From Streptomyces cynarae (GTDB lineage: Bacteria; Actinomycetota; Actinomycetes; Streptomycetales; Streptomycetaceae): a stretch of DNA of 64,000 nt. The stretch is taken from contig NZ_CP106793.1 in the NCBI RefSeq assembly GCF_025642135.1, positions 7,284,001-7,348,000 on the forward strand. The letters run 5' to 3'. Below are positions 1-64,000 of the stretch, one piece after another. The position numbers and the translations under genes are program-made. How positions within the stretch are numbered: position 1 is the stretch's first letter; each line of letters starts with the position of its first letter. The notes beneath the pieces were generated by a model. The model was not told where the DNA came from. It did not search any database and saw only the letters and a program-made list of their open reading frames with translations.

Positions 1-410
1 GCCGCGGTCGCGCGCTCCCACAGGACCTCCCCGTTTTCGTGAACGGGTAGTGCCTTGTGGATCGCCTCGTGCACCGTGAACTGACCCTCGTTGCCCACAC
101 GAGTGCCATGGGCGAGCGCCTGCAAGACCGACTCCGAGGTCTGCAGGGCCAGTAGTCCCGTCATCGCCTGCTCGTAACCGGAGGAGACCACGCCCTGATC
201 GACGATGTGGTCCAGGATGTCGCCCTTGCTCCCGACGCTGGCGAAGACGGTCTTCGCCGCGACACCGGCGGCCGAAGCGATGTCCGCGACGGTGACCCGC
301 CCGTAGCCACGCTCGGCGAACAGCTCGGTGGCCCGCCGGAGGATCAGTTCGCGCGTTCGCGCAGCCGCCTGCTCGCGCAACGGGGAGGCATAGGGGCGCT
401 TGGAGGGCAT
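1..410 (-). CDS. TetR-family transcriptional regulator (3' end outside window)
   Basis: The ATG at 410 opens a frame that stays open to the window edge, so about 136 N-terminal residues are visible and the C-terminus is missing. Residues 17-60 form a typical TetR helix-turn-helix: a first helix reading RTRELILRRATELFAERGYG, then VTVADIASAAGV and a recognition helix around KTVFASVGSKGDIL. The rest would be the ligand-binding domain. It is divergent from the SnoaL-like gene starting about 80 bp away, with an imperfect palindrome between them, so it probably represses itself and that neighbour. The ligand cannot be told. Family assignment is firm; target and effector are inference. Confidence 0.88.
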   Translation of the reverse strand, partial: MPSKRPYASPLREQAAARTRELILRRATELFAERGYGRVTVADIASAAGVAAKTVFASVGSKGDILDHIVDQGVVSSGYEQAMTGLLALQTSESVLQALAHGTRVGNEGQFTVHEAIHKALPVHENGEVLWERATA

Positions 411-454
411 GGGGTCATCTTAATGCGCGTCACTTCATTGCAGGCCTATTCATT

Positions 455-470
455 AGGTACCATGTAACCT
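455..470. promoter_or_regulatory. Putative TetR operator between divergent genes
   Basis: The 16-mer AGGTACCATGTAACCT is an imperfect palindrome of the form AGGTnnCATGnnACCT (12 of 16 positions symmetric). It lies in the short A/T-richer gap between the divergent TetR gene and the SnoaL-like gene, where an autoregulatory operator is expected. Confidence 0.45.
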
Positions 471-488
471 CAATTTGGGGTGAGAGGC

Positions 489-1067
489 ATGGACGCAATG
501 GGAATGGACGCCACGGAGCTGGCCCACGGACTTTTCCGGATCCTCGAGACGGGAGATCCCGCACTGGCCGTCGACGTGGTGGGCGAAGACTTCCACAACC
601 GCGAAGCGGCCGTCTCACCCCCGGCCTGCGCGCTTCCCGGACCGGCGGGAGTCCTCGCCTCCGGGGCTTGGATGCGGTCGGCGTTCAGCGACCTGCGTTT
701 CCCCGTCCTCGGCATCGTCGCCCACGACCACCAGGTCTGGGTCCGGCTGCGTATGCAGGGCCGCCACACCGGCGCGTTCGTCCGATTCCGCGATGGTGTC
801 CTCGACCAGGCCATACCCCCCACGGGGCGTGAAATCGACTTCGAACAGATCCACGTGCTCGACCTCCGCGATGGCAAGGTGGCGGGTCATGAGGCGGTGC
901 GCGACGACATCGCCATGCTGGGTCAGCTCGGCGTCTTTCCGCCCGCTCCGGCCACTGCGCTGAGCATGCTCGCCTGGCGGGTGACGGGACGAGCGGCTCG
1001 CGCGGCCGCCCGTGTCACGGCCCAGGCGGCCGAGGCGGCCGCCCTGCTGCGGGACGACCGCAACTGA
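489..1067 (+). CDS. SnoaL-like / ester cyclase-type protein
   Basis: A protein of about 192 residues. The first ~140 resemble the SnoaL-like polyketide cyclase/NTF2 fold: an N-terminal helix with LAHGLFRILETGDPALAVDV, then DFHNREA, a mid-region strand HDHQVWVRLRMQGRHTGAF, and a final strand with FEQIHVLDLRDGKVAGHEAVRDD. The last ~45 residues are an alanine/arginine-rich helix not normally part of the family. Several starts are possible (GTG 480, ATG 489, 498, 504); purine-rich GAGAGG at 483-488 suits 498, and GGGG at 477-480 suits 489. It is divergent from a TetR gene that probably controls it. The substrate is unknown; many such proteins have no proven reaction. Confidence 0.75.
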   Translation: MDAMGMDATELAHGLFRILETGDPALAVDVVGEDFHNREAAVSPPACALPGPAGVLASGAWMRSAFSDLRFPVLGIVAHDHQVWVRLRMQGRHTGAFVRFRDGVLDQAIPPTGREIDFEQIHVLDLRDGKVAGHEAVRDDIAMLGQLGVFPPAPATALSMLAWRVTGRAARAAARVTAQAAEAAALLRDDRN

Positions 1068-1277
1068 GCGGCTGAGCCGTTGAGCTGGGCGTGGTCAATG
1101 GGTGAAGAGGACGTGTGTCCCTTCAGCTCCGTTCCTGTCCGGACCGGGGCAGGTGCCCTCGAGGAGGGCCGCTCGTCATCGCCGAGTACTTGTGTGCCGC
1201 CGGGTTTTCGCCGGGGGCTCGACTCACCGCCGCCGACGCGGACCGGCGGTGGTGGTGTGGACCGAGGAGCGGCGCTG

Positions 1278-1580
1278 TCACCGGGTGTCGTCATTGCGGC
1301 CCGGGTCGTTGGGGTGGGGTCCGAGCGTGGTGACGGTGAGCGTCATCCACGGGCGCAGCGGCAGGGTGCCCAGGACCTTCTCGTGGAGCTCGCCCTCGTC
1401 GTCGGCCCGCCAGATGCCGATGCTGCGCAGCTCTCCGACCGGGCGCCACAGCCGCGCGAGATTGCCGGTGGCGGCCAGTTCCCGGGCTCGGACGGCTTCG
1501 GCGGCTCGCCGCCGGTCGATCTCGTCCTGGCTGGTGCCATCAGGGATGGTCGTGGTGATTTCGACCAGGAACTCTCGCAT
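1278..1580 (-). CDS. Muconolactone delta-isomerase-like small protein
   Basis: A 100-residue protein starting at ATG 1580 (MREFLVEITTTIPDGTSQ). Its opening strand, the following DEIDRRRAAEAVRARELAATGNLARLWR helix, and the GIWRADDEGELHEKVLGTLPLRPWMTL segment match the CatC/muconolactone isomerase family, a ferredoxin-like fold of about 95 residues. CatC isomerises muconolactone to 3-oxoadipate enol-lactone, but many stand-alone actinomycete members are not linked to beta-ketoadipate genes, and none of those genes is next to this one. The frame continues upstream of the ATG with a low-complexity, arginine/proline-rich sequence that is unlikely to be translated. The gene stands alone among eroded sequence. 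Confidence 0.72.
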   Translation of the reverse strand: MREFLVEITTTIPDGTSQDEIDRRRAAEAVRARELAATGNLARLWRPVGELRSIGIWRADDEGELHEKVLGTLPLRPWMTLTVTTLGPHPNDPGRNDDTR

Positions 1581-2097
1581 CGTCCTACTCCGCTCTGTGA
1601 GGCGTCCGGCCAGAACCGGAACGCCGAAGGTGGTGGTCGTGGGCCGTGTCGTCGGCGGGCCAGTGGGTGGCCTGGCTGGTTCTACCGGCGGGCGGCCGCG
1701 CGTCGGAAGAACCGATGTACGCCTGGATCGGCCGGTCTGCCAGGCGTCGACGGCGGGATTGCGCGGCCACCGCGGGCCGACGGTCCCGACCGGGCACACC
1801 GTGATCGTCGGCCATGTGGTACGGCCTGGAGGGCACCGTCGAAGAGTCCGGCATGGACGACCTGCGTCGGCAATTCGACGTCAACGTGTTCGGCGCGCCG
1901 GGCTGTTGCCGATCGGAAACCCGGGGGCGGCCGTTGCCGAGGTGTACGCGTTGGCTGACACCGCGCAGCAGCTGGTTGGCCGCGGTTGACAGCACGACGA
2001 TGAGGGCGGCCAGCCGCAGGCCGTCGTGGAAGCCCCCGGCGTCGGTTTCGCTTTGTGAGGGGTGTCCCGCGCGGGCCCTGGTGCCGGTGTGGTGGGG
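1581..2097. other. Gene-poor eroded stretch
   Basis: No intact gene is recognised here. A short SDR-like fragment lies at 1814-1897 on the plus strand (separate entry). On the minus strand about 1940-2060 encodes a hydrophobic run, GLRLAALIVVLSTAANQLL, that could be the tail of a lost membrane protein, but I cannot assign it. Confidence 0.4.
1814..1897 (+). pseudogene. Short-chain dehydrogenase fragment
   Basis: About 28 codons read MWYGLEGTVEESGMDDLRR followed by QFDVNVFGA. This matches the middle of classical SDR proteins, where NAGYG is followed by a V-E-E segment and the QFDVNVFG helix. The NNAG motif before it and the catalytic YxxxK region after it are both missing, and the frame runs into unrelated sequence. 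I read it as a remnant of a deleted gene. Confidence 0.5.
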
Positions 2098-3072
2098 TCA
2101 GTACCGGGCGCCGGTGGGGGCCGGGATGGCGTCGAGGTCTGCCAGGTCGGCCGGAGAGAGCTGGACGTCTGCGGCGCCCGCGTTGTCGGCGAGGTATTTC
2201 GGGGTCTTGGTGCCGGGGATGGGGACGACGTGCGGGCCCTGGGCGACGAGCCAGGCGAGGGCGACCTGCGCAGGAGTGGCGCCGATCCGTTCGGCGACTT
2301 CACTGACCTTGGTTGCGATGTCGAGGTTGGCTTGCAGGTTGTCCTGCTGGAAGCGCGGCAGTCGCCGTCGCTGGTCGTTCTGGGGCAGTTCGTCGAAGGA
2401 GGCGAAGCGGCCGGCGAGGAAGCCGCGGCCCAGCGGAGAGTACGGCAGGAGGCCGATGCCGTGCTGCTCGCAGTAGGGCAGGACCTCGGCCTGGACGTCG
2501 CGGGTCCACAGGGAGAACTCGGACTGCACCGTGGTGACCGGGTGGATGGCCTGGGCGCGCTTGATCTGCTCCACGCTCACCTCCGACAGGCCGATGTGCC
2601 GGGCCTTGCCGGCCGCGACCGCCTCTGCCAGGGCGCCCCAGGTCTCCTCGATCGGGACCTCGGGGTCGACGCGGTGGAGCTGGTAGAGGTCGACATGGTC
2701 GGTGCCCAGGCGGCGCAGGCTTGCGTCGATGGCGGCACGGACGTGCTCGGGTCGGCCGTTGGGCTTGACCAGCGGGGAACCGCCGGGACCGCCGGTGGGG
2801 TCGATGCACTCCATGCCGACTTTGGTGGCGATCACCGCGCGGTCGCGGTGGCCGGCCAGGGCCCGGCCGACGAGTTCCTCGTTGGTGTAGGGACCGTAGA
2901 CGTCGGCGGTGTCGATCAAGGTCACGCCCAGGTCCAGGGCCTGGTGGACGACGGACACAGAGGTGGATTCGTCGCGGGGGGTGGCCATGTCGTAGGCGAA
3001 GCTCATCCCCATGGCGCCCAGGCCGATGACGCCGACCTGCGGTCCGTGGGTGCCGAGGGTGGTGGTACGCAT
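2098..3072 (-). CDS. Aldo/keto reductase
   Basis: A 324-residue NADPH-dependent aldo/keto reductase of normal length. The TIM-barrel signatures are in order: GLGAMGMSFAY near the N-terminus, DTADVYGPYTNEELVGRAL with catalytic Asp and Tyr, ATKVGM with the catalytic Lys, YQLHRVDPEVPIEETW with the catalytic His, GLSEVS, YSPLGRGFLAG, and the C-terminal cofactor-binding VPIPGTKTPKYLADNAGA. It is closest in type to the YajO/IolS-like cytosolic reductases. The physiological substrate cannot be predicted. It is a single gene preceded by a perfect 14-bp palindrome at 3129-3142 that may be an operator. Confidence 0.9.
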   Translation of the reverse strand: MRTTTLGTHGPQVGVIGLGAMGMSFAYDMATPRDESTSVSVVHQALDLGVTLIDTADVYGPYTNEELVGRALAGHRDRAVIATKVGMECIDPTGGPGGSPLVKPNGRPEHVRAAIDASLRRLGTDHVDLYQLHRVDPEVPIEETWGALAEAVAAGKARHIGLSEVSVEQIKRAQAIHPVTTVQSEFSLWTRDVQAEVLPYCEQHGIGLLPYSPLGRGFLAGRFASFDELPQNDQRRRLPRFQQDNLQANLDIATKVSEVAERIGATPAQVALAWLVAQGPHVVPIPGTKTPKYLADNAGAADVQLSPADLADLDAIPAPTGARY

Positions 3073-3128
3073 GCTGTGTTCTGCCTTCGTAGCGGATCAG
3101 AGGACTGCCACGACCGATGCCGCAACTG

Positions 3129-3142
3129 GTCGACCGGTCGAC
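3129..3142. promoter_or_regulatory. Perfect palindrome upstream of aldo/keto reductase
   Basis: GTCGACCGGTCGAC is a perfect 14-bp inverted repeat about 57 bp upstream of the aldo/keto reductase start, in a position suited to a repressor operator. No regulator gene is adjacent, so the binding protein is unknown. Confidence 0.35.
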
Positions 3143-3526
3143 TATCTGCAACGTAAGCGGCAGGGCCGGGGGAGTCAAAGGCCAGGAGGACTTGTGCCGG
3201 GACCTGATTCCTCGCAGTTGATAGGTCCGGGCTCCCAGTGCACGTCGGTGCGGTGATGGCCCCGATCGGCGTGTGAGATCCGTGCCCGTCGCCGCGGCGC
3301 CGAGCACTTTCGTCACCCAGGCCGCGACCTCGCCCTCGGCTGTCAATCCACACAGCTCGAAGCCCCCGGTCACGGCCCTCGTCGTCTACTACGCCGGCGT
3401 CGCAAGTCCCGACCCTCTTTTCGACACGCTCGGCACCCGACACACCCCCCGAATCTGTCGTCCAGAACACCGGCCCGGACTGGCTGAGCCAGGCGGGCGA
3501 CAGGAGGGCTGGCTTGCATCGGCCCC

Positions 3527-3784
3527 GCCCCGCGTCACCACAGTCTGACGGCGTGCCGGGTCAGCGAGCGCGGCCCGGTAGGGGGCCGAGGTCCCGGCTT
3601 CGTCGGTGCGCAGCAGGACGGTGCCCACCATGACCGCCACTGCCCCTGTCGCAAGCGCTTCGGCGACGGTGTCCGGTGTTGCAATGCCACCTGCGGCGAC
3701 AAGGGGCACAGACACCTCCCTCCGAACCGCGCTCAACAGGTCGGGCAGGGCACAGCGGGGGGCATGCGCTGCGGGGTCGACGTG
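3527..3784 (-). pseudogene. Nitronate monooxygenase C-terminal remnant
   Basis: One minus-strand frame reads LLSAVRREVSVPLVAAGGIA, then ALATGAVAVMVGTVLLRTDEAGTSAPYRAALAD and TVVTRG. This is the FMN/phosphate-binding C-terminal part of 2-nitropropane dioxygenase-type enzymes (AAGGIA, VGTxLLRTxEAG, HRAALAD). No N-terminal FMN-binding part or catalytic His region is found upstream; that side is noncoding or belongs to the neighbouring fucosidase. After TVVTRG the sequence loses similarity. It is a decayed fragment. Confidence 0.6.
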
Positions 3785-3873
3785 CCTGAGTGACCTTCCG
3801 GATCGCATCGTCGAACGGGCACATGATCCGTCGGCGGCGCAACCCGTTGACCGGGCTGGAGCGCAGGGAGAAG

Positions 3874-3902
3874 GGGGCCGTGCCGCCGTGCGGCCCGGCC
3901 CC
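3874..3902. terminator. Rho-independent-like hairpin after GH29 gene
   Basis: GGGGCCG-t-GCCGC-cgt-GCGGC-c-CGGCCCC forms a 12-bp GC stem with one internal mismatch and a 3-nt loop. It starts about 12 bp beyond the stop of the minus-strand fucosidase gene. There is no U-tract, as is usual for Streptomyces terminators. Confidence 0.6.
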
Positions 3903-3914
3903 GTGGGCCGACGT

Positions 3915-6254
3915 TCACAGGGCGAGGAGTTGCCAGTCCTGGTTGGCGCCGCCGGTCGTGGGCCACTGGATGACCTGGGCGCCGTCGGCGGTCGAGGCGT
4001 TGGCGACGTCGGCGCACCATCCGGTGCGGACGTTGACGAGCCGGTAGTAGCCGCTGGTGGTGGAGGGGACGAGCTTCCACCACTGGTTGTCGCTGGCGGT
4101 GTCGGTCCACTGGTCGAGGTTCGCGCCCTGGGCGGAGCCGCCGGGGCTGTCCAGGACCTTGCCGCTCTTGACGTTGACCAGCCGGTGGGAGCCGTCGGTG
4201 TTCGGCATGAGGTTCCACTGCTGGTTGGTGCCGCCCGTCGAGGGCCACTGGATGACCTGGGCACCGTCGGCGATCGAGGCGTTGGCGACGTCCATCACCT
4301 TGCCGCTGCCTCGGTTGACCAGCTTGTAGGTGCCCAGGTCCGCGGAGAAGGGCCGCTCGTACACCTCCAGGTTGCGGATGGACGCCCACGCACCGGAGGG
4401 CAGCCCGGTGACGGTGACGCGGACGTACCGTGCCTGGGCCCGGAACACGGCCACCTGGACCTGGCTCGTGCTGGTGGTGGCGGTGTTGTCGACGAGGGTG
4501 GCCCAGGTGGTGTTGTCGGTGGAGCCCTCGATCTTGTACCGGTAGTCGGTCTTGTCCAGCTCCCAGGCGATGCGGGTGCCGGTGAGGGAGCGGGTCGAGC
4601 CGAGGTCGACCTTGAGCCAGTGGCCGGTGCTGCCGTCGTTGGCGCACCAGCGGGTGGCGGTGGATCCGTCGACCGCCTTGGCGGCGGTGTTGCCCTTGGA
4701 GGTCTCCTCGCTGTCGGCGGAGGCGGTCTTGCCGGCGGCGATGTCGGCGGGCTGCACGGAGCGGTCCAGGGTGACGCCGACGACGCTGTCCTGCGGGTGG
4801 GTCGTGCGGTCGATGCCGGTGATGGTGACCCGGCCGTCGGCGCCGGCGGTGTAGGAGAGGTTGCTGCCGGAGCGCACGTCGAAGACGCGGGTGACCTGGG
4901 CGTCGCCGATCGGCGGGGTGGTGAAGGCGGTGCCGCTGTAGCCGGGCAGCAGGTGGACGTAGAAGGTGTTGTCCTTGCAGGTGAAGCCGTACTGGCCGTC
5001 GACCGGATTCCACGGGCCGCCGCGCGTCCCGTAGATCGACTGGCCGCAGGCGGCCATGAAGGAGCCGATCTGCCGCAAAAGGCTCGCCTGGGCGTCGGAG
5101 ACGGTGCCGTGGCGGTCCGGGCCGACGTTGACCATCGCGGTGATGTTCCGCACCCAGCAGTTGACCAGGATGTTCATGGCGGTGCTGTAACTCATCACCT
5201 TGCCGTCGGAGTTGTAGCCCCAGGTGGTGCCGACGGGGAAGACCTTCTCGACGAGCTTGCCGGTGCGGATGGCCCCGGAGGGCACGGAGCCGCCCTCGTC
5301 GCTGGCGTAGTCGCCCATCCAGCCGGAGCGCGAGGTGGCGACGATGTCGGGCTGGTGCTTGCGCACCATGCCCATCAGGCCGAGCGGCTTGCCACCGGCG
5401 TCGGTCTCGCCATAGGTGGCGTCCACCGGCCACTGGTTGGCCGGGTCCCGGTACTGGCCGGGTTCCCAGAAGAACGCGCCGTCGGCGTCGGTGCCCTGTT
5501 CCGCGATCCAGCCGCCGTCCCACCACAGGTCGTCGATGACGCCGTACTGAGTGACCAGTTCCTTGATGGACTCGTACACCTCGGTCTTCATGATCCGCGC
5601 GTTCTCCTTGTGCGCGGGATCGGTCGTGTAGTTCCAGGGGTTGGGCGCGCAGTTCGTGCCGTACACGTCGTAGTAGCCGGGGTAGCGCCAGTCGATCGGC
5701 GAGTAGTACAGGCCCACCTTCAACCCGGCCGCCCGTACCGCCGCGACGTAGTCCTTCACGAAGTCCCGGTTCAGCGGGGCCTGTCCGGAGTTCCAACTGT
5801 TGGGGTGGTTCAGCGGCCACAGGGCGAAACCGTCGTGGTGACGCGTGGTCAGCGTCACGTACTTGGCGCCGAAGTCCTTCGCCAACTGCGCCCAGGCCGC
5901 CGGGTCGTAGGCGTCCGCGGTGAACTGCTCGCTGGTGGCGTCGGTGACGTACTTCTGGTAGTCCGCCGGGGTGATGGGCGCATTGTGCATCCACCACTCG
6001 CCCTTGGCCGGGCCCGAGTACACGCCCCAGTGGATGAACATGCCCAGCTTGGCGTCCTGCAGCCACTGGATCTTGGAGTCGGGCTGCTGCTCGACGCCCA
6101 TGTCGGTCTGCGGGATCCGCAGGGGAGGGAGCGGCAGTGGGGCGGTGGTCGCGGCGTACGCGGGCGTCGCCACCGAGACGGTTCCTACCGCGGCGGCCGT
6201 CGTCATGGCCGCCATGCCGACGAGAACCGATCTGCGCGAGATGGATTCGGGCAC
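3915..6254 (-). CDS. Secreted GH29 alpha-L-fucosidase with F5/8-type CBM and ricin domain
   Basis: A 779-residue secreted enzyme that removes alpha-L-fucose from glycans. The GTG at 6254 is chosen because AGGAGG lies just upstream and the product opens with a Tat-like signal (SISRRSVLVGMAAMTTAAA...AYA, about residues 1-34). The GH29 domain covers about 45-400: WFIHWG-type motif at KLGMFIHWGVYS, LTTRHHDGFALW, and the nucleophile Asp at about 246 in DDLWWDGGW. A discoidin/F5-8C module follows at about 500-635 (DGSTATRWCANDG, YVRVTVTGL), then a ricin beta-trefoil at 640-779 with three Q-x-W-type repeats (NQQW, DNQWW, NQDW). It sits beside the xyloglucan-type enzymes and fits removal of fucosyl side-chain caps. 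Substrate linkage is inference. Confidence 0.92.
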   Translation of the reverse strand: MPESISRRSVLVGMAAMTTAAAVGTVSVATPAYAATTAPLPLPPLRIPQTDMGVEQQPDSKIQWLQDAKLGMFIHWGVYSGPAKGEWWMHNAPITPADYQKYVTDATSEQFTADAYDPAAWAQLAKDFGAKYVTLTTRHHDGFALWPLNHPNSWNSGQAPLNRDFVKDYVAAVRAAGLKVGLYYSPIDWRYPGYYDVYGTNCAPNPWNYTTDPAHKENARIMKTEVYESIKELVTQYGVIDDLWWDGGWIAEQGTDADGAFFWEPGQYRDPANQWPVDATYGETDAGGKPLGLMGMVRKHQPDIVATSRSGWMGDYASDEGGSVPSGAIRTGKLVEKVFPVGTTWGYNSDGKVMSYSTAMNILVNCWVRNITAMVNVGPDRHGTVSDAQASLLRQIGSFMAACGQSIYGTRGGPWNPVDGQYGFTCKDNTFYVHLLPGYSGTAFTTPPIGDAQVTRVFDVRSGSNLSYTAGADGRVTITGIDRTTHPQDSVVGVTLDRSVQPADIAAGKTASADSEETSKGNTAAKAVDGSTATRWCANDGSTGHWLKVDLGSTRSLTGTRIAWELDKTDYRYKIEGSTDNTTWATLVDNTATTSTSQVQVAVFRAQARYVRVTVTGLPSGAWASIRNLEVYERPFSADLGTYKLVNRGSGKVMDVANASIADGAQVIQWPSTGGTNQQWNLMPNTDGSHRLVNVKSGKVLDSPGGSAQGANLDQWTDTASDNQWWKLVPSTTSGYYRLVNVRTGWCADVANASTADGAQVIQWPTTGGANQDWQLLAL

Positions 6255-6715
6255 CTCTGGTTCCTCCTGTTCGATCCTACTGAAGCCCGCCCGGTGTCGG
6301 CGACCTTGAGCCTGACGGCAGCACGGGTCCGGCCGGTGGGTCCGAGGCCGGGGGAGCTGGCTGCCTGCCCCGTTCCGGATCCAAGACATCGGATGGATTA
6401 ACAACTGTCTGCCACGTGTCTGTCTAGGTCTTTGACACGCATTTCTCGCAGGCGGTCCGTGATGACGGCAAAATGCACAGGTGGGTGGCGCGGTGCACAT
6501 CGGATGTCTGGATAGCCACCAGACTCCGCGAACTCACGATCGGATCGGCCCGAAGCATTGACGAGGCTCCTGTCATGGCCCTACCGTGCTCCAGCAGAAA
6601 CGCACAGGTTCCAACATTTTCCTAGGCTCCCTCAAAGGGAGAGCCACCCGCCTGTGCCGAGCCGAATCCAGCGCCGGCCCCTTCCTCACGCGCCGGCCTT
6701 CCACGGAGGAACCCC
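6255..6715. promoter_or_regulatory. Intergenic region upstream of the GH29 gene
   Basis: No gene is seen in these 460 bp, which are A/T-richer than the flanks and must hold the GH29 promoter. At 6501-6528 an inverted repeat pairs CGGA-t-GTCTGG with CCAGAC-TCCG around ATAGCCA (10 bp with one bulged base). It could be an operator or a transcript hairpin. I cannot name a promoter with confidence. Confidence 0.35.
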
Positions 6716-7425
6716 ATGCTCCGTCCCTGACCTTCCCCACCAGCACCACCATGGACCTGCCGTGGTACCCGCAGATCGCCGTCGACACGGCGGCCGGAAC
6801 GGTCACCGGCGTGGGCGGCGGCCCCTACTACAACCTCGTCGCCCGGCACAGCGGCAGGTGCGTCGACGTCTCGGACAACTCCGCCGCCGACGGCGCGGTC
6901 GTCCTCCAGTGGGACTGCGGCACCGGCCTCAACCAGCAGTGGCGGCTCAGCGACGCCGGCGGCGGCTACGTCCAGGTCATCGCCGAGCACAGCGGCAAGT
7001 GCATGGACGTCTCGGGTGCGTCCACCGCGGACGGGGCCGACGTGAACCAGTACCGCTGCAACGGCGGCACCAACCAGCAGTGGCTGCTGCAGGACCAGGG
7101 CAACGGCTACTACCACCTCGTCGCCCGACACAGCGGCAAGTGCCTGGACGTGAAGGACGGGTCCACCGCCAACGGTACGCGCCTCATCCAGTGGCCCTGC
7201 GGCACCGGCGGCAACCAGCAGTTCCAGAAGCGCAACGCCTGACCACGCCGAACCCTGCCCGGCGCTCCACCCCGGCGCGGCGCCAAAGCCGCCGTCGGCG
7301 CGGGAACCGGCAACGGCACGCTGATCGACCAGTGGTCCGACAACGGCGGCAGCAACCAGCGGTGGACCCTGGCCCTGAACAGCGACCACGTTCACCATCC
7401 GGGAGAGCACGGACCCGCCGAAGGG
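6716..7425 (+). pseudogene. Decayed ricin-lectin gene
   Basis: GGAGG followed by ATG at 6716 looks like a genuine start, but the frame reads only M-L-R-P and stops at 6728. In another frame, about 6751-7242 encodes an intact ricin beta-trefoil: YYNLVARHSGRCVDV, then NQQWRL, HSGKCMDV, NQQWLL, HSGKCLDV and NQQFQK. It is preceded by LPWYPQIAVDTAAGTV, which looks like the end of a catalytic or linker region. A further partial repeat (NGTLIDQWSDNGGSNQRWTL) follows at about 7300-7375 in yet another frame. I read this as a secreted glycosidase that lost its catalytic domain. The alternative is a small non-secreted lectin from ATG 6751 (about 164 residues). Confidence 0.6.
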
Positions 7426-7444
7426 CTGACCGGACAGGACGAGA

Positions 7445-7472
7445 GCCCCGGGTGCCAGGGGACACCCGGGGC
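7445..7472. terminator. Terminator hairpin after GH5 gene
   Basis: GCCCCGGGTG and CACCCGGGGC form a perfect 10-bp stem around an 8-nt loop, ending 8 bp beyond the stop codon of the minus-strand GH5 gene. It is the likely end of the GH42-GH36-GH43-GH5 transcript. Confidence 0.7.
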
Positions 7473-7480
7473 GAGGAAGG

Positions 7481-9235
7481 TCAGGCGACGGTTCCCGTCA
7501 CCGAGCCTCCGTTCTTCGTCACGCGGTACGTCACGGTGGCGCCGCTCCAGAAGTGGAAGACGAGCGTCGCCTGGGTGTCGTCACGCAGCGCGTTGAGGAA
7601 GTCCGAGGTGAGGAGGAGACCGTTGTTGGGGTAGTCGGGGCTGAACGAGGCGTTGAACTCCTGGTAGGGAGTCCAGTTGACCGGGCCGGCGTTGCTGCCG
7701 TCGGCGTACCTGGCCTCCATGGTGGCCAGCTGGTCACCGCGGTACTGGGTGGGGATGGTGAGACCGCTGGTGTCGCCGGTCGCGTTGGAGAGCACCGGCC
7801 TGTCATACGTGGTCACGAAGATCTTCCAGGGCAGGCCCCGGGAGAAGCGGGCCTCGATCGTCGCATTGATCCCGTAGGCGCGGTCGCCCGCGAGCCGGGT
7901 CAGCGCGGTGGCGGTGAGCGTGAGCTGGTTGCCGGAGACGGTGTAGTCCCGGTCCCGGACGAGCTTTGTGCTGCCCTGCCAAACACCCTCGAAGTTGGTG
8001 CCGTTCGGGTTGAGGGTGAGTGTCCTGGCGGTGATCGCACTCGACTTCGCCAGGAAGACACGGTCCGAGGAGGCGGTCCCCGAGCGGGTGGTCCAGCTCG
8101 ACTTGATCTGGTCGATCAGCTCGGGCTCACGCCACTGCAGCGTGGAGCGGTTCAGGAAGTTGTACGCGTCCCACAAGGCCGTGGTCACCCCTGAGATGCG
8201 GGCCTCGTAGCCGAACATCTCGAAGTACTTCAGTGCCTCGCCACGTTCGACACGCGGCGCGGGTTGGAGGTAATCGGGGTACTTCAACAGGCCGTACTCG
8301 CCCATGTAGACGGGGATTCCCTTGGAGACGAGGGTGTCGCGGATCCGGGCGAAGTTGTCGGTCATGTCCTTCTGCGCGGTGGCGTCAAACTGGGTGCCGC
8401 CGGCGATGTTCACGCTGAACGGGTACCAGCTGTAGTAGTGCACGGTGGCCACGAGGTTGGGGTCGTTCAGCGACTTCATCTCGCTCACCAGGGCGTCCAG
8501 GAAGACCTGGCCGGAATTGGTGTGCAGGCTGGGCAGGACGAGCAGACGGGTCGCGTTGTTGCCGCCGGACTGCCGCACCACGGTGTGGAACGCGGTGTTC
8601 AGTTCGTCGTTGTACTGGATGCCCTGGGCGTCGGTGGTGTTGTTGAACTGCGGCTCGTTGTTGCTCTCGAAGAGGAGGCTCTTCGGTGAGTCCTTGAACT
8701 CGGCCGCGATCTGGGTCCACGTGGCCTTGAAGCGGGCCAGGACGTTGTCGTGGTTGGTGGGCATGTCGGCGATCCACTGCCACGAATCGTGATGGACGTT
8801 GATCACGACGTAGAGACCGTCGGACAGGGCCCAGTCGACCACCTGCTTGACGCGGCTCATCCATGTCGCGTCGATCGCGTAGGGGGCGGTGGAGGACTGG
8901 TGGCCGCTCCAGGTGACGGGGATGCGGACGCTGCGGAAGCCCTGGGACTTGATGGTGTCGAACAGCGCCTTGGTGGCCGGTGGGTTGCCCCAGGACGTCT
9001 CGTCGGGGATGGCGTCCAGGGTGTTGCCCAGGTTCCAGCTGGGCTGCATTGCGGCCACCGCGCTCATCGGACTGAGCTCGATGTTCTTCGTCGCCGCGGA
9101 CGGGTCCTTGTGGGACGGTACGGCGAACGCGGTGGTGCCGGTCAGCCCTATCGCGGTGACCAGCGCCAGCAGCAGGCCGAGCAGCCGGCCCAGGCCGCTT
9201 CTGCGCCGGCCGGTGGGGTGGTGCGTTCCCTTCAT
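7481..9235 (-). CDS. Secreted GH5 endo-glucanase/xyloglucanase with CBM46-like tail
   Basis: A 584-residue secreted endo-acting glycosidase. ATG 9235 is preceded by AGAGAGG and opens a Sec signal (GRLLGLLLALVTAIGLTGTTAFA, about 18-38). The GH5 domain covers about 55-375, with RIPVTW at 104-109, NVHHDSW, the acid/base Glu194 in SNNEP, HYYSWYPF, and nucleophile Glu313 in MGEYG. After it come an X2/Ig-like module (about 390-480, DRVFLAKSSAITARTLTL) and a C-terminal module ending in HFWSGATVTYRVTKNG, typical of CBM46. The GH5-X2-CBM46 order is that of subfamily 4 enzymes, which often cut xyloglucan or mixed glucans. The neighbouring xylosidase and galactosidase genes support xyloglucan; this is inference. 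Confidence 0.9.
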   Translation of the reverse strand: MKGTHHPTGRRRSGLGRLLGLLLALVTAIGLTGTTAFAVPSHKDPSAATKNIELSPMSAVAAMQPSWNLGNTLDAIPDETSWGNPPATKALFDTIKSQGFRSVRIPVTWSGHQSSTAPYAIDATWMSRVKQVVDWALSDGLYVVINVHHDSWQWIADMPTNHDNVLARFKATWTQIAAEFKDSPKSLLFESNNEPQFNNTTDAQGIQYNDELNTAFHTVVRQSGGNNATRLLVLPSLHTNSGQVFLDALVSEMKSLNDPNLVATVHYYSWYPFSVNIAGGTQFDATAQKDMTDNFARIRDTLVSKGIPVYMGEYGLLKYPDYLQPAPRVERGEALKYFEMFGYEARISGVTTALWDAYNFLNRSTLQWREPELIDQIKSSWTTRSGTASSDRVFLAKSSAITARTLTLNPNGTNFEGVWQGSTKLVRDRDYTVSGNQLTLTATALTRLAGDRAYGINATIEARFSRGLPWKIFVTTYDRPVLSNATGDTSGLTIPTQYRGDQLATMEARYADGSNAGPVNWTPYQEFNASFSPDYPNNGLLLTSDFLNALRDDTQATLVFHFWSGATVTYRVTKNGGSVTGTVA

Positions 9236-9365
9236 CTCTGACCTCTCTGTGTTGGCCGAGCGGGGTTCCGCCCGTGTGTGTGTGGGGGATGGAGCGGCAG
9301 GCAGTAGAGGGGGAGGGCGGGTCGTCTTCGGAAGGCGACGTGGTGCCTCGGCTCGCGGCGCCGCT

Positions 9366-10883
9366 TCAGAGGCCGAGCGGCTCGTAGTCGAACCAGTCGA
9401 AGTGGACCGTCCCGGCCGCGGCGTACAGGCCGATGACCCGGCCGGTGAATCCGCCGGCCACCTCCGTCGACAGATAGCGGCCGTCGAGCGTGCCGAGCAC
9501 GGTGAACGTGCCGTCCGGCTCCTCGATGCCGAGCGTGACGGTGTCGGGCCCGGTGCGGGAGTCCCGCGGTGGGGTGCCGGAGATCCCGACGCCGAGGACC
9601 ACGGGCCCGGCGGGCACGGACCGGGATCCCACGACGGTGCGCAGCGTGCCGACACGGGCCAGCACCCGCACCTCCCCGTCGGACGCCTCGACCTCGTAGT
9701 GGTGTTCCTCGTCCAGCCGGACGGCCAGGCCGCCGCGCCCTTCCGCCGGATCGACGCATGCGCGTACCTGGCAGGTCAGGTGCTGCTGGCGGCGGCCGAC
9801 GAACACGACGTCCGGCTCGTCCAGTGAGGCGCCACGGGCGCGGAGCGTCAGCCATCCGGCCCGCTCCTTGGTGGTGCAGTGCTCCTCCGGACGGTCGCGC
9901 ACGGAGATCCACTGCGGCCGCAGCTCGCTGAGGTCGAAGTCGTCCCGGGGGGCCTCGGCGGGGCCGGGGACGAGCGGCCAGGCGGGCGCGGGCAGTTCGG
10001 GGGTCACCTCGCCGACGACGGGCCAGCCGTCCACCCAGGTCACCGGTGCCAGGAAGGTCTCACGGCCCAGCACGTGCCAGCCCGGCGTGCCACCACGCGG
10101 CCGGACGCCGAGCAACACCATCCACCACGAACCGTCGGGCCCCTGGACCAGGTCCGCGTGACCGGTGTTCTGGATGGGGCGGTGGGTGCCGCGGTGGGTG
10201 AGGACCGGGTTGGTCGGGCACGGCTCGAACGGGCCGGTGGGCGTGCGCCCGCGGGCGATCGAGACGGCGTGGCCGCGCTCGGTGCCGCCCTCGGCGATGA
10301 GCAGGTACCAGTACTCGCCGATGCGGTACAGATGTGGTGCCTCCGGAGCCTGGGCGCCGGGGGTGCCGGCCCAGACCTTGTGCGGCGGCCCGAACGTCTC
10401 CCCGGTGTACGGGTCGATACGGACCTGTGAGCCCCCGGCGACCGTGCACCAGCAGGTGCCGTCCTCGTCCCAGGCGAGATCCGGGTCGATGCCCTTCACC
10501 TCGGGCAGTCGGACCGGGTCGGACCAGGGCCCGGCCGGGTCGGTGGCTGTGAACAGCATGTTGCCGGCGCCCTCGGTCACGTTGGTGACGATCAGCCAGA
10601 AGCGTCCGTCGTGGTGGCGCAGCGTGGGGGCGTAGATGCCACCCGAGGACCGCGTGTCGGCGGTGAGACGGAGTTGGGCCGGCCGGTCCAGGGCGTTGCC
10701 GATCTGCGTCCAGTTCACCAGGTCGCGGCTGTGGAAGACGGGGATGCCGGGGAAGTACTCGAAGCTGGAGCAGACGAGGTAGTAGTCGTCTCCGACGCGG
10801 CAGACGCTGGGGTCGGGGTGGAAGCCGGGTACCACGGGGTTGGTCACGGCGGCGTCCTGCTGCATTTCTGACATGTCTGGCAT
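9366..10883 (-). CDS. GH43 beta-xylosidase/alpha-L-arabinofuranosidase
   Basis: A 505-residue cytoplasmic enzyme with no signal peptide. The five-bladed propeller occupies about 15-310, with the three GH43 acids in place: Asp24 in FHPDPSV (base), Asp133 in GIDPDL (pKa modulator) and Glu181 in EAPHLY (acid). The C-terminal ~190 residues form the beta-sandwich (DUF1349/concanavalin-like) usual in subfamilies that act on short xylo- or arabino-oligosaccharides, with DDFDLSELRPQW at its start. It lies 51 bp after the GH36 gene in one operon and probably trims imported oligosaccharides. Whether xylose or arabinose is released cannot be decided here. Start ATG 10883 has AAAGGA at a usable spacing; ATG in MSEMQQ is an alternative. 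Confidence 0.9.
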   Translation of the reverse strand: MPDMSEMQQDAAVTNPVVPGFHPDPSVCRVGDDYYLVCSSFEYFPGIPVFHSRDLVNWTQIGNALDRPAQLRLTADTRSSGGIYAPTLRHHDGRFWLIVTNVTEGAGNMLFTATDPAGPWSDPVRLPEVKGIDPDLAWDEDGTCWCTVAGGSQVRIDPYTGETFGPPHKVWAGTPGAQAPEAPHLYRIGEYWYLLIAEGGTERGHAVSIARGRTPTGPFEPCPTNPVLTHRGTHRPIQNTGHADLVQGPDGSWWMVLLGVRPRGGTPGWHVLGRETFLAPVTWVDGWPVVGEVTPELPAPAWPLVPGPAEAPRDDFDLSELRPQWISVRDRPEEHCTTKERAGWLTLRARGASLDEPDVVFVGRRQQHLTCQVRACVDPAEGRGGLAVRLDEEHHYEVEASDGEVRVLARVGTLRTVVGSRSVPAGPVVLGVGISGTPPRDSRTGPDTVTLGIEEPDGTFTVLGTLDGRYLSTEVAGGFTGRVIGLYAAAGTVHFDWFDYEPLGL

Positions 10884-10934
10884 ACCGTCAAGTCCTTTGA
10901 ATCATCGAATCGTTGTCATGTGGCACCGGGCGAC

Positions 10935-13073
10935 TCAGAGTGCGTGCGGCACCGTGTGGGTGAGGCGGAGCAGCACGGCGGACGGAGCTGTGGGCAGCGT
11001 CAGCGTGAGGTCGGCGGTGTCGGGGTTCCAGGCGGCGACGGCCTGGCTCGCGGTGGGGTAGAGGACGTCGACGCGAGCGGCGGAGTCGCGGAGGTGAGGC
11101 AGGGGGAGAGCCATGGTGGACTCGGCGCCGGGGCGGCGCCAGACGGTGAGGTAGGTGGTGGCCGGGGTGCGCAGGGCCACCGCGAGCCACGGGTCGTCCC
11201 AGGCAGGCAGGCCGAGCGGCCACGCGGGGACGGCCTGAGGGAGGTCGGCACGGATGGCCTTGTAGACAGTGACGGCCTCGTGGACCAAGGCGCGGGCGTC
11301 GGGCCGCAGGTCCGGGAGCAGGCCGGAGAGGTGGATGCGGCCGAGGAGTGCGTTGGCCATGGTGAAGGCGACCTCGTCGAGGGAGTCCTCCGGCAGCGGG
11401 TAGGCCCAGACGGCGCCCTGCTCGGGGGTGACGGCGGTGGGCGCGGAGGCGGCGATCGGTGCGTACAGCTGGAGGTTCTGCTGGTCGCTGGTGGACTGCA
11501 GTTGCAGCCGCGACAGCAGTGCGTGGTCCCACCGCATGCCGCCGGAGGAGCAGTTCTCGACCACCAGGTGCGGGTAGCGGTCCAGGATGCCGTCGAGCCA
11601 GTCGAGGTGGGCGCGGTTGTGGCCGAGCAGGCCGGCGCCCGGGGTCTCGCCGGGGTGGGCGCTGGTGCCGGAGCCGGGGTCGATGTTGTGGTCGAGCTTG
11701 AGGTAGCCGACGCCCCACTCGCCGACCAGGCGGTCCACGACCTGGTCCAGGTGGGCGCGCGCGGCCGGATGGCGCAGGTCCAGGTGGTGGCGGCCGGTAT
11801 CCGTGACGCGGACGCCGTCGCGGCGGAAGAACGCCTCGTCCGGCAGGGCCTTGGCCATGGGGCTGCGTACGCCGATCACCTCCGGCTCCAACCACAGGCC
11901 GGGCACCATGCCGCGCTCCCGGATGCGGTCCAGCACCTCGTGGATCCCGCGCTCCCCGGGGAAACGGGAGGCGGCCGGCTCCCAGACGCCGACGCTGTCC
12001 CACCAGCCGCCGTTCTCGCCGTCGTACCAGCCGGCGTCGATGACGAAGTACTCCGCGCCCGCCTCGGCCGCCGCGTCGACCAGCGGCAGCAGCTTCTCGG
12101 TGGTGGGGTCGCCCATCAGGCAGTTCATGTAGTCGTTGAAGATGACGGGGAGCTGCTGGTGGTCGGGGTGCGGGCGGCGGATCGCACGGCGGTAACGGGT
12201 GAGTGCGGCGAACGCGTTGTCCGGGCCGCCGTCGGCGCTGAAGGCGAGGGCGACGGGTACGGTGCGGAACTCGCCGCCGGGTTCCAGGGGATGGCGCCAG
12301 CCGTGATGGGTGTCGGTGGGGCCGAACAGGGCCAGGTAGGCGAGCTCGTCGCGTTCACCGCACTCCCAGTGCCAGCCGCCGCCGTTGTGCTCGATCTGCC
12401 ACAGCCAGGTGCGGCCCGAGTGACGGTCGGTGAGGCCGCCCATGGGCAGGCGGCCGCAGCTGGACCACACGCCCCGCCCGGTCAGCGTGAACTCGCCCTT
12501 GCCGTTGTCGTAGACGACGCGGTCGCTCAGCACCGGCGAGGTCACCCGCATCGGTCGGCGCTGCCAGCGGCATTCGGCGACCCAGTCGTTCTCCGCCCAG
12601 AGCAGATCCGCGCCGCCGATGGCTTCCGGACCGTCCGCGAGGCAGCCCACGACGAGGGAGGAGACCGACTCCAGGTGCAGTGTGGCCTCCCCGTCGTTGC
12701 GCAGGACCACCTCGCTGCGCAGCGCGGACACCCGGTCCGGCGAGCGGTAGGTCACCTCCGCGACGAGCCCGGTCTCAGGGTCGCGGAGTTCGACGGTCAG
12801 CACATGCCAGTCGCCGTCGCGGGTCACACGGTGAGCGCGGTGGCGCAGCCGTCCGCCGACGTACGAGTCGATCAGACGCCCGCTCGACCAGGCACGGCCG
12901 TGCCCCGCGGCCGTCACCTCCAGCAGGGGCAGCGGAGGCCAGGAACGCCGCTCGGGTGGTGTCCCGCCGGGGAGGCCTATGCGGGTGAGGCGGACGGTGC
13001 CGTCCTCGCCGATGTCGATCTCGACCTCGAGGGCCGCGTGGCCCCAGCGGAGGGTCTGCGGTGCGCTGGTCAT
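10935..13073 (-). CDS. GH36 alpha-galactosidase
   Basis: A 712-residue, probably tetrameric cytoplasmic alpha-galactosidase of normal family length. The N-terminal beta-supersandwich covers about 1-330, followed by the TIM barrel with VIFNDYMNCLMGDPT, FVIDAGWYD, the nucleophile Asp461 in YLKLDHN and the acid/base Asp530 in STSDQQN, and then a C-terminal beta-sandwich. The usual W-x-D-Q/N motifs around the active site (NDYMN, AGWY) are intact. It follows the GH42 gene after 72 bp and precedes GH43 after 51 bp, all on the same strand. It would remove alpha-galactosyl side groups from oligosaccharides in the cell. Confidence 0.93.
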   Translation of the reverse strand: MTSAPQTLRWGHAALEVEIDIGEDGTVRLTRIGLPGGTPPERRSWPPLPLLEVTAAGHGRAWSSGRLIDSYVGGRLRHRAHRVTRDGDWHVLTVELRDPETGLVAEVTYRSPDRVSALRSEVVLRNDGEATLHLESVSSLVVGCLADGPEAIGGADLLWAENDWVAECRWQRRPMRVTSPVLSDRVVYDNGKGEFTLTGRGVWSSCGRLPMGGLTDRHSGRTWLWQIEHNGGGWHWECGERDELAYLALFGPTDTHHGWRHPLEPGGEFRTVPVALAFSADGGPDNAFAALTRYRRAIRRPHPDHQQLPVIFNDYMNCLMGDPTTEKLLPLVDAAAEAGAEYFVIDAGWYDGENGGWWDSVGVWEPAASRFPGERGIHEVLDRIRERGMVPGLWLEPEVIGVRSPMAKALPDEAFFRRDGVRVTDTGRHHLDLRHPAARAHLDQVVDRLVGEWGVGYLKLDHNIDPGSGTSAHPGETPGAGLLGHNRAHLDWLDGILDRYPHLVVENCSSGGMRWDHALLSRLQLQSTSDQQNLQLYAPIAASAPTAVTPEQGAVWAYPLPEDSLDEVAFTMANALLGRIHLSGLLPDLRPDARALVHEAVTVYKAIRADLPQAVPAWPLGLPAWDDPWLAVALRTPATTYLTVWRRPGAESTMALPLPHLRDSAARVDVLYPTASQAVAAWNPDTADLTLTLPTAPSAVLLRLTHTVPHAL

Positions 13074-13145
13074 GGTGGCCTTTCTGGTGGGAGTGAGACG
13101 CGCGGGGGCAGGCCCCAGCGGTAAGGGACGGACTCGGGCAGGGAG

Positions 13146-15131
13146 TCAGGCCGTGCGGAGCACCGCGCAGCCGCCGGGCGGCAGTTCGGACGGCGTGCTG
13201 CGCGTGAGCAGGTCGTGGGCGGGCTCGGGCAGGGGCACGGTTTCGGGGCGGTGGTTGATCAGGACGCGCCAGCGGCGGCCGTCGGGCGCGTGCCGCGCGA
13301 CGGCTTCGACACCGGGCGGCAGACCGGGCAGCTCCGGCTCGATGCCGGCCTCGTCGAGCAGACGGCGGACCAGGGCGGCGTGGTCGGCGTCGTCGAGACG
13401 GGTGGACAGGTACCAGCTCTGCCCGGTGCCGAAGCGGTGACGGGTCAGCGCCGGGCTGCCGGCGAGCATGCCGTGGGTGTAGGCGGCGAGCGTCTCCGCG
13501 CCTTCGCAGCGCAGCGACTCGCTCCAGACGGTGCCCTGCGATCCGTCCGACAGGGTGATCCGCTCGTCCCGCCGCAGCGGCCGGTACTCCTCGACGCGGA
13601 TGCCCAGCGCCTCGCGGAGGGGGGCGGCGGGGTAGCCGCCGAGCCTGGCGTGCATGCGGTCGTCGACGTATCCGTTCGCGTGCTGGACGAGGAGGGTTCC
13701 GCCGTCGGCGACGTAACGGCGCAGGTTCTCGGCGCTCGCGTCGGAGAGGAGGAACAGGGCCGGCGCGATGACGAGCGCGTAGCGGCCCAATTCGTGTTCG
13801 GGGTGGGCGAAGTCGACCGTGACTCCGGCGTCCCACAGTGCCCGGTGAGCCCGGCCGAGTGTCGCGTGGTAGTCGAGGTCCGCCGAGGGGAGGCCGTCCA
13901 CGCCGAGCGCCCACCAGGCGTCCGAGTCGTGCAGGACGGCCACCGGGGCGGTGACCGTCGATCCCGCCAGCTCGCCGAGCCGGGCGACCGCCTCGCCGAC
14001 CTGTGTGACCTCACGGAAGATGCGGCTGTCCGGCCCCGTGTGCGGGACCATCGCCGAGTGCCACGTCTCGGCGCCGGCCCGGGACTGCCGCCACTGGAAG
14101 AAGAGGGCGCCCTCCGAACCGCGCCCGATGTGGCCGAGGGTGTGGCGCAGGATGTCCCCGGGCTCCTTGGCGAGGACCCGGTCGCGGTCGTAGACGGTAT
14201 TGGTGCCCTGTTCCATCAGCAGCCAGGGGCGGCCGCCGGCCAGGGAGCGGGTGCGGTCGGCGTGGAAGGCGGCGTCGGCGGCGGCGTCCACGCCGGGTGA
14301 GCCGGGGTACTGGTCCGAGCTGACCACGTCGAGCTCCCGGGCGAGGGCCCACAGATCGATGTTCTGGTAGGCGGGGAGCATCAGGTTGGTCGTCACCGGC
14401 CGGTCGCTGTGCGCGCGGATGGCGTCGCGCTGCTCGCGGTAGGCGGCGATGATCTCGTCGGACCAGAAGCGGCGGAAGTCCAGTGCCTGGCCTGGGTTCT
14501 TGTGCCACTGCGTCGTACGCGGCGGCAGCACTTGCTCCCAGGAGGTGTAGCGCTGGCTCCAGAAGGCCGTCCCCCAAGCGTCGTTGAGGGCGTCCAGTGA
14601 GCCGTGGCGGGCGCGCAGCCACACCCGGAAGGCCGCGGCGGTGTGGTCGCAGTAGCAGAGCGTGGCGTACTCGTTGTGGACGTGCCACAGCGCGAGGGCG
14701 GGGTGGTCGCCGTATCGTTCGGCCAGGGCGGAGGCGATGCGGCGGGCCGCGCTGCGGTAGGCGGGCGCGGTGAGGCAGTAGGTGTCGCGGCTGCCGTGGG
14801 TGAGGCGGGTGCCGTCGGGGGTGACCGGCAGCGCGTCGGGGTGGGCCAGGGTGAACCAGGGGGGCGGGGAGGCGGTGGGGGTGGCGAGGTCGACGGCCAC
14901 GCCGTTCGCGTGCAGGCGGTCGATGTGGGCGTCCAGCCAGGCGAAGTCGTAGCGGCCCTCCTCCGGTTCCAGCATGGCCCAGGAGAAGACGCCGACCGTG
15001 GCGAGGTTGACCCTGGCCCGGCGCATCAGCTCGTCGTCCTCCTTCCACACAGGCTCGTCCCACTGTTCGGGGTTGTAGTCGCCGCCGAAGGCGAGGCCGC
15101 CCAGGCGGTCGGTCAGGCTGCGGGTGGTCAT
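13146..15131 (-). CDS. GH42 beta-galactosidase
   Basis: A 661-residue GH42 enzyme of normal length. Domain A (TIM barrel) opens with FGGDYNPEQWDEPVW; acid/base Glu154 sits in VHNEYA and nucleophile Glu307 in LLMEQGT. The segment CYCDHTAAAFRVWL carries only part of the Cys zinc cluster known in GH42. Domain B (trimerisation, glutamine-amidotransferase-like, about 395-600: GRYALVIAPALFLLSDASAENLRRYV) and a small C-terminal domain follow. No signal peptide, so it acts on imported oligosaccharides. Its ATG overlaps the stop of the truncated LacI reading frame by ATGA, so it may be translationally coupled to that remnant. Confidence 0.95.
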   Translation of the reverse strand: MTTRSLTDRLGGLAFGGDYNPEQWDEPVWKEDDELMRRARVNLATVGVFSWAMLEPEEGRYDFAWLDAHIDRLHANGVAVDLATPTASPPPWFTLAHPDALPVTPDGTRLTHGSRDTYCLTAPAYRSAARRIASALAERYGDHPALALWHVHNEYATLCYCDHTAAAFRVWLRARHGSLDALNDAWGTAFWSQRYTSWEQVLPPRTTQWHKNPGQALDFRRFWSDEIIAAYREQRDAIRAHSDRPVTTNLMLPAYQNIDLWALARELDVVSSDQYPGSPGVDAAADAAFHADRTRSLAGGRPWLLMEQGTNTVYDRDRVLAKEPGDILRHTLGHIGRGSEGALFFQWRQSRAGAETWHSAMVPHTGPDSRIFREVTQVGEAVARLGELAGSTVTAPVAVLHDSDAWWALGVDGLPSADLDYHATLGRAHRALWDAGVTVDFAHPEHELGRYALVIAPALFLLSDASAENLRRYVADGGTLLVQHANGYVDDRMHARLGGYPAAPLREALGIRVEEYRPLRRDERITLSDGSQGTVWSESLRCEGAETLAAYTHGMLAGSPALTRHRFGTGQSWYLSTRLDDADHAALVRRLLDEAGIEPELPGLPPGVEAVARHAPDGRRWRVLINHRPETVPLPEPAHDLLTRSTPSELPPGGCAVLRTA

Positions 15132-15310
15132 GACTGGTCCTCGGAGCGAAGGGACTTGGCAACTGCTGGGCGACTGCTCTCACGTACCGTCACGCCGAGT
15201 TCCTGTGCCGGTCCGGAGAAGGCGGAGACGGGGCGCTTGCTGTTGAGCGCGTAGCTGACCGTGCTGGACGAGACACCCGCGTGTCCGGCCACGTCGGCGA
15301 TGGTCACCAT
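15128..15310 (-). pseudogene. LacI-family regulator with large internal deletion
   Basis: A 60-codon frame starting at ATG 15310 reads MVTIADVAGHAGVSSSTVSY and LNSKRPVSA, a perfect LacI DNA-binding headpiece. It then jumps directly to GPAQELGVTVRESSRP and a short tail ending at TGA. The ELxVRESS sequence is the usual extreme C-terminus of LacI proteins, where about 270 residues of ligand-binding core should separate the two. The deletion is in frame, so a short headpiece peptide could still be made, but the dimerisation core is gone. The stop overlaps the GH42 start. Operators of LacI type remain nearby at 15651 and 15773, so an intact relative elsewhere may regulate this locus. Confidence 0.75.
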
Positions 15311-15433
15311 GCTGGTGTCTCCGTGTCCTTCCAGACGGTGGTGAGGGAGCGGCTCCGCTCCAGCAGCGGGGAATGGGCGGGGGGAGCCGCTCCCGGTCAA
15401 AGGGCGGGGGTGCGGGCGGGCGACCGGTTCCCC

Positions 15434-15549
15434 CCTTGATCGCGCCCGCGAGCACACCGGTGCGGAAGTGCCTGCAAGAACGGGTGGACGATCAGCAGCG
15501 GTACGAGCGTCAGGACGACCACCGCCATCTGCAGCGACAGCGGGGCCGT
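15434..15549 (-). pseudogene. Sugar ABC permease C-terminal remnant
   Basis: One minus-strand frame reads TAPLSLQMAVVVLTLVPLLI then VHPFLQ, and after a one-base shift another reads HFRTGVLAGAIKGG. Together these match the end of MalG/LplC-type sugar permeases (last membrane helix, YPFLQRYF, VxGxLxGAIKG). The upstream bulk of the gene is missing. This suggests that a sugar ABC transporter once stood next to the LacI gene and was removed, probably by the same deletion. Confidence 0.6.
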
Positions 15550-15650
15550 CTGTGTGTTGGCAGAGCCGAAGCAGGAGCTGACACTGCTTTGCCGACGAGG
15601 CGTCCGCGGTTCAACTCGTTGCTCAAGGCGGCGACCCTTCCTCTTCGACT

Positions 15651-15666
15651 GTCGAAGCGCTTCACC
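15651..15666. promoter_or_regulatory. LacI-type operator (site 1)
   Basis: GTCGAAGCGCTTCACC matches the second site at 15773 in 14 of 16 positions, with a central GAAGCGCTTC palindrome typical of LacI/CcpA-like operators in Streptomyces. It lies between the LacI/permease remnants and the GH3 gene. Confidence 0.6.
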
Positions 15667-15772
15667 TGGCGGCGAAACGTTAATGAGGCCTTTCCTGCGA
15701 AACAAGAGGGGCGGCATCAAGGAAATTTCTTTTGGCCTAGGTCGTTGACAGTCTGCGGCAGCGGGTGGGAGC

Positions 15773-15788
15773 GTCGAAGCGCTTCGAC
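15773..15788. promoter_or_regulatory. LacI-type operator (site 2) ahead of GH3
   Basis: GTCGAAGCGCTTCGAC is a perfect 16-bp palindrome 33 bp upstream of the GH3 start. A TTGACA element at 15745-15750 lies upstream so that the palindrome overlaps the expected -10/transcription-start area. Repression of the GH3-GH31 pair by a LacI-family protein is the simplest reading. Confidence 0.7.
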
Positions 15789-15821
15789 AGCCCGCAACCA
15801 GCCTGCTTAGGGGTCTTCCTC

Positions 15822-18704
15822 GTGGGTTCTCCCTCCCTGCCCGCCGCCCGGCTTCCGTTCCGCGACCCGGCGCTGCCGATCGACAAGCGCGTCGACGACC
15901 TGCTCGGCCGGCTCACGCTCGACGAGCGGATCGCGCTGCTGCACCAGTACGCGCCGGCCGTCGAGCGCCTCGGCATCGCCGCGTTCCGCACCGGCACGGA
16001 GGCGCTGCACGGCGTGTCCTGGCTCGGCGAGGCGACGGTCTTCCCGCAGGCCGTGGGACTGGGCGCGACCTGGGACGAGGACCTGGTCCACCAGGTCGCC
16101 GAGGCCGTCTCCACCGAACTGCGCGCCTTCCACCACCACCGCCCGACGGCGAACGGCATCGGCACCAACAGCCTCCAGGCCTGGGCCCCCGTGGTGAACC
16201 TGCTGCGCGACCCGCGATGGGGGCGCAACGAGGAGGGCTACTCCGAGGACCCGGTACACACCGCGCGGCTGGGCACGGCCTACTGCGCGGGCCTGGCCGG
16301 CGGCCACCCCACCTACCTGCGCGCGGCCGCGGTGCTCAAGCACTTCCTCGCCTACAACAACGAGGACGACCGCTGCGTCACCTCCTCCGGCCTGCGCCCC
16401 CGCGTCCTGCAGGAGTACGACCTGGCCGCCTTCCGGCCCGTCGTCGCCTCGGGCGCGGCGACCGGCGCGATGGCCGCCTACAACCTGGTCAACGGCCGTC
16501 CCTGCCACGTCAGCCCGCTCATCGAGACCGAACTGCGCAGCTGGGCCCTGTCCACCGGACATGAGCTGTTCGTCGTCAGCGACGCCGAGGCGCCGTCCAA
16601 CCTGGTCGATCAGGAGCACTACTTCGACGACCACGCCTCGGGCCACGCCGCGGCACTGAAAGCCGGCATCGACAGTTTCACCGACCAGAACGAGGACAGC
16701 GCGACCGTGATCGGGCGACTGCGCGAGGCTCTGGAGCGCGGCCTGATCGACGAGGCGGACATCGACCGCGCGGTACGGCGCCAGCTGCAACTCCGCTTCC
16801 GGCTCGGCGAGTTCGACGCGGACCTCGACCCGTACACCGGCATCGGTCCGGAGGTGATCGACTGCGCCGAGCACCGCGCCCTCGCCCTGCGCGCCGCGAC
16901 CGACTCGGTGGTGCTGCTCAGGAACGACGGCCTGCTGCCCCTCGAGGCGGACCGCGCACCGCGGATCGCCGTCATCGGCCCGCTCGCCGACGTCCTGTAC
17001 GAGGACTGGTACAGCGGCACCCTGCCCTACCAGGTCGGCATCGCCTCCGGGCTGCGCGCGGCGCTCGGTGAAGGCGGCGGCGACGTCGTCACCGTGGAGG
17101 GCGCCGACCGGATCGCGCTGCGTTCCCGCACCACGGGCGACCCGTTGGGCGGGACCGCGTTCGACGTCTCCGAGTGGGGAAACGGTGTCCTGACCCTGCG
17201 CGACACCGCAACCGGCCGCTACCTCACGCGCAAGGACGACGACTCGCTCGTCGCGGACCACGAGGTCATCAAGACCTGGTTCATCAACGAGACTTTCTTC
17301 CTGGAGCCCGATCCGGCCGGCGACGCCGACATCGTGCTTCTGCGCAACGTCTTCACCGGCCGGTACGCGGCCGTCGATCCCGCCGACGGCCGCGTCCGCG
17401 TCACCGCCGAGACCCCGCAGGCCGCCGAACGCTGGCAGCGGGAGCTGCTGCGGGACGGCGCGGCCGAGGCCCAGGCCGTCGCCGAGGCGGCCGACGTGGC
17501 GGTCGTCGTCCTCGGCAACCACCCGCTCATCAACGGCCGCGAGACCGAGGACCGTTCGGGCACCGCACTGCCCGAGACCCAGGAGGCGCTGCTGCGCGCG
17601 GTCGCCGCGGTCCGCCCGGAGACGGCGCTGGTCGTCATGAGCAGTTACCCCTACGCCCTCGACTGGGCCGACGAGCACCTGCCCGCCGTGGTGTGGACGT
17701 CCCACGGCGGGCAGGAGACAGGCCGGGCACTGGCCGCCGTACTGCTCGGCGAGGCCGACCCCGCGGGCCGGCTGCCGCAGACCTGGTACCGGGGCGACGA
17801 CGAGCTCCCGCACCCCCTCGACTACGACGTCATCAAGGCGGGCTGGACCTACCAGTACCACCGCACGGCACCCCTGTACCCGTTCGGCCACGGCCTGTCC
17901 TACACCGACTTCGCCCACGACGACCTGCGGCTGTCCACGGCGACGATGGCGCAGGACGGCACGCTCGACGTCACGGTGACGCTCTCCAACACCGGAATGC
18001 GGTCCGGAAGCGAGGTGGTCCAGCTGTACGTCCGTGCCCTGGACGCCCGCTATGAGGCACCCCGGCTGAAGCTCGCCGACTTCCGCAAGGTGCGGCTCGA
18101 AGCAGGCGAGAACCGGCAGCTGGCCTTCCGGCTGCCCGCCGAACAGCTCGCTCACTGGGACGTCGCCACACGAACCTTCACCGTGGACCCCGGCGCCTAC
18201 GAGGTCCTCGTCGCCCGTTCCGCGGAACACGTCACCCTCACCGCACCGTTGACGGTGACGGGCGCGCCACCCGCGCCCCGCGCGCTCGTCGACCGGCGCA
18301 CCCTGGCCGTCGACTTCGACGACTACACGGACGTCACCCTCGTCGACGCCACCCGCACCGCCGGCGACGCGGTCACGCCGGCCGATCCCGCACGCCCCGC
18401 GACCCTGCTGTTCCGCTCCGTCGACCTGTCCGGGGCCGCCCGCTTCCAGGCGGAGGTCGCGTGCGAGGACACCGGGCCGGGTGAAGCACGCCTTGAGGTC
18501 CGGGCCGGCGACCGGCTTCTGACGGAGATCGCCGTACCGGTCACGGGCAGCCGCTACACGTGGACCACGGCAACCGCCGACACCGCGGCCCCCGGCGACG
18601 GTGTCCACGACCTGCGGCTGACCCTGCACGGCGCCTTCCGCCTCGCCTCCTTCCGCTTCGACTCGCCCGCCGACGACCCGCACGTCGAGGCCGGAGCCCT
18701 CTGA
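15822..18704 (+). CDS. GH3 beta-glucosidase with fascin-like insert and CBM6-like tail
   Basis: A 960-residue enzyme from GTG 15822, preceded by AGGGG at 8 nt. The GH3 N-terminal barrel (about 10-340) contains TEALHGVSW, RDPRWGRNEEGYSEDP, KHFLAYNNE and nucleophile Asp254 in FVVSDAEA. The alpha/beta sandwich resumes at TDSVVLLRNDGLLPL. Between about 455 and 540 is an inserted module with VLTLRDTATGRYLTRKDD and VLLRNVFTGRYAAV, which resembles a fascin-like beta-trefoil lobe. The ETEDRSG and SYPYAL segments and an FnIII domain (GSEVVQLYVR) follow. The last ~130 residues resemble CBM6. There is no signal peptide, so it likely hydrolyses imported oligosaccharides. It starts a two-gene operon with GH31 under a LacI-type operator. 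Confidence 0.92.
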   Translation: MGSPSLPAARLPFRDPALPIDKRVDDLLGRLTLDERIALLHQYAPAVERLGIAAFRTGTEALHGVSWLGEATVFPQAVGLGATWDEDLVHQVAEAVSTELRAFHHHRPTANGIGTNSLQAWAPVVNLLRDPRWGRNEEGYSEDPVHTARLGTAYCAGLAGGHPTYLRAAAVLKHFLAYNNEDDRCVTSSGLRPRVLQEYDLAAFRPVVASGAATGAMAAYNLVNGRPCHVSPLIETELRSWALSTGHELFVVSDAEAPSNLVDQEHYFDDHASGHAAALKAGIDSFTDQNEDSATVIGRLREALERGLIDEADIDRAVRRQLQLRFRLGEFDADLDPYTGIGPEVIDCAEHRALALRAATDSVVLLRNDGLLPLEADRAPRIAVIGPLADVLYEDWYSGTLPYQVGIASGLRAALGEGGGDVVTVEGADRIALRSRTTGDPLGGTAFDVSEWGNGVLTLRDTATGRYLTRKDDDSLVADHEVIKTWFINETFFLEPDPAGDADIVLLRNVFTGRYAAVDPADGRVRVTAETPQAAERWQRELLRDGAAEAQAVAEAADVAVVVLGNHPLINGRETEDRSGTALPETQEALLRAVAAVRPETALVVMSSYPYALDWADEHLPAVVWTSHGGQETGRALAAVLLGEADPAGRLPQTWYRGDDELPHPLDYDVIKAGWTYQYHRTAPLYPFGHGLSYTDFAHDDLRLSTATMAQDGTLDVTVTLSNTGMRSGSEVVQLYVRALDARYEAPRLKLADFRKVRLEAGENRQLAFRLPAEQLAHWDVATRTFTVDPGAYEVLVARSAEHVTLTAPLTVTGAPPAPRALVDRRTLAVDFDDYTDVTLVDATRTAGDAVTPADPARPATLLFRSVDLSGAARFQAEVACEDTGPGEARLEVRAGDRLLTEIAVPVTGSRYTWTTATADTAAPGDGVHDLRLTLHGAFRLASFRFDSPADDPHVEAGAL

Positions 18705-18751
18705 GAGACCCAGGACCGAACCGCATGCCTCATCGGAAGGACCGCGCGCCC

Positions 18752-20752
18752 ATGTACCAGCACGTCGAAGCCGGGATCGAGCGCCGCACCCAGGGGGAGG
18801 TGCTGCGCGTCGAACCCTGGGGCCTGCACGCGGTCCGGGTACGCGCGGCGGCCGACACCATCGACGACGGGCCGAGCTGGGCGCTCGACCTGCCGGTGCC
18901 GGGCGCGGGGAAGGCCGAGGCGCACGTCCGCGAGGACGGTACAGCCCGCCTGGTCAACGGACGCATCACCGTAGAGGCCGACGGGCACGGGCGACTGCGC
19001 TTCCTGCGTACCGGGGAGGGGCACGAGGCCCGCGAACTGCTGGCCGAGAAGCGGCCGTACCACGGCTGTCCCGGCCCCCGCGTCCACACCCCGCGCGGCG
19101 ACGGCACCTACACCGCCGAGCAGACCTTCGAAGGCTACGACGGCGAGCGCATCCACGGCCTGGGCCAGCAGCCGCACGGCAGCCTGGACCACAAGGGCCG
19201 CGTCATCGACCTGGTCCAGCGCAACACCGTCGTCTCGATCCCCTTCCTGCACTCCTCCCGTGGCTACGGACTGCTGTGGAACAATCCCGCCACCGGCCGC
19301 GTCGAACTCGCCGCGGACGCCACCCGCTGGGTCGCCGAGCAGACCCGCCAGGTCGACTACTGGATCGTCGCGGGCGACACACCCGCCGAGATCATGGCCG
19401 CCTACGCCGACGCCACCGGCCACCCACCCCTGCTGCCCGACTGGGCGAGCGGCTTCTGGCAGTCCAAGCTGCGCTACCGCACGCAGGACGAACTCCTCGG
19501 CGTCGCCCGCGAACACCACCGCCGTGGCCTGCCGCTGTCCGTCATCGTCTGCGACTTCTTCCACTGGACACGCATGGGCGACTGGTCCTTCGACCCCGAG
19601 GACTGGCCCGACCCCGCTGCCATGACCAAGGAGCTGGACTCCCTCGGCGTACGGCTCGTCGTGTCCGTCTGGCCCACCCTGCAGGACGACAGCGCCAACT
19701 ACGAGGCCCTGCGCGCCTGCGGCGGCCTGGTCCGCGACAGCCACGGCGGCCTGCTGCGCCACCACTGGCCGGCGCGCGGCGGTGACCAGCGCTACCTGCC
19801 GATGGCGTACTACGATGCGACGCACCCCCGCGCCCGGCAACTGCTGTGGGAGCAACTCCGCGCCAACTACGCACAACTGGGCGTCTCCGCCTTCTGGTTC
19901 GACGCCTGCGAACCCGACCTGCCGCCGAGCCTCGCGCCGCGAGCCGTCTACCACGCCGGACCGGGTCCGCAGGTCGGCAACGCATACGGCCACGAGCATG
20001 CGCGCACCGTCGCCGACGGACTGCGCGCAACCGGCGACGACCGGCCGCTGAGCCTGATCCGCTCGGCCTGGGCCGGCAGCCAGCGCCACGGAGTCGCGCT
20101 GTGGTCCGGGGACATCCTGCCCACCTTCGACTCCCTGGCCGCCCAGGTCCGCACGGGTCTCAACGTCGCCATGAGCGGCATCCCCTGGTGGCACACCGAC
20201 ATCGGCGGCTTCCTGGGCGGCAACCCGGACGACCCGGGGTACCGGGAACTGCTCATCCGCTGGTTCCAGTACGGCACGTTCAGCCCGGTCATGCGCCTGC
20301 ACGGCGACCGCGAACCGAACCAGCCCTTCAGCGCGCGGATGAGCGGCGGCCCCAACGAGGTCTGGTCGTACGGCGAGCAGGCCTACCCGGTCCTGCGTGA
20401 CCACCTCCTGCTGCGCGAACGCCTGCGCCCCTACCTCCATGGGCTCGCCGAGACCGCCCACCGCACCGGTGCCCCGCCCATGCGCCCGCTGTTCTTCGAC
20501 TTCCCCGACGACGAGACCGCCTGGGACGTCGACGACCAGTACATGCTCGGCCCCGACCTGCTCGTCGCACCGGTGATCGAGGCGGGCGCCCGCGAGCGGA
20601 CCGTCCATCTGCCGCACGGGGCCCGCTGGATCGACACCGCGACCGGGACGGAACACGAGGGCGGCAAGACGCTGCCCGTCGCCGCTCCGCTGGAGCGCAT
20701 ACCCGTCTTCGTCCGCGCCGGGTCACGTCTTGCCGGGACGCAGGTGTACTGA
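18752..20752 (+). CDS. GH31 alpha-xylosidase-type glycosidase
   Basis: A 666-residue cytoplasmic GH31 enzyme, 47 bp downstream of GH3. ATG 18752 is chosen because GGAAGGA lies about 11 nt upstream and the protein begins with a normal N-terminal beta-sandwich (MYQHVEAGIERRTQGEVLRV). The barrel starts near DWASGFWQSKLRYRTQDELL; nucleophile Asp384 is in FWFDACEPDL and acid/base Asp454 in WSGDILPTFDSL. The sequence SAFWFDACEP, with D..EP after the nucleophile, resembles alpha-xylosidases more than alpha-glucosidases (which have D-M-N-E). The C-terminal half has the usual GIPWWHTDIGGF and RLHGDREPNQP. With GH3 it would take xyloglucan oligosaccharides apart stepwise from the non-reducing end. Confidence 0.92.
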   Translation: MYQHVEAGIERRTQGEVLRVEPWGLHAVRVRAAADTIDDGPSWALDLPVPGAGKAEAHVREDGTARLVNGRITVEADGHGRLRFLRTGEGHEARELLAEKRPYHGCPGPRVHTPRGDGTYTAEQTFEGYDGERIHGLGQQPHGSLDHKGRVIDLVQRNTVVSIPFLHSSRGYGLLWNNPATGRVELAADATRWVAEQTRQVDYWIVAGDTPAEIMAAYADATGHPPLLPDWASGFWQSKLRYRTQDELLGVAREHHRRGLPLSVIVCDFFHWTRMGDWSFDPEDWPDPAAMTKELDSLGVRLVVSVWPTLQDDSANYEALRACGGLVRDSHGGLLRHHWPARGGDQRYLPMAYYDATHPRARQLLWEQLRANYAQLGVSAFWFDACEPDLPPSLAPRAVYHAGPGPQVGNAYGHEHARTVADGLRATGDDRPLSLIRSAWAGSQRHGVALWSGDILPTFDSLAAQVRTGLNVAMSGIPWWHTDIGGFLGGNPDDPGYRELLIRWFQYGTFSPVMRLHGDREPNQPFSARMSGGPNEVWSYGEQAYPVLRDHLLLRERLRPYLHGLAETAHRTGAPPMRPLFFDFPDDETAWDVDDQYMLGPDLLVAPVIEAGARERTVHLPHGARWIDTATGTEHEGGKTLPVAAPLERIPVFVRAGSRLAGTQVY

Positions 20753-20810
20753 CGTGTGCGCCGACGTGAGGAGTCCCGGAACCCGGCCTTCAAAGCCAGT
20801 TGCAATCAAA

Positions 20811-20825
20811 ATGAGTACTACTCAT
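20811..20825. promoter_or_regulatory. GntR-type operator, copy A
   Basis: ATGAGTACTACTCAT is a perfect 7-1-7 inverted repeat in the 358-bp gap before the first beta-helix gene. The same 15-bp pattern occurs at 21063-21077 and 42433-42447. Confidence 0.6.
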
Positions 20826-21037
20826 CTCCGGGTCGTGTGTGCCGATCTGGGATGCTGCCGTTGCGTGCGACGTGTGCGTGAGCGGTCGGGGTGCAATACG
20901 TTCAAATCGGTCTCCGTCATCCAAGGCGGCGTCTCTACCTGCTGATGTCTCTTGGAGTGGGCGGAGGCGCAGTTCCCTCCGTGGTGGCAGCCTGTTCTCC
21001 GTGTTGCGTCAGGAAAAATATTGCGCTGCCCATCGTC

Positions 21038-21066
21038 TTGACACCGTCGCGCCCCTGCCTCGATAA
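21038..21066 (+). promoter_or_regulatory. Promoter of the first GH141-like gene
   Basis: TTGACA at 21038-21043 is followed after exactly 17 bp by CGATAA at 21061-21066, a good housekeeping -35/-10 pair for Streptomyces. The -10 overlaps operator copy B, which implies repression by steric block. Confidence 0.6.
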
Positions 21067-21077
21067 ATACAACTCAT
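21063..21077. promoter_or_regulatory. GntR-type operator, copy B
   Basis: ATAAATACAACTCAT matches copy A in 12 of 15 positions, keeps the right half-site ACTCAT and overlaps the -10 element at 21061-21066. Its start is about 48 bp upstream of the coding start. Confidence 0.55.
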
Positions 21078-21110
21078 AATACAGCGGGGCTCCATGGAGG
21101 GACGCCACAT

Positions 21111-23804
21111 ATGAGACCCCTACGCATCGGCGCGGGGCTGAGGGCGGCATTCGCGGCGGTGGTCGTCGTCTGCGCGACCGTGCTGCCCGCCCAGACCGCC
21201 AACGCGGCTACGACGAACTTCTACGTCGACCCCGTCAACGGCAGTGACAGCAACTCGGGTACCAGCACCGCCGCGGCCTTCAAGACGATCCAGGCGGCCC
21301 AGGCCGCGGTCCGCGCCATCGACACGAACATGTCCGACGACATCGTGGTGAACCTGCGCGGAGGCACCTACACCCTCGCCGGCCCGATCACGTTCGGCAC
21401 CGGCGACTCCGGAACCAACGGCCACAACGTGGTCTACCAGGCGTACAACGGCGAGACGCCCGTCGTGACCAGCGGCAGGACCATCAGCGGTTGGACCGCC
21501 GTCGGCAACGGCGAGTACCAGGCGCCGGTGGGCACCTTCAACTTCCGGCAGATGTACGTCAACGGGGTGCGCGCCACCCGTGCCCGCTACCCCGACCTCG
21601 GGTCGGACTTCCAGCTGCAGGGCAGCGACAAGACCAACCAGCTGCTGAAGGTTCTCAGCTCGCAGATCTCCAACTGGGGCAACTTCAGCCAGGTCGAGAT
21701 GAACCTGGAACTGCAGTGGGCTGAGAGCTACCTGCGCCTGAAGTCGTACACCACCTCGGGCAGCACGGCCAACGTCTCGATCCAGAACCACGAAGCGGGC
21801 ATCCTGTTCCCGCGCCCGTACCCGATCCTGGCCAACGGATCGCCCTTCCACTTCGAGAACGCCCACGAGTTCCTCAACGAACCGGGCGAGTTCTACGTCG
21901 ACACCACCGCCCAGAAGGTGTACTACAAGCCCCGCTCCGGGGAGGACATGTCGACGGCCCTCGTGCAGGCCCCGACCCTCCGGACACTCTTCGACGTCCA
22001 GGGCACCAGCCTCGACAGCCCGGCTCACAACCTGCGGTTCTCCGGCATCACCTTCGCCCAGACCACCTGGATGGAAGCGACCGACAACGGCCTGCTCAAC
22101 GCCCAGGGCGGCAATTACAACATCTCCGCCGACGCGAACAACAACCAGTACGTCAACCGTCCTCCCGCCGGCGTCTACGTCGCCGACGCCGACAGCGTCT
22201 CGTTCACCGGCAACACCTTCACCCAGATGGGCGCGACTGCTCTCGACCTGCACCACGGGGTCCACAACAGCAGCGTGACCGGCAACCTCATCCACGACGT
22301 CTCGGGCAACGGGATCATGGTGGGCAAGTTCTCCGACCCCACCGTGGAGATGCACACCATCTACAACCCTCCGACCTCCCCGGCCGGCGAGGACCCCCGG
22401 GAGGTCGTCAAGGGCGTCACGGTCACCGACAACCTGATCACCCGGATCGGTGAGGACTACCTGGGCACGGCCGGCATCAACGCGGGCTTCGTCAACGGCA
22501 CCACGATCAACCACAACGACATCACCGACGCCCCATGGGCCGGCATCTCCCTGGGATGGGGCTGGGAGTCCGCGGCCAACGCCGAGGGCAACAACACCAT
22601 CAGCTACAACCGGATCGGCAATGTGCTGAACCGGCTGTGCGACACCGCCGGCATCTACCACCTGTCGAACGACCCGGGCACGGTGATCGGCAACAACTAC
22701 ATCCACGACGTCACGCGGGGCCCCGCGGCGTGCGGTTCGGCGGTGGCCGGCATCTACCTGGACGAGGGGTCGGACGACCTGACGGTCTCGAACAACGTCC
22801 TGTCGCACACCGACGGCTTCATCAACCAGAACCGCAACGGATCCAGCGTCACCCTGTCCGGCAACTCCACGACCGGCACCTCGGTCATGGAAGCCTCGGG
22901 CCTCGAGCCCGCATACCAGGGGCTGGCGGCGAAGCTCAACCTCGCCTACGGCAAGCCTGCCTCCGCCTCCTCCGTCACCGGCTCCAGCTGGACCCCGGAC
23001 AAGGCCGACGACAACAACGCCTCGACCGGCTGGTCGCCCACCGGCACCGACTCCTCGGCGTGGTGGCAGGTCGACCTTGGACAGGCGTACGAGCTGGGGC
23101 AGTACTCCTTCACCACCCGCCAGGACATCGACCAGCCCGAGACACGCAGCAACTTCGAGATACGGGCCTCCAACGACCCCACGTTCGCCACCTACAGCGT
23201 GGTGGGACGCCAGGGCGCCACGACCCTGCCGCTCGGTTCCACGCTCACGGGGAACATCGACGTACGTCAGAGGTTCCGGTACATCCGGGTGGCCAAGACC
23301 GACGGCGCCTACTTCTTCATCGCCGACTTCAGCGTGCAGCAGGCGAACGGTGCACTGGAGGACTCGGTCGGCACGCCGAACGTCAACCCGTCGACGTACT
23401 ACACGCTCAAGAACGTCAACAGCGGCCAGCTGGCCGACGTGTACCAAGGCCAGACCACCGACGGCGCATCCGTCATCCAGTGGCCGAGCAACAGCGGCGC
23501 CAACCAGCAGTGGAACATCGTGCAGGTCACCGGCCAGCTCTACAAGATCGTCAATCGGAACAGCGGCAAGGTCCTCGACGTGCCCAACGGGAATCACAGG
23601 AGGGGAACGGCGCTGGACCAGTGGACCTGGAACGGCGGCAACAACCAGCTCTGGTACTTCGAACCGGCCGGCAGCGGGTGGGTCATCCGCAACTTCGAGA
23701 CCGGGCAGGTCATGGAGGTCGGCGGCAACTCGACGACCAGCGGTGCCGCCATCGACGAGTGGATGGCGCTGAACCAGCCCAACCAGACGTGGACGATCCA
23801 GTGA
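21111..23804 (+). CDS. Secreted right-handed beta-helix (GH141-like) protein with F5/8 CBM and ricin domain
   Basis: An 897-residue secreted protein; ATG 21111 follows GGAGGGA. The signal peptide ends near residue 32 (AQTANA). The N-terminal FYVDPVNGSDSNSGTS and TIQAAQAAVRA, then VVNLRGGTYTL and many N-N/G-I-x turns (DNLITRIG, HNDITDAPWAGISLGWGW) define a parallel beta-helix to about 610. This layout is that of GH141, whose studied member is an alpha-L-fucosidase acting on pectin; xylanase activity is also known in the family. An F5/8C module (about 610-745) and a ricin trefoil (762-897, with NQQWNI, NQLWYF and NQTWTI) follow. Promoter and two operators lie upstream. Its control by the same motif as the sugar operon suggests it releases the sugar that operon uses. 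Confidence 0.85.
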   Translation: MRPLRIGAGLRAAFAAVVVVCATVLPAQTANAATTNFYVDPVNGSDSNSGTSTAAAFKTIQAAQAAVRAIDTNMSDDIVVNLRGGTYTLAGPITFGTGDSGTNGHNVVYQAYNGETPVVTSGRTISGWTAVGNGEYQAPVGTFNFRQMYVNGVRATRARYPDLGSDFQLQGSDKTNQLLKVLSSQISNWGNFSQVEMNLELQWAESYLRLKSYTTSGSTANVSIQNHEAGILFPRPYPILANGSPFHFENAHEFLNEPGEFYVDTTAQKVYYKPRSGEDMSTALVQAPTLRTLFDVQGTSLDSPAHNLRFSGITFAQTTWMEATDNGLLNAQGGNYNISADANNNQYVNRPPAGVYVADADSVSFTGNTFTQMGATALDLHHGVHNSSVTGNLIHDVSGNGIMVGKFSDPTVEMHTIYNPPTSPAGEDPREVVKGVTVTDNLITRIGEDYLGTAGINAGFVNGTTINHNDITDAPWAGISLGWGWESAANAEGNNTISYNRIGNVLNRLCDTAGIYHLSNDPGTVIGNNYIHDVTRGPAACGSAVAGIYLDEGSDDLTVSNNVLSHTDGFINQNRNGSSVTLSGNSTTGTSVMEASGLEPAYQGLAAKLNLAYGKPASASSVTGSSWTPDKADDNNASTGWSPTGTDSSAWWQVDLGQAYELGQYSFTTRQDIDQPETRSNFEIRASNDPTFATYSVVGRQGATTLPLGSTLTGNIDVRQRFRYIRVAKTDGAYFFIADFSVQQANGALEDSVGTPNVNPSTYYTLKNVNSGQLADVYQGQTTDGASVIQWPSNSGANQQWNIVQVTGQLYKIVNRNSGKVLDVPNGNHRRGTALDQWTWNGGNNQLWYFEPAGSGWVIRNFETGQVMEVGGNSTTSGAAIDEWMALNQPNQTWTIQ

Positions 23805-23837
23805 CAAGGTGATCCGACAGGACGGAGGCAGCGGCCA

Positions 23838-23877
23838 GGCGGGCCGGTCCGGAGCAGACGCTCCGGACCGGCCCGCC
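23838..23877. terminator. Bidirectional terminator
   Basis: GGCGGGCCGGTCCGGAGC pairs perfectly with its complement across an AGAC loop, giving an 18-bp stem. It lies between the convergent beta-helix gene and the DctA-like gene, so it can end both transcripts. Confidence 0.85.
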
Positions 23878-23886
23878 CTTGCGACG

Positions 23887-25284
23887 TCAGCGTGCGGCGG
23901 GGACGGGGTCGCGGGTCGGTGCGGGTGTCTCCTTCGGACCGGTCTCGGCCGGCACCGCGGAAGGAGCGGGGGCAGGCGCGTAGGGAAGCTCGCCGCGCAG
24001 GACGGCCTTGGCGCGGTCCTCGTCGAGCTCGCCCTCCCAGCGGGCGACGGCCAGGGTGGCGACACCGTTGCCGACCAGACTGGTCAGGGCGCGGGCTTCG
24101 GACATGAACCGGTCGATGCCGAAGATCAGCGCGAGGGCGGCGACCGGGACGTGCGGGACGGCGCTGAGAGTGGCGGCCAGGGCGATGAAGCCGGAGCCGG
24201 TGACGCCTGCGGCGCCCTTGGAGGTGAGCAGCATGACGGCGAGCATGGTCAGCTGCTGGGTGAGGCTGAGGTCGATGCCTAGGGCCTGCGCGAGGAAGAC
24301 CGAGCCCATGGTCAGGTAGATGGCGGTGCCGTCGAGGTTGAATGAGTACCCGGCGGGCAGCGTGATGCCGACGACCGGTTTCGAGGCGCCCACGTGCTGG
24401 AGCTTGGCCATCATGCGCGGCAGGACGGGCTCGGTGGAGGAGGTGCCCAGGACGATCAGCAGCTCTTCCTTGATGTAGCGCAAGAAGGGCAGCAGCCGCA
24501 GTCCGTTCAGGCGCATCACGGTCCCGAGGACGACCAGGACGAAGAAGAGGGCGGTCAGCCAGAACGAGCCGACCAGCAGGCCCAGGTGGCGCAGGGTGCC
24601 CAGGCCGTACTTGCCGATGGTGAAGGCCATCGAGCCGAACGCGCCGACGGGGGCCAGCCGCATGACCCAGCGGATGAGCGTGAACAGGACCGTGGAGAAC
24701 TTCTCGATGCCCCGGGCGATGCCCAGGCCGGCCTCCCCGCCGGCGTGCAGGCCGAAGCCGAACAGTACCGACACCAGCAGCACCGGCAGGATCTCGTTGC
24801 CGGTCAGGGCGCTGACCAGGGTGGCCGGGATGATGGCGAGGAGGAACTCGGCGAAGCCCTCGTGGGCCGTGGTCGCCTCCGGCGGCAGGCCCTTGGTGGA
24901 CAGGGTCGAGAGGTCGATGTGCAGACCGCTGCCCGGCTTGACGACGTTGACGACGATCAGGCCGATCACCATGGCCACGGTGGTCAGCACCTCGAAGTAG
25001 ACCAGAGCCTTCAGGCTCACGCGGCCGACCGCGCGGGCGTTGCCCATGGAGGCGATGCCGTGGACGACCGTGCAGAAGATGATCGGCGCGATGAACATCT
25101 TCACCAGCCCGATGAAGCCGTCGCCGAGCGGCTTGAGGTCGGCGCCGACGGACGGCCACAGCCCGCCCACGGCGGCGCCGAGGAGGACGGCGATCAGGCA
25201 CTGGACGTAGAGGTGGGACAGCATCCGGCGGGTGCGGCCCGGTGGTGCGGTGACGGTACCCGGGGCGGCGTCGTTGCGGCTCAT
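23887..25284 (-). CDS. Dicarboxylate:cation symporter (DAACS family)
   Basis: A 465-residue membrane protein of the DctA/GltP family, which imports C4-dicarboxylates or acidic amino acids with Na+ or H+. The family marks are present: FIAPIIFCTVVHGIASMG, the serine-rich hairpin EELLIVLGTSSTEPVLPRMM, PAGYSFNLDGTAIYLTMG, LLTSKGAAGVTGSGFIALA and DRFMSEARALTSLVGNGVAT. The C-terminal ~30 residues are a proline/alanine-rich tail. ATG 25284 overlaps the PrpF-like stop by 4 bp, so the two are co-translated; this suggests the transported acid is the substrate of the PrpF-like isomerase. The transcript ends at the 18-bp hairpin at 23838. Confidence 0.93.
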   Translation of the reverse strand: MSRNDAAPGTVTAPPGRTRRMLSHLYVQCLIAVLLGAAVGGLWPSVGADLKPLGDGFIGLVKMFIAPIIFCTVVHGIASMGNARAVGRVSLKALVYFEVLTTVAMVIGLIVVNVVKPGSGLHIDLSTLSTKGLPPEATTAHEGFAEFLLAIIPATLVSALTGNEILPVLLVSVLFGFGLHAGGEAGLGIARGIEKFSTVLFTLIRWVMRLAPVGAFGSMAFTIGKYGLGTLRHLGLLVGSFWLTALFFVLVVLGTVMRLNGLRLLPFLRYIKEELLIVLGTSSTEPVLPRMMAKLQHVGASKPVVGITLPAGYSFNLDGTAIYLTMGSVFLAQALGIDLSLTQQLTMLAVMLLTSKGAAGVTGSGFIALAATLSAVPHVPVAALALIFGIDRFMSEARALTSLVGNGVATLAVARWEGELDEDRAKAVLRGELPYAPAPAPSAVPAETGPKETPAPTRDPVPAAR

Positions 25285-26435
25285 GCGGGGCGTCCTTCCA
25301 GGACGGGAACGAGGAGTTCGGCTCGGGCGATACGCCGGGCGGCGCGGTGCAGCAGCACCGTGGGGGACGCGCCGTCCGGTGCGGGGACGGCTCGGGTGGT
25401 GACCACGCCGGCGGGGGTGCCCAGGCGCAGCGTGCCGTCGGCGGTCTGCCGGGCGACGCGGTGGGCGAGGGTGCCAGGGGTGGCGGCGGCCGTGGCCAGG
25501 GCCACGGCGGAGGTCAGGCCGATCGCCGGGTGCGGGGCGTGCATGGAGACCATGCGCACGGCCAGGTCGTACTCGTCCTGGTTGACGAGTGTGCCCTGGG
25601 TGGTGCGATAGGGGCCAGGTCGGGCCACGATGCCCACCTTCGGCACCGCGTGGCTGACCGGATCGCCCTCGCGGGCCAGGCCCATGGCCAGCGCTGCCTG
25701 GCGACGCAGCAGCGTCAGCGCGGGCACTGCGGCGGCGAACGCGGTGAGGGATTCCGTGCCGTCGAGACCGAACGCCTTGGCCTCGAACAGCGCGGCCGGC
25801 GCGCCGGCATCCACCAGGGATGCCTCGACGGGACCGTCCGGGCCGGTCAGCTCGTCCAGTGCCCGGCCGGTCGGCAGAGCGCTGCCGGTCGTCGAGCCGG
25901 CCGGGTCCTGAAACCCGAGCAGGACCGGCACGCCCGGCGCCGAGGTACCCGGCACCACGGCCGTGCCCTCCTCCGGGGCCACGCCCGCAGGGGTGGGGAT
26001 CGTGCCGGTGAGGCGGGCCCCGGTGTTGACGTTGAGCATGCGGACGGTGGTGGTGTCCGACGCGATCGGCACGAGATCGTGGTGGAGGGCGTACAGCGCC
26101 ACGGCGGTGGCGCAGTTGCCGCAGTTGCCGGCCCACTCCACGCGCTCGTCGCCGATCCCGACCTGTGCGAAGGCGTACTCGACGTCCACGCCGGGTCGGC
26201 CCGACGCCTGTACGACGGCGGCCTTGGAGGTGGTGGAGGAGGCGCCGCCCACGCCGTCGATCTGGCGGGGGTCGGCGGCGTTGAAGGCGGCGAGCAGCAC
26301 GGCATCGACGTCCACGCCCGTGGCGACCACGTCGCGGTGGTCGAAGATCCAGCACTTGCTGGTTCCTCCGCGGATCATCTCGCCCTGCAGACGCAGCACA
26401 ACCGACTCCTCACAGACGTGGAAAGGGAAGTCCAC
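25281..26435 (-). CDS. PrpF-family isomerase (4-oxalomesaconate tautomerase type)
   Basis: A 384-residue protein with the two-lobed diaminopimelate-epimerase-like fold of PrpF. The N-terminal lobe begins RGGTSKCWIF, the classic PrpF R-G-G-T-S-K motif, and has GVGGASSTTSKAAVV and EWAGNCGNCATAV, where a catalytic Cys is expected; the C-terminal lobe has SMHAPHPAIGLTSAV. PrpF proteins isomerise unsaturated tricarboxylates (trans-aconitates) or tautomerise oxalomesaconate. The co-translated DctA-like carrier and divergent LysR gene support a carboxylate catabolic unit. The exact substrate cannot be fixed from the sequence. Confidence 0.88.
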   Translation of the reverse strand: MDFPFHVCEESVVLRLQGEMIRGGTSKCWIFDHRDVVATGVDVDAVLLAAFNAADPRQIDGVGGASSTTSKAAVVQASGRPGVDVEYAFAQVGIGDERVEWAGNCGNCATAVALYALHHDLVPIASDTTTVRMLNVNTGARLTGTIPTPAGVAPEEGTAVVPGTSAPGVPVLLGFQDPAGSTTGSALPTGRALDELTGPDGPVEASLVDAGAPAALFEAKAFGLDGTESLTAFAAAVPALTLLRRQAALAMGLAREGDPVSHAVPKVGIVARPGPYRTTQGTLVNQDEYDLAVRMVSMHAPHPAIGLTSAVALATAAATPGTLAHRVARQTADGTLRLGTPAGVVTTRAVPAPDGASPTVLLHRAARRIARAELLVPVLEGRPA

Positions 26436-26545
26436 CGACGGCCTCGCCGTGCGTGGTGTCCTCCACGGTGGGTTACGCCAGCGTGAAGTACAATCTCGGA
26501 AATCTGCATGGCTATTAAGGTGAAGTGAACGCTGGAGGTGGCGGC

Positions 26546-27451
26546 ATGCTCGATGTCCGGCGCATCCTGCTGTTCACGGAGGTCGCCCGGCGCGGCTCGG
26601 TGACCGCCACAGCCCGCGCCCTGAACTACACCCCGTCAGCGGTGTCGCAGCAGATCAGCCGCCTGGAAACGGAGGCAGGCCAGCCCCTGCTGGAACGCCA
26701 CGCCCGGGGCGTCACCCTCACCGACGCCGGACGGGCACTGGCCGAACGAGGGCAACGGATCGCACGCGAACTGCAGGCCGCGGAAAACGAACTCGCCGAC
26801 TACGCCGGCCTGCGCGCGGGCACACTGCGCATCGGCACCTTCCCCACCGTCGGCGCCTCGCTCCTCCCGCAGGCCGTGATCGCCTTCAGGGACGCCCACC
26901 CCGACGTACGGCTGACCGTCCGCAGCGCCCGCATCGCCGGACTCTGGACGATGCTGGAGAACCGGGAGATCGAAATGTCGCTGATGTGGGACTACGACTG
27001 GAGCCGAATCGACCGGGAGGACATCGTCATCACCCCCCTCCTCGATGACCCGCCGGCCCTTCTCGTCAGCGACCGCCATCCACTCGCCGGCCGCGACGCC
27101 GCCTCACTCGCCGACTTCGCGCACGACCCCTGGATCACCCGCGCCGACCATCACCCGGTGGCCGAAGCCCTCGTCCGCGGCTGCCGCGCCGTCGGCTTCG
27201 AGCCCCACATCGCCTACGAGGCCCACGACTACCAGGAAGCCCAGGCCATGGTCGCCGCCGGCATCGGCGTCGCCCTCGCCCCCACCCTGGCCCTGGAGGG
27301 CATCCGACCCGGCGTCGACGTCCTGCCCCTCCAGCCGCCGGCCCCCGTCCGCCGCATCCTCCTGGTTCGCATGGCCGACCACTCGCTCACCCCCGCCGCG
27401 GTGACCTTCGCGGGCCTCCTCCGCGCCACCGCCGCGGCCCGAACCCCCTGA
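26546..27451 (+). CDS. LysR-family regulator of the PrpF/DctA pair
   Basis: A 301-residue LysR protein. ATG 26546 has GGAGGTGG at a normal distance and opens with MLDVRRILLFTEVARRGSVT, the standard winged helix-turn-helix, continuing SAVSQQISRLETEAGQPLLERHARGV. Residues about 90-295 form the two-lobed effector domain (LRIGTFPTVGASLLPQAV). It is divergent from the PrpF-like gene, the usual arrangement for a LysR activator and its target, and the effector is probably the carboxylate that the pair handles. The 110-bp gap between them holds both promoters; I could not place a clear T-N11-A site. Confidence 0.92.
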   Translation: MLDVRRILLFTEVARRGSVTATARALNYTPSAVSQQISRLETEAGQPLLERHARGVTLTDAGRALAERGQRIARELQAAENELADYAGLRAGTLRIGTFPTVGASLLPQAVIAFRDAHPDVRLTVRSARIAGLWTMLENREIEMSLMWDYDWSRIDREDIVITPLLDDPPALLVSDRHPLAGRDAASLADFAHDPWITRADHHPVAEALVRGCRAVGFEPHIAYEAHDYQEAQAMVAAGIGVALAPTLALEGIRPGVDVLPLQPPAPVRRILLVRMADHSLTPAAVTFAGLLRATAAARTP

Positions 27452-27649
27452 CGGTGACTCGCGGAGGCATGGTCGCACGGCACCCGCTTCCGCTGCCGAC
27501 CAGTACGCGGGCACACCCGCGGGCAGTGTCGGCTCGCGTTGCCGGCACCGCCCGCGGGTCCTTCGCCGCTCTCAGCCCTTCGCTTCACCGGCAGCAGCCG
27601 ACTGGGGCGGCTGGGCGGGGTGTGCGGGGCGCGGCGGCGGCGTACGGAA

Positions 27650-30600
27650 TCAGCCGACGTTCACCACCTTCCAGAGCTGGTTGTCGGTGCCCGTGTCCGT
27701 CGTCTGGACGAGCTGGGTGCCCGCTGACGTCGACGAACTGGGCACCGCCAGCACCATGTGGCTGTTCACATTCGTGATCTTGTAGTACCCGTTTCCGGCG
27801 GCGGTGAGTGTCCAGTGCTGGTTCGCGCCGCTGTCGTCGTGCCACTGGATGATGGACGCGCCGTCCGTGGTGGCACCGTTGTTGACGTCCAGCAGCTTGC
27901 CACTGTTCTGGCTGGTGATCTCGTAACTGCCGTCACCCACCGCGACGAACCGCCAGTGCTGGTTCTGCGCGCCACTGTCGTTCCACTGGATGACGCCCGC
28001 TCCGTCGGAGGTGGATCCGCCCCCGACATCGATCGCCATGCCGCTGTTCTTGTTCAGGAGCTTGTAGAACGCGTTCGTGGCGGGGAACGAGATGTTGGCG
28101 AAGGCGTCCAGCGCGCAGACGGTGTTGGACGAGGACACGTTCTTCGTTCCCGTGCACACGACCTTGATCGTGTGCGGGCCGGCGGCGAGATCCGTCTTCT
28201 CGAACAGCACCACCTGCTTCGTCACCGACGGGGCGTAGGCGTCGATGCCCGACTGCACGAGGCTGCCGTCGATGTAGACGTCCACCTTCCCCATGTTCGG
28301 CTGCTTCATGCTGAGGTACCGAATGCCGGTTCCGGTGAACGAGTACTGGACGTAGTTGCCCGCCTTGCTGGTGAAACTCTCGGACCCGTCGAAGTCCTGC
28401 GGGTCGTTCCAGTTCGACCAGCTCGGGCTGTAGGTCATTGCGGTGTTCTTGTCGTCGACGTAGTTCCATCGCTGCCGCACGATCGACTGCGACGCGGCCG
28501 ATGTGTTCCCCTGCGCGTTCACCACGTAGAGGTGGTAGTCGCCGACCGTCGGAGGAACAGCGATGCTCGACGCGGTTCCGCTTGCCTTGGTCATCGTGGG
28601 GCCGACGGCGAACGTCGTCGTGCCGGAAGGGGCCAGCCAGAGAGTCCGGGTCGAGTCGCCCGTGCCGCGCACGGGAACGGACGACTGACCCTGACCGATG
28701 AACGTGCTCGCGGGCAGGACGTAGTCCTGCAGGGCGACGTTGCTCTGGGGGACGAGGTTCTTGTACGCGTCCTCCAGGCCGGCGTTCAGGGCGATGTTGT
28801 ACGCCTGCGACGGCCACACGCCGTCCGAGTACGCCTGCACGTTCTGGATGTCGCTGTTCGGAACGTTCTTGCTGTAGATCGTGTTGACGGTGCCGTAGGT
28901 GTTGGTGATGTTCAGGTCGTGTTGGTAGCCCCAGGTACCGGAGTTGACGGCGTAGTAGACATTCGGGTCCACGTTCAGCACGTTCCTGTCGAAGGTGATG
29001 TAGGCGGAGCCTTCATCGGGGTGAAGTCCGTACTTGTGGCCGGCCGGAACGCCCTGGATGTAGTTGTTGCTGATCACCGTTCCCGGCTGGCTGCCCAGGG
29101 TGTAGATGGGAGCGGAGTCGCCGAGGGTCTGCATCGTGTCGATGATCTGGTTGTAGCTGATGGTGTTGTTCCTCGCCGTGGTGGTCGGATTGCCGGGTGA
29201 GACCGAGTTCGCCGACCCGTTGAAATTCCACCATCCCCAGCCGAGCGTGATGCCCGCCCACGGGGCCTTCTCGATGCGGTTGTGCTGCACGGACAGGGTG
29301 TCGGTGAAGTACGCCGATATGGGGCTGGACCCCTGGAACAGCACCGCGCTGTCGTAGATGTAGTTGTCGGTGATCGAGATGTTCTTGCAGACACCCTCGA
29401 CGTCGGTCGGGTACTTCTCGTTGTTCGTGGAGGTGTAGTCCCCTATGTACACGTGCTGGGGGTGGCCCACGGTGATGGCGGATCCGGCTATGTCATTCGT
29501 GTAGTTGCCGATCAACTGTGTGTTCGACACGTCGTTGACCATGTTGATTCCGTCGTCGCCGGTGTGCTGAACCGTGTTGCCCTGCAGGGTGATCCCGTCG
29601 GCGTTCTCGATCTGAATGGCGCCCGGACCGATGTCGACGTTGCGGTAGTAGTACTGGTGGAAGTTCCCGTGCGTGTACACGAACGAGTTGACGTTGCCCT
29701 GCTGGCCCTGTCGGAAGACGGAGCCGTCCACGTTGACCAGATTCCAGTCCGAGTGCTCGACCGTGAGCCCGGAGAACGTGATGTTCCGCGCGTGGTCGGT
29801 CGTGGACGTGCCCGCGATGTGGATCAGAGTCGACACTTTGTCGGGGGCCCAGACCTGAGCGGTCGTCATGTCATCAGAGCTGGACTTGTAGTAGTACAGG
29901 ATGTGGTTCGTCTTGTCGAAGTAGAACTCGCCCGGCTTGTCCAGGAACTCGTACGCGTTCATGAACGTCTGGGTGCCGCCGGCGTGGAAGTTGCCGTTGT
30001 ACGCGTACTGGGCTATTGCCGCGCCCGGCTCCTGGAACTTGGCCACGCGGTTGAGGCCGTCCGAGCTCGTGGTGATCTGGCGAACCCCCACGATGGACGT
30101 GGTCCAGGTCGTCGCCGTCTGAATCTCGACGTCGTCCTGGTTCTGGGCGATGGCGGGCAGATCGGAGAGGCTGTACTTGGCTCCGTCGCACGTCTGGCCC
30201 GACTCCCAGGCCCAGGGAGCCTGGCCGGCCGTGACGTTGTAGGTCGTTCCGTCACATCCGGCCGAGGTGATCGTCTTGGAAGCCATCACAGCGCGCTTGC
30301 CGTTGACGTAGAGCGCGCGGAGTTTGTCGTCGCGGTTCAGCGGGGCCTGCCAGATGTTCCCGCTGTGCTGGGTCCATCCGGTCACCTGGACGCCGCCGTT
30401 CAGGACCGGCTTCTCGCCCGGGTAGGCGGCGTACACGACACGGTGGCCGTTCGTGCCCGAATCGGCCGACGTGAAGTCGATCGTGCTGCTCACCGGGTAG
30501 TTGCCGCCGCGGAGATATACGTCGATGTCGCCGGTCATGTTGCTGTTCACTTTGCGCACGACGTCCCGAGCGTGCTGCAGGGTCTTGAACGGCGCTGTGA

Positions 30601-30763
30601 TCGTCCCGGGGTTGGCGTCGTCACCGTCGGGAGCGACGTAGTACGTCGCCTGGGTCGCGGCCGCGGCCGGGGTCGGCGTGGTGAGGGACGTCAGCAGCAC
30701 GGCCGAGAGGGCCGTCGCAAGCACTGCTGACAACGTGCGGAAGGGCGACCTGACTGGCTTCAT
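27650..30763 (-). CDS. Large secreted beta-helix (GH141-like) protein with CBM and ricin domains
   Basis: A 1037-residue secreted protein, ATG 30763 with AGGAGGGG at 7 nt. The signal peptide ends near residue 36 (PTPAAAA). The opening YYVAPDGDDANPGTITAPFK, LQHARDVVRK and DVYLRGGNYPV parallels the protein at 21111, and the shared APWAGITLGWGW segment shows the two are paralogues. The helix extends to about 690. After it come a short Ig-like segment, a CBM6/35-like module (about 760-890) and a ricin trefoil (900-1037; NQHWRF, NQHWTL, NQLWKV). It lies 90 bp after the aldose dehydrogenase gene at the end of the sugar operon, so it may be its last gene. Confidence 0.83.
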   Translation of the reverse strand: MKPVRSPFRTLSAVLATALSAVLLTSLTTPTPAAAATQATYYVAPDGDDANPGTITAPFKTLQHARDVVRKVNSNMTGDIDVYLRGGNYPVSSTIDFTSADSGTNGHRVVYAAYPGEKPVLNGGVQVTGWTQHSGNIWQAPLNRDDKLRALYVNGKRAVMASKTITSAGCDGTTYNVTAGQAPWAWESGQTCDGAKYSLSDLPAIAQNQDDVEIQTATTWTTSIVGVRQITTSSDGLNRVAKFQEPGAAIAQYAYNGNFHAGGTQTFMNAYEFLDKPGEFYFDKTNHILYYYKSSSDDMTTAQVWAPDKVSTLIHIAGTSTTDHARNITFSGLTVEHSDWNLVNVDGSVFRQGQQGNVNSFVYTHGNFHQYYYRNVDIGPGAIQIENADGITLQGNTVQHTGDDGINMVNDVSNTQLIGNYTNDIAGSAITVGHPQHVYIGDYTSTNNEKYPTDVEGVCKNISITDNYIYDSAVLFQGSSPISAYFTDTLSVQHNRIEKAPWAGITLGWGWWNFNGSANSVSPGNPTTTARNNTISYNQIIDTMQTLGDSAPIYTLGSQPGTVISNNYIQGVPAGHKYGLHPDEGSAYITFDRNVLNVDPNVYYAVNSGTWGYQHDLNITNTYGTVNTIYSKNVPNSDIQNVQAYSDGVWPSQAYNIALNAGLEDAYKNLVPQSNVALQDYVLPASTFIGQGQSSVPVRGTGDSTRTLWLAPSGTTTFAVGPTMTKASGTASSIAVPPTVGDYHLYVVNAQGNTSAASQSIVRQRWNYVDDKNTAMTYSPSWSNWNDPQDFDGSESFTSKAGNYVQYSFTGTGIRYLSMKQPNMGKVDVYIDGSLVQSGIDAYAPSVTKQVVLFEKTDLAAGPHTIKVVCTGTKNVSSSNTVCALDAFANISFPATNAFYKLLNKNSGMAIDVGGGSTSDGAGVIQWNDSGAQNQHWRFVAVGDGSYEITSQNSGKLLDVNNGATTDGASIIQWHDDSGANQHWTLTAAGNGYYKITNVNSHMVLAVPSSSTSAGTQLVQTTDTGTDNQLWKVVNVG

Positions 30764-30853
30764 CGTCTGCCCCTCCTGCTGGTTGGGACGGTCGAGCAGG
30801 CGTTCATAGGGCGGCTCCCTGGGTGTTCGCGGTGCGGTTGTCGCGGATCTTCA

Positions 30854-31939
30854 TCACGCCCCGTCCCTGAGCGTCTCCAAGGCCGAGGCGCGCCGGTGAG
30901 CTTCACCACCTTGCGAGTCGTCGGGCGCCGTGCGGTCTGCCGCGCCCCGGGCGCCGCCTCCGGTGGGGACGTCGGGCCTGATCAGCCCTTGGCTCCGGAG
31001 GTCGTCCCAGAGAGCCTCGGGGAGGGCGCTCCGGTGGAGTTCCACGTTCCGCTCCACCTGTTCCGAAGTCCGCATGCCGAGGGTGACGTTGACGACGCTG
31101 GGATGCGTGGAGGGGAAGGCGATGGCGGCGGCGGGCAGGGTGGTGCCGTGCCGCTCGCAGACCTCGGCAATGGCCTGCGCTCGTTGGACCAGTTCCGGCG
31201 GGGCGTCCTGGTAGTCGTACTTCATGCCCGGCGTCGGACGGTCCGCGGAGAGCAGGCCGGAGTTGAAGACGCCGACCGCGACGACGCTCTTGCCGTGCTG
31301 CTGTGCGGCGGGCAGTACGTCGTCCAGCGCGGACTGGTCGAGGAGGGTGTAGCGTCCGGCCAGCATCACCACGTCGGCGGCGGTCTCGTGCAGGAAGCGG
31401 GCGAGCATGGCCGACTGGTTCATGCCGGCGCCGATCGCGCCGATCACGCCCTGGCCGCGCAGGTCGGCGAGCGTGGGCATGGCCTCGTCCGCAGCCTGCT
31501 GCCAGTGGTCGTCGGGGTCGTGCAGGTAGACGATGTCGAGCCGGTCCAGGCCGGTACGGCGCAGGGAGTCCTCGATGGAGCGGAGTACGCCGTCGCGGCT
31601 GAAGTCCCACTGCCTGCGCAGGTCGTCGCGTACGACGAAGCCCTCGGTGTCCACGCCCCGTGGCTCTTCGTTGGGGACGAGGAGGCGGCCGACCTTGGAG
31701 GAGACGACGTACTCGTCACGCGGGCGACTTCGCAGGGCGGCGCCGAGGCGGCGTTCGGAGAGGCCGAGCCCGTAGTGCGGCGCGGTGTCGAAGTACCGGA
31801 TGCCCGCGTCCCAGGCGGCGTCGACGGCGGCCGACGCGTCCTGGGCGGAGGTCACGCGGTACAGGTTGCCGATCACCGAGGCCCCGAAGCCGAGCTCGGT
31901 GACGGCGACCGACGTCTTCTCGATCCTCCGGTGGTGCAT
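30854..31939 (-). CDS. L-fucose / D-threo-aldose 1-dehydrogenase-type aldo/keto reductase
   Basis: A 361-residue NAD(P)-dependent aldose dehydrogenase. It belongs to the AKR branch with L-fucose and D-threo-aldose dehydrogenases: ELGFGASVIGNLYR, GIRYFDTAPHYGLGLSERRLG (catalytic Asp and Tyr), SSKVGRLLVP (catalytic Lys), DIVYLHDPDDHW (catalytic His), then GRYTLLDQ and VGVFNSGLL, all typical of this branch and not of general AKRs. It oxidises C1 of the sugar to an aldonolactone, the substrate for the lactonase at 35,532 in the same operon. The last ~35 residues are a charged tail. Choice between L-fucose, L-galactose or D-arabinose is inference. Confidence 0.85.
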   Translation of the reverse strand: MHHRRIEKTSVAVTELGFGASVIGNLYRVTSAQDASAAVDAAWDAGIRYFDTAPHYGLGLSERRLGAALRSRPRDEYVVSSKVGRLLVPNEEPRGVDTEGFVVRDDLRRQWDFSRDGVLRSIEDSLRRTGLDRLDIVYLHDPDDHWQQAADEAMPTLADLRGQGVIGAIGAGMNQSAMLARFLHETAADVVMLAGRYTLLDQSALDDVLPAAQQHGKSVVAVGVFNSGLLSADRPTPGMKYDYQDAPPELVQRAQAIAEVCERHGTTLPAAAIAFPSTHPSVVNVTLGMRTSEQVERNVELHRSALPEALWDDLRSQGLIRPDVPTGGGARGAADRTAPDDSQGGEAHRRASALETLRDGA

Positions 31940-31978
31940 GACGTGCTCCTCGGTTATGGGCGCGGGGTGAAACGCCGG

Positions 31979-33016
31979 TCAGCGTCTGACATGGGCCGAG
32001 CCGCCCTCGATCAGCGCCTCGACCTCGGCGAGAGAGGCCATGGAGACGTCGCCGGGAGTGGTCATGACCAGGGCACCGTGGGCCGTGCCGTAGGCGAGGG
32101 CACGCTCCAGAGAGGCGCCGGTGAGCACGCCGTGGATGAGCCCGGCGGCGAAGCCGTCGCCGGAGCCGACGCGATCCAGGACGTGCAGCGCGGTCATACG
32201 GGGGCCGGTGACGAAGCCGGTCTCGGCGGACCAGGCGGCCGAGGACCAGTCGTTGACACCGGCCGAGGGCACCTCGCGCAGGGTCGTCGCCAGTATCTTC
32301 GCCTCGGGCAGCAGGTCGGACACCGAGGCGAGCACGTCGGCCACCTCGTCTGCGCCGATGCACCCGTGCCCCGGATGCGTCCCGGCCAGGCCCAGGGCGC
32401 CCACCACGACGTCGGCGTGCCGGGCGAGGCGCAGGTCGACCTCGCGGGCCCGGTCCGCGCCGCCCCGGCCGGCCCAGAGGCTGGGCCGGTAGTTGGGGTC
32501 GTAGGACACGGTCACGCCGTGCCGTCGGGCCGCCGCCATGGCCTCGTCGGCGACGTCCACGGTGGTGTCGGACAGGCCGGCGAAGATGCCGCCGGTGTGG
32601 AACCAGCGCACCCCGTCCGCGAAGACGGTGTCCCAGTCCACGTCGCCCTTGCGCAGTTGGGAGACGGCGGTGTGGGCGCGGTCGCTGACGCCGAGCGCGC
32701 CGCGGATGCCGTAGCCGCGTTCGACGAAGTTGAGGCCGTTGCGGGCGGTGCGGCCGATGCCGTCGTCGGGGGCCCAGCGGATCAGTGAGGTGTCGACGCC
32801 TCCTTGGAGGATCAGCTCCTCGACGAGCCGGCCCACCGCGTTGTCGGCGAGGGCGGTCACGACGGCCGTGCGCAGGCCGAAGCAGCGCCGCAAGCCTCGT
32901 ACGACGTTGTACTCGCCGCCGCCTTCCCAGACCTGGAAGGTGCGGGAGGTGCGGATCCGGCCCTCGCCGGGGTCGAAGCGGAGCATGACCTCGCCGAGGG
33001 CCAGTACGTCGATCAT
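31979..33016 (-). CDS. kdgK: 2-keto-3-deoxy-sugar-acid kinase (PfkB family)
   Basis: A 345-residue PfkB/ribokinase-family kinase. ATG 33016 overlaps the aldolase stop by 4 bp. It has the N-terminal GEVMLRFDPGEGRIRTSRTF, GGGEYNVVRGLRR sugar-binding segment, FHTGGIFAGLS, DPNYRPSLW, and the C-terminal DRVGSGDGFAAGLIHG with the catalytic base Asp. These match 2-keto-3-deoxygluconate kinases. It would phosphorylate the 2-keto-3-deoxy acid made by a dehydratase and hand it to the aldolase encoded just upstream. The gene symbol reflects family and context; the stereochemistry of the acid is not proven. Confidence 0.88.
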   Translation of the reverse strand: MIDVLALGEVMLRFDPGEGRIRTSRTFQVWEGGGEYNVVRGLRRCFGLRTAVVTALADNAVGRLVEELILQGGVDTSLIRWAPDDGIGRTARNGLNFVERGYGIRGALGVSDRAHTAVSQLRKGDVDWDTVFADGVRWFHTGGIFAGLSDTTVDVADEAMAAARRHGVTVSYDPNYRPSLWAGRGGADRAREVDLRLARHADVVVGALGLAGTHPGHGCIGADEVADVLASVSDLLPEAKILATTLREVPSAGVNDWSSAAWSAETGFVTGPRMTALHVLDRVGSGDGFAAGLIHGVLTGASLERALAYGTAHGALVMTTPGDVSMASLAEVEALIEGGSAHVRR

Positions 33017-33645
33017 GTGGTGCTCCTGTCCACGGCGTCGGCGGTGAGCCGGCGGATCTCGTCGTAGTAGCCGTTCGCCACGTGGGTGGGGGTGGCCATC
33101 CAACTGCCGCCGACGGCCAGGACCGCGGGCTCGGCGAGGTAGGAGGTCAGGCAGGAGGCGTCGATCCCGCCGGTCGGCACGAAGCGCACCCGGGGGAAAG
33201 GGGCCGCGAGCGAGCGCAGCGTGCGCAGGCCGCCGAGGGGCTCGGCGGGAAACAGCTTCACTGTGTCCACGCCCGCTGAGAGGGCGCGCATCAGCTCGGT
33301 GGCGGTGGCGATGCCGGGCACCACGGGCACCCCCAGTTCGCGGCACGTGGTGACGACGTCCTCGTCGAAACCGGGCGAGACGACGAAGCGGGCCCCGGCC
33401 GCGACCGCCCGCTCCGCCTGCTCGGCGGTGAGGACCGTACCTGCGCCGACGGCCAGGCCGCCGTGGGCCGCCATCGCCTTCACCACCTGCTCGGCCTCGG
33501 CGGTGCGGAAGGTGACCTCCGCGTACCGCGCCCCGCCCGCCGCGAGCGCGTCGGCCAGCGGCCCGGCGGTGGCCGGTTCGGGCACGGTCAGTACCGGCAT
33601 GATCCGGGCCCCTGCCAGCACGGTCGCCACGTCGGTGCCGCTCAT
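33013..33645 (-). CDS. eda: KDPG/KHG-type aldolase
   Basis: A 210-residue class I aldolase of normal length. The ATG at 33645 overlaps the preceding SDR stop. The catalytic Glu43 lies in AEVTFRT and the Schiff-base Lys130 in DTVKLFPAE, with GAGTVLTAEQAERAVAAGA and VPTGGIDASC around the phosphate site. It splits 2-keto-3-deoxy-6-phospho-sugar acids into pyruvate and an aldehyde phosphate. With the overlapping kinase gene it forms the lower half of the pathway. If the sugar is a 6-deoxy sugar such as L-fucose, the kinase would have no 6-hydroxyl to phosphorylate, so these two enzymes point to a uronic acid or hexose branch as well. Confidence 0.92.
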   Translation of the reverse strand: MSGTDVATVLAGARIMPVLTVPEPATAGPLADALAAGGARYAEVTFRTAEAEQVVKAMAAHGGLAVGAGTVLTAEQAERAVAAGARFVVSPGFDEDVVTTCRELGVPVVPGIATATELMRALSAGVDTVKLFPAEPLGGLRTLRSLAAPFPRVRFVPTGGIDASCLTSYLAEPAVLAVGGSWMATPTHVANGYYDEIRRLTADAVDRSTT

Positions 33646-34403
33646 CGACCCAGCCACCCGCCGTCGACGGGCAGGACGGTGCCGTGAACGTAGGCGGCGG
33701 CGTCCGAGGCGAGGAAGACGGTGGCGCCGGCCAGGTCGTCGGCGCTGCCCCAGCGTCCGGCGGGGATGCGGTCGAGGATCGCCTTGCTGCGCACCGGGTC
33801 GCCCTGGAGGGCTTGGGTGTTGTCGGTGGCGATGTAACCGGGGGCGATGGCGTTGACGTTGACGCCGTGCGGGGCCCACTCGTTGGACAGGGCCTTGGTC
33901 AGTCCGGCGATGCCGTGCTTGGCGGCGGTGTAGCCGGGGACGGTGATGCCGCCCTGGAAGCTGAGCAGCGACGCGGTGAAGATGATTTTTCCCTGGCCAC
34001 GGGACACCATCGCCCCGCCCACCGCACGCGACAGCGCGAACTGCGCGTTCAGGTTGACCTGAAGCACCAGCTCCCAGTCGCGGTCGGAGTGTTCGGCGGC
34101 CGGGGCGCGCCGGATCGTGCCCGCGTTGTTGACCAGGATGTCCACCGGCCGTTCACGGCCCGCGAGTTCCGCACCCAGCGCCCGTACGGCGTCGGGGTCG
34201 GCGAAGTCGGTGCGGATCGCCTCGAAGGTGCGTCCCGCGGCGGTGACGTCCTTCTCCACGTCGCTGCCGGATGTCTCCAGGGTGGCGCTGACACCGATGA
34301 CGTCCGCGCCGGCCTCGGCGAGGGCCCCGGCCATGGCCCGGCCGATGCCGCGCCGGGCCCCGGTGACGACGGCGAGTTTCCCGGTGAGGTCGAAAGCGTT
34401 CAC
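33642..34403 (-). CDS. KduD/gluconate-5-dehydrogenase-like SDR
   Basis: A 253-residue classical short-chain dehydrogenase. GTG 34403 overlaps the upstream stop (GTGA). It has the cofactor motif TGARRGIGRAMA, NNAG at LVNNAGTIRRAP, the catalytic Ser in IIFTASLLSFQGG, YTAAKHG (Tyr and Lys), and PGYIATDNTQAL. The NAGTIRRAPA and YIATDNT segments are typical of KduD and 2-deoxy-D-gluconate 3-dehydrogenase, so it should interconvert keto and hydroxy forms of a sugar acid. In an L-fucose pathway it could equally serve as 2-keto-3-deoxy-L-fuconate dehydrogenase. The four-base overlaps on both sides show tight translational coupling. Confidence 0.88.
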   Translation of the reverse strand: MNAFDLTGKLAVVTGARRGIGRAMAGALAEAGADVIGVSATLETSGSDVEKDVTAAGRTFEAIRTDFADPDAVRALGAELAGRERPVDILVNNAGTIRRAPAAEHSDRDWELVLQVNLNAQFALSRAVGGAMVSRGQGKIIFTASLLSFQGGITVPGYTAAKHGIAGLTKALSNEWAPHGVNVNAIAPGYIATDNTQALQGDPVRSKAILDRIPAGRWGSADDLAGATVFLASDAAAYVHGTVLPVDGGWLGR

Positions 34404-35443
34404 GCTCGGGCTCCCTCGATGTCGGTGGTGCAGTCGACGAGGATCTTCATCACTTCGCCGCCGCCCTCCAACGCCTCGAACGCGGTCGGCGCCTGCGTCA
34501 GCGGCACGACCCTGCTGATCAGCCGCTCGGCCGGAATCGTCCCCTCGGCCACCAGCGCAACCGCCTTCTCGAAGTCCGAGCGCTCGTACAACCGGGCCCC
34601 TACCAGGGTGAGTTCCCGCCAGAAGAAGCGGTGCAGGTTCACCTCCCGCGGCCGGGAGTGGATGGCGACAAGGCACAACCGGCCCCGCACTCCGAGGACC
34701 TCGACCGCGGTGTCCACCCCGCCGGCGGCACCGGAGACCTCGAAGGCGACGTCCGCGCCCGCCTCCCCGGTCCACTCACCGACCAGCCCGGGCACGTCGA
34801 CGCCTGCCGGGTCCCAGGTGACCAGCCCCAACTCCTGCGCCAGGGAACGGCGGTGGGCGCTCAGCTCCACCACCCGTACCTCGGCCCCGGCGGCCTGCGC
34901 GACCAGCGCGATCAGTACGCCGACCGGACCGCCGCCGACCACCACGACTTTCTCGCCCTCACGTACCCGGGCCCGGCCCACGTCGTGCACGGCGACCGCG
35001 GTCGGCTCGACGAGTGCGGCCCGGTCCAGGGGGAGGGCGTCGGGCAGCGGAATGAGGGTCGAAGCGGGCACCCTCCAGCGCTGCTGCATCGCGCCCGGGG
35101 AGTCGATGCCGATGAAGTCGAGGTGCTGGCAGATGTGCTGATGGCCCGCGCGGCAGGCCGGGCAGGAACCGTCCCAGCGCAGCGGCATCACCGTCACCGC
35201 GTCCCCGGGCTGCCAGCCCTCCACCTCCGGACCGACACGGACGATACGGCCGGACATCTCATGTCCCAGGACGGCCGGCGCAGCCACCCGGGCATCCATG
35301 TCACCGTGGAAGATGTGCAGATCGGTACCGCAGATACCCACGTAGGCGGGGGCCAGCTCCACCTCCCCGGGACCGGGGGCGGGGGCGTCGACGACCGCTG
35401 TGTCCAGGGTGCGGGCGGCCGTGTAGCGGACAGCGAGTGTCAT
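34400..35443 (-). CDS. Zinc-dependent medium-chain dehydrogenase
   Basis: A 347-residue MDR enzyme of the threonine/sorbitol dehydrogenase group. Catalytic zinc ligands are Cys38 (GICGTD), His61-Glu62 (GHEMSGR) and a Glu in LVEPTAVAVHD; the Rossmann motif is VVVVGGGPVGVL. The structural zinc site is unusual: Cys94, Cys97 and Cys105 are present but the first of the four cysteines is Asp91 at exactly the expected position. A carboxylate at this site is known in the Sulfolobus alcohol dehydrogenase, so zinc may still bind. It would oxidise a secondary hydroxyl of a sugar or sugar acid in the pathway. Confidence 0.88.
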   Translation of the reverse strand: MTLAVRYTAARTLDTAVVDAPAPGPGEVELAPAYVGICGTDLHIFHGDMDARVAAPAVLGHEMSGRIVRVGPEVEGWQPGDAVTVMPLRWDGSCPACRAGHQHICQHLDFIGIDSPGAMQQRWRVPASTLIPLPDALPLDRAALVEPTAVAVHDVGRARVREGEKVVVVGGGPVGVLIALVAQAAGAEVRVVELSAHRRSLAQELGLVTWDPAGVDVPGLVGEWTGEAGADVAFEVSGAAGGVDTAVEVLGVRGRLCLVAIHSRPREVNLHRFFWRELTLVGARLYERSDFEKAVALVAEGTIPAERLISRVVPLTQAPTAFEALEGGGEVMKILVDCTTDIEGARA

Positions 35444-35531
35444 GGTGTCGTCAGGATCCCTTCAGCGCGGACGCCGATGGTCAGCAGCAGATCGGTGTGG
35501 GCACGGATGTCGTGAGGGTGGGGTCGACGGC

Positions 35532-36449
35532 TCAGGTGTGCTGTGTGGCGCCGGTGGGCGGCTCCGTGTCTTCGGCGTGCCGGGGAAGGCCGTAGAAGGC
35601 GGACGCAGTGCCGGCGAGGAGTGCCTGGATGTCGCTCTCGGCGCAGCCGGTGAGCAACTCGTCCACGGTGGCGGCCCAGCGGTTCCAGCCTCCCGCGAGG
35701 TTCGCGACCGGCCAGTCCGAACCGAACATCAGCCTGTCCGGGCCGAAGGAACTGAGCAGGACGTCCCAGACCGGGCGGATGTCGGCGGTGGTCCAGGTGC
35801 CGTGGTCGGCCTCGGTGATCAGGCCCGACACCTTGCAGACCACCTGGGGGTGTCCGGCCAGCAGGCGCACCTGGCGTCCCCAGTCGGCCAGTTCGCCTCG
35901 GGCGATGGACGGCTTGCCCGCGTGGTTGAGTACCTGGGGCAGGTCGGGGAAGCGTTCCGCCAGTCGGACCGCCTGGTCGAGTTGGTGACTGCGGATGAGC
36001 ACGTCGTAGCGGAGCCCCCGGTCCCGCACCGCCGCCAGCCCGCGTTCGACGTCGGGCCGTTGCAGCCAGCCCGCGTCCGTCTCGCCCTGGACGAGGTGGC
36101 GCAGGGACCGCAGATACGTGCCGCCCGGCCCGGCGAGCAGCCCGTCGAGCACGTCACCGACAGCCGGGGACGTCAGGTCCGCCCAGCCGACCACGGCCCC
36201 GATCAGCGGCTCCTCCTCCGCGAGCGCGAGCAGGTCCTCGGTCTCGGGCACGTCCGCCACGCACTGCACGACCACCGTGCTGTGCAGCCGACGGCCCGCG
36301 ATGGGGTGGGTGGCGGTGGAGCGCAGATCATCGGGGGTGAAGGTGCGGCGGATCGATGTCACGGCGGGGTCGTCCAGCCAGGGTTGCGGGCGCAGGGCGA
36401 GGTCCCACAGGTGGTGGTGGGCGTCGACGAGTGCAGCGGTGGAGGTCAC
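35532..36449 (-). CDS. Amidohydrolase-family aldonolactonase (L-fuconolactonase-like)
   Basis: About 305 residues of a COG3618-type amidohydrolase TIM barrel. It opens with VDAHHHLWDLALRPQPWL, the metal-binding HxH strand with the D-xx-x-RPQPWL pattern seen in L-fuconolactonases and L-rhamnonolactonases, then WADL, LNHAGKP, CKVSGLI and the catalytic FGSDWPV Asp. It hydrolyses the lactone made by the aldose dehydrogenase. The start is uncertain: GTG 36449 or TTG 36461, neither with a strong ribosome site. It lies 48 bp after the mutarotase gene. Confidence 0.87.
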   Translation of the reverse strand: MTSTAALVDAHHHLWDLALRPQPWLDDPAVTSIRRTFTPDDLRSTATHPIAGRRLHSTVVVQCVADVPETEDLLALAEEEPLIGAVVGWADLTSPAVGDVLDGLLAGPGGTYLRSLRHLVQGETDAGWLQRPDVERGLAAVRDRGLRYDVLIRSHQLDQAVRLAERFPDLPQVLNHAGKPSIARGELADWGRQVRLLAGHPQVVCKVSGLITEADHGTWTTADIRPVWDVLLSSFGPDRLMFGSDWPVANLAGGWNRWAATVDELLTGCAESDIQALLAGTASAFYGLPRHAEDTEPPTGATQHT

Positions 36450-36497
36450 TGGGGAATCCAAGTCGGGTCGGTACGGTTCGGGCCGAGTCAGGCCGAG

Positions 36498-36845
36498 TCA
36501 GGCCGTGGTGTCGTCGCCCGGCGGGCTCAGGTGCCAGATCTCGGTGAGTTCCGTCCACTGGCGTGAGTCGCCCCGGTCGGGCCAGGGCTCCTGACAGGGA
36601 TCGGTGAGCTTCCACCATTCCTGGGTTTCGGGGTCGGCCTCGAGTGCCGCCATGTCGGCCGCGAAGTCCTCGCCGTGGTACTCGAAGTAGGCGAACAGCG
36701 CGTCACCGTGGAGGAAGATGCTGTAGTTGCGGATGTGCGCCCGGTGCAGAGCCGCTTCGACGCCGGGCCAGACGGCGGAGTGGAGTTCGAGGTACTCCCG
36801 GCGGTGTTCGGGCCGGAGCCTGATGGTCTGTGCGATGCGTTTCAT
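36498..36845 (-). CDS. L-rhamnose/L-fucose mutarotase
   Basis: A 115-residue protein of the RhaM/COG3254 family, which interconverts the anomers of L-rhamnose or L-fucose. It starts MKRIAQTIRLRPEHRREYLE, with LHSAVWPGVEAALHRAHIRNYSIFLHGDALFAYFEY in the middle (catalytic His and Tyr regions) and WWKLTDPCQEP near the end, all family hallmarks. The C-terminal acidic tail is short. ATG 36845 overlaps the stop of the upstream gene by one base. Mutarotation supplies the correct anomer to the aldose 1-dehydrogenase in the same operon. L-fucose fits the fucosidases in the window; L-rhamnose cannot be excluded. Confidence 0.9.
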   Translation of the reverse strand: MKRIAQTIRLRPEHRREYLELHSAVWPGVEAALHRAHIRNYSIFLHGDALFAYFEYHGEDFAADMAALEADPETQEWWKLTDPCQEPWPDRGDSRQWTELTEIWHLSPPGDDTTA

Positions 36846-38830
36846 CACGCACGCTCCTGAGGGGTGAAGGGCGTCCGGTAGCTGGGGGTGTTGGTGCGCA
36901 GCCGAAGCCGGAGAGTGAGCCGGATGCGGGTGGAGGCGGGCAGGTGGACGGTCAGGAAGGCGCTGTCGCAGGACTGCTCCGTCTCGGTGACCACCGGTTC
37001 CGTGTGGCCGTAGTCGTACATGTCCCCGATCCAGCCGTCGTCCGCGCAGTTCGTGTACCGGACGGCGGAGATGGTGTGCTCGGCGAAGGCGCCGGCCTGG
37101 ACGATCACCGTGCGGTCTGCCTCGGGGGAGAGGTTCACCAGTTCCACGGTGGTCGCCTCGGGGTCGATCGAGGTGACCAGCGCGGCCACGCCCGGGGGAA
37201 GGCCGGCGCGGCGGGCGTCGGCGTCGTGGTACCGCAGCCGTGCCTGCTGCAGGCCGCCGTTGTAGAGCACCTGAGGACCGCCCCAGGTCAGCTGCACGAG
37301 GGCCTCGGTGACCACGGGGTTGCACAGCTGCCACACGTGGATGTCGGCCTCGGGCACGTCCAGGTCGCGGTAGCGGTCGATGCGGCGCAGGCGATGGCGG
37401 ACCTGGGCCTGCGCGGCGGCGAGCATCCGCTCGGGGTAGTCGGGGTCGTCGCCGGCGAGGAAGGCGAACCACGCCTTCTCGTGTCCCGACTCCTCCTTGG
37501 CGCGGAACGGCCGCACGGTGCGCCAGTCGATGCCGTCGGCCTCGCGCAGCCCTTCCAGCCGTGCGCGGTCGGCGTCGGAGGCCGTGTGGTGCCAGAGAGC
37601 CACCGGCACCGGCGGGGTGACCGGGTTGTAGTCGAACCAGCCGGAATCGTTGTGGCGGAACGGGAGGTGGAGTGTGGGCGTGTGGACGTCCGGGCCGAGC
37701 TCGGCCACCCACTTGGAGGGGAGGCTGGAGTCCGCCTCCGCGTGCGGCATCACCTTGCCGCGGCAGATGAGGGCGTCGAGTGAGGTCGCGACCATGGAGA
37801 GGTAGTCGTCGTCCCCGGTGACCGTCGCCGCCGCGAGCGCCGCCACGCAGGCCGCGTGGCCCACGCTGTGCCAGCCGTGCGGCCAGGACCAGCCGTAGTG
37901 GCCGCCGTACCAGCGGCCCTCCAGCAGGCTGCCGACGACTCCGTCCGGGCCGACGTTGTCCGGGATGAGGCCCTCGTTCGCCTGTGTGCGCTCCCGCCAC
38001 GCGCCCACGTACTCGACGATCCAGTCGCGGTAGCGGTCCTCGCCGGTGAGGATCCAGGCGTTGAGGACCAGTCCGGCCGCAGCGAGGTTGACCGCCGTGT
38101 CGCCGACGCCCATCCGGTCCCGCATCTGCGCACCGAGACGCGGATCCTCCGAGAGCGGGTACGGGCCGCCGTCCGCCTCGGGTATCCAGTCCAGCGGGAA
38201 GCCGTACGTCTCCGCTTCCTTCGGCAGCCACGGATAGACGTCGCCGTCGAACAGGCCCCGGCGGTCGGGGTCGCTGCCGTTGTGCGGGCGGGTGATGACG
38301 CGGTGCTCGGGGTCGTAGTTGCCCTTGTCCGGATCGACGTACAACTCGGCGAAGCGCAGAGCGCGTTCGGACCAGCGGTCGGGGGCGGCCATGCAGAGGA
38401 AGTAGAGCAGGAGCAGGCTCTCGCCCTGGTGGAACCAGTCGTAGCCGCGTTCGAACTCGTCACGGAGCATGCCCAGTTCGGTGAGCTGCCGGGTCACGCC
38501 CTCCCAGTGCTTCTCACTGGCGGGCAGCAGATCGTCGGCGCCGCCGAGGAGATACAGCTGGGGCCAGTTGAAGAACACCTCGTAGAAGTCGTCCACCCCG
38601 TCACGGGTGGTCAGCCGGCCCGTGTAGTTCAGCCGTCCGTCCGGGCCGGTGAAGTCGCGGGCGAAGCGCCGCCAGGCGTGGTCGAGCAGATCGAACAGGG
38701 CCCGCTGGGCCACGGCCCAGCCGGGGGCTTCGAGCAGCGGCACCCCCGCCTGGATCTCGGGCGGCGGGGTCGGGTGGCCGGAGGGCGGGGCGTCTTCGGC
38801 CGAGGTGTGGTCGGCAGAGCTGAAGGGCAT
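36845..38830 (-). CDS. Putative alpha/alpha-barrel glycoside hydrolase, family not assigned
   Basis: A 661-residue cytoplasmic protein that I cannot place in a named family. ATG 38830 follows GGAGAT. Residues about 40-500 are helical with aromatic, acidic segments spaced as in (alpha/alpha)6 toroids: DDFYEVFFNWPQLYLLGG, YDWFHQGESLLLLYFL, ITRPHNGSDPDRRGLFDGD, YGGHYGWSWPHGWHSVGHAA and WQLCNPVVTEALVQLTWGG. The last ~110 residues are beta-rich (TTVELVNLSPEADRTVIVQ), like a C-terminal beta-sandwich. The layout recalls GH families acting on intracellular oligosaccharides and uronides. Its place between the ABC permease and the mutarotase implies that it releases the monosaccharide from an imported oligosaccharide. 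Catalytic residues are not known; the conserved acidic residues in the toroid are candidates. Confidence 0.6.
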   Translation of the reverse strand: MPFSSADHTSAEDAPPSGHPTPPPEIQAGVPLLEAPGWAVAQRALFDLLDHAWRRFARDFTGPDGRLNYTGRLTTRDGVDDFYEVFFNWPQLYLLGGADDLLPASEKHWEGVTRQLTELGMLRDEFERGYDWFHQGESLLLLYFLCMAAPDRWSERALRFAELYVDPDKGNYDPEHRVITRPHNGSDPDRRGLFDGDVYPWLPKEAETYGFPLDWIPEADGGPYPLSEDPRLGAQMRDRMGVGDTAVNLAAAGLVLNAWILTGEDRYRDWIVEYVGAWRERTQANEGLIPDNVGPDGVVGSLLEGRWYGGHYGWSWPHGWHSVGHAACVAALAAATVTGDDDYLSMVATSLDALICRGKVMPHAEADSSLPSKWVAELGPDVHTPTLHLPFRHNDSGWFDYNPVTPPVPVALWHHTASDADRARLEGLREADGIDWRTVRPFRAKEESGHEKAWFAFLAGDDPDYPERMLAAAQAQVRHRLRRIDRYRDLDVPEADIHVWQLCNPVVTEALVQLTWGGPQVLYNGGLQQARLRYHDADARRAGLPPGVAALVTSIDPEATTVELVNLSPEADRTVIVQAGAFAEHTISAVRYTNCADDGWIGDMYDYGHTEPVVTETEQSCDSAFLTVHLPASTRIRLTLRLRLRTNTPSYRTPFTPQERA

Positions 38831-38903
38831 GGAAGGATCTCCGTTCGGAGGGAAGGCGGGAGTGCGCACACCGGGCACGACGGCCGGGCGGACGGGCCCG
38901 GCG

Positions 38904-39815
38904 TCATTCCTTGGTGGCGCCGGCGAGCATCCCGCTGACCAGGAAGCGCTGGGCGAAGAGGAAGACGACCAGCACGGGTGTGATGGCGACCAGCGTCGCC
39001 AGAGCCAACTCCGGGCGCTGGATCGCCACGTCGCCGACGGCCGGATTGAACGACGGCACACTGCTGAGCAGGTTGCCGACACCCACCTGGATCGGCATCT
39101 GGCTGCTCTCGGGGAGCATCACGTACGGCAGGAAGTAGTTGGTCCAGTTGGCGACGAAGCTGAAGAAGCCCACGAGCGCGATGACCGGCGTCGCCAGCGG
39201 CAACGCGATGTGCCGGAAGACGCCGAACTCGGAGCAGCCGTCCATGCGTGCCGCTGCCAGCAGGTCCTTCGGTACGGCGGTGGTGAAGTAGATGTACGTC
39301 AGGTACACCCCGAAGGGGTAGAACGAGTACGGCAGGATGATCGACCACATCGTGCCGATCAGGTGCACCGCGTTGATCTCCAGGAACAGCGGCACCACCA
39401 GCGTGGCGTTCGGCATGAGCATCACGACCAGGGTCGAGATCAGCAGCATGCGCCGACCGCGGAACTCGGTCATGGCCAGGGCGTATCCCGCCGGTACGGC
39501 GACACACAGCGTGATGGCCAGCGAGATCACGGCATAGAGCGCGGAGTTGCGCAGCCACAGCAGGATGGCGTCGTCCTGGAACGCCGTGAGCCCGTGCCAG
39601 TTGGCCATGAAGGCGTGCCAGGATCCGATGGAGAGCGGGCTGTCGTGGACCAGTTGCTGGTCGGTCTTGGTCGCCGCGAGGAGCAGCCAGAGCACCGGCA
39701 GTACGAAGAACACCACGAACACGGTCAGTACGCTGCCGGTCAGCAGCCGGGAGACGACGCGCGGCTGGGGACGGGGGCGCCGCCGCTCCGGAGCCCGGTG
39801 CTGCGTTCGGCTCAT
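38904..39815 (-). CDS. Carbohydrate ABC transporter permease (MalG type)
   Basis: A permease of 303 residues from ATG 39815 (GGAGGGGGG upstream); an earlier ATG at 39881 would overlap the previous permease gene by 11 bp. It has six predicted membrane helices, starting SVLTVFVVFFVLPVLWLLLAATK, and the EAA-type coupling loop AARMDGCSEFGVFRHIALPLATPV that contacts the ATPase. The C-terminus ends in RFLVSGMLAGATKE, typical of MalG/LplC proteins. It pairs with the permease upstream and the lipoprotein. No ATPase gene is present, as is common in Streptomyces, where one MsiK-like ATPase serves many sugar transporters. Confidence 0.92.
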   Translation of the reverse strand: MSRTQHRAPERRRPRPQPRVVSRLLTGSVLTVFVVFFVLPVLWLLLAATKTDQQLVHDSPLSIGSWHAFMANWHGLTAFQDDAILLWLRNSALYAVISLAITLCVAVPAGYALAMTEFRGRRMLLISTLVVMLMPNATLVVPLFLEINAVHLIGTMWSIILPYSFYPFGVYLTYIYFTTAVPKDLLAAARMDGCSEFGVFRHIALPLATPVIALVGFFSFVANWTNYFLPYVMLPESSQMPIQVGVGNLLSSVPSFNPAVGDVAIQRPELALATLVAITPVLVVFLFAQRFLVSGMLAGATKE

Positions 39816-39870
39816 GACACTTGATCCCCCCTCCGCACGTGGGCTGGCGGCGACCGGTGTGGCAAAGGAC

Positions 39871-40785
39871 TTATTCGGCATCGAAGAACCCCGACCGTGC
39901 GACGAAGACTGCGGCGGCCGACACGCTGACGACCAGGAGCTCCACCGAGACCGCCGCGGCGCCGTTGATGTTGTTCATCTGGAAGGCGAAGTCGTACGTC
40001 AGCTGGTTCAGCGAGTAGTCGCGTCCGGCCACGCCCACGCTGGCGAGGGAGAGCAGTTGCGGCTCGACGAAGAGCTGCGCGCCGCCCGCGAAGGCCAGGA
40101 TCACCATGTACACGATCCACTTGCGGAGCATCGGGATCTGCACCCGCCAGGCGGTCTGCCAGGCGTTCGCGCCGTCGATGCGGGCGGCTTCCATGACGTC
40201 CGTGGGAATGTTGTTGAGCGCGCCGTACATGACGACGATCCAGCCGCCCGCGCCGGTCCAGAACGCGATGATCGTGAACAGCACGGGCAGGTTGCCGGGT
40301 GCGATGACCTCGCCGAAGGTGTGGAACCCGAGCGCGCTCAGCAGCGAACTGACCGGGCTCACCGTCGGGTCGAGCATGAACAGCCACACCAGCACGCTCG
40401 CGGCGCCGGCGAGCGCTCCGGGGATGTAGTAGAGGAAGCGGAGTGCCTTGCCGGCCGTCCCGGATGCCAGACGGTGCAGCAGCAGCGCCAGGCCCACCAC
40501 GAACACCACCAGTGACGCCAGCCAGAAGACGAGGTACACGGCGATGTGGCTCACGGCGCCCATGAAGCGGAAGTCGTGCCCCGTGGTGAGGAAGTTGGAG
40601 ATGCCGGTGAACGTGCCCCCGGCATCGGTGAAGGCGAAGTAGACCGCGTAGGCGGTCGGAAGGACGCCGAAGGCGATCAGCAGGATCACGTATGCGGCGA
40701 CGAAGGCCATGCCGGCCCGGCTCTGCCGGGCGGCGCCGCGAGGGCGCCGGGCGGCAGAGCCGGCCGAGGTGTGCGTGAGCGTCAC
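39871..40785 (-). CDS. Carbohydrate ABC transporter permease (MalF type)
   Basis: A 304-residue permease from GTG 40785, which overlaps the binding-protein stop by 4 bp. Membrane helices include MAFVAAYVILLIAFGVLPTA and AVYLVFWLASLVVFVVGLAL. The EAA loop reads EAARIDGANAWQTAWRVQIPML, the best-conserved sign of a binding-protein-dependent sugar permease. It forms a heterodimer with the MalG-type protein downstream. The substrate is inferred to be an oligosaccharide carrying the sugar that the operon degrades. Confidence 0.93.
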   Translation of the reverse strand: MTLTHTSAGSAARRPRGAARQSRAGMAFVAAYVILLIAFGVLPTAYAVYFAFTDAGGTFTGISNFLTTGHDFRFMGAVSHIAVYLVFWLASLVVFVVGLALLLHRLASGTAGKALRFLYYIPGALAGAASVLVWLFMLDPTVSPVSSLLSALGFHTFGEVIAPGNLPVLFTIIAFWTGAGGWIVVMYGALNNIPTDVMEAARIDGANAWQTAWRVQIPMLRKWIVYMVILAFAGGAQLFVEPQLLSLASVGVAGRDYSLNQLTYDFAFQMNNINGAAAVSVELLVVSVSAAAVFVARSGFFDAE

Positions 40786-42149
40786 TTGGAGACCTTGTAT
40801 CCGTCGGACTCGGCGTACTTGGTGATGGCGTCCTGCCAGGCGGGGAGCATCGAGACGATGCTCTTGCCCTGGGTCAGGCCGGGCTTGACCGTGGCCGCCC
40901 AGATCGCCTCCTGGCTGAACTGTCCGGAGCCCCATCCGGGCCAGACCTGGGAGGAGGCATCCTTGAGCGCGCTCAGGTCACCGCTGAAGTAGCCGGCGGT
41001 GCTCTGCGCGTTCAGCCAGGTGTCGGCAGCGGGCGCGTAGGCCGGGAAGCCCGGCGCCTTCGAACCCTGGTAGGCCTTGTCGGTGGTGACCCACTTCAGG
41101 AAGTCGGTGGCCGCCTTGATGTGCGCGGAGTGCTGGGACAGCAGCCAGGTGCCGCCGCCGACGTTGCCGGTGGTCGGTGAGGGATCACCCTTCCACTGCG
41201 GGATGGGCGCCGCCGCGATCTGCTTGGCCGGCGTCTTGAACGTGCCCTGGAACAGCGCGCTGCCGTACCAGGCCGGACCCGGCATGAGCAGTACCTTGTC
41301 CGCCTCGTTCTTCCCGAAGTCGGTGCTGAAGACGCCGCTGACGGACATGGCCTTGTCCTTGATGAGCACGTCCATGAGCTTGGCCATCTTGGTGCAGTTC
41401 TCGCTGGTGGTGTTCACGGAGACGGACTTGGGGCCGGTGATGTGGTTGGCGCCGCACTTGCTCGCCCACAGGTAGATCTCGGGGGTGAAGGAGTCGCCGG
41501 CGTCGCCCACGAGGTAGCCGGGGTGCTCCTTGGCCACCTTCTCGCCGAGCTGCTGGTACTCCTCCCAGGTGGTGGGCACCGTGTAGCCGAACTTCTTCAG
41601 CAGCGGCGCGTTGTACCAGAGCACCGCCTGGGAGAGGTCGTTGCGCAGGCAGTAGACGGTGCCGTTGACCGTGCAGACGTCGTTGGCGCCCTTGGCGAAT
41701 TCGGCCAGGGTCATGGAGGAGATCAGGCCCTTGTTGAGAGGCGCCGCGAAGCCCGCGTCGACCGCCCAGGTCGCCTCGTTGTTCTGGGAGCTGAAGACGA
41801 CGTCCGGCCAGCCCTTGCCGGTGCGGTTGAAGAGCTGGACCTTGGTCTGGAGGTAGTTCGAGCCGTTGGCGTCGCCGTCGTAGGTGACGATGTCCATCTT
41901 CACGTCGGGGTGGAGCTTCTGGTACAGCTTCGCGGCGTCCAGACGGGTCGCGTCCACCCAGACGGTCAACGCGCCGTCCTTCTGGGCCGCTTGGGCGAAG
42001 CCGTCCTTGACGGTCGTACCGGTAGCGCTTCCGCCGCTGCAGCCGGCCACGGTCAGCATCACCACCGAGGCCGCGCAGCCGGCCAGCAACGCCGAACGCC
42101 GCCTGCTGGGCACTCTTTCCTGGGCGGCCGGAGGCTTGTTGAGGGTCAT
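40782..42149 (-). CDS. Sugar ABC transporter substrate-binding lipoprotein
   Basis: A 455-residue extracytoplasmic binding protein, the first gene of the operon. ATG 42149 has GGAG at 6 nt; a GTG at 42161 is possible. A twin-basic N-region (RRRSALLAGCAASVVMLTV) and a lipobox VAGC at 34-37 mark a membrane-anchored lipoprotein. The rest follows the family 1 solute-binding fold: LTVWVDATRLDAAKLYQKL, WPDVVFSSQNNEATWA, YCLRNDLSQAVLWYNAPLLKKFGY, PTTWEEYQQL and a C-terminal helical lobe. It delivers a sugar or oligosaccharide to the two downstream permeases. It is divergent from the GntR gene, whose presumed operator lies between them. Confidence 0.93.
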   Translation of the reverse strand: MTLNKPPAAQERVPSRRRSALLAGCAASVVMLTVAGCSGGSATGTTVKDGFAQAAQKDGALTVWVDATRLDAAKLYQKLHPDVKMDIVTYDGDANGSNYLQTKVQLFNRTGKGWPDVVFSSQNNEATWAVDAGFAAPLNKGLISSMTLAEFAKGANDVCTVNGTVYCLRNDLSQAVLWYNAPLLKKFGYTVPTTWEEYQQLGEKVAKEHPGYLVGDAGDSFTPEIYLWASKCGANHITGPKSVSVNTTSENCTKMAKLMDVLIKDKAMSVSGVFSTDFGKNEADKVLLMPGPAWYGSALFQGTFKTPAKQIAAAPIPQWKGDPSPTTGNVGGGTWLLSQHSAHIKAATDFLKWVTTDKAYQGSKAPGFPAYAPAADTWLNAQSTAGYFSGDLSALKDASSQVWPGWGSGQFSQEAIWAATVKPGLTQGKSIVSMLPAWQDAITKYAESDGYKVSK

Positions 42150-42525
42150 GAGCGACTCCACTGGGTTTGCAGGCGCCCCGAGCAGATCGGGAGGGCGGCG
42201 CGTGGATGAGGGCGACGCCGGGCCGTCCCGGTCGGGCGTCGGGTGGTGAGGACGGCTGTGCTGCTGCCGCCGCGGAAGAAATTAGCCGCCTTATCAAGGT
42301 GCCAGTCAAGGGGCATGGTCGGCTTTTTTGCGGTGGATTTATGGACGCCAGGACAGTGACCGCATGGGGTTGTGTATCTATTCACCAATATGTCCAATAA
42401 GTGCTTTGATTCATGTCTTGGTTTTCCGGAAGATAAGTACGACTCATTGGACGTCTGAGGTATGATGCACGCGGCTCTACAGCGGTCAGTTGCACTCGTC
42501 GCAGTCACTCCCGGAGGCAGGACAG
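42150..42525. promoter_or_regulatory. Divergent control region of the sugar operon and GntR gene
   Basis: A gene-free, A/T-richer 376-bp gap between the outward-facing lipoprotein and GntR genes. It contains operator copy C at 42433-42447 and, about 50 bp to its left, a looser related pair (CCAATAAGT at 42393-42401 facing ACTCATTGG at 42442-42450). I could not place -35/-10 elements securely. Confidence 0.55.
42433..42447. promoter_or_regulatory. GntR-type operator, copy C
   Basis: ATAAGTACGACTCAT matches copy A (20811) at 13 of 15 positions and copy B (21063) at 13 of 15. It sits about 80 bp upstream of the GntR gene in the divergent control region. Confidence 0.55.
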
Positions 42526-43323
42526 ATGAACGACACGCCCGCGATCGCAGCGGCCCTGCCTGCGCAGGCCTCTCCCGCTGCGGCAGCAGCGGCGAAAGAC
42601 TCGGACGAGCAGCGTGACTACCGCCCCGGTTACGAAGTCGTGGCCGAGCGCATCCTCGAATTCATCGCCGAGGCGCGGCTGGTGCCGGGCGACCGGATGC
42701 CCACGGAAAACGATCTCGCCCAGCAGCTGAACACCAGCAGGGCCGTCGTTCGGGAGGCCGTGAAGATCCTGTCGGCGCTCGGCCGCGTCCGGGCGCACAA
42801 GGGCCGCGGACTGTTCGTCGCGGACGACGAGGGCATGCTCGTCACCAGCCGCTGGGGCGGCTTCTTCCGGCCGGTCGACCTCGACCACGTCCTCATGCTG
42901 TTCGAGTTCCGCAGGGTTCAGGAGATGGCCGCCAGCAGTCTCGCGGCCACCCGCGCCACGCCCGCCGAGCTGCGCACGATCGAACTCGCCATGCAGGAGT
43001 GCCGGCACGGGTTCGTCCATGGCCGGGTCGACGTGTTCAACCAGGCGGACGACGACTTCCACGCGGCCGTGGCCGCGGCCTCGCACAACACCTTCCTGGT
43101 CAGCGCTGTGCGCGACGCACGACGACTGCAGCGGCAGTCCAGCGCGATCGGGATCCACGACACGCTCGGTGAGAACACCCAGTCCGCGGTCGAGGAGCAT
43201 GAGGCGATCTACCGGGCCATTCGCGACGGCCGCTCCGATGAGGCGGCCCAGGCCACGGCCGCGCATCTCGACAGGACGCTGGAGGACTACCGGCGGGAGA
43301 TCCAGCGGCGCCTGTTCGGATGA
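42526..43323 (+). CDS. GntR-family (FadR/FCD) repressor
   Basis: A 265-residue regulator; ATG 42526 has GGAGG at 8 nt. Residues about 35-105 form the winged helix: YEVVAERILEFIAEARLVPG, DRMPTENDLAQQLNTSRAVV, REAVKILSALGRVRAHKGRG. The FCD ligand-binding domain follows at about 125-255, with metal-site residues in DDDFHAAVAAASHN and VEEHEAIYRAIRDG. FCD repressors sense sugar acids and other carboxylates and dissociate from short palindromes when bound. It is divergent from the ABC/sugar operon, and the 15-bp motif shared with the beta-helix gene at 21,111 is its most likely operator. A small reading frame overlaps its stop. Confidence 0.92.
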   Translation: MNDTPAIAAALPAQASPAAAAAAKDSDEQRDYRPGYEVVAERILEFIAEARLVPGDRMPTENDLAQQLNTSRAVVREAVKILSALGRVRAHKGRGLFVADDEGMLVTSRWGGFFRPVDLDHVLMLFEFRRVQEMAASSLAATRATPAELRTIELAMQECRHGFVHGRVDVFNQADDDFHAAVAAASHNTFLVSAVRDARRLQRQSSAIGIHDTLGENTQSAVEEHEAIYRAIRDGRSDEAAQATAAHLDRTLEDYRREIQRRLFG

Positions 43324-43475
43324 CCATCGCCAACGGAGGCGCGGGTCGTCCGGCCCGGACGGACGGCGCGACGCCGGACCTGGCACTCACCCAGGACTTC
43401 CGCCGCGCCGTCGCCGCAGTCCGGGACTCGCTGGTCCGCAACGAGCCCGAAGCGGCACGGGCGTTCGACGGCTGA
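43320..43475 (+). CDS. Small overlapping reading frame after GntR
   Basis: A 51-codon frame whose ATG overlaps the GntR stop (ATGA). It reads MTIANGGAGRPARTDGATP then DLALTQDFRRAVAAVRDSLV and RNEPEAARAFDG. The C-terminal half is a plausible amphipathic helix and codon use is Streptomyces-like. I recognise no family. It could be a real co-translated small protein or the surviving end of a deleted gene. Confidence 0.35.
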   Translation: MTIANGGAGRPARTDGATPDLALTQDFRRAVAAVRDSLVRNEPEAARAFDG

Positions 43476-43798
43476 GGATGGCAGGGCGCATGTCGGACAC
43501 CGCCGACGAGACCTCTGGACGCCATCGCTGAGCCCAGTGCATCCCTCCCCGGCCTCGCCGACCGTGCGATGCAGCCGGCAGGGCCGTACCGCCGTGCCGG
43601 GTCCGGATCCGTGGTCGGCCACGGGATCCTGCGGCCGGTGTCCGGTGGACGTGTGGGTTGTATGGTGAGGAATCGGATGTAAAGGACTTCCAGGGTGTCA
43701 CGGTGTGAAGCGGCGGCGCGTGCGGCTCGTGCACCGGCCGGCGAGGCCGCCGGCCTTCCGCGCTGTGCCGGGGCCCGTCCTCGCGAGGCACGGGGCCG
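43476..43798. other. Gene-free stretch before PP2C gene
   Basis: No coding region is recognised in these 323 bp. The sequence GTTGTATGGTGAGGAATCGGATG at about 43657-43679 is an A/T-richer patch that could hold the promoter of the downstream phosphatase, but I cannot match it to a specific sigma class. Confidence 0.3.
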
Positions 43799-45445
43799 GT
43801 GACGCACACCCGAGCCCGCAGCCGGGCGGTGCACGGCGGTGACGGAGAGAAGCGGGGCCGTCCCGGGCGGAAGCTGTCGCAGGTTTTGTTCGACCTCGTC
43901 GACCAGGCGGTCGTGGTCTGTGACCCCTCCGGCGTGGTGCGCTGGTGCAACCGCCTGACCGGCGTCTACTTCCCGGGCCTGCGGCCGGGGAAGGTGCCGG
44001 ATCTCGCGGTGGCCGGACCCCTCGGGCAGGCGGTGGTCTCCTCCGCGGCGCGCTTCGACGCCGAGTTCCTCGGCCGCCGGCTGGCCGGACGCCGGAGCAC
44101 TGTGGGGGACTGTCCGGTGTGGCTCATCCGTGACGAGACCGAGGTTCGCCGCTGCGAGGTCGAGTTGCGCGCCGAACGGTCACGGACGGCATTCCTGAGC
44201 GAGGCGGGCCGACGGCTGGGGGCGTCCTTGCACCACGGGCGCACGGCCCGGGGCGTGGTGGAGCTCGCCGTGCCGGCCTTGGCGGACGCGGCGCTGCTCG
44301 TACTACCGCCGCGTGCAGGCCACGCGGACTGGTACCGCTGCGCCGCGCCGGGGGCGGCGGAGTCGGGCGCGTTGCCGGCGTCCTCCCTCGAGCGTGTGCC
44401 GCCCCTGAGGCGGGCCCTGTCGGGCCTGTGGCCGTGGCCCGCGGTCTGCCCACCGGGGCAGTTCGCCGCGCTCCGTGGGGCGCCGCCGGACCCGGGCAAG
44501 GGGGGAGGGGAGTCACTCGTGACGGCACTGCCGGGCAGCGAGGCCCCGGCGGGGGCCCTGGTTCTCTTCCGCTCGGCCGAAGCCGGGGGCTGGAACGCCG
44601 AGGACGCCGCCGTGGTGGGCGACTTCGCCTTCCGGGCCGGTATGGCGCTGTCGACCGCCGCCCTCTACGCCCAGCAGGCCCATACTGCGGACGTGCTCCA
44701 GGCGGGCCTCGATCCGGCGCCCCTGCCCGATGTGCCGGGGGTGCGGCTGGGCGCCGCCTACCGCCCCGCCCCGGGGGAACTGGGCTTCGGCGGCGACTTC
44801 TACCAGGTGGAACCTGCTCGGGACGACGGCGGAGGGGTGGAATTCGTCCTGGGGGACGTCTGCGGCAAGGGCGTCGAGGCGGCCGTACTCACCGGGCACG
44901 TCCGTCAGAGCCTGCGGACCCTGGCCCTCGTCGAGTCCCGGCCGCTCCGTGTGCTCGACGTGCTCAACCAGTCGCTGCTCGAGGCGGACTCGGGACGATT
45001 CGCCAGTTTGGTCATCGGCACCGCCCGCCCGGGCTCCGGAGGCGCCCTGGACGTCGTCCTCGCCGGCGGGGGGCATCCGCCGCCGCTAGTGCTGCGCCGC
45101 GGTGGCGCCGTGGAGGCTGTGGACGTGGGCGGGATGCTGGTCGGGGCCCTGCCCGGCCCGGAATTCGGCCAGGCCGGAGTTCACCTGGCGCCCGAGGAGC
45201 TGATCCTGCTGTACAGCGACGGGGTCACCGAGGCGCGGGGCGGCCCCGAGGGTGCCGAGGAGTACGGAGCCGAGCGGCTGGCACACGACCTGGAGGTCTG
45301 CGCGGGGATGCCTGCCGGCGCGGTCGCCGAGCGGGTCGACATGCGCGTCGCCCACTGGCTGGCCGGACGCGCCCACGACGACATCGCGGTGCTGGTCCTG
45401 CAGGCCTCGCCCGGTTCGTCCGGCACCGCCGGAGCCCCGCGGTGA
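43799..45445 (+). CDS. PAS-GAF-SpoIIE serine phosphatase (PP2C)
   Basis: A 548-residue signalling phosphatase. Residues about 26-125 form a PAS domain (LFDLVDQAVVVCDPSGVVRW), about 140-290 a GAF-like domain, and about 310-540 the SpoIIE/PP2C catalytic domain. Metal-binding acids are intact: GGDFYQV, GDVCGKG, LYSDGVTEAR and HDDIAVLVL. Such enzymes dephosphorylate STAS anti-anti-sigma proteins and thereby free stress sigma factors. Start GTG 43799 has GAGG at about 10 nt. The stop overlaps the start of a B12-binding protein by GTGA, so the two are made together; a shared role, with the B12 protein as input, is inference. No STAS or RsbW-type gene is adjacent. Confidence 0.9.
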   Translation: MTHTRARSRAVHGGDGEKRGRPGRKLSQVLFDLVDQAVVVCDPSGVVRWCNRLTGVYFPGLRPGKVPDLAVAGPLGQAVVSSAARFDAEFLGRRLAGRRSTVGDCPVWLIRDETEVRRCEVELRAERSRTAFLSEAGRRLGASLHHGRTARGVVELAVPALADAALLVLPPRAGHADWYRCAAPGAAESGALPASSLERVPPLRRALSGLWPWPAVCPPGQFAALRGAPPDPGKGGGESLVTALPGSEAPAGALVLFRSAEAGGWNAEDAAVVGDFAFRAGMALSTAALYAQQAHTADVLQAGLDPAPLPDVPGVRLGAAYRPAPGELGFGGDFYQVEPARDDGGGVEFVLGDVCGKGVEAAVLTGHVRQSLRTLALVESRPLRVLDVLNQSLLEADSGRFASLVIGTARPGSGGALDVVLAGGGHPPPLVLRRGGAVEAVDVGGMLVGALPGPEFGQAGVHLAPEELILLYSDGVTEARGGPEGAEEYGAERLAHDLEVCAGMPAGAVAERVDMRVAHWLAGRAHDDIAVLVLQASPGSSGTAGAPR

Positions 45446-46506
45446 CTGGCGCTCGCGTCGCGGCGCCGGGCGTCCGCGCCGCCTTCGACGACCACCTCGC
45501 CCACGCCGATGAGACGGGGGCGACCGCCCTCGCCCTGAGCCTGCTGCGGTCCGGTGCCTCGGCGGAGGAGGTCCTGCTCCGTCTGATCGCCCCCGCACAG
45601 GCCGCTGTCGGCACCCGGTGGGTGTCCACTCAGTGGAGCGTGGCGCAGGAGCACGCCGCCACCCACGTGAGCGAGCGCGTGGTGAGCGCCGTGGCCGCCG
45701 AGGCCTCTGCATCTCGCCCTCGGAACTCCGCGCCGGGCCGCCGTGTCCTGTGCGGGTGCGTCGAGGGGGAGCACCACACCCTGCCCGCGCGGATCGCCGC
45801 CGAGGTGCTGCGGCTGCGCGGCTTCGACCTGACGTTCCTGGGCGCCAACGTCCTCGTCCCGCGCCTGGTGTCCCACCTGCACCGGCAGGGGCCCGACCTG
45901 GTGGCCCTGTCGTGCGTGATCCCGGTATGCCTGCCTGCCGCACACCGCCTCGTCGAGTGCTCTCGGCGTGCCGGGGTGCCGGTGCTCGCGGGCGGGGCGG
46001 GCTTCGGACCCGCAGGCGTCTGGGCCCGCACGCTGGGAGCCGACCTGTACCTGCCCGATCCGGCCGCCGCTGCTGACATGCTCGCCGTACGGTGGCCCGA
46101 CACCCCACGTGAAACGGCGCCCCTGGAGCACCTGGCCGACGAGGAGTACTCCCGGATCGTCCGGCAGCGGGCCGAATTGCTGCGGCGGCTGTTCGCCCGA
46201 CTGCGCGAGCGGTACCCGTCGCTGTGCGACCCCGGCGCGGAGCATGCCGAGGCCGTTCTGGAGGAGTTCGGCCGTCTCCCGGACGTCCTGGCCGCGGCGA
46301 TCTACGTCGACGATCCGCGGGTTCTCACCGACTATCTCTCCTTCGGTGCGGCGTTCCTCCACGCCCGCGGCGTGCCCACCGCCGCTCTGGGCCTGGCCCT
46401 GGGGGCGCTGTCCGGCCCGCTCGGCGACCTTCCGCGGGCCTCCGGGCACCTGGATGCCGGGCGGCGCTGGTTGGCGGCAGCGGACCACGCCGTCCCGCCG
46501 GACTGA
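45442..46506 (+). CDS. CarH-like B12-binding sensor protein without DNA-binding domain
   Basis: A 354-residue protein, GTG 45442, translationally coupled to the PP2C gene. Residues about 15-85 are the four-helix cap of B12-binding proteins and contain W-VSTQWSVAQ-EH, an exact W-x9-EH signature; in CarH these residues sit against the upper axial adenosyl group of the light-sensitive cofactor. Residues 95-205 are the Rossmann B12 domain, with GEHHTLPARI carrying the lower-ligand His in an E-x-H-x-x-P form (the usual motif ends in G), LTFLGANVLV, LSCVIPVCL and VLAGGAGFG. The C-terminal ~135 residues are helical and unassigned. Unlike CarH there is no MerR helix-turn-helix, so the output is probably protein-protein. 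Confidence 0.85.
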   Translation: MTGARVAAPGVRAAFDDHLAHADETGATALALSLLRSGASAEEVLLRLIAPAQAAVGTRWVSTQWSVAQEHAATHVSERVVSAVAAEASASRPRNSAPGRRVLCGCVEGEHHTLPARIAAEVLRLRGFDLTFLGANVLVPRLVSHLHRQGPDLVALSCVIPVCLPAAHRLVECSRRAGVPVLAGGAGFGPAGVWARTLGADLYLPDPAAAADMLAVRWPDTPRETAPLEHLADEEYSRIVRQRAELLRRLFARLRERYPSLCDPGAEHAEAVLEEFGRLPDVLAAAIYVDDPRVLTDYLSFGAAFLHARGVPTAALGLALGALSGPLGDLPRASGHLDAGRRWLAAADHAVPPD

Positions 46507-46701
46507 CGGGGGCCGGGCGGCGCCCGAGGTCACGGTTGCGCTGAGCCGAGCGCGCGGGAGGCTGGTACGGGCCCGGCTGAAGACCTGCAGCAGCGGCGGC
46601 TTTGACCGGCATGGTGCGGGATCCTGGTCGATCCCCGCCTGCAGGCCGACGAGGCTGTGGCCGTCAGTGTGGAACGGCGCATGCCCCACCTGGCCATGAC
46701 C

Positions 46702-47607
46702 TCACCTGTCGGTGATCTCGGAGAGCCATGCCGTGTCCTCCGGGCCGGGCGCTTCGACGCCGGGGGCGGGCAGCCAGCGGACCTCGCCCGTGCGCAGGGC
46801 GACCGTGGCACGTGGCCGCATCGGCCCGTGACCCCTGCGTGAGAGCAGGACGAGTTCCCAGACTGTCACCGTCATGGCGTCGAGCCGGGTGGCGCAGTCG
46901 GCGCTGACTCGCTGCGGATCCCGGGTCCGGCCCAGGGAAAGATGTGGGGTGAAGTTCTTGGCGGGCCCACGACAGTGCGGGAACCGCTGCTGCAGTGCGC
47001 TGTGCAGGTCCGCCCACGGCGCCGTGCCCCCCGCCGCGGGGTCGAGCCACACGGTGGAGTACGCCCTGTGCCGGAAGGTGCGCACCCCGTCCAGCCGGGC
47101 TGTGAAGACCGGCGTCTCGGCCATCGCCGCGGCGAGCAGCGGGGCGGCCCGCTCGAAGTCGGACTCCGGCACGAAGCCGAAGAGGACATTGACGTGCGGC
47201 GGCCAGCGGTGGATCTGCGGATCGTAATCCCGGCGGATGTCCTGGATCGGCGGCCACAGCTCGGCGGGCGGGATCCAGGCCACCGCCGTGCGGGTCGTCG
47301 GGGACACGCCGAGGACGCCGGCGGGATCGCCCCTGCCGGAGCTCGGGTCCGCTCGCGGGTCCCGCACCCGGCCGGCGCCCGACGCGTCGATGCGGTCCAC
47401 ACCCGTGGCGCGGTCCCAGACCACCTCGCCGTCCGCTTCGATGAACACCACCCGATGCCAGGGGATGTCGCCTCCGGGCACGAAGGAAGGCAGTGGGATG
47501 CGTTTGAAGGCATCCCCGCGCTGGCTGATCCCCAGCACGAACCGGGCCGGGTCGAACCGCGGGTCCCAGCGGATCCAGTGATAGATCTCGTCGCTGGTTC
47601 GCATCAC
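46702..47607 (-). CDS. MJ1316-like RNA-repair domain fused to 2H phosphoesterase
   Basis: A 301-residue protein with two domains. Residues 1-75 match the MJ1316/DUF504 domain, predicted to recognise RNA ends: [34 protein letters not shown] and [19 protein letters not shown]. From about 115 the chain is a 2H phosphoesterase of the LigT/2'-5' RNA ligase type, with the two His motifs HVNVLFGF and HLSLGRT. The spacing and [17 protein letters not shown] centre fit a cyclic phosphodiesterase. Joining end recognition to a 2',3'-cyclic phosphate hydrolase suggests RNA end repair or removal of cyclic ends. ATG at 47607 or 47604; purine-rich GGAGAGGGGGCG lies upstream. Confidence 0.82.
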
Positions 47608-47836
47608 GCCCCCTCTCCCGCCGTCACACCTTCTCCTCCTCCAGGGTGCCGCTCACCCTGTCCTTGACGGCTGTCCGTCACCCGGCGCAATCCATTGGCT
47701 GCGTTTCGTGTCAAAGGTGACGTATGCCGAGCGACTCATCTCGTCAAAAGCGGCGATCGGCGATCGGGATGCGTAATGGCTGCAACGGGCGACCGTTCGC
47801 GATGCCCTCATGGGGCCGACGGGGGTCCTAGAACAC

Positions 47837-47855
47837 CGCCCCCCTTCGGGGTCGG
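47837..47855. terminator. Weak hairpin after the squalene/phytoene-synthase-like gene
   Basis: CCG-c-CCCC and GGGG-t-CGG pair around CCTTC immediately beyond the minus-strand stop at 47856. The stem is short, with one mismatch. Confidence 0.35.
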
Positions 47856-48743
47856 TCAGTACCGGCGCGCGAGGACGCGTAGCGTCCTGCCCAGCGGCGG
47901 GTTCGCCGAACCGCGCAGTACCCCGGCGCCCCGTGCGAGCACCGCTTCCGCCGTGAGTAGTTCCATCTCCACCAGCGCACCTGCGAGCCGTCGGCCGTCG
48001 GCAGGGGTCAGCGCCGGGAGCTCCCTTGCCGCCAGCAAGGCGCCGCGTGCGATGGTGACCTGCTCGGCAATCAGTTCCTCCAGGGCCGAGCCGCCGATGC
48101 CGGCCGTCAAGTCGCCCATGGTGACCCCGAACCGTTCCATCGCGTCGACCGGTATGCCAACGCGTCCTTCCCGCACGTCCTCGGCGAGGTCGTTGACGAA
48201 GTCGAGCCGCTGACTGCCGTCGATGAAGGTCCGGCATGCGGCCTGGTACCGCAGGTCGTCACCTTCCGGTGCGAGCAGTCCCGCGACGAGCATGAAGGCG
48301 GGGTACGAGTAGGCGTCCACATATGCCTGGTAGTCGGCCTCCGTGGCGAAGCCCGCGAAATGCAGTTCGGCTGTGGCGGTCGCCAGGTAGGTCTCCATGA
48401 TCTCCCGCAGCTGCGGATGAGCGGACGCGGTGTGCACGAGCGCACGGAGAAGCGGGTCGTCACTCGACCCCGTCCGCAACACCTCGCGCACCTGCCGCTC
48501 CCAGGACGCCCACGCTGTCTCGCGCTGCGGCAGGGGACCGGTATCGAGAAGGTTGTCCCCGTGGTGCATCACGGCGGTCGCCGCCACCACATGCGGCAGC
48601 AACCGCCGTGGCAGCAACAGCCTGGCCGCCAGGTACGCGGTGCGCCGGAAGCGTCGCACCGTCTGCCGCTGACGGTCGTAGTCCTCACGCAACCCCGGCT
48701 CTCGGACACCAGCCGAGTCCAGGCTCTTCCTCCACCCTCGCAT
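47856..48743 (-). CDS. Divergent squalene/phytoene synthase-like protein
   Basis: A 295-residue all-alpha protein of the trans-isoprenyl head-to-head synthase fold. The first metal-binding motif is changed: HHGDNLLDTGP, where true enzymes have DDxxD-like residues; the second, DFVNDLAEDVREGRVGIP, keeps the ND-xxED-xxGR pattern. Neighbouring DGSQRLDF and YSYPAFMLVAGLLAP match the family. It may condense prenyl diphosphates to an unknown product or have lost catalysis. No carotenoid or hopanoid genes are adjacent. ATG 48743 begins the conserved part (MRGWRKSLDSAG), but there is no clear ribosome site, and an earlier in-frame start is possible. Confidence 0.72.
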   Translation of the reverse strand: MRGWRKSLDSAGVREPGLREDYDRQRQTVRRFRRTAYLAARLLLPRRLLPHVVAATAVMHHGDNLLDTGPLPQRETAWASWERQVREVLRTGSSDDPLLRALVHTASAHPQLREIMETYLATATAELHFAGFATEADYQAYVDAYSYPAFMLVAGLLAPEGDDLRYQAACRTFIDGSQRLDFVNDLAEDVREGRVGIPVDAMERFGVTMGDLTAGIGGSALEELIAEQVTIARGALLAARELPALTPADGRRLAGALVEMELLTAEAVLARGAGVLRGSANPPLGRTLRVLARRY

Positions 48744-48774
48744 GGGCCGATCGTAGGTGCGGATGCCGCAGCCA

Positions 48775-48809
48775 GCTTCCGGCTCCGGGCCGGGGCGTGT
48801 GTCCGTCGT
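48775..48809 (+). repeat. 35-bp direct repeat, copy 1
   Basis: The sequence begins GCTTCCGGCTCCGGGCCGGG and ends GTCCGTCGT. It matches the copy at 49697-49731 at 33 of 35 positions, in the same orientation, and the two flank the DUF4328 gene. It has an internal CCGGC/GCCGG stem. Confidence 0.7.
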
Positions 48810-49060
48810 TTCGGTGCCTTGGGCCGGGAGTGTCTTTATTCTTTGCGCGAGCCCTGGTGGTGACGCTTCTTCTGTGTGGCGTTGGTCCTCCTGGTGGTCG
48901 GTGACGCGGTACGACGCTGTCCTCATCGGCGCCTCTCCGTACCGGCCGTGGCCGGCAGCAGTGCTTTCGTCCCTGGGAGACCAGGGCTGCCCGAATCTGT
49001 CCAGCTGTCCGCTTCCTCGACTGTCACACAGTCGGCGCCACGAGAAGAAGGATGTCCACC

Positions 49061-49666
49061 ATGACAACACCCGATGCGAAGTCACCCCGGCTCTACGCCG
49101 GCTTCGCGCAGTGCGCGATAGCGGTGGCGGCCGTGGCGGACGTGTACCGAGCCACGGCCGTCAGGGCTCACGTCGTGCATGCCACGGACGCGTCGCTGAA
49201 GGAGTCGGGGTTCGCGTCGATGGTCTTCGTCTACGCGATGACGGCGGCAGCCGTGTTGTTCCTTGTGTGGCTGGCACGTTGTCGGCGTAACGCGCAGATT
49301 CTCACCGGTGCAACTGTCGGGGCGTCCGGTGTCTGGTCTGTCGTGGCGTGGTTCATCCCCGTGCTCAACTGGTGGTTCCCCCGCCGGTTCGTGCTGGACG
49401 TCGAGCGCGCGAGTGCCGGCGTGTCGCAGAAGGCGAGCAAAGCGACTTTGGTGAACGCCTGGTGGGCGGTCTGGGTCGCGCATCTTGTGACGGGCGCAGT
49501 GGCGTTCGCGGTGGGACAGGCATCCGCGATCGCCTTCGTCGTGGTGGCGGAGACGCTCACCATCGGCGCGGCGGTGCTGGCGATCTGCGTCATCGAACAC
49601 CTCACCCGGCTACAGGGTGCTGCGCCCGGCGCCGTGGCACATGTCGAACCGCTCGCTCAGGCCTGA
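49061..49666 (+). CDS. DUF4328-type membrane protein
   Basis: A 201-residue integral membrane protein. ATG 49061 is preferred over ATG 49052 because AGAAGG ends 9 nt before it. About five hydrophobic helices are visible, including LYAGFAQCAIAVAAVADVY, SMVFVYAMTAAAVLFLVWLA, SVVAWFIPVLNWWFPRRFV and a last pair near VVAETLTIGAAVLAICVIEHL. The W-F-I-P-x-x-N-W-x-x-P-R-R motif and RCRRNAQ loop are typical of DUF4328, a family with no known function that is common in streptomycetes. It is flanked by 35-bp direct repeats. Confidence 0.8.
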   Translation: MTTPDAKSPRLYAGFAQCAIAVAAVADVYRATAVRAHVVHATDASLKESGFASMVFVYAMTAAAVLFLVWLARCRRNAQILTGATVGASGVWSVVAWFIPVLNWWFPRRFVLDVERASAGVSQKASKATLVNAWWAVWVAHLVTGAVAFAVGQASAIAFVVVAETLTIGAAVLAICVIEHLTRLQGAAPGAVAHVEPLAQA

Positions 49667-49696
49667 AGGAGCGACGCGCAGGGGAAACCGGCACCC

Positions 49697-49731
49697 GCTT
49701 CCGGCTCCGGGCCGGGGCGGGTGTTCGTCGT
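49697..49731 (+). repeat. 35-bp direct repeat, copy 2
   Basis: Same orientation and 33 of 35 identical positions to copy 1 at 48775-48809. It lies 31 bp after the DUF4328 stop. Confidence 0.7.
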
Positions 49732-49798
49732 CAGCGCACCGAGTTCCGTCGGTCCATAGGGCCCGAGTACTGCGACGCAAACGTCGCCTGTTGCGGCA

Positions 49799-50617
49799 CT
49801 AGGCCTTCCGGGCCAGTCCGGCGGCGATGAGACGTTCCCAGACGGTGAGCTCCCGTTCGCCGCTGCTGTTCCACGGGTTGTCGACCACGTCAGGACGCCA
49901 CAGGGACGCGGGGACGATCCCGGGGTCGAGGACCTCCAGGCCGTCCAGCAGGGATTCGATCTCCTCGTCGGTGCGCCACCGGCCGCGGCCGAAAGTCCGC
50001 TGGAGGACTGCCTCGGCCTCCGCTGTCTCCGGGTTGTTGCCGGAACGGAAGTGGCTGACGAAGAAGTAGCTGCCGGACGGCACGTGGTCGCGCCAGTAGC
50101 GGACGATTGCGGCTGGGTCCTCCTCGTCGTTGACGTGGTGAAGGATCGCGCTGAACATGACGGCGACGGGGCGATCGAAGTCGATCAGTTCCAGGGTGTC
50201 CGGGTGGGTACGGACGTCTTCGGGGTTGCGTACGTCGGCCGGGACGAACCGGGTCCGGTCGTTCTCCTCCAACAGTGCTCGGCCGTGGACGAGCACTTGG
50301 GGGTCGATGTCCACGTACACGACCCGGGACTCCGGAGCGTGCCGTTGTGCGACCTGGTGGACGTTGTCGGCGGTCGGAAGACCACTGCCCAGGTCGATGA
50401 ACTGCCGTACGTCGGTGGTCGTCGCGATCTCCCCGACCGCCCGGATCAGGGCTGCTCGGTTGGCGAAGGCGATTGCCACCGAACCGGGAAGGTCACGTTT
50501 GAACACGTCGCCGATCTCCCGGTCCACGGCGTAGTTGTCCTTGCCGCCGAGCAGGTAGTCGTAGACGCGGGCGATACTGGGCTTGGTGGGGTCGATGGAG
50601 GAGCCTTCATCCGTCAT
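49799..50617 (-). CDS. SAM-dependent methyltransferase (Methyltransf_19 family)
   Basis: A 272-residue protein. ATG 50617 follows GGGGAGG at a good distance and starts MTDEGSSIDPTKPSIARVYD, followed by YLLGGKDNYAVDREIGD, the hallmark of a large actinomycete methyltransferase family (DUF574). The SAM-binding motif is FIDLGSGLPTADNVHQVAQ, followed by YVDIDPQVLVHGRALL and AVMFSAILHHV. The fold is class I Rossmann. Targets are not known for this group, which occurs in many copies per genome. It is a single gene with no functional link to its neighbours that I can see. Confidence 0.9.
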   Translation of the reverse strand: MTDEGSSIDPTKPSIARVYDYLLGGKDNYAVDREIGDVFKRDLPGSVAIAFANRAALIRAVGEIATTTDVRQFIDLGSGLPTADNVHQVAQRHAPESRVVYVDIDPQVLVHGRALLEENDRTRFVPADVRNPEDVRTHPDTLELIDFDRPVAVMFSAILHHVNDEEDPAAIVRYWRDHVPSGSYFFVSHFRSGNNPETAEAEAVLQRTFGRGRWRTDEEIESLLDGLEVLDPGIVPASLWRPDVVDNPWNSSGERELTVWERLIAAGLARKA

Positions 50618-50721
50618 GTCGGCAATCCTCCCCTGTGACGTCGTCTGCCGACCATCACTTTGGAATCTTGGGCGCCCTTCCTCGCGAAGTGGGCTCGCGC
50701 CGGTCACGCGGCCGCGTCAGC

Positions 50722-52371
50722 TCATGTCGGCAGCGTCCACAGCTGATTGGGGGTGCCGGCGCAGGTCCAGATCTGCAATCGGGTGCCGTTGGCGGAACTC
50801 TGACCGGTGGCGTCCAGGCACTTTCCGGACGCGGAGTTCACCAGCGTGCCGTTCGCCTGGGGCTTCCACTGCTGAGCACCGGTGCCGTTGCACGAGTACA
50901 GCTGGATCCTGGTGCCGTCGGCTGTCCCGGCGCCAGTGACGTCCATGCACTTGCCGAGGGCGCGCAGGGACCCGTCGGTGGCCACGGTCCACTGCTGGGC
51001 CGCGGTGCCGTTGCAGTCCCAGAGCTGGATGGCGGTGCCGTCGGCGGTGCCGGCCCCGGCGACGTCGACGCACTTGCCACCGATACCGGTGACAGGACCG
51101 GCCGGGGACGGCGGTGGCGGCGTACCGGAGGCAACGTAGGGGTTGTCGGCGTTGGTCAGGGTCTCCCAGGCCACGAAGAGGTTGTTGGTGCCTTGCGGAC
51201 GGTGCGACTCCGTGTACGACTGGGTGTTGGCCATCGCATAGCCGTACCGGTTGTGCATGGCGTTGAAACCGGGCTCGGTGATCGGGCCGAGGCCGAGGTT
51301 GAGCGTGCCGTTGCACAGCCACGACGGGACCGCGGCGCCGTTCTCGTAGGTGGTCTGGAAGCCCAGCGCCTGCCGCAGCCGCTCACCGACCTGGGGGTAC
51401 AGGTCCTGACCCTGGATCAGCGCAGTCTCCGCGATGTGCGAGATCGCGGAGATGCCGTACCCGGTGTGGGTGAGGTCCCGGCAGGTCTCCTGGGTGAGGC
51501 CCGTGACGAAGGTCGACTGGCCCTGCCAGTAGTCGATGACCTTTTGCGAGGTGTCCAGGCCGCTGCCGGGCACCGTCTTGGGCAGGGAGCCGTCCGAGGA
51601 CAGGTAGATGTAGGCCGGGACCCGGTTCAGGTAACGCTTGATGGCCGAGTCGTAGGCGGCCGGGTCCTCGATGAAGACGGAGATGCCGACGGCTGCCTCC
51701 ATCATCGAAAGCTCCCAGTTGCCGTTGCTGTTGGATCCGTTGACGACCTCGGGGAGGTAGACGTTCCGCAGCATCGCGGTGAAACGGCCGATGTCCGAGG
51801 AGGACCAGCCGGTGTAGGTGTAGCGGATGATCTCGGCGGCCCGGGGCCACACCGAACCCGCCCAGCCCGTCTGCAGCGGGGCGTTGCTGTTGGTGTGGTC
51901 GGTGATCACGGCGGACCACGCGTTCATCAGCTGGATCGACTTGTCGGCGTACCGGCTGTCGCCGCTGACGTACCAGATCAGCGCGTCGGTGTAGGCCGCG
52001 ATGGCGTCCTGCCGCTCGTCGGTGCAGCCGTGGTCCGGGTTGGAGTAGGAGCCGCACTCGACGACCGACCACGGCTTGGGGACGCGCGACAGCGAGGCGT
52101 AGGAACTCGACGTCATCTGCTGGTATGCGGATGCCCATGGCTGGACGCCTGTCCGCACCTGGGCACGGACGTAGTCCAGCTGGGGTCTGCTCACCATCAC
52201 GCCGGGATGGGTGAAGGCGGTGGGCGAGGCGGCGACCGTCTCCCCGGTGGTGGCGGTGCCCTGCGCGGAGGCCGGGCCGGCGAGGCCGCCACAGAGCAGG
52301 GCCGCAGCCGCGAGGGTTCCGGGAAGCACGGTCGCGGCGCGGATCCGCCGCAGGAATTGACGCAGTTGCAT
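50722..52371 (-). CDS. Secreted alginate-lyase-like protein with ricin domain
   Basis: A 549-residue secreted protein. ATG 52371 opens MQLRQFLRRIRAATVLPGTL with a signal peptide cleaved near residue 36 (AGPASA). Residues about 50-400 match the alginate_lyase alpha/alpha-toroid family: HPGVMVSRPQLDYVRAQVRT, NSNGNWELSMMEAAVGISVF (the N-W-E substrate-cleft motif), and HTGYGISAISHIAETA with the conserved His and Tyr. A short proline linker follows, then a ricin trefoil (about 420-549; GKCVDV, AQQWTV, GKCMDV, AQQWKP, GKCLDA, NQLWTL). The substrate may be another polyuronate rather than alginate. The chitinase gene lies 44 bp upstream on the same strand, with the same lectin module, so they may be co-transcribed. 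Confidence 0.87.
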   Translation of the reverse strand: MQLRQFLRRIRAATVLPGTLAAAALLCGGLAGPASAQGTATTGETVAASPTAFTHPGVMVSRPQLDYVRAQVRTGVQPWASAYQQMTSSSYASLSRVPKPWSVVECGSYSNPDHGCTDERQDAIAAYTDALIWYVSGDSRYADKSIQLMNAWSAVITDHTNSNAPLQTGWAGSVWPRAAEIIRYTYTGWSSSDIGRFTAMLRNVYLPEVVNGSNSNGNWELSMMEAAVGISVFIEDPAAYDSAIKRYLNRVPAYIYLSSDGSLPKTVPGSGLDTSQKVIDYWQGQSTFVTGLTQETCRDLTHTGYGISAISHIAETALIQGQDLYPQVGERLRQALGFQTTYENGAAVPSWLCNGTLNLGLGPITEPGFNAMHNRYGYAMANTQSYTESHRPQGTNNLFVAWETLTNADNPYVASGTPPPPSPAGPVTGIGGKCVDVAGAGTADGTAIQLWDCNGTAAQQWTVATDGSLRALGKCMDVTGAGTADGTRIQLYSCNGTGAQQWKPQANGTLVNSASGKCLDATGQSSANGTRLQIWTCAGTPNQLWTLPT

Positions 52372-52415
52372 GGCAGGTTCTGCCCTTCGGACTGGTCTTA
52401 CCGGTGCGGAACGGA

Positions 52416-53825
52416 TCAGGCGGGCAGGACCCACTTCTGGTTGGCGCTGCCACCGCAGGACCAGATCTGGGACTGCGTGCCGGCTGTGGTGGACCAGTCG
52501 GTGTCGTCGAGGCACTTGCCCGACTGCGGGTTCAGCAGCGAGCCGTCGGCCTGCGGGACCCATACCTGCGCGCCCGTGCCGTTGCAGTCGTACAGCTGCA
52601 CCTTGGTGCCGTTTGCGGTGCCGCCGGCCGTGACGTCCAGGCACTTCCCGAGCACCCCCAGGGTGTGGTTGGAGTCGTTGACCGTCCAGGTCTGGGCGTT
52701 CGTGCCGTTGCATGTGTAGACCTGGATCGGGTTGCCGTCGGCCGTGGAAGCGCCCCTGTCGTCGAGGCAGAGGCCCGCGTAACCGGTGATCGGACCGGTG
52801 TGGGTGGTGCCACCGCCGCCACCACCGCCGATGCCGTTGAAGGTGCGGGCGAACTGGTAGGGGCTCTGCGGGGTGCCGCTGCAGGTGTCGGAGAGCGTGC
52901 CGTTGGTCGCACAGGCCGTGTCACGGCCGAGGGACCAGTAGCCGATCTGCTGGATGCCGTTGGACTTGGCGAAGTCGGTGAGCGTGGTGGCGTTGCCCGT
53001 GGTGAAGATCTCGTTGAGGGAGTCGTTCACGCCGATCATGGGGGTGTTGCCCTCCATGGCCCACAGCTGGGCGGAGGTCTTCGTGGGCCAGACGTTCCCC
53101 AACTGGGTGTGGAGTGCGGTGGCGGCGCTGACGGCGGCCGAACCCATGTCGGAGACGTTCTGGTAGTAGTCCATGGTCATGACGTTGACGAGGTTGACGC
53201 TCACGTTGCGGGACTTGGCATTGTTGACCAGGCTCAGCCCGTCCTTGTCGAGACCGTCGGGGTTCGTCGGCAGCGTGTAGTCGATGTCCAGCTTCCGGCC
53301 GGCGGCCGTGGCGGCCGCCTGGAGGCCCGCGAGGGCCTGGTTCCGGCGGTCGTTGGCGGCGGTGTCCTTGAGCGCCGACCCCTCGATGTCGAAGTCGAGC
53401 CGGGTGAGGTTGAGCGTGTCGATGACCCGTTGGTACTGGGTCCGAAGCGCCGACACGGTGCCGCAGGCCTGGGCGAGTTCGGTTCCGGAGGCACCGCCGA
53501 AGGAGGCGATGACGTCGCCGCCGGAGGCCCGCAGGTTGTTGATCGCGGTGGTCCAGCCGGCGTCGCCGATCGACATGTTGCCGTTGAAGGTGGCGTTACA
53601 GGTGCCGTCGCTGAGAACGAACCCGAGGTGGAAGTGGTTGACGCCCGTGGCGGCCTGGGCGTTCGCCATGGCGGACGGGGAGTTCCAGGTCTCCACCCAT
53701 GGTGCGACGTACTGGGTGGGAAAGCCTGGTCCGGGGTTGGCTGCTGCCTGGGCGTCCGGGGCGGCACCGAGCAGGGAGACCGACGCCAGGAAGCCGACGA
53801 GGGGGGACAGATGTCTGATACGCAT
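52416..53825 (-). CDS. Secreted GH18 chitinase with ricin domain
   Basis: A 469-residue secreted chitinase. ATG 53825 opens a signal peptide (LSPLVGFLASVSLLGAAPDAQA, cleaved near 28). The GH18 barrel covers about 35-325, with VIASFGGASGTELAQACGTV and the catalytic LDFDIEG motif at 143-149 (proton donor Glu148), then NVMTMDYYQN and IGYWSLGRDTACA. It resembles the short bacterial chitinases of the ChiC/CHB type that lack an insertion domain. A glycine linker leads to a ricin trefoil (about 340-469; GLCLDD, AQTWTV, GKCLDV, AQVWVP, GKCLDD, NQKWVL). No DasR-type site is seen upstream; a perfect inverted repeat lies at 53931-53949. Confidence 0.92.
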   Translation of the reverse strand: MRIRHLSPLVGFLASVSLLGAAPDAQAAANPGPGFPTQYVAPWVETWNSPSAMANAQAATGVNHFHLGFVLSDGTCNATFNGNMSIGDAGWTTAINNLRASGGDVIASFGGASGTELAQACGTVSALRTQYQRVIDTLNLTRLDFDIEGSALKDTAANDRRNQALAGLQAAATAAGRKLDIDYTLPTNPDGLDKDGLSLVNNAKSRNVSVNLVNVMTMDYYQNVSDMGSAAVSAATALHTQLGNVWPTKTSAQLWAMEGNTPMIGVNDSLNEIFTTGNATTLTDFAKSNGIQQIGYWSLGRDTACATNGTLSDTCSGTPQSPYQFARTFNGIGGGGGGGTTHTGPITGYAGLCLDDRGASTADGNPIQVYTCNGTNAQTWTVNDSNHTLGVLGKCLDVTAGGTANGTKVQLYDCNGTGAQVWVPQADGSLLNPQSGKCLDDTDWSTTAGTQSQIWSCGGSANQKWVLPA

Positions 53826-54327
53826 GGGCCATCCAACTGGGTCTGGTGAGGGACCGGTTCGTGGGGGAGGAGATGGAGCGGCCGAGCAGCGCGAAGTCAA
53901 CTAGCGAAGAAAGCAACGCGCAAGAGAACTGACAGGAAAGGTTCCTGTCGTCGTTGACTTCGACTTCTTCGAACGGCCGCGCGTCCCGGCCCGCAGTGCC
54001 GTTTCACGAAGTTGCGTCGCAGATCCCGCTCGACTCCCTTGACGCCTTGCCGCGTACGGGAGTTGAATGCGCGACGATCGAGCACAGCAAGGGGATCCAG
54101 CGGCCTTGCACCATCGCTGTTGGTCCACCGCGTTCGTCGTCGGAGGGCGCTGGAGGTGGCCGACGACGGCAAGGAAGGCAAAGAACGCGGACGGCGACTG
54201 CTCACGGCGGCTTGCCCGTATCGTTGCCGTGCAGGAGGAAGGCGTGCACCGCCCGTCCGCCCCGGTCGCCGTGGCCGCGAGGGTGGGCCTGACACCGCCC
54301 CGGCTCCGCCCGGCCCCGTCCGCCGAG
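53826..54327. other. Gene-free stretch upstream of the chitinase
   Basis: No gene is recognised in these 502 bp on either strand. At 53931-53949 GACAGGAA-AGG-TTCCTGTC is a perfect 8-bp inverted repeat, about 106 bp upstream of the chitinase start, and could be an operator or a transcript hairpin. Confidence 0.4.
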
Positions 54328-55051
54328 CTACCGCAGCATGGACTCCGCCGTGTCGCTGACTTGCTGAAGCCGACTCGCGGTGAGATGCCGCGCGTCACGG
54401 ATGAGCTCGGCGAGGCCGGCAGCGGTCGACCAGAGGTTCGGGGACACGCGGGGGAGCGGGACGCCGGTCAACGCCGCCAGGTCGCCGGCGGGCACGTCGA
54501 GCACAGTGGAGACGTCGACCAGCGGCTCGGGCGTCACCTGCGTGCGACCGTGACCACCCCGCTGTAGGTGGCAGCCGACCGATACGGGCCGGTGACCATC
54601 GAGAACGTCCTGGCGGTGTCGAGCCGGTCGAGATCGCGGTTCCGGGCCATGCGCATCAGCGGAGCCTCGGGCCCGGAAGACACTGCTCGTGGACAGCAGG
54701 CCAGGAACAGGCTGCGTGCGCTCCTGGCGTGGCAGGGACGCCGCGAAATCGCGCAACTCGCAACTCGGCAAGCTTCGCCTGCGGCAGAGCGACGGCGTGA
54801 CGGATGAGGCCGGGCGCCCGCTCTCCGGCCCTGGTGTCCGCGGGGGCGAGGTCGTCGGGCACCTCGGCACCCGCGATCACGAAGAGGTCCGTGGTGTGCA
54901 GGCGGAGCGCGGGCGCAGGCCGCCGAAGCAGAGACGGGCTCGGCGCCCCGCCGCGGAGGAGGCTCAGCAGTTCGGGCTCGGATGCGTCGGCGAGCCGGGG
55001 CAGGGCGCCGATGTCCGGTTGCCGGTGATCCGCGAGCCGCTCCAACGGCAC
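54328..55051 (-). pseudogene. Frameshifted XRE-family regulator
   Basis: Three minus-strand frames carry successive parts of one actinomycete XRE-type regulator. The first (from 55051) reads LPRLADASEPELLSLLRGGA and SPSLLRRPAPALRLHTTDLF, then VIAGAEVPDDLAP. A shift near 54750 leads to ASLPRQERTQPVP; another frame carries MRMARNRDLDRLDTARTFSM; and a last shift near 54540 restores VTPEPLVDVSTVLDVPAGDLAALTGVPLP and QQVSDTAESM. The helix-turn-helix is in the first and last parts. At least two frameshifts break it, so no working protein is expected. The N-terminus may also be truncated. Confidence 0.75.
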
Positions 55052-55210
55052 ACCGAACCCCTCAGCCCCTGCCGTCCGTCCGGCCGGCCTCGTCGAGCGA
55101 CCACACCCCCATCAGCGGCCGGCCCGGCACCGCCGGTGGGGCGGACGATGCGGGCACCGGTGCGGCGACGTGCTGATGCGGATCGTGGCCTGTGCCGGTG
55201 GCGGAGTGGT

Positions 55211-55723
55211 TCAGCCCTCCGTGCGGGCGGGCAGTCGCCATCCCGGGCGAGGGAAGTGGCAGGTGTAGCCGTCGGGGTAGCGCTCCAGGTAGTCCTGGTG
55301 CTCGGGCTCGGCCTCCCAGAAGGGGCCCACCGGCTCCACCTCGGTGACGACCTTGCCCGGCCAAAGTCCGGAGGCGTCCACATCCGCGATGGTGTCCTCG
55401 GCGATCCGCTTCTGCTCGTCATCCACGTAGTAGATCGCCGAGCGGTAGCTGAGACCGATGTCGTTGCCCTGGCGGTTCTTGGTGCTCGGGTCGTGGATCT
55501 GGAAGAAGAACTCCAAGAGCGTGCGGAAGTCGGTCTTCTCGGGGTCGAAAAGGATCTCAATGGCCTCCGCGTGGGTCCCGTGGTTACGGTACGTCGCGTT
55601 CGGCACGTCGCCCCCGGTGTAGCCGACCCGGGTCGCCGTCACGCCCGGGAGCCGGCGGATCAGGTCCTGCATCCCCCAGAAACAACCGCCCGCCAGTACG
55701 GCCCTCTGTGTCTGCGTTGCCAT
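55211..55723 (-). CDS. msrA: Peptide methionine-S-sulfoxide reductase
   Basis: A 170-residue MsrA, which repairs S-methionine sulfoxide using thioredoxin. ATG 55723 begins [20 protein letters not shown], placing catalytic Cys14 in the GGCFWG motif. Other family marks are [41 protein letters not shown] and YRSAIYY. The C-terminus ends shortly after CHFPRPGW; the only Cys there, in TCHF, might be a recycling residue. It stands alone on the minus strand between the broken XRE gene and a monooxygenase. Confidence 0.96.
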
Positions 55724-55883
55724 GTCGGCCCCTCCACTGTCTGTCGCCTCGGTCATTCGCGCCGCTCGGCTCGCACGCCGTCGGCGTCCCATACCTTCTG
55801 GATATGTCAGCGCGTGAGGGCTCCGAACAATTCCGCGCCTGCCCGACCGGTCGTCCCAAGAACCTCGGGCACTGCGACTCGGA

Positions 55884-56210
55884 TCAGCCCTCGACGGCCA
55901 TCTCCCCGAGCAAGGACCAGTCGTCCTGTTCCAGTTCCGCGTTGACGATCCGCGGTGTCTCCGCCAGGTACGGCGGCAGGGTCTGCTGTGCGGCCCTGAA
56001 GTGGGCGGACTGGACGTGTGCTGCGCCGGCCTCGCCGTTGCGGAAGGCCTCGACGAGTACGTACTCGGCCGGGTCGGCCAGGCTGCGTGACCAGTCGAAC
56101 CAGAGGCAGCCGGGTTCGCTGCGGGTGGCCTCGGTGAATTCCCGGACGATCTCCGGCCATCGCTCCGCGTGCTCCGGCTTGATCCGGAACTTCGCCGTGA
56201 TGAAGATCAT
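55884..56210 (-). CDS. Antibiotic biosynthesis monooxygenase-domain protein
   Basis: A 108-residue ferredoxin-like (ABM) protein from ATG 56210. It reads [20 protein letters not shown], then [40 protein letters not shown] and [13 protein letters not shown], the standard order of the YgiN/ABM family. Members oxidise quinones or haem or have unknown roles; no substrate can be assigned. It lies 29 bp after the aldo/keto reductase gene on the same strand, so they are probably co-transcribed. Confidence 0.88.
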
Positions 56211-56239
56211 TTCGCTGCTCTCTGTCGTACCGGTGATGG

Positions 56240-57283
56240 TCAGCCGAGCTTTCCGAGGCGGGCGCCCTGCCACAGGTCGACGCCGCCGTCGGTGGCGTAC
56301 TTGTCGATCTCGGCCAGTTCCTCGGTGGTGAAATCGAGGTTGTCCAGCGCGGCGACGTTCTGTTCCAGCTGTTCGGTGCGCGAGGCGCCGATGACGAGGG
56401 AGGTGACGCGCTCGTCGCGCAGGGCCCAGGCGAGGGCCATCTGGGCCAGTGTCTGCCCGCGACGGGCCGCGATGTCGTTGAGCGCGCGCAGCCGGTGCAG
56501 CATGTCGTCCGACAGCCACGCCGTGTCGAACGACGTGCCCTGCGCGGCCCGCGAGTCATCGGGGATGCCGTCGAGGTACCGGCCGGTCAGGAGTCCCTGG
56601 GCGAGGGCCGTGAACCCGATGACGCCGAAGCCCTCCTCCTGGGCGGTGTCGAGCAGACCGTCGGTCTCGATCCAGCGGTTGAGCATGCTGTACGACGGCT
56701 GGTGGATGAGGAGCGGCGTGCCCAGGTCCCGGAGGATGGCGGACGCCTCGCGGGTCCGTTCGGCGTCGTAGGAGGAGATGCCCACGTAGAGCGCCTTGCC
56801 CTGACGGACGGCGGTGTCCAGCGCGCCCATGGTCTCCTCGAGCGGGGTGGTCGCGTCGAGCCGGTGGGAGTAGAAGATGTCGACGTAGTCCAGGCCCATG
56901 CGCCGCAGCGACTGGTCGAGCGAGGCGAGCACGTACTTGCGGGAGCCGCCGCCCTGGCCGTAGGGGCCGGGCCACATGTCCCAGCCGGCCTTGGTGGAGA
57001 TCACCAGCTCGTCCCGGTACGGCGCGAGGTCCTGCTTCATCAGGCGCCCGAAGTTGATCTCCGCGGAGCCGTAGGGCGGGCCGTAGTTGTTCGCGAGGTC
57101 GTGGTGGGTGATCCCGAGGTCGAAGGCGCGCAGCGCGATCTCCCGCTGGGCCTCGAACGGCCGGTTGTCGCCGAAGTTGTGCCAGTAGCCCAGGGACAGG
57201 ACGGGAAGGTCGAGCCCTGAGCGGCCGCTGCGCCGGTAGCGCATGGTGCCGTTGTAGCGCTCAGGATCAGCGACGTGGTTCAT
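56240..57283 (-). CDS. YghZ-type aldo/keto reductase
   Basis: A 347-residue reductase; ATG 57283 follows GGAGAT. It opens MNHVADPERYNGTMRYRRSG and has the marks of the L-glyceraldehyde-3-phosphate reductase (YghZ/AKR14) group: LPVLSLGYWHNFGD, THHDLANNYGPPYGSAEINFG, ISTKAGWDMWPGPYGQGGGSRKY, DIFYSHRLDATTPLEE and LAQGLLTGRYLDGIP, ending VTSLVIGASRTEQLEQNVAAL. The catalytic Asp, Tyr, Lys and His are all present. It detoxifies or reduces small aldehydes, with NADPH. The ABM-domain gene follows in the same transcript. Confidence 0.93.
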   Translation of the reverse strand: MNHVADPERYNGTMRYRRSGRSGLDLPVLSLGYWHNFGDNRPFEAQREIALRAFDLGITHHDLANNYGPPYGSAEINFGRLMKQDLAPYRDELVISTKAGWDMWPGPYGQGGGSRKYVLASLDQSLRRMGLDYVDIFYSHRLDATTPLEETMGALDTAVRQGKALYVGISSYDAERTREASAILRDLGTPLLIHQPSYSMLNRWIETDGLLDTAQEEGFGVIGFTALAQGLLTGRYLDGIPDDSRAAQGTSFDTAWLSDDMLHRLRALNDIAARRGQTLAQMALAWALRDERVTSLVIGASRTEQLEQNVAALDNLDFTTEELAEIDKYATDGGVDLWQGARLGKLG

Positions 57284-57447
57284 CGGGCGATCTCCGGGTG
57301 GTGCGGTGAAGGATGCCCCCGTCGGTTCGAGGGGGCGCTCCCAACGGTGCTCCTGCGCGACTCTGAAGTCCAATAGCGCCAACTCATCGGATTCAGCAGT
57401 GTCGCTTCTGAATGGGATCAGGCCCCCTCACACCTCCCATGGCACTG

Positions 57448-58830
57448 TCAGTGGCGTTGAGCAGCCGCGAGAGGTGGTACCCCGTTGCGCCGGTCATGCA
57501 TGGTGAAGTCGGACCGGACGGCCACACCGGACTGCAGGAGCTTCTGGCGGACCACTGGATCGCGGCCGGGGTACGAGACCACGACGCTGATATATCCCTC
57601 GGGTAGACCGGTCACGGCGTACTCGCCCCGTGCGTTCGTCGCGGTCCGCACCAACTGCCGGCCGCCGGCGTCCATGACGGTCACCGCGGCATGGCGGAGG
57701 GGCTGCTGCTCGCCGTCGTGGACGGTACCCTCCAGCATCGGCAACGGCTCGCCGAAGTGGTGCCGGTGCACCGGAAGCGCGGTGGGCGCGGGCGCCTCCA
57801 CGGACGGGTCCTCCACCGGCGGCTCCGGAACGTCCTCCTGCTCGTCCTCCGGCCCCCGCCGTACGGCGATGCGGTGGTGCCGCCACGCGTCGAGGCCCAG
57901 CAGGGCCATACCCGCCGTGGTCCACGCGCAGAGCACGAGGACCGGTTCGAGCACCCCCGCATCGTCGAAGTACAGGACCCCCTTCAGGGCGTCCACGGCG
58001 TTGCCCAGCGGCATGACGGCGTGCAGGCCCTGGACGAACTCCGGCAGCAACTGGACGGGGGCCACGCCACTGGAGGGGACGCTCAGCACGATGTACAGAC
58101 CCAGACCCACCAGTGGGAAGAACTGCTTGGTGAAAGGCGCCACGCCGAGGGAGAACGTGGCCACCGCCGTGGTGAGCAGGAAGGCGATCGCCAGGGCCGA
58201 GGGCTCGTCGGGGAAGAAGCCCAGCCCTACGCCGACGAAGAAGCCCACGACGCTGAAGAGCGCAGCCGCGCCCGCGATCGTCATGAGCTTCTTTCGACGG
58301 TTGAACGTCACCGCCCGCAGCAGGGTGGTCGCGAGTATGTAGCCGGGGACGTTCCAGGCGATCCCGAAGTAGACCAGGGTCGTGCCGAGCCCGTCCTTGC
58401 TCACGGTGGGCGCCACGTCCGTGACCGTGAGCCTCTGGTGGTCGTGCGCCGCGAGCTGGGTGAAGCCCTTGGTCAGCACCTGCTCGAGGGACGCGCCGTT
58501 GGCCCCGGCCACGTACAGCACGGCATGTCCGCCCCTGGTGGCGTAGCCCGCCACGGCGCCCCGGTCCAGTACCGCCTGGCGGGCTTCCCGGGCGCCTGCC
58601 ACAGCGGCGACTTCGAAGCCACCGGGATGCTGCCGTCGCAGAGCGGTGTCGACCTTGCGTTCCACTGCCGGGTCAGCGATCACGATCTTCGCGTGGTTCG
58701 GCTGGGGCTCGTGAAAGGCCATGGGGAAGCAGAACAGCAGGCCGAGGAAGAGCAGCGCCGGGATCGTCAGCGCCTCGGTCAGAGTCCTGGCCAAGGGTAT
58801 GCCCCGAGGACGTTCGATCCGGTGTTTCAC
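57448..58830 (-). CDS. ABC-2/YhgE-type membrane protein with carboxypeptidase-regulatory-like tail
   Basis: A 460-residue membrane protein. An N-terminal helix (TIPALLFLGLLFCFPMAF) leads to an extracytoplasmic domain (about 45-160), then five or so membrane helices from VYFGIAWNVPGYILATTLLR to VLVLCAWTTAGMALLGL: an ABC-2-like membrane domain. A proline/glutamate-rich linker follows, and the last ~90 residues (EGTVHDGEQQPLRHAAVTVM and NARGEYAVTGLPEGYISVVV) are a carboxypeptidase-D regulatory-like Ig fold. No ATPase is encoded nearby. The divergent TetR gene and its two operators face this gene, so the protein may be an inducible exporter-like or surface protein. Its role is not known. Confidence 0.75.
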   Translation of the reverse strand: MKHRIERPRGIPLARTLTEALTIPALLFLGLLFCFPMAFHEPQPNHAKIVIADPAVERKVDTALRRQHPGGFEVAAVAGAREARQAVLDRGAVAGYATRGGHAVLYVAGANGASLEQVLTKGFTQLAAHDHQRLTVTDVAPTVSKDGLGTTLVYFGIAWNVPGYILATTLLRAVTFNRRKKLMTIAGAAALFSVVGFFVGVGLGFFPDEPSALAIAFLLTTAVATFSLGVAPFTKQFFPLVGLGLYIVLSVPSSGVAPVQLLPEFVQGLHAVMPLGNAVDALKGVLYFDDAGVLEPVLVLCAWTTAGMALLGLDAWRHHRIAVRRGPEDEQEDVPEPPVEDPSVEAPAPTALPVHRHHFGEPLPMLEGTVHDGEQQPLRHAAVTVMDAGGRQLVRTATNARGEYAVTGLPEGYISVVVSYPGRDPVVRQKLLQSGVAVRSDFTMHDRRNGVPPLAAAQRH

Positions 58831-58889
58831 GGAACCACCCTTGTCTCCGTTTTCCGCGCCGGCCCGTCACCGTGGCGCCATTCCGTTCA

Positions 58890-58905
58890 TGTACCGATCG
58901 GCACA
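58890..58905. promoter_or_regulatory. TetR operator, site 1
   Basis: TGTACCGATCGGCACA matches site 2 in 13 of 16 positions and is a near-perfect 7-2-7 palindrome. It lies between the divergent TetR and membrane protein genes. Confidence 0.65.
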
Positions 58906-58927
58906 TCTATGCTGAGTGGACCATACG

Positions 58928-58943
58928 TGTACCGGACGGTACA
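58928..58943. promoter_or_regulatory. TetR operator, site 2
   Basis: TGTACCGGACGGTACA is a perfect 7-2-7 inverted repeat (TGTACCG / CGGTACA), 38 bp from site 1 and 9 bp before the TetR GTG start. Confidence 0.75.
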
Positions 58944-58952
58944 GTCAAAGCC

Positions 58953-59531
58953 GTGCCTCGCCCCGTCAACGTCGAGAAGCGTGCCGAGCTGCTGAAGCAG
59001 GTCGTGCACCACCTCCAGCACCACGGCGTCGCGCAGATGTCGCTGAGCCCCCTCGCCGAGTCGATCGGCACCACCAAGCGCATGCTTCTGTACTACTTCG
59101 GCAGCCGCGAGAACCTGTTGGCCCAGGCACTGGCCGCCAGCCGCCCCGACGCCCACGCGATGTTCGACGACGTCCACGACACCGCCGGGCTGCGCAAGGC
59201 CGCCCAAGCCCTGTGGGAAGCGATGACCGTGGGGGAGCAGTCGGGGCCGGTCCGCATGCTGCTGCAGCTGCTCAGCCTGGCCGCCACCGATCCGGAGCAG
59301 TACGGCGACCTCGCTGCCGACAGCGTCGAGGTCATGATCGGCCCCATCGCCGCCGCCTACGTCCGGCTGGGTCACCCGCCGCAGCAGGCACGGGCAGGCG
59401 CCACGCTGCTCGTCTCCGGCCTGCGCGGTTTGTGCCAGGACCGCCTGGTGACCCATGACGCGGCCCGTACCGACGCGGCCGCTCGACGCCTCATCAGGGA
59501 CGCGGTCGCGGCGGCCGACCGAGCTCGATGA
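58953..59531 (+). CDS. TetR-family regulator of the divergent membrane protein
   Basis: A 192-residue TetR protein from GTG 58953; the frame extends further upstream but through the operator region. The helix-turn-helix is at about 8-55: KRAELLKQVVHHLQHHGVAQ, MSLSPLAESIGTTKRMLLYYFGSRENLLAQAL. The ligand domain follows with KAAQALWEAMT and ATLLVSGLRGLCQDRL. The two 16-bp palindromes just upstream, one 9 bp from the start, are its likely operators for self-repression and for control of the divergent ABC-2-like gene. Ligand unknown. Confidence 0.92.
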   Translation: MPRPVNVEKRAELLKQVVHHLQHHGVAQMSLSPLAESIGTTKRMLLYYFGSRENLLAQALAASRPDAHAMFDDVHDTAGLRKAAQALWEAMTVGEQSGPVRMLLQLLSLAATDPEQYGDLAADSVEVMIGPIAAAYVRLGHPPQQARAGATLLVSGLRGLCQDRLVTHDAARTDAAARRLIRDAVAAADRAR

Positions 59532-59653
59532 CTGAGCCCGGTGGGCCTCGCGGCCCCCGTACTGGCCCATACGAATGATTCACCGGCGCCGCAGGGTGAA
59601 CGAGGGGACCGGGTGCCTCGAGCCGACGGCCGACGGCCGCTCGCGACCGTACG

Positions 59654-60298
59654 TTGACTCTTGTGTCGCTGAGCTACGCCTTTGTGAACCTGAAGCCCGG
59701 AGTGGGAAAGACGACGAGCGCGGTCTGGTTGGCGCACGCACTTCACGAGTCGGGTATCCCGCCGCTGCTGGTCGACAGTGACGCCGCCTCCTCCGCGCTG
59801 CGCTGGAGCGAATTGGCAGGTGGCTTCCCGTTTCCGGTGGTCGCTCTTCCGGTGGGGGACGTGCACCGGCGCGTGAACGACTTCCTCGGCGACCGCAAGG
59901 CCGTCGTCTTCGACGCCCCGCAGCTCGAGGACCACGCGCACATCACCCGGAGCACCATGAGGTACGCAAGCGAGTGGATCCTGCCGGTGACCCCGGCCCC
60001 CATCGAGCTGGATCGCATGGCGCCCATCGGCGGCGAGATGGGCGACGTACAGTCCCTGCGCGCCCAGCCGGCCCGCGCCGCCGTTCTGCTGAACCGAACG
60101 AACCGTGCCGAGGCCACGCGCACCGGCCCCGACGCCGACGCCCGCGAGGCTCTCACCGAGCGGGGCTTCGACGTGTTGTCCACCCACATTCCGCGGCTCG
60201 ACTTGTACGCCCAGTCGTTCGGCAGCCCCGTCGACGTCAAAGGCTCGGCGTACATGGACCTCGCAGACGAACTCATCAAGCGACAGGACAAGGCATGA
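59654..60298 (+). CDS. ParA-family ATPase
   Basis: A 214-residue ParA/MinD-type P-loop ATPase. The deviant Walker A motif is NLKPGVGKTTSAVW, where the usual KGG is KPG but the signature lysine is kept; switch I-type VDSDAASSALRWSE and the Walker B-like FDAPQL follow, and PVTPAPIELDRM matches the family. Start is TTG 59654 or GTG 59663; neither has a clear ribosome site. The gene overlaps a 74-codon basic reading frame by ATGA. ParA ATPases move plasmids or large complexes with a small partner. There is no ParB-like gene; the overlapping product is the only candidate partner. Confidence 0.85.
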   Translation: MTLVSLSYAFVNLKPGVGKTTSAVWLAHALHESGIPPLLVDSDAASSALRWSELAGGFPFPVVALPVGDVHRRVNDFLGDRKAVVFDAPQLEDHAHITRSTMRYASEWILPVTPAPIELDRMAPIGGEMGDVQSLRAQPARAAVLLNRTNRAEATRTGPDADAREALTERGFDVLSTHIPRLDLYAQSFGSPVDVKGSAYMDLADELIKRQDKA

Positions 60299-60519
60299 AC
60301 CAGCGCAAGGACACCTACCGAGCGGCGTTGCAGCGCGAACCGGACGCCGCCGCACCGCGTCCCGTCAAGGTCACTCGGCTGCACACCCGATACGTGCGGG
60401 TGACCATCGAGCTCGACGCCGACTTCCCGCGCGACCTCATGCGATGGGCAGGGTCACCGGTGTCCGCGATGGCGCGGGTCGGCGCCGCCGCCCTGCGGCC
60501 CCTGCGAAGCACCCCGTAA
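60295..60519 (+). CDS. Small basic protein coupled to ParA
   Basis: A 74-residue protein whose ATG overlaps the ParA stop by 4 bp. It begins MNQRKDTYRAALQREPDAAA and has a central RLHTRYVRVTIELDADFPRD strand-like region, with about 11 Arg/Lys. I recognise no family. Its coupling, size and charge suit a DNA- or partner-binding accessory for the ParA ATPase, similar in arrangement to short ParB-type partners on linear plasmids, but this is inference only. Confidence 0.55.
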   Translation: MNQRKDTYRAALQREPDAAAPRPVKVTRLHTRYVRVTIELDADFPRDLMRWAGSPVSAMARVGAAALRPLRSTP

Positions 60520-60573
60520 GGGGGGTGGCGCAGCCGCGCGTGCCCCAAACGGTGATCAAGGCTGCCGTACCCG

Positions 60574-61326
60574 TCACGGAGCAGTGCCGAGGTCCACGGC
60601 CAGGTCCTGCGCCTCGGTCCAGAACCTGTCGTCCGCATCCTGGAGCCGAGAGGCGGCGTGCTTCAGGTGGCGGCGCGCGGCGGCGCGTGCCGCCTCGCCG
60701 TCACCTGCCTCGATGGCGGTGAAGATGGCGTGGTGCTCCTGCCGAACCGCTTCGATGAAGTCGCCCCGCCGCGCCTCGTTCGCGCGGGTGACGCGGATTC
60801 CGCTGCGCAGTACCTCGCCCAGGTACCGGACCGTCGAGACCATCACGGGGTTCCCGGTCGACTCGGCGATGGACGTGTGGAAGGCGAGATCCTCGTCCAC
60901 GCCGTCGCCCCCGGCCGCCACGGCCGCGTCGATCGCGTCGAGGGCCTGACGTATCCGGGCAAGGTCGTCCGGTGCGGCACGGGCGGCTGCGAGGTACGCC
61001 GCCTCGCCCTCGATGGGGCGACGTACCTCCACGATCTGCAGGACCTTGGACTTGGTCTGAGAGGCCTCGGCTTCCAGGTCGAGCGGTCGGGTGCGCCGGG
61101 GCAGGACGAACACGCCGAGACCCTGGCGCGCTTCGAGCAGGCCCGCGCTGCGAAGCCTGGAGACGGCCTCGCGCACCACCGTGCGGCTGACGCCCAGCTG
61201 CTTGACGAGCTCCACCTCGGTCGGCAGTTTGTCGCCGACGGCCAGCCGCCCGGACTCGATCTCCTCCGACAGCAGAGCGGCGACCTGGTCCGCGAGCCGC
61301 ACGGGACCGTTCACCTTGGAAAACAT
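60574..61326 (-). CDS. GntR-family (FadR/FCD) regulator of the tetronate operon
   Basis: A 250-residue GntR protein from ATG 61326. The winged helix (about 8-75) reads VRLADQVAALLSEEIESGRL, KLPTEVELVKQLGVSRTVV, REAVSRLRSAGLLEARQGLG; the FCD domain follows from about 95, with metal-site residues in DEDLAFHTSIAEST and RQEHHAIFTAIEAG. It starts only 5 bp after the DenD-like stop, so it is the last gene of that operon and probably responds to a C4 sugar acid. Confidence 0.93.
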   Translation of the reverse strand: MFSKVNGPVRLADQVAALLSEEIESGRLAVGDKLPTEVELVKQLGVSRTVVREAVSRLRSAGLLEARQGLGVFVLPRRTRPLDLEAEASQTKSKVLQIVEVRRPIEGEAAYLAAARAAPDDLARIRQALDAIDAAVAAGGDGVDEDLAFHTSIAESTGNPVMVSTVRYLGEVLRSGIRVTRANEARRGDFIEAVRQEHHAIFTAIEAGDGEAARAAARRHLKHAASRLQDADDRFWTEAQDLAVDLGTAP

Positions 61327-61331
61327 GGTCT

Positions 61332-62387
61332 TCAGTCTATCGGCACCGCCCCGTCCGCCCCGGCTGCGAGCGGGGCGACGTCCACCAGCACCGCGTCGGC
61401 GTGGTCCTCGACGTAGTCCCGTACCACCGACTCGAAGCTCGGGTCCGGTTCCAGCCCGAGGGCGGCGGCGCGCGCGTTGTCGAAGACAGCCGGCCATGAC
61501 CCCACAATGGCCTCGACGTCGTGATCCGGTTCGATCGTCACCAGGTCGGCGACGGTGTCACCGGCCACCCGCCGCAGCGTGGCCAGCATCTCGGCTACCG
61601 AAACCGTGAGAGCCGGAAGGTTGACCGGCACGCCGCCGTCGAGGCGGCCCGGCCCGGCGCCTCGCTCGACCTCCGCGACGCGGAGGATGCCCTCGACCGT
61701 GCGCCGGGGCGAGGCCAGGGCCACCCGCAGCTCGGGACGCACCGGGCAGCCGGCCGGGAGGCCCGCGAGCGGCTCGCGGATGATGCCGGACAGGAAACCG
61801 GAGGCGGCCGCGTTCGGCTTGCCCGGCCGTACGGAGACGGTCATGAGGCGGGCGACGCGTCCGTCGACGAAGCCGCGGCGGGTGTAGTCCGCGATCAGTT
61901 GCTCGCAGACGAGCTTCTGCGTCCCGTAACTCGACCGCGGCGTGGGCAGGGTCGACTCGCTGACCACCGGCGGCAGCGGCAGCATCGGGTCGGAACCGTA
62001 GACCGCGACGCTGCTGGAGAACACCACCCGCGGCCTCGGGCCACCGGCGGCCGACTGTTCCCGGGCCGCTTCGAGCAGCGCGCGGGTCGTGTCCACGTTG
62101 GCGCTCATGCCGAGGTCGAAGTCGGCCTCGCATGCGGCCGAGACCGCGGCGGCGAGGTGGATCAGCACATGCACCGGCTCACCGAACACCTCGTCGAGGT
62201 GGTCCACCAGGTCGCCCTGTACGACGTCCACGAGCGGGTCGGCCGCCGCCGTCGCTCCGGGCGGCACGATCCGGTCGGCGAGCACGAGTCGGTCGATCGG
62301 TGCACCACAGAACGTTCGTGTCCGCAGCAGTGCGGCGGCCACCTGCTGTCCCAGGAAGCCGAAGCCACCCGTGATCACGATCCTCAT
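61332..62387 (-). CDS. denD: DenD-like D-erythronate/tetronate dehydrogenase
   Basis: A 351-residue extended SDR with the Rossmann motif [59 protein letters not shown] (catalytic Ser) and [14 protein letters not shown] (catalytic Tyr and Lys). The [24 protein letters not shown] stretch ([15 protein letters not shown]) is diagnostic of the DenD group, which oxidises D-erythronate to 2-oxo-tetronate. ATG 62387 overlaps the stop of the isomerase gene by ATGA, and DenD and OtnI are known to act in sequence. Gene symbol given on this joint evidence. Confidence 0.88.
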
Positions 62388-63196
62388 GCGTTGTTCCTCC
62401 GGTCGCTTCGGTAGTCGTCGAGCCAGCGCAGCCCCTCGCTCGTGCCTGCGCGGGGGATGTACTCGCAGCCGATCCACCCGTCGAAGCCCAGCTCGTCGAT
62501 GACGTCGAACAAGTGGCGGATGTCGAGCTCGCCCAGGTCGGGCTCGTGGCGGTCGGGCACCCCCGCGATCTGCAGGTGACCGACCCGCCCGGTCGGCACG
62601 TCGCGACGCAGGGTCGCGGTGATGTCGCCCTCGACGATCTGGCAGTGGTAGAGGTCCAGTTGCACCTTGAGGTTCGAGGCTCCCACATCCCGCACCACGG
62701 CGTGGGCCTCGGCCTGGGTGGTCAGGAAGTACCCGGGCATGTCGCGGCCGTTGATGGGCTCGATCAGGATGTCGACGCCCGCCGCGGCGGCCCGTTCCGC
62801 GGCCCGGGCGAGGTTGGCCAGGTAGGTGTCGCGGTGCTCGGCCCGCTCGACCGGCGTCGCGTCCGGCCGGACCAGCCCGGCCATCACGTGCACCCGCGGG
62901 CTCCCCAGCGCCGCGGCGTACTCCAGTGCCCGGTCGATCCCGGAGCGCAGCTCCGCCTCACGTCCGGGCAGTGCCGCCATACCGCGCTCCCCTGACTCCC
63001 AGGCCCCGGGAGGCGCATTGAAAAGCACCTGCCGCAGACCGTGGTCGTCGAGCCGGCGGCGCAGCTCGGTGGCGTCGTACGCATAGGGGAAGAGGTACTC
63101 GACGGCCTCGAAGCCGTCAGCCGAGGCCGCGGCGAAGCGGTCGAGGAAATCGTGTTCGGTGTACATCATGGACAGGTTCGCTGCGAACCTCGGCAT
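62384..63196 (-). CDS. otnI: OtnI-like 2-oxo-tetronate isomerase (hydroxypyruvate isomerase family)
   Basis: A 270-residue TIM-barrel protein from ATG 63196. It reads [20 protein letters not shown], then [87 protein letters not shown] and [10 protein letters not shown], matching the Hyi/OtnI family with its acid metal ligands (EPIN, DLYH, GCEY). OtnI isomerises 2-oxo-tetronate to the 3-oxo form before kinase and decarboxylase steps. It is co-translated with DenD and 35 bp from the MFS permease stop. The kinase (OtnK) and decarboxylase (OtnC) are not in the window. Confidence 0.88.
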
Positions 63197-63231
63197 GGTG
63201 GCTCCCGTTTTCGGGCCTAGGGCGGCCCGGG

Positions 63232-64000
63232 TCAGTGGTTGACGACGTGCTTCTTGGTGGTGAGCACCGCTGCGGCGCCGACGACGAGGCTGAGCGCGAG
63301 GACGTACATCGGAATCGAGGCCGAGCCGGTGGCGTCCTTGATGGCGCCGATCATGTAGGGGCTGACGAAGCCGGCGAGGTTGCCCACCGAGTTGATCACG
63401 GCGAGGCCGGCCGCCGCGGCGGTCCCGCTCAGGAACGCGGTGGGGAGCGACCAGAACAGCGGCGCGCAGGTCAGAACCCCGGCCGCGGCGCAGGACAGCG
63501 CGACGAGGGACAGCGTGGTCGACCCGGTCCAGCCGGCGGCCAGCGAGAACCCGACGGCACCCATGAGGGACGGGACGACCAGGTGCCAGCGGCGCTCACG
63601 CCGCTTGTCCGCCGAACGCCCGAACAGGTTCATGGCGACCAGTGCGGCCACGAACGGCACGGCGCTGAGCACCCCGATCTCGAAGTTCCCCTCGATGCCG
63701 GTGGACTGGACGAACGTGGGCATCCAGAAGGTCAGGGCGTACTGGCCCAGCACGAAGCAGAAGTAGATGAGACACATCAGCCACACCTTGGGCTCGCGGA
63801 AGGCGGACCCGAGCCGGCTGTGCACCGTGTGGTCTGCGACGTCGTCGGCGAGTGCCCGCCCGACAACGGCCTTCTCCTCATCGGTGAGCCACTTGGCGCT
63901 GCGCGGGCCGTTGTCGAGGTAGAACAGCGTGATCACACCGATGGCGGCCGCGGGGATCGCCTCCAGCAGGAACATCCACTGCCAGCCCTGCCAGCCGTTC
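63232..64000 (-). CDS. MFS anion:H+ symporter (5' end outside window)
   Basis: The C-terminal ~255 residues of a major facilitator permease; the start lies beyond 64000. It has several membrane helices ([59 protein letters not shown]) and the inter-helix DKRRERRW loop, and [26 protein letters not shown], all typical of the ACS/tartrate-phthalate-galactonate group. It lies in the same operon as OtnI and DenD, so a C4 sugar acid such as erythronate or threonate is the likely cargo. Confidence 0.9.

Follow-up and report, generated by a model that had tools for sequence, protein, structure and literature searches.

Two overlapping genes in a Streptomyces chromosome appear to form a module in which a photocobilin, a B12-dependent photoreceptor, is joined to a SpoIIE-family phosphatase of the partner-switching type. 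At this locus the module probably uses adenosylcobalamin (AdoCbl) photochemistry alone, with its STAS substrate encoded elsewhere. The upstream gene encodes the phosphatase (P0001); the downstream protein (P0002) is, by sequence homology, a photocobilin over nearly its full length, with an AdoCbl-binding core and a C-terminal photoglobin domain.

The pair lies in a window of 64 kb, the whole stretch of DNA analysed. P0002 residues were mapped onto SasPcob, the photocobilin of Saccharothrix syringae (PDB 8j2w/8j2x), using the numbering of PMC10979010. Conservation was assessed over 124 distinct loci, the better-scoring part of the matches, with the window included and some genomes contributing two. 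A first set of 67 loci (65 distinct) was enlarged by 59; the rows left out were L068 and L069, second copies of L009 and L008, and L192, a 10-base placeholder. The features of the pair are as follows.

43799-45445, + strand: ORF P0001, 548 aa, GTG start; SpoIIE-family PP2C phosphatase
44237-44668, + strand: GAF-like stretch, seen through relatives only (limits approximate, with profile positions 147-290 read as residue numbers)
44825-45403, + strand: SpoIIE catalytic domain, residues 343-535 (Pfam E 1e-40)
within 44795-45382, + strand: metal-ligand aspartates D333, D353, D474, D527 and D528
45442-45445, + strand: GTGA start/stop overlap of P0001 and P0002, 4 nt
45442-46506, + strand: ORF P0002, 354 aa; photocobilin-family protein
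45481-45690, + strand: four-helix cap, B12-binding_2, residues 14-83 (E 1e-10)
45619-45654, + strand: W60-x9-E70-H71 (SasPcob W61, E71, H72)
45742-46044, + strand: Rossmann-type B12-binding domain, residues 101-201 (E 3e-16)
45775-45777, + strand: H112, predicted lower cobalt ligand (SasPcob H108), within E-H-H-T-L-P
45862-45864, + strand: R141, replacing SasPcob H137 (bilin propionate salt bridge)
46126-46479, + strand: C-terminal all-helical photoglobin (biliverdin) domain, residues ~229-346, from alignment and model
46264-46266, + strand: E275, replacing SasPcob D270 (bilin pyrrole anchor)
46342-46344, + strand: F301, replacing SasPcob W296 (touches bilin D ring and corrin)

The gene caller starts the phosphatase at 43886, and its true start could lie downstream of 43799. 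No Rfam family was found in the window at gathering score. On the minus strand nearby, 46702-47604 encodes an MJ1316 RNA-end recognition domain and a 2'-5' RNA ligase-like domain in one protein. At 47856-49085 on the same strand, 1.3 kb from the pair, lies a squalene/phytoene synthase-like gene (PF00494, E 5e-28), whose best NCBIfam model, HpnC, scores 58 bits against a cut-off of 250 and which clusters with no gene from the other 63 neighbourhoods. G+C content dips to 0.617 at 28001-30000, against about 0.70.

The identity of P0002 rests on matches that reach its C-terminus. Pfam finds the B12 cap and B12 fold and nothing further, with no helix-turn-helix (HTH) at E up to 1. In a sequence search of the PDB, residues 18-346 match SasPcob (8j2x, E 2.8e-76; 8j2w, 3.2e-76) and residues 26-339 match the photocobilin 8j2y (E 1.5e-31); for CarH chains the alignment is confined to about 19-215, with E about 1e-8. 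The family profile matches SasPcob at E 8.7e-129, and an AlphaFold model built from 52 sequences (mean pLDDT 92.2, pTM 0.88) has the order cap, Rossmann domain, helical domain, with helices running through 229-346. The initial annotation had described P0002 as a CarH-type B12 sensor without a DNA-binding domain. Its W-x9-EH motif, B12 domain and missing HTH all stand, but homology places the protein among photocobilins, and the photoglobin domain (residues ~229-346), which aligns with photocobilin structures, had been overlooked. We rejected a CarH without its HTH because the photocobilin homology continues to the C-terminus and the CarH equivalog model, whose cut-off is 400 bits, scores P0002 at only 49. 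Across the genome the CarH model has nine matches, none of which spans both HTH and B12 domain; by this test no CarH-type B12 sensor other than P0002 was seen there.

P0002 has the photocobilin pattern of an AdoCbl site, W-x9/10-EH with E/D-x-H, and the residues expected to hold AdoCbl are fully conserved. The counterparts of W61, E71, H72 and H108 are unchanged in 124/124 loci, and the last is also present in all 121 aligned sequences. The lower-ligand motif of P0002 reads E110-x-H112-x-x-P115. That it ends in proline rather than glycine had been noted correctly, but we reject its reading as an anomaly, since proline is the norm of the photocobilin family (116/121 aligned sequences, with P0002 and its 99% database copy counted, and SasPcob likewise). 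The MerR-type AdoCbl repressors CarH and LitR share the W-x9-EH cap and the E-x-H B12 site with P0002, which differs from them in its lack of an HTH, its photoglobin domain and the absence of a histidine after the tryptophan. That residue, directly after the tryptophan, we take to be the second histidine of the bis-His light state of CarH. A histidine occurs there in 0/124 loci (V61 in P0002), so a bis-His state of the CarH type is not expected in P0002.

The bilin site is another matter: the SasPcob-type contacts H137, D270 and W296 are all changed in P0002. Otherwise the two proteins are alike, both standing alone, with the same domain order, AdoCbl residues and x-x-P motif, although the window operon has no STAS gene. 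The changes probably amount to a variant feature that would not exclude P0002 from the photocobilins, as AbDPcob (PDB 8j2y), a fusion of photocobilin and diguanylate cyclase, also lacks D270, having histidine there. According to PMC10979010, AbDPcob has low biliverdin occupancy (~20%) and is still photoactive with AdoCbl. It differs from P0002 in retaining the tryptophan and in carrying its GGDEF output in the same chain, P0002 being separate and paired with a PP2C phosphatase. Caution over loss of bilin is called for because Glu275 is a conservative replacement and the nearest relative, L067 (89%), retains Asp.

The initial annotation was right that the metal ligands of the phosphatase are intact: all five aspartates are present within a clear SpoIIE match, and they are invariant in 46/46 aligned P0001 homologues. 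An alignment of all 114 operon partners (see below) has the five together in 112. The remaining two, L070 and L085, have an incomplete phosphatase frame and only a short match; these photocobilin-adjoining frames may reflect decay or sequencing error. The proposed PAS-GAF N-terminus has indirect support, through homologues and DevS GAF matches, and no Pfam match in P0001 itself, where neither domain was found at E up to 1. At E up to 0.01 Pfam reports GAF_2 in 18/46 and PAS_8 in 3/46 homologues (P0001 counted among the 46), and DevS GAF chains match positions 216-290 of the P0001-family profile (2vzw: 147-290) with E 1e-4 to 4e-3. From these matches a GAF domain in P0001 is likely and a PAS domain possible.

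The two genes travel together. In the first set of 67 loci (65 distinct), 57 had a SpoIIE gene directly upstream of the photocobilin, and in 52 the two genes overlapped by 4 nt; in the full set the numbers are 114/124 and 107/124 (ATGA 72, GTGA 34, TTGA 1). The GTGA overlap reported earlier is thus real, with both genes on one strand, and its 4-nt form is common in the family. The window genome has 51 SpoIIE match rows (a few being pieces of one gene), so a random SpoIIE neighbour would be uncommon, and a 4-nt join recurring in 107 loci is beyond chance. Phosphatase and photocobilin distances correlate (r 0.97 over 101 loci, including 7/19 of the Phe loci described below), which adds little since linked genes are expected to correlate anyway. 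Scoring of 7993 candidates, a search of limited sensitivity, found no SpoIIE-photocobilin fusion at E <= 0.001. The 10 loci that have no SpoIIE gene belong to distant actinobacterial lineages (31-38% identity). They are L114-L118, L120, L121 and L124-L126; in L116, L121, L124 and L125 the immediate upstream gene comes from one other similarity cluster.

A third gene completes the unit in most relatives. A STAS gene lies directly downstream of the photocobilin in 80/124 loci and overlaps it by 4 nt (-4) in 71, so the conserved pairing with STAS proteins that had been proposed as a check does exist. Among downstream representatives scanned with Pfam three are STAS, and one nearby protein is HATPase_c_2. 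The motif DSxG is present in 78/80 operon STAS proteins (73 by regular expression and 5 read from the rows), the exceptions being L157, with DSS and no Gly, and L141, with DAPG and no Ser. Clustering of neighbourhood genes covered 64 loci (L126 was missed by the gene finder), and HATPase-type genes occur somewhere in the surrounding stretch in 16/64, one representative having been scanned with Pfam. In L083, L088, L090, L093 and L095 a gene of ~150-170 aa, MarR-like by eye, follows STAS; its cluster occurs also in six more stretches. In RsbU/RsbP-RsbV-RsbW, a known partner-switching system, the parallels are the intact PP2C SpoIIE phosphatase, the operon STAS of relatives with its DSxG serine and the HATPase near some of them; the differences are that the input here is a separate B12 photoreceptor and that no STAS was detected near the window. 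The gene order suggests that most members of the photocobilin family belong to a partner-switching operon with a B12 photoreceptor. The gene-neighbourhood claims of the Schneider 2022 photoglobin study reportedly may already include the SpoIIE-photocobilin-STAS operon.

The partner-switching link claimed for this pair therefore holds for the family, with SpoIIE upstream and STAS downstream, but not in full at the window, where the in-operon cognate STAS gene is absent. Neither STAS nor HATPase (anti-sigma kinase) genes were detected within the 64 kb, in a search where HMMER filters hide matches weaker than about E 0.01, and the output at the window is to that extent incomplete. A profile of 14 operon STAS proteins was then applied to 20 genomes, with 150 candidates scored per genome. 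All seven Streptomyces genomes with STAS operons gave matches of 1e-40 to 3e-49, six having their own STAS in the query; the independent positives of the profile are G386, G106 and G148. The window genome, whose best match is 8e-18, belongs to a group with Phe at SasPcob position 296. A strong operon-type match is found nowhere in 10/12 genomes of this group (best 2e-15 to 8e-18). The other two, G106 and G148, have strong matches elsewhere (7e-39 and 3e-38). The STAS of G106 adjoins a second photocobilin, L148, with Trp, Asp and His present, SpoIIE upstream and STAS at -4, so both kinds of photocobilin coexist in that genome. The profile could overlook a cognate STAS that has diverged, because the divergent in-operon STAS of G588 scores at background level (9e-17).

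Phe296 occurs in 19/124 loci, a derived Streptomyces group that includes the window, and none of the 19 has a STAS gene directly downstream. Residue 270 in these loci is F in 10, D in 6, E in 2 and V in 1 (changed in 13/19). In a tree made without columns 137, 270 and 296, 18 Phe rows form one clade (SH-aLRT 100) with one parsimony change, L146 being outside the tree. Asp270 and Trp296 are both present in 80/80 STAS-bearing loci. Among SpoIIE-linked loci STAS occurs in 0/23 with this dyad changed and is missing in 11/91 with it intact. A second lineage (L011, L119, L122, L123) has D270 changed, Trp present and no STAS. The Fisher p of 4e-16 for the association of STAS with the bilin residues ignores relatedness, Phe296 having one origin, and an independent-pairs test of F296 against STAS finds one pair only. 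The tie between STAS absence and bilin-site change is therefore suggestive, with one event and a second lineage behind it; STAS loss needs no bilin-site change, since the 11 SpoIIE-linked loci with Asp270 and Trp296 also lack STAS. Relaxed evolution of the whole globin domain is slight, the divergence ratio being 1.51 for the Phe clade against 1.37 for the STAS clade, and we do not claim it. Two further positions separate the groups. His75 of P0002 (45664-45666), one helix turn past H71, is present in 19/19 Phe296 loci against 1/104 Trp296 loci, and residue 203 is Tyr in 19/19 against Trp in 103/104; His75 and Tyr203 might possibly form a new dimer or cobalt contact. Judged by sequence, the features needed to use a bile-pigment chromophore as well seem to have been altered in the window's branch.

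Measured behaviour comes from homologues, as described in PMC10979010. In SasPcob light cleaves AdoCbl and turns the dimer into monomers, and biliverdin adds red sensitivity. Standalone SasPcob activates or changes a separate cyclase domain in trans, with a sign that depends on biliverdin. With AdoCbl only it acted with the opposite sign, and for this reason the sign of the effect is not transferable to P0002. The same paper describes what standalone photocobilins do as 'less clear' and gives STRING-predicted Saccharothrix partners of SasPcob as STAS, SpoIIE and PP2C, so these predictions are already in print. In the literature surveyed, and as far as the portions available go, this paper alone links photocobilins to SpoIIE/STAS.

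By analogy, AdoCbl would be held in P0002 between the helical cap and the Rossmann domain, with H112 below and W60, E70 and H71 around the adenosyl group. Light would break the Co-C bond, and the head-to-tail dimer formed in the dark would come apart. The changed photocobilin surface could then act on the co-translated PP2C phosphatase and so alter dephosphorylation of a STAS anti-anti-sigma factor, leading to release of a sigma factor. Given the conserved overlap, the obvious client of the photoreceptor is the upstream phosphatase, with STAS as the natural substrate of the latter. In most of the relatives examined the target STAS would be encoded immediately after the photocobilin. The operon of the window group has no STAS gene, the substrate presumably being encoded elsewhere, and changes affect three residues that touch biliverdin or link it to the corrin; here the module would respond from UV to green through AdoCbl photochemistry only, its bilin input weakened or absent. 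We infer a response of P0002 to light or B12 from these measured homologues (PMC10979010), and analogy likewise leads us to expect AdoCbl binding, an action on P0001 of some sign and reduced bilin binding.

That biliverdin is still bound, via Glu275 and Phe301, and that red and green are both sensed, seems unlikely to us, though the case has substance: the photoglobin domain is confidently modelled, Glu275 keeps the acid, 4/19 Phe296 loci retain both Asp270 and His137, and the genome encodes a heme oxygenase as a source of biliverdin. That last point says little, since heme oxygenase is found in 357/392 Streptomyces genomes, and we set biliverdin supply aside as a discriminator. Besides the change of D270 in most Phe296 loci, H137 is changed in 15/19, and of the positions invariant in the STAS clade and SasPcob the Phe clade retains 3/11 in the globin against 23/35 in the B12 part. 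Somewhat less likely again is a sensor of AdoCbl availability rather than light, in which AdoCbl binding would set the state of the phosphatase. When AdoCbl binds in the dark, the fused cyclase does become less active than in the apo form (PMC10979010), but P0002 keeps the W and E-H residues of photoactive B12 proteins, and PMC11796333 gives GxxW, EH, GxxH and GxxxP as a light-responsive signature. A corrinoid methyl-transfer protein like MtbC is very improbable and we reject it, for although homologues are named 'methanogenic corrinoid protein MtbC1' and the MtbC model gives 34.7 bits, its cut-off of 350 is nowhere near reached, photocobilins match much more strongly and through the C-terminal domain as well, and the recurrent neighbours are SpoIIE and STAS.

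One Streptomyces clade may have reverted from a two-chromophore receptor to a B12-only switch. Its globin would have shed the bilin contacts through W296F, with D270 and H137 eroding, and would have kept the B12 photochemistry and the overlap-coupled phosphatase; loss of the in-operon STAS would have put the phosphatase on a different sigma-factor circuit. We offer this tentatively, at somewhat less than an even chance. Matches to P0002 at E <= 1e-20 occur in 146/392 sampled Streptomyces genomes, the window's own counted, and G234, a genome classed as the same species, has none at that threshold; the module looks accessory. For the family, the SpoIIE-photocobilin-STAS unit names a likely target for standalone photocobilins and a readout, STAS phosphorylation, that lends itself to assay in vitro. 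The operon would link light to sigma-factor control across a large group of actinomycetes, and the window's clade offers a natural experiment in which the bilin contacts of this sensor are changed.
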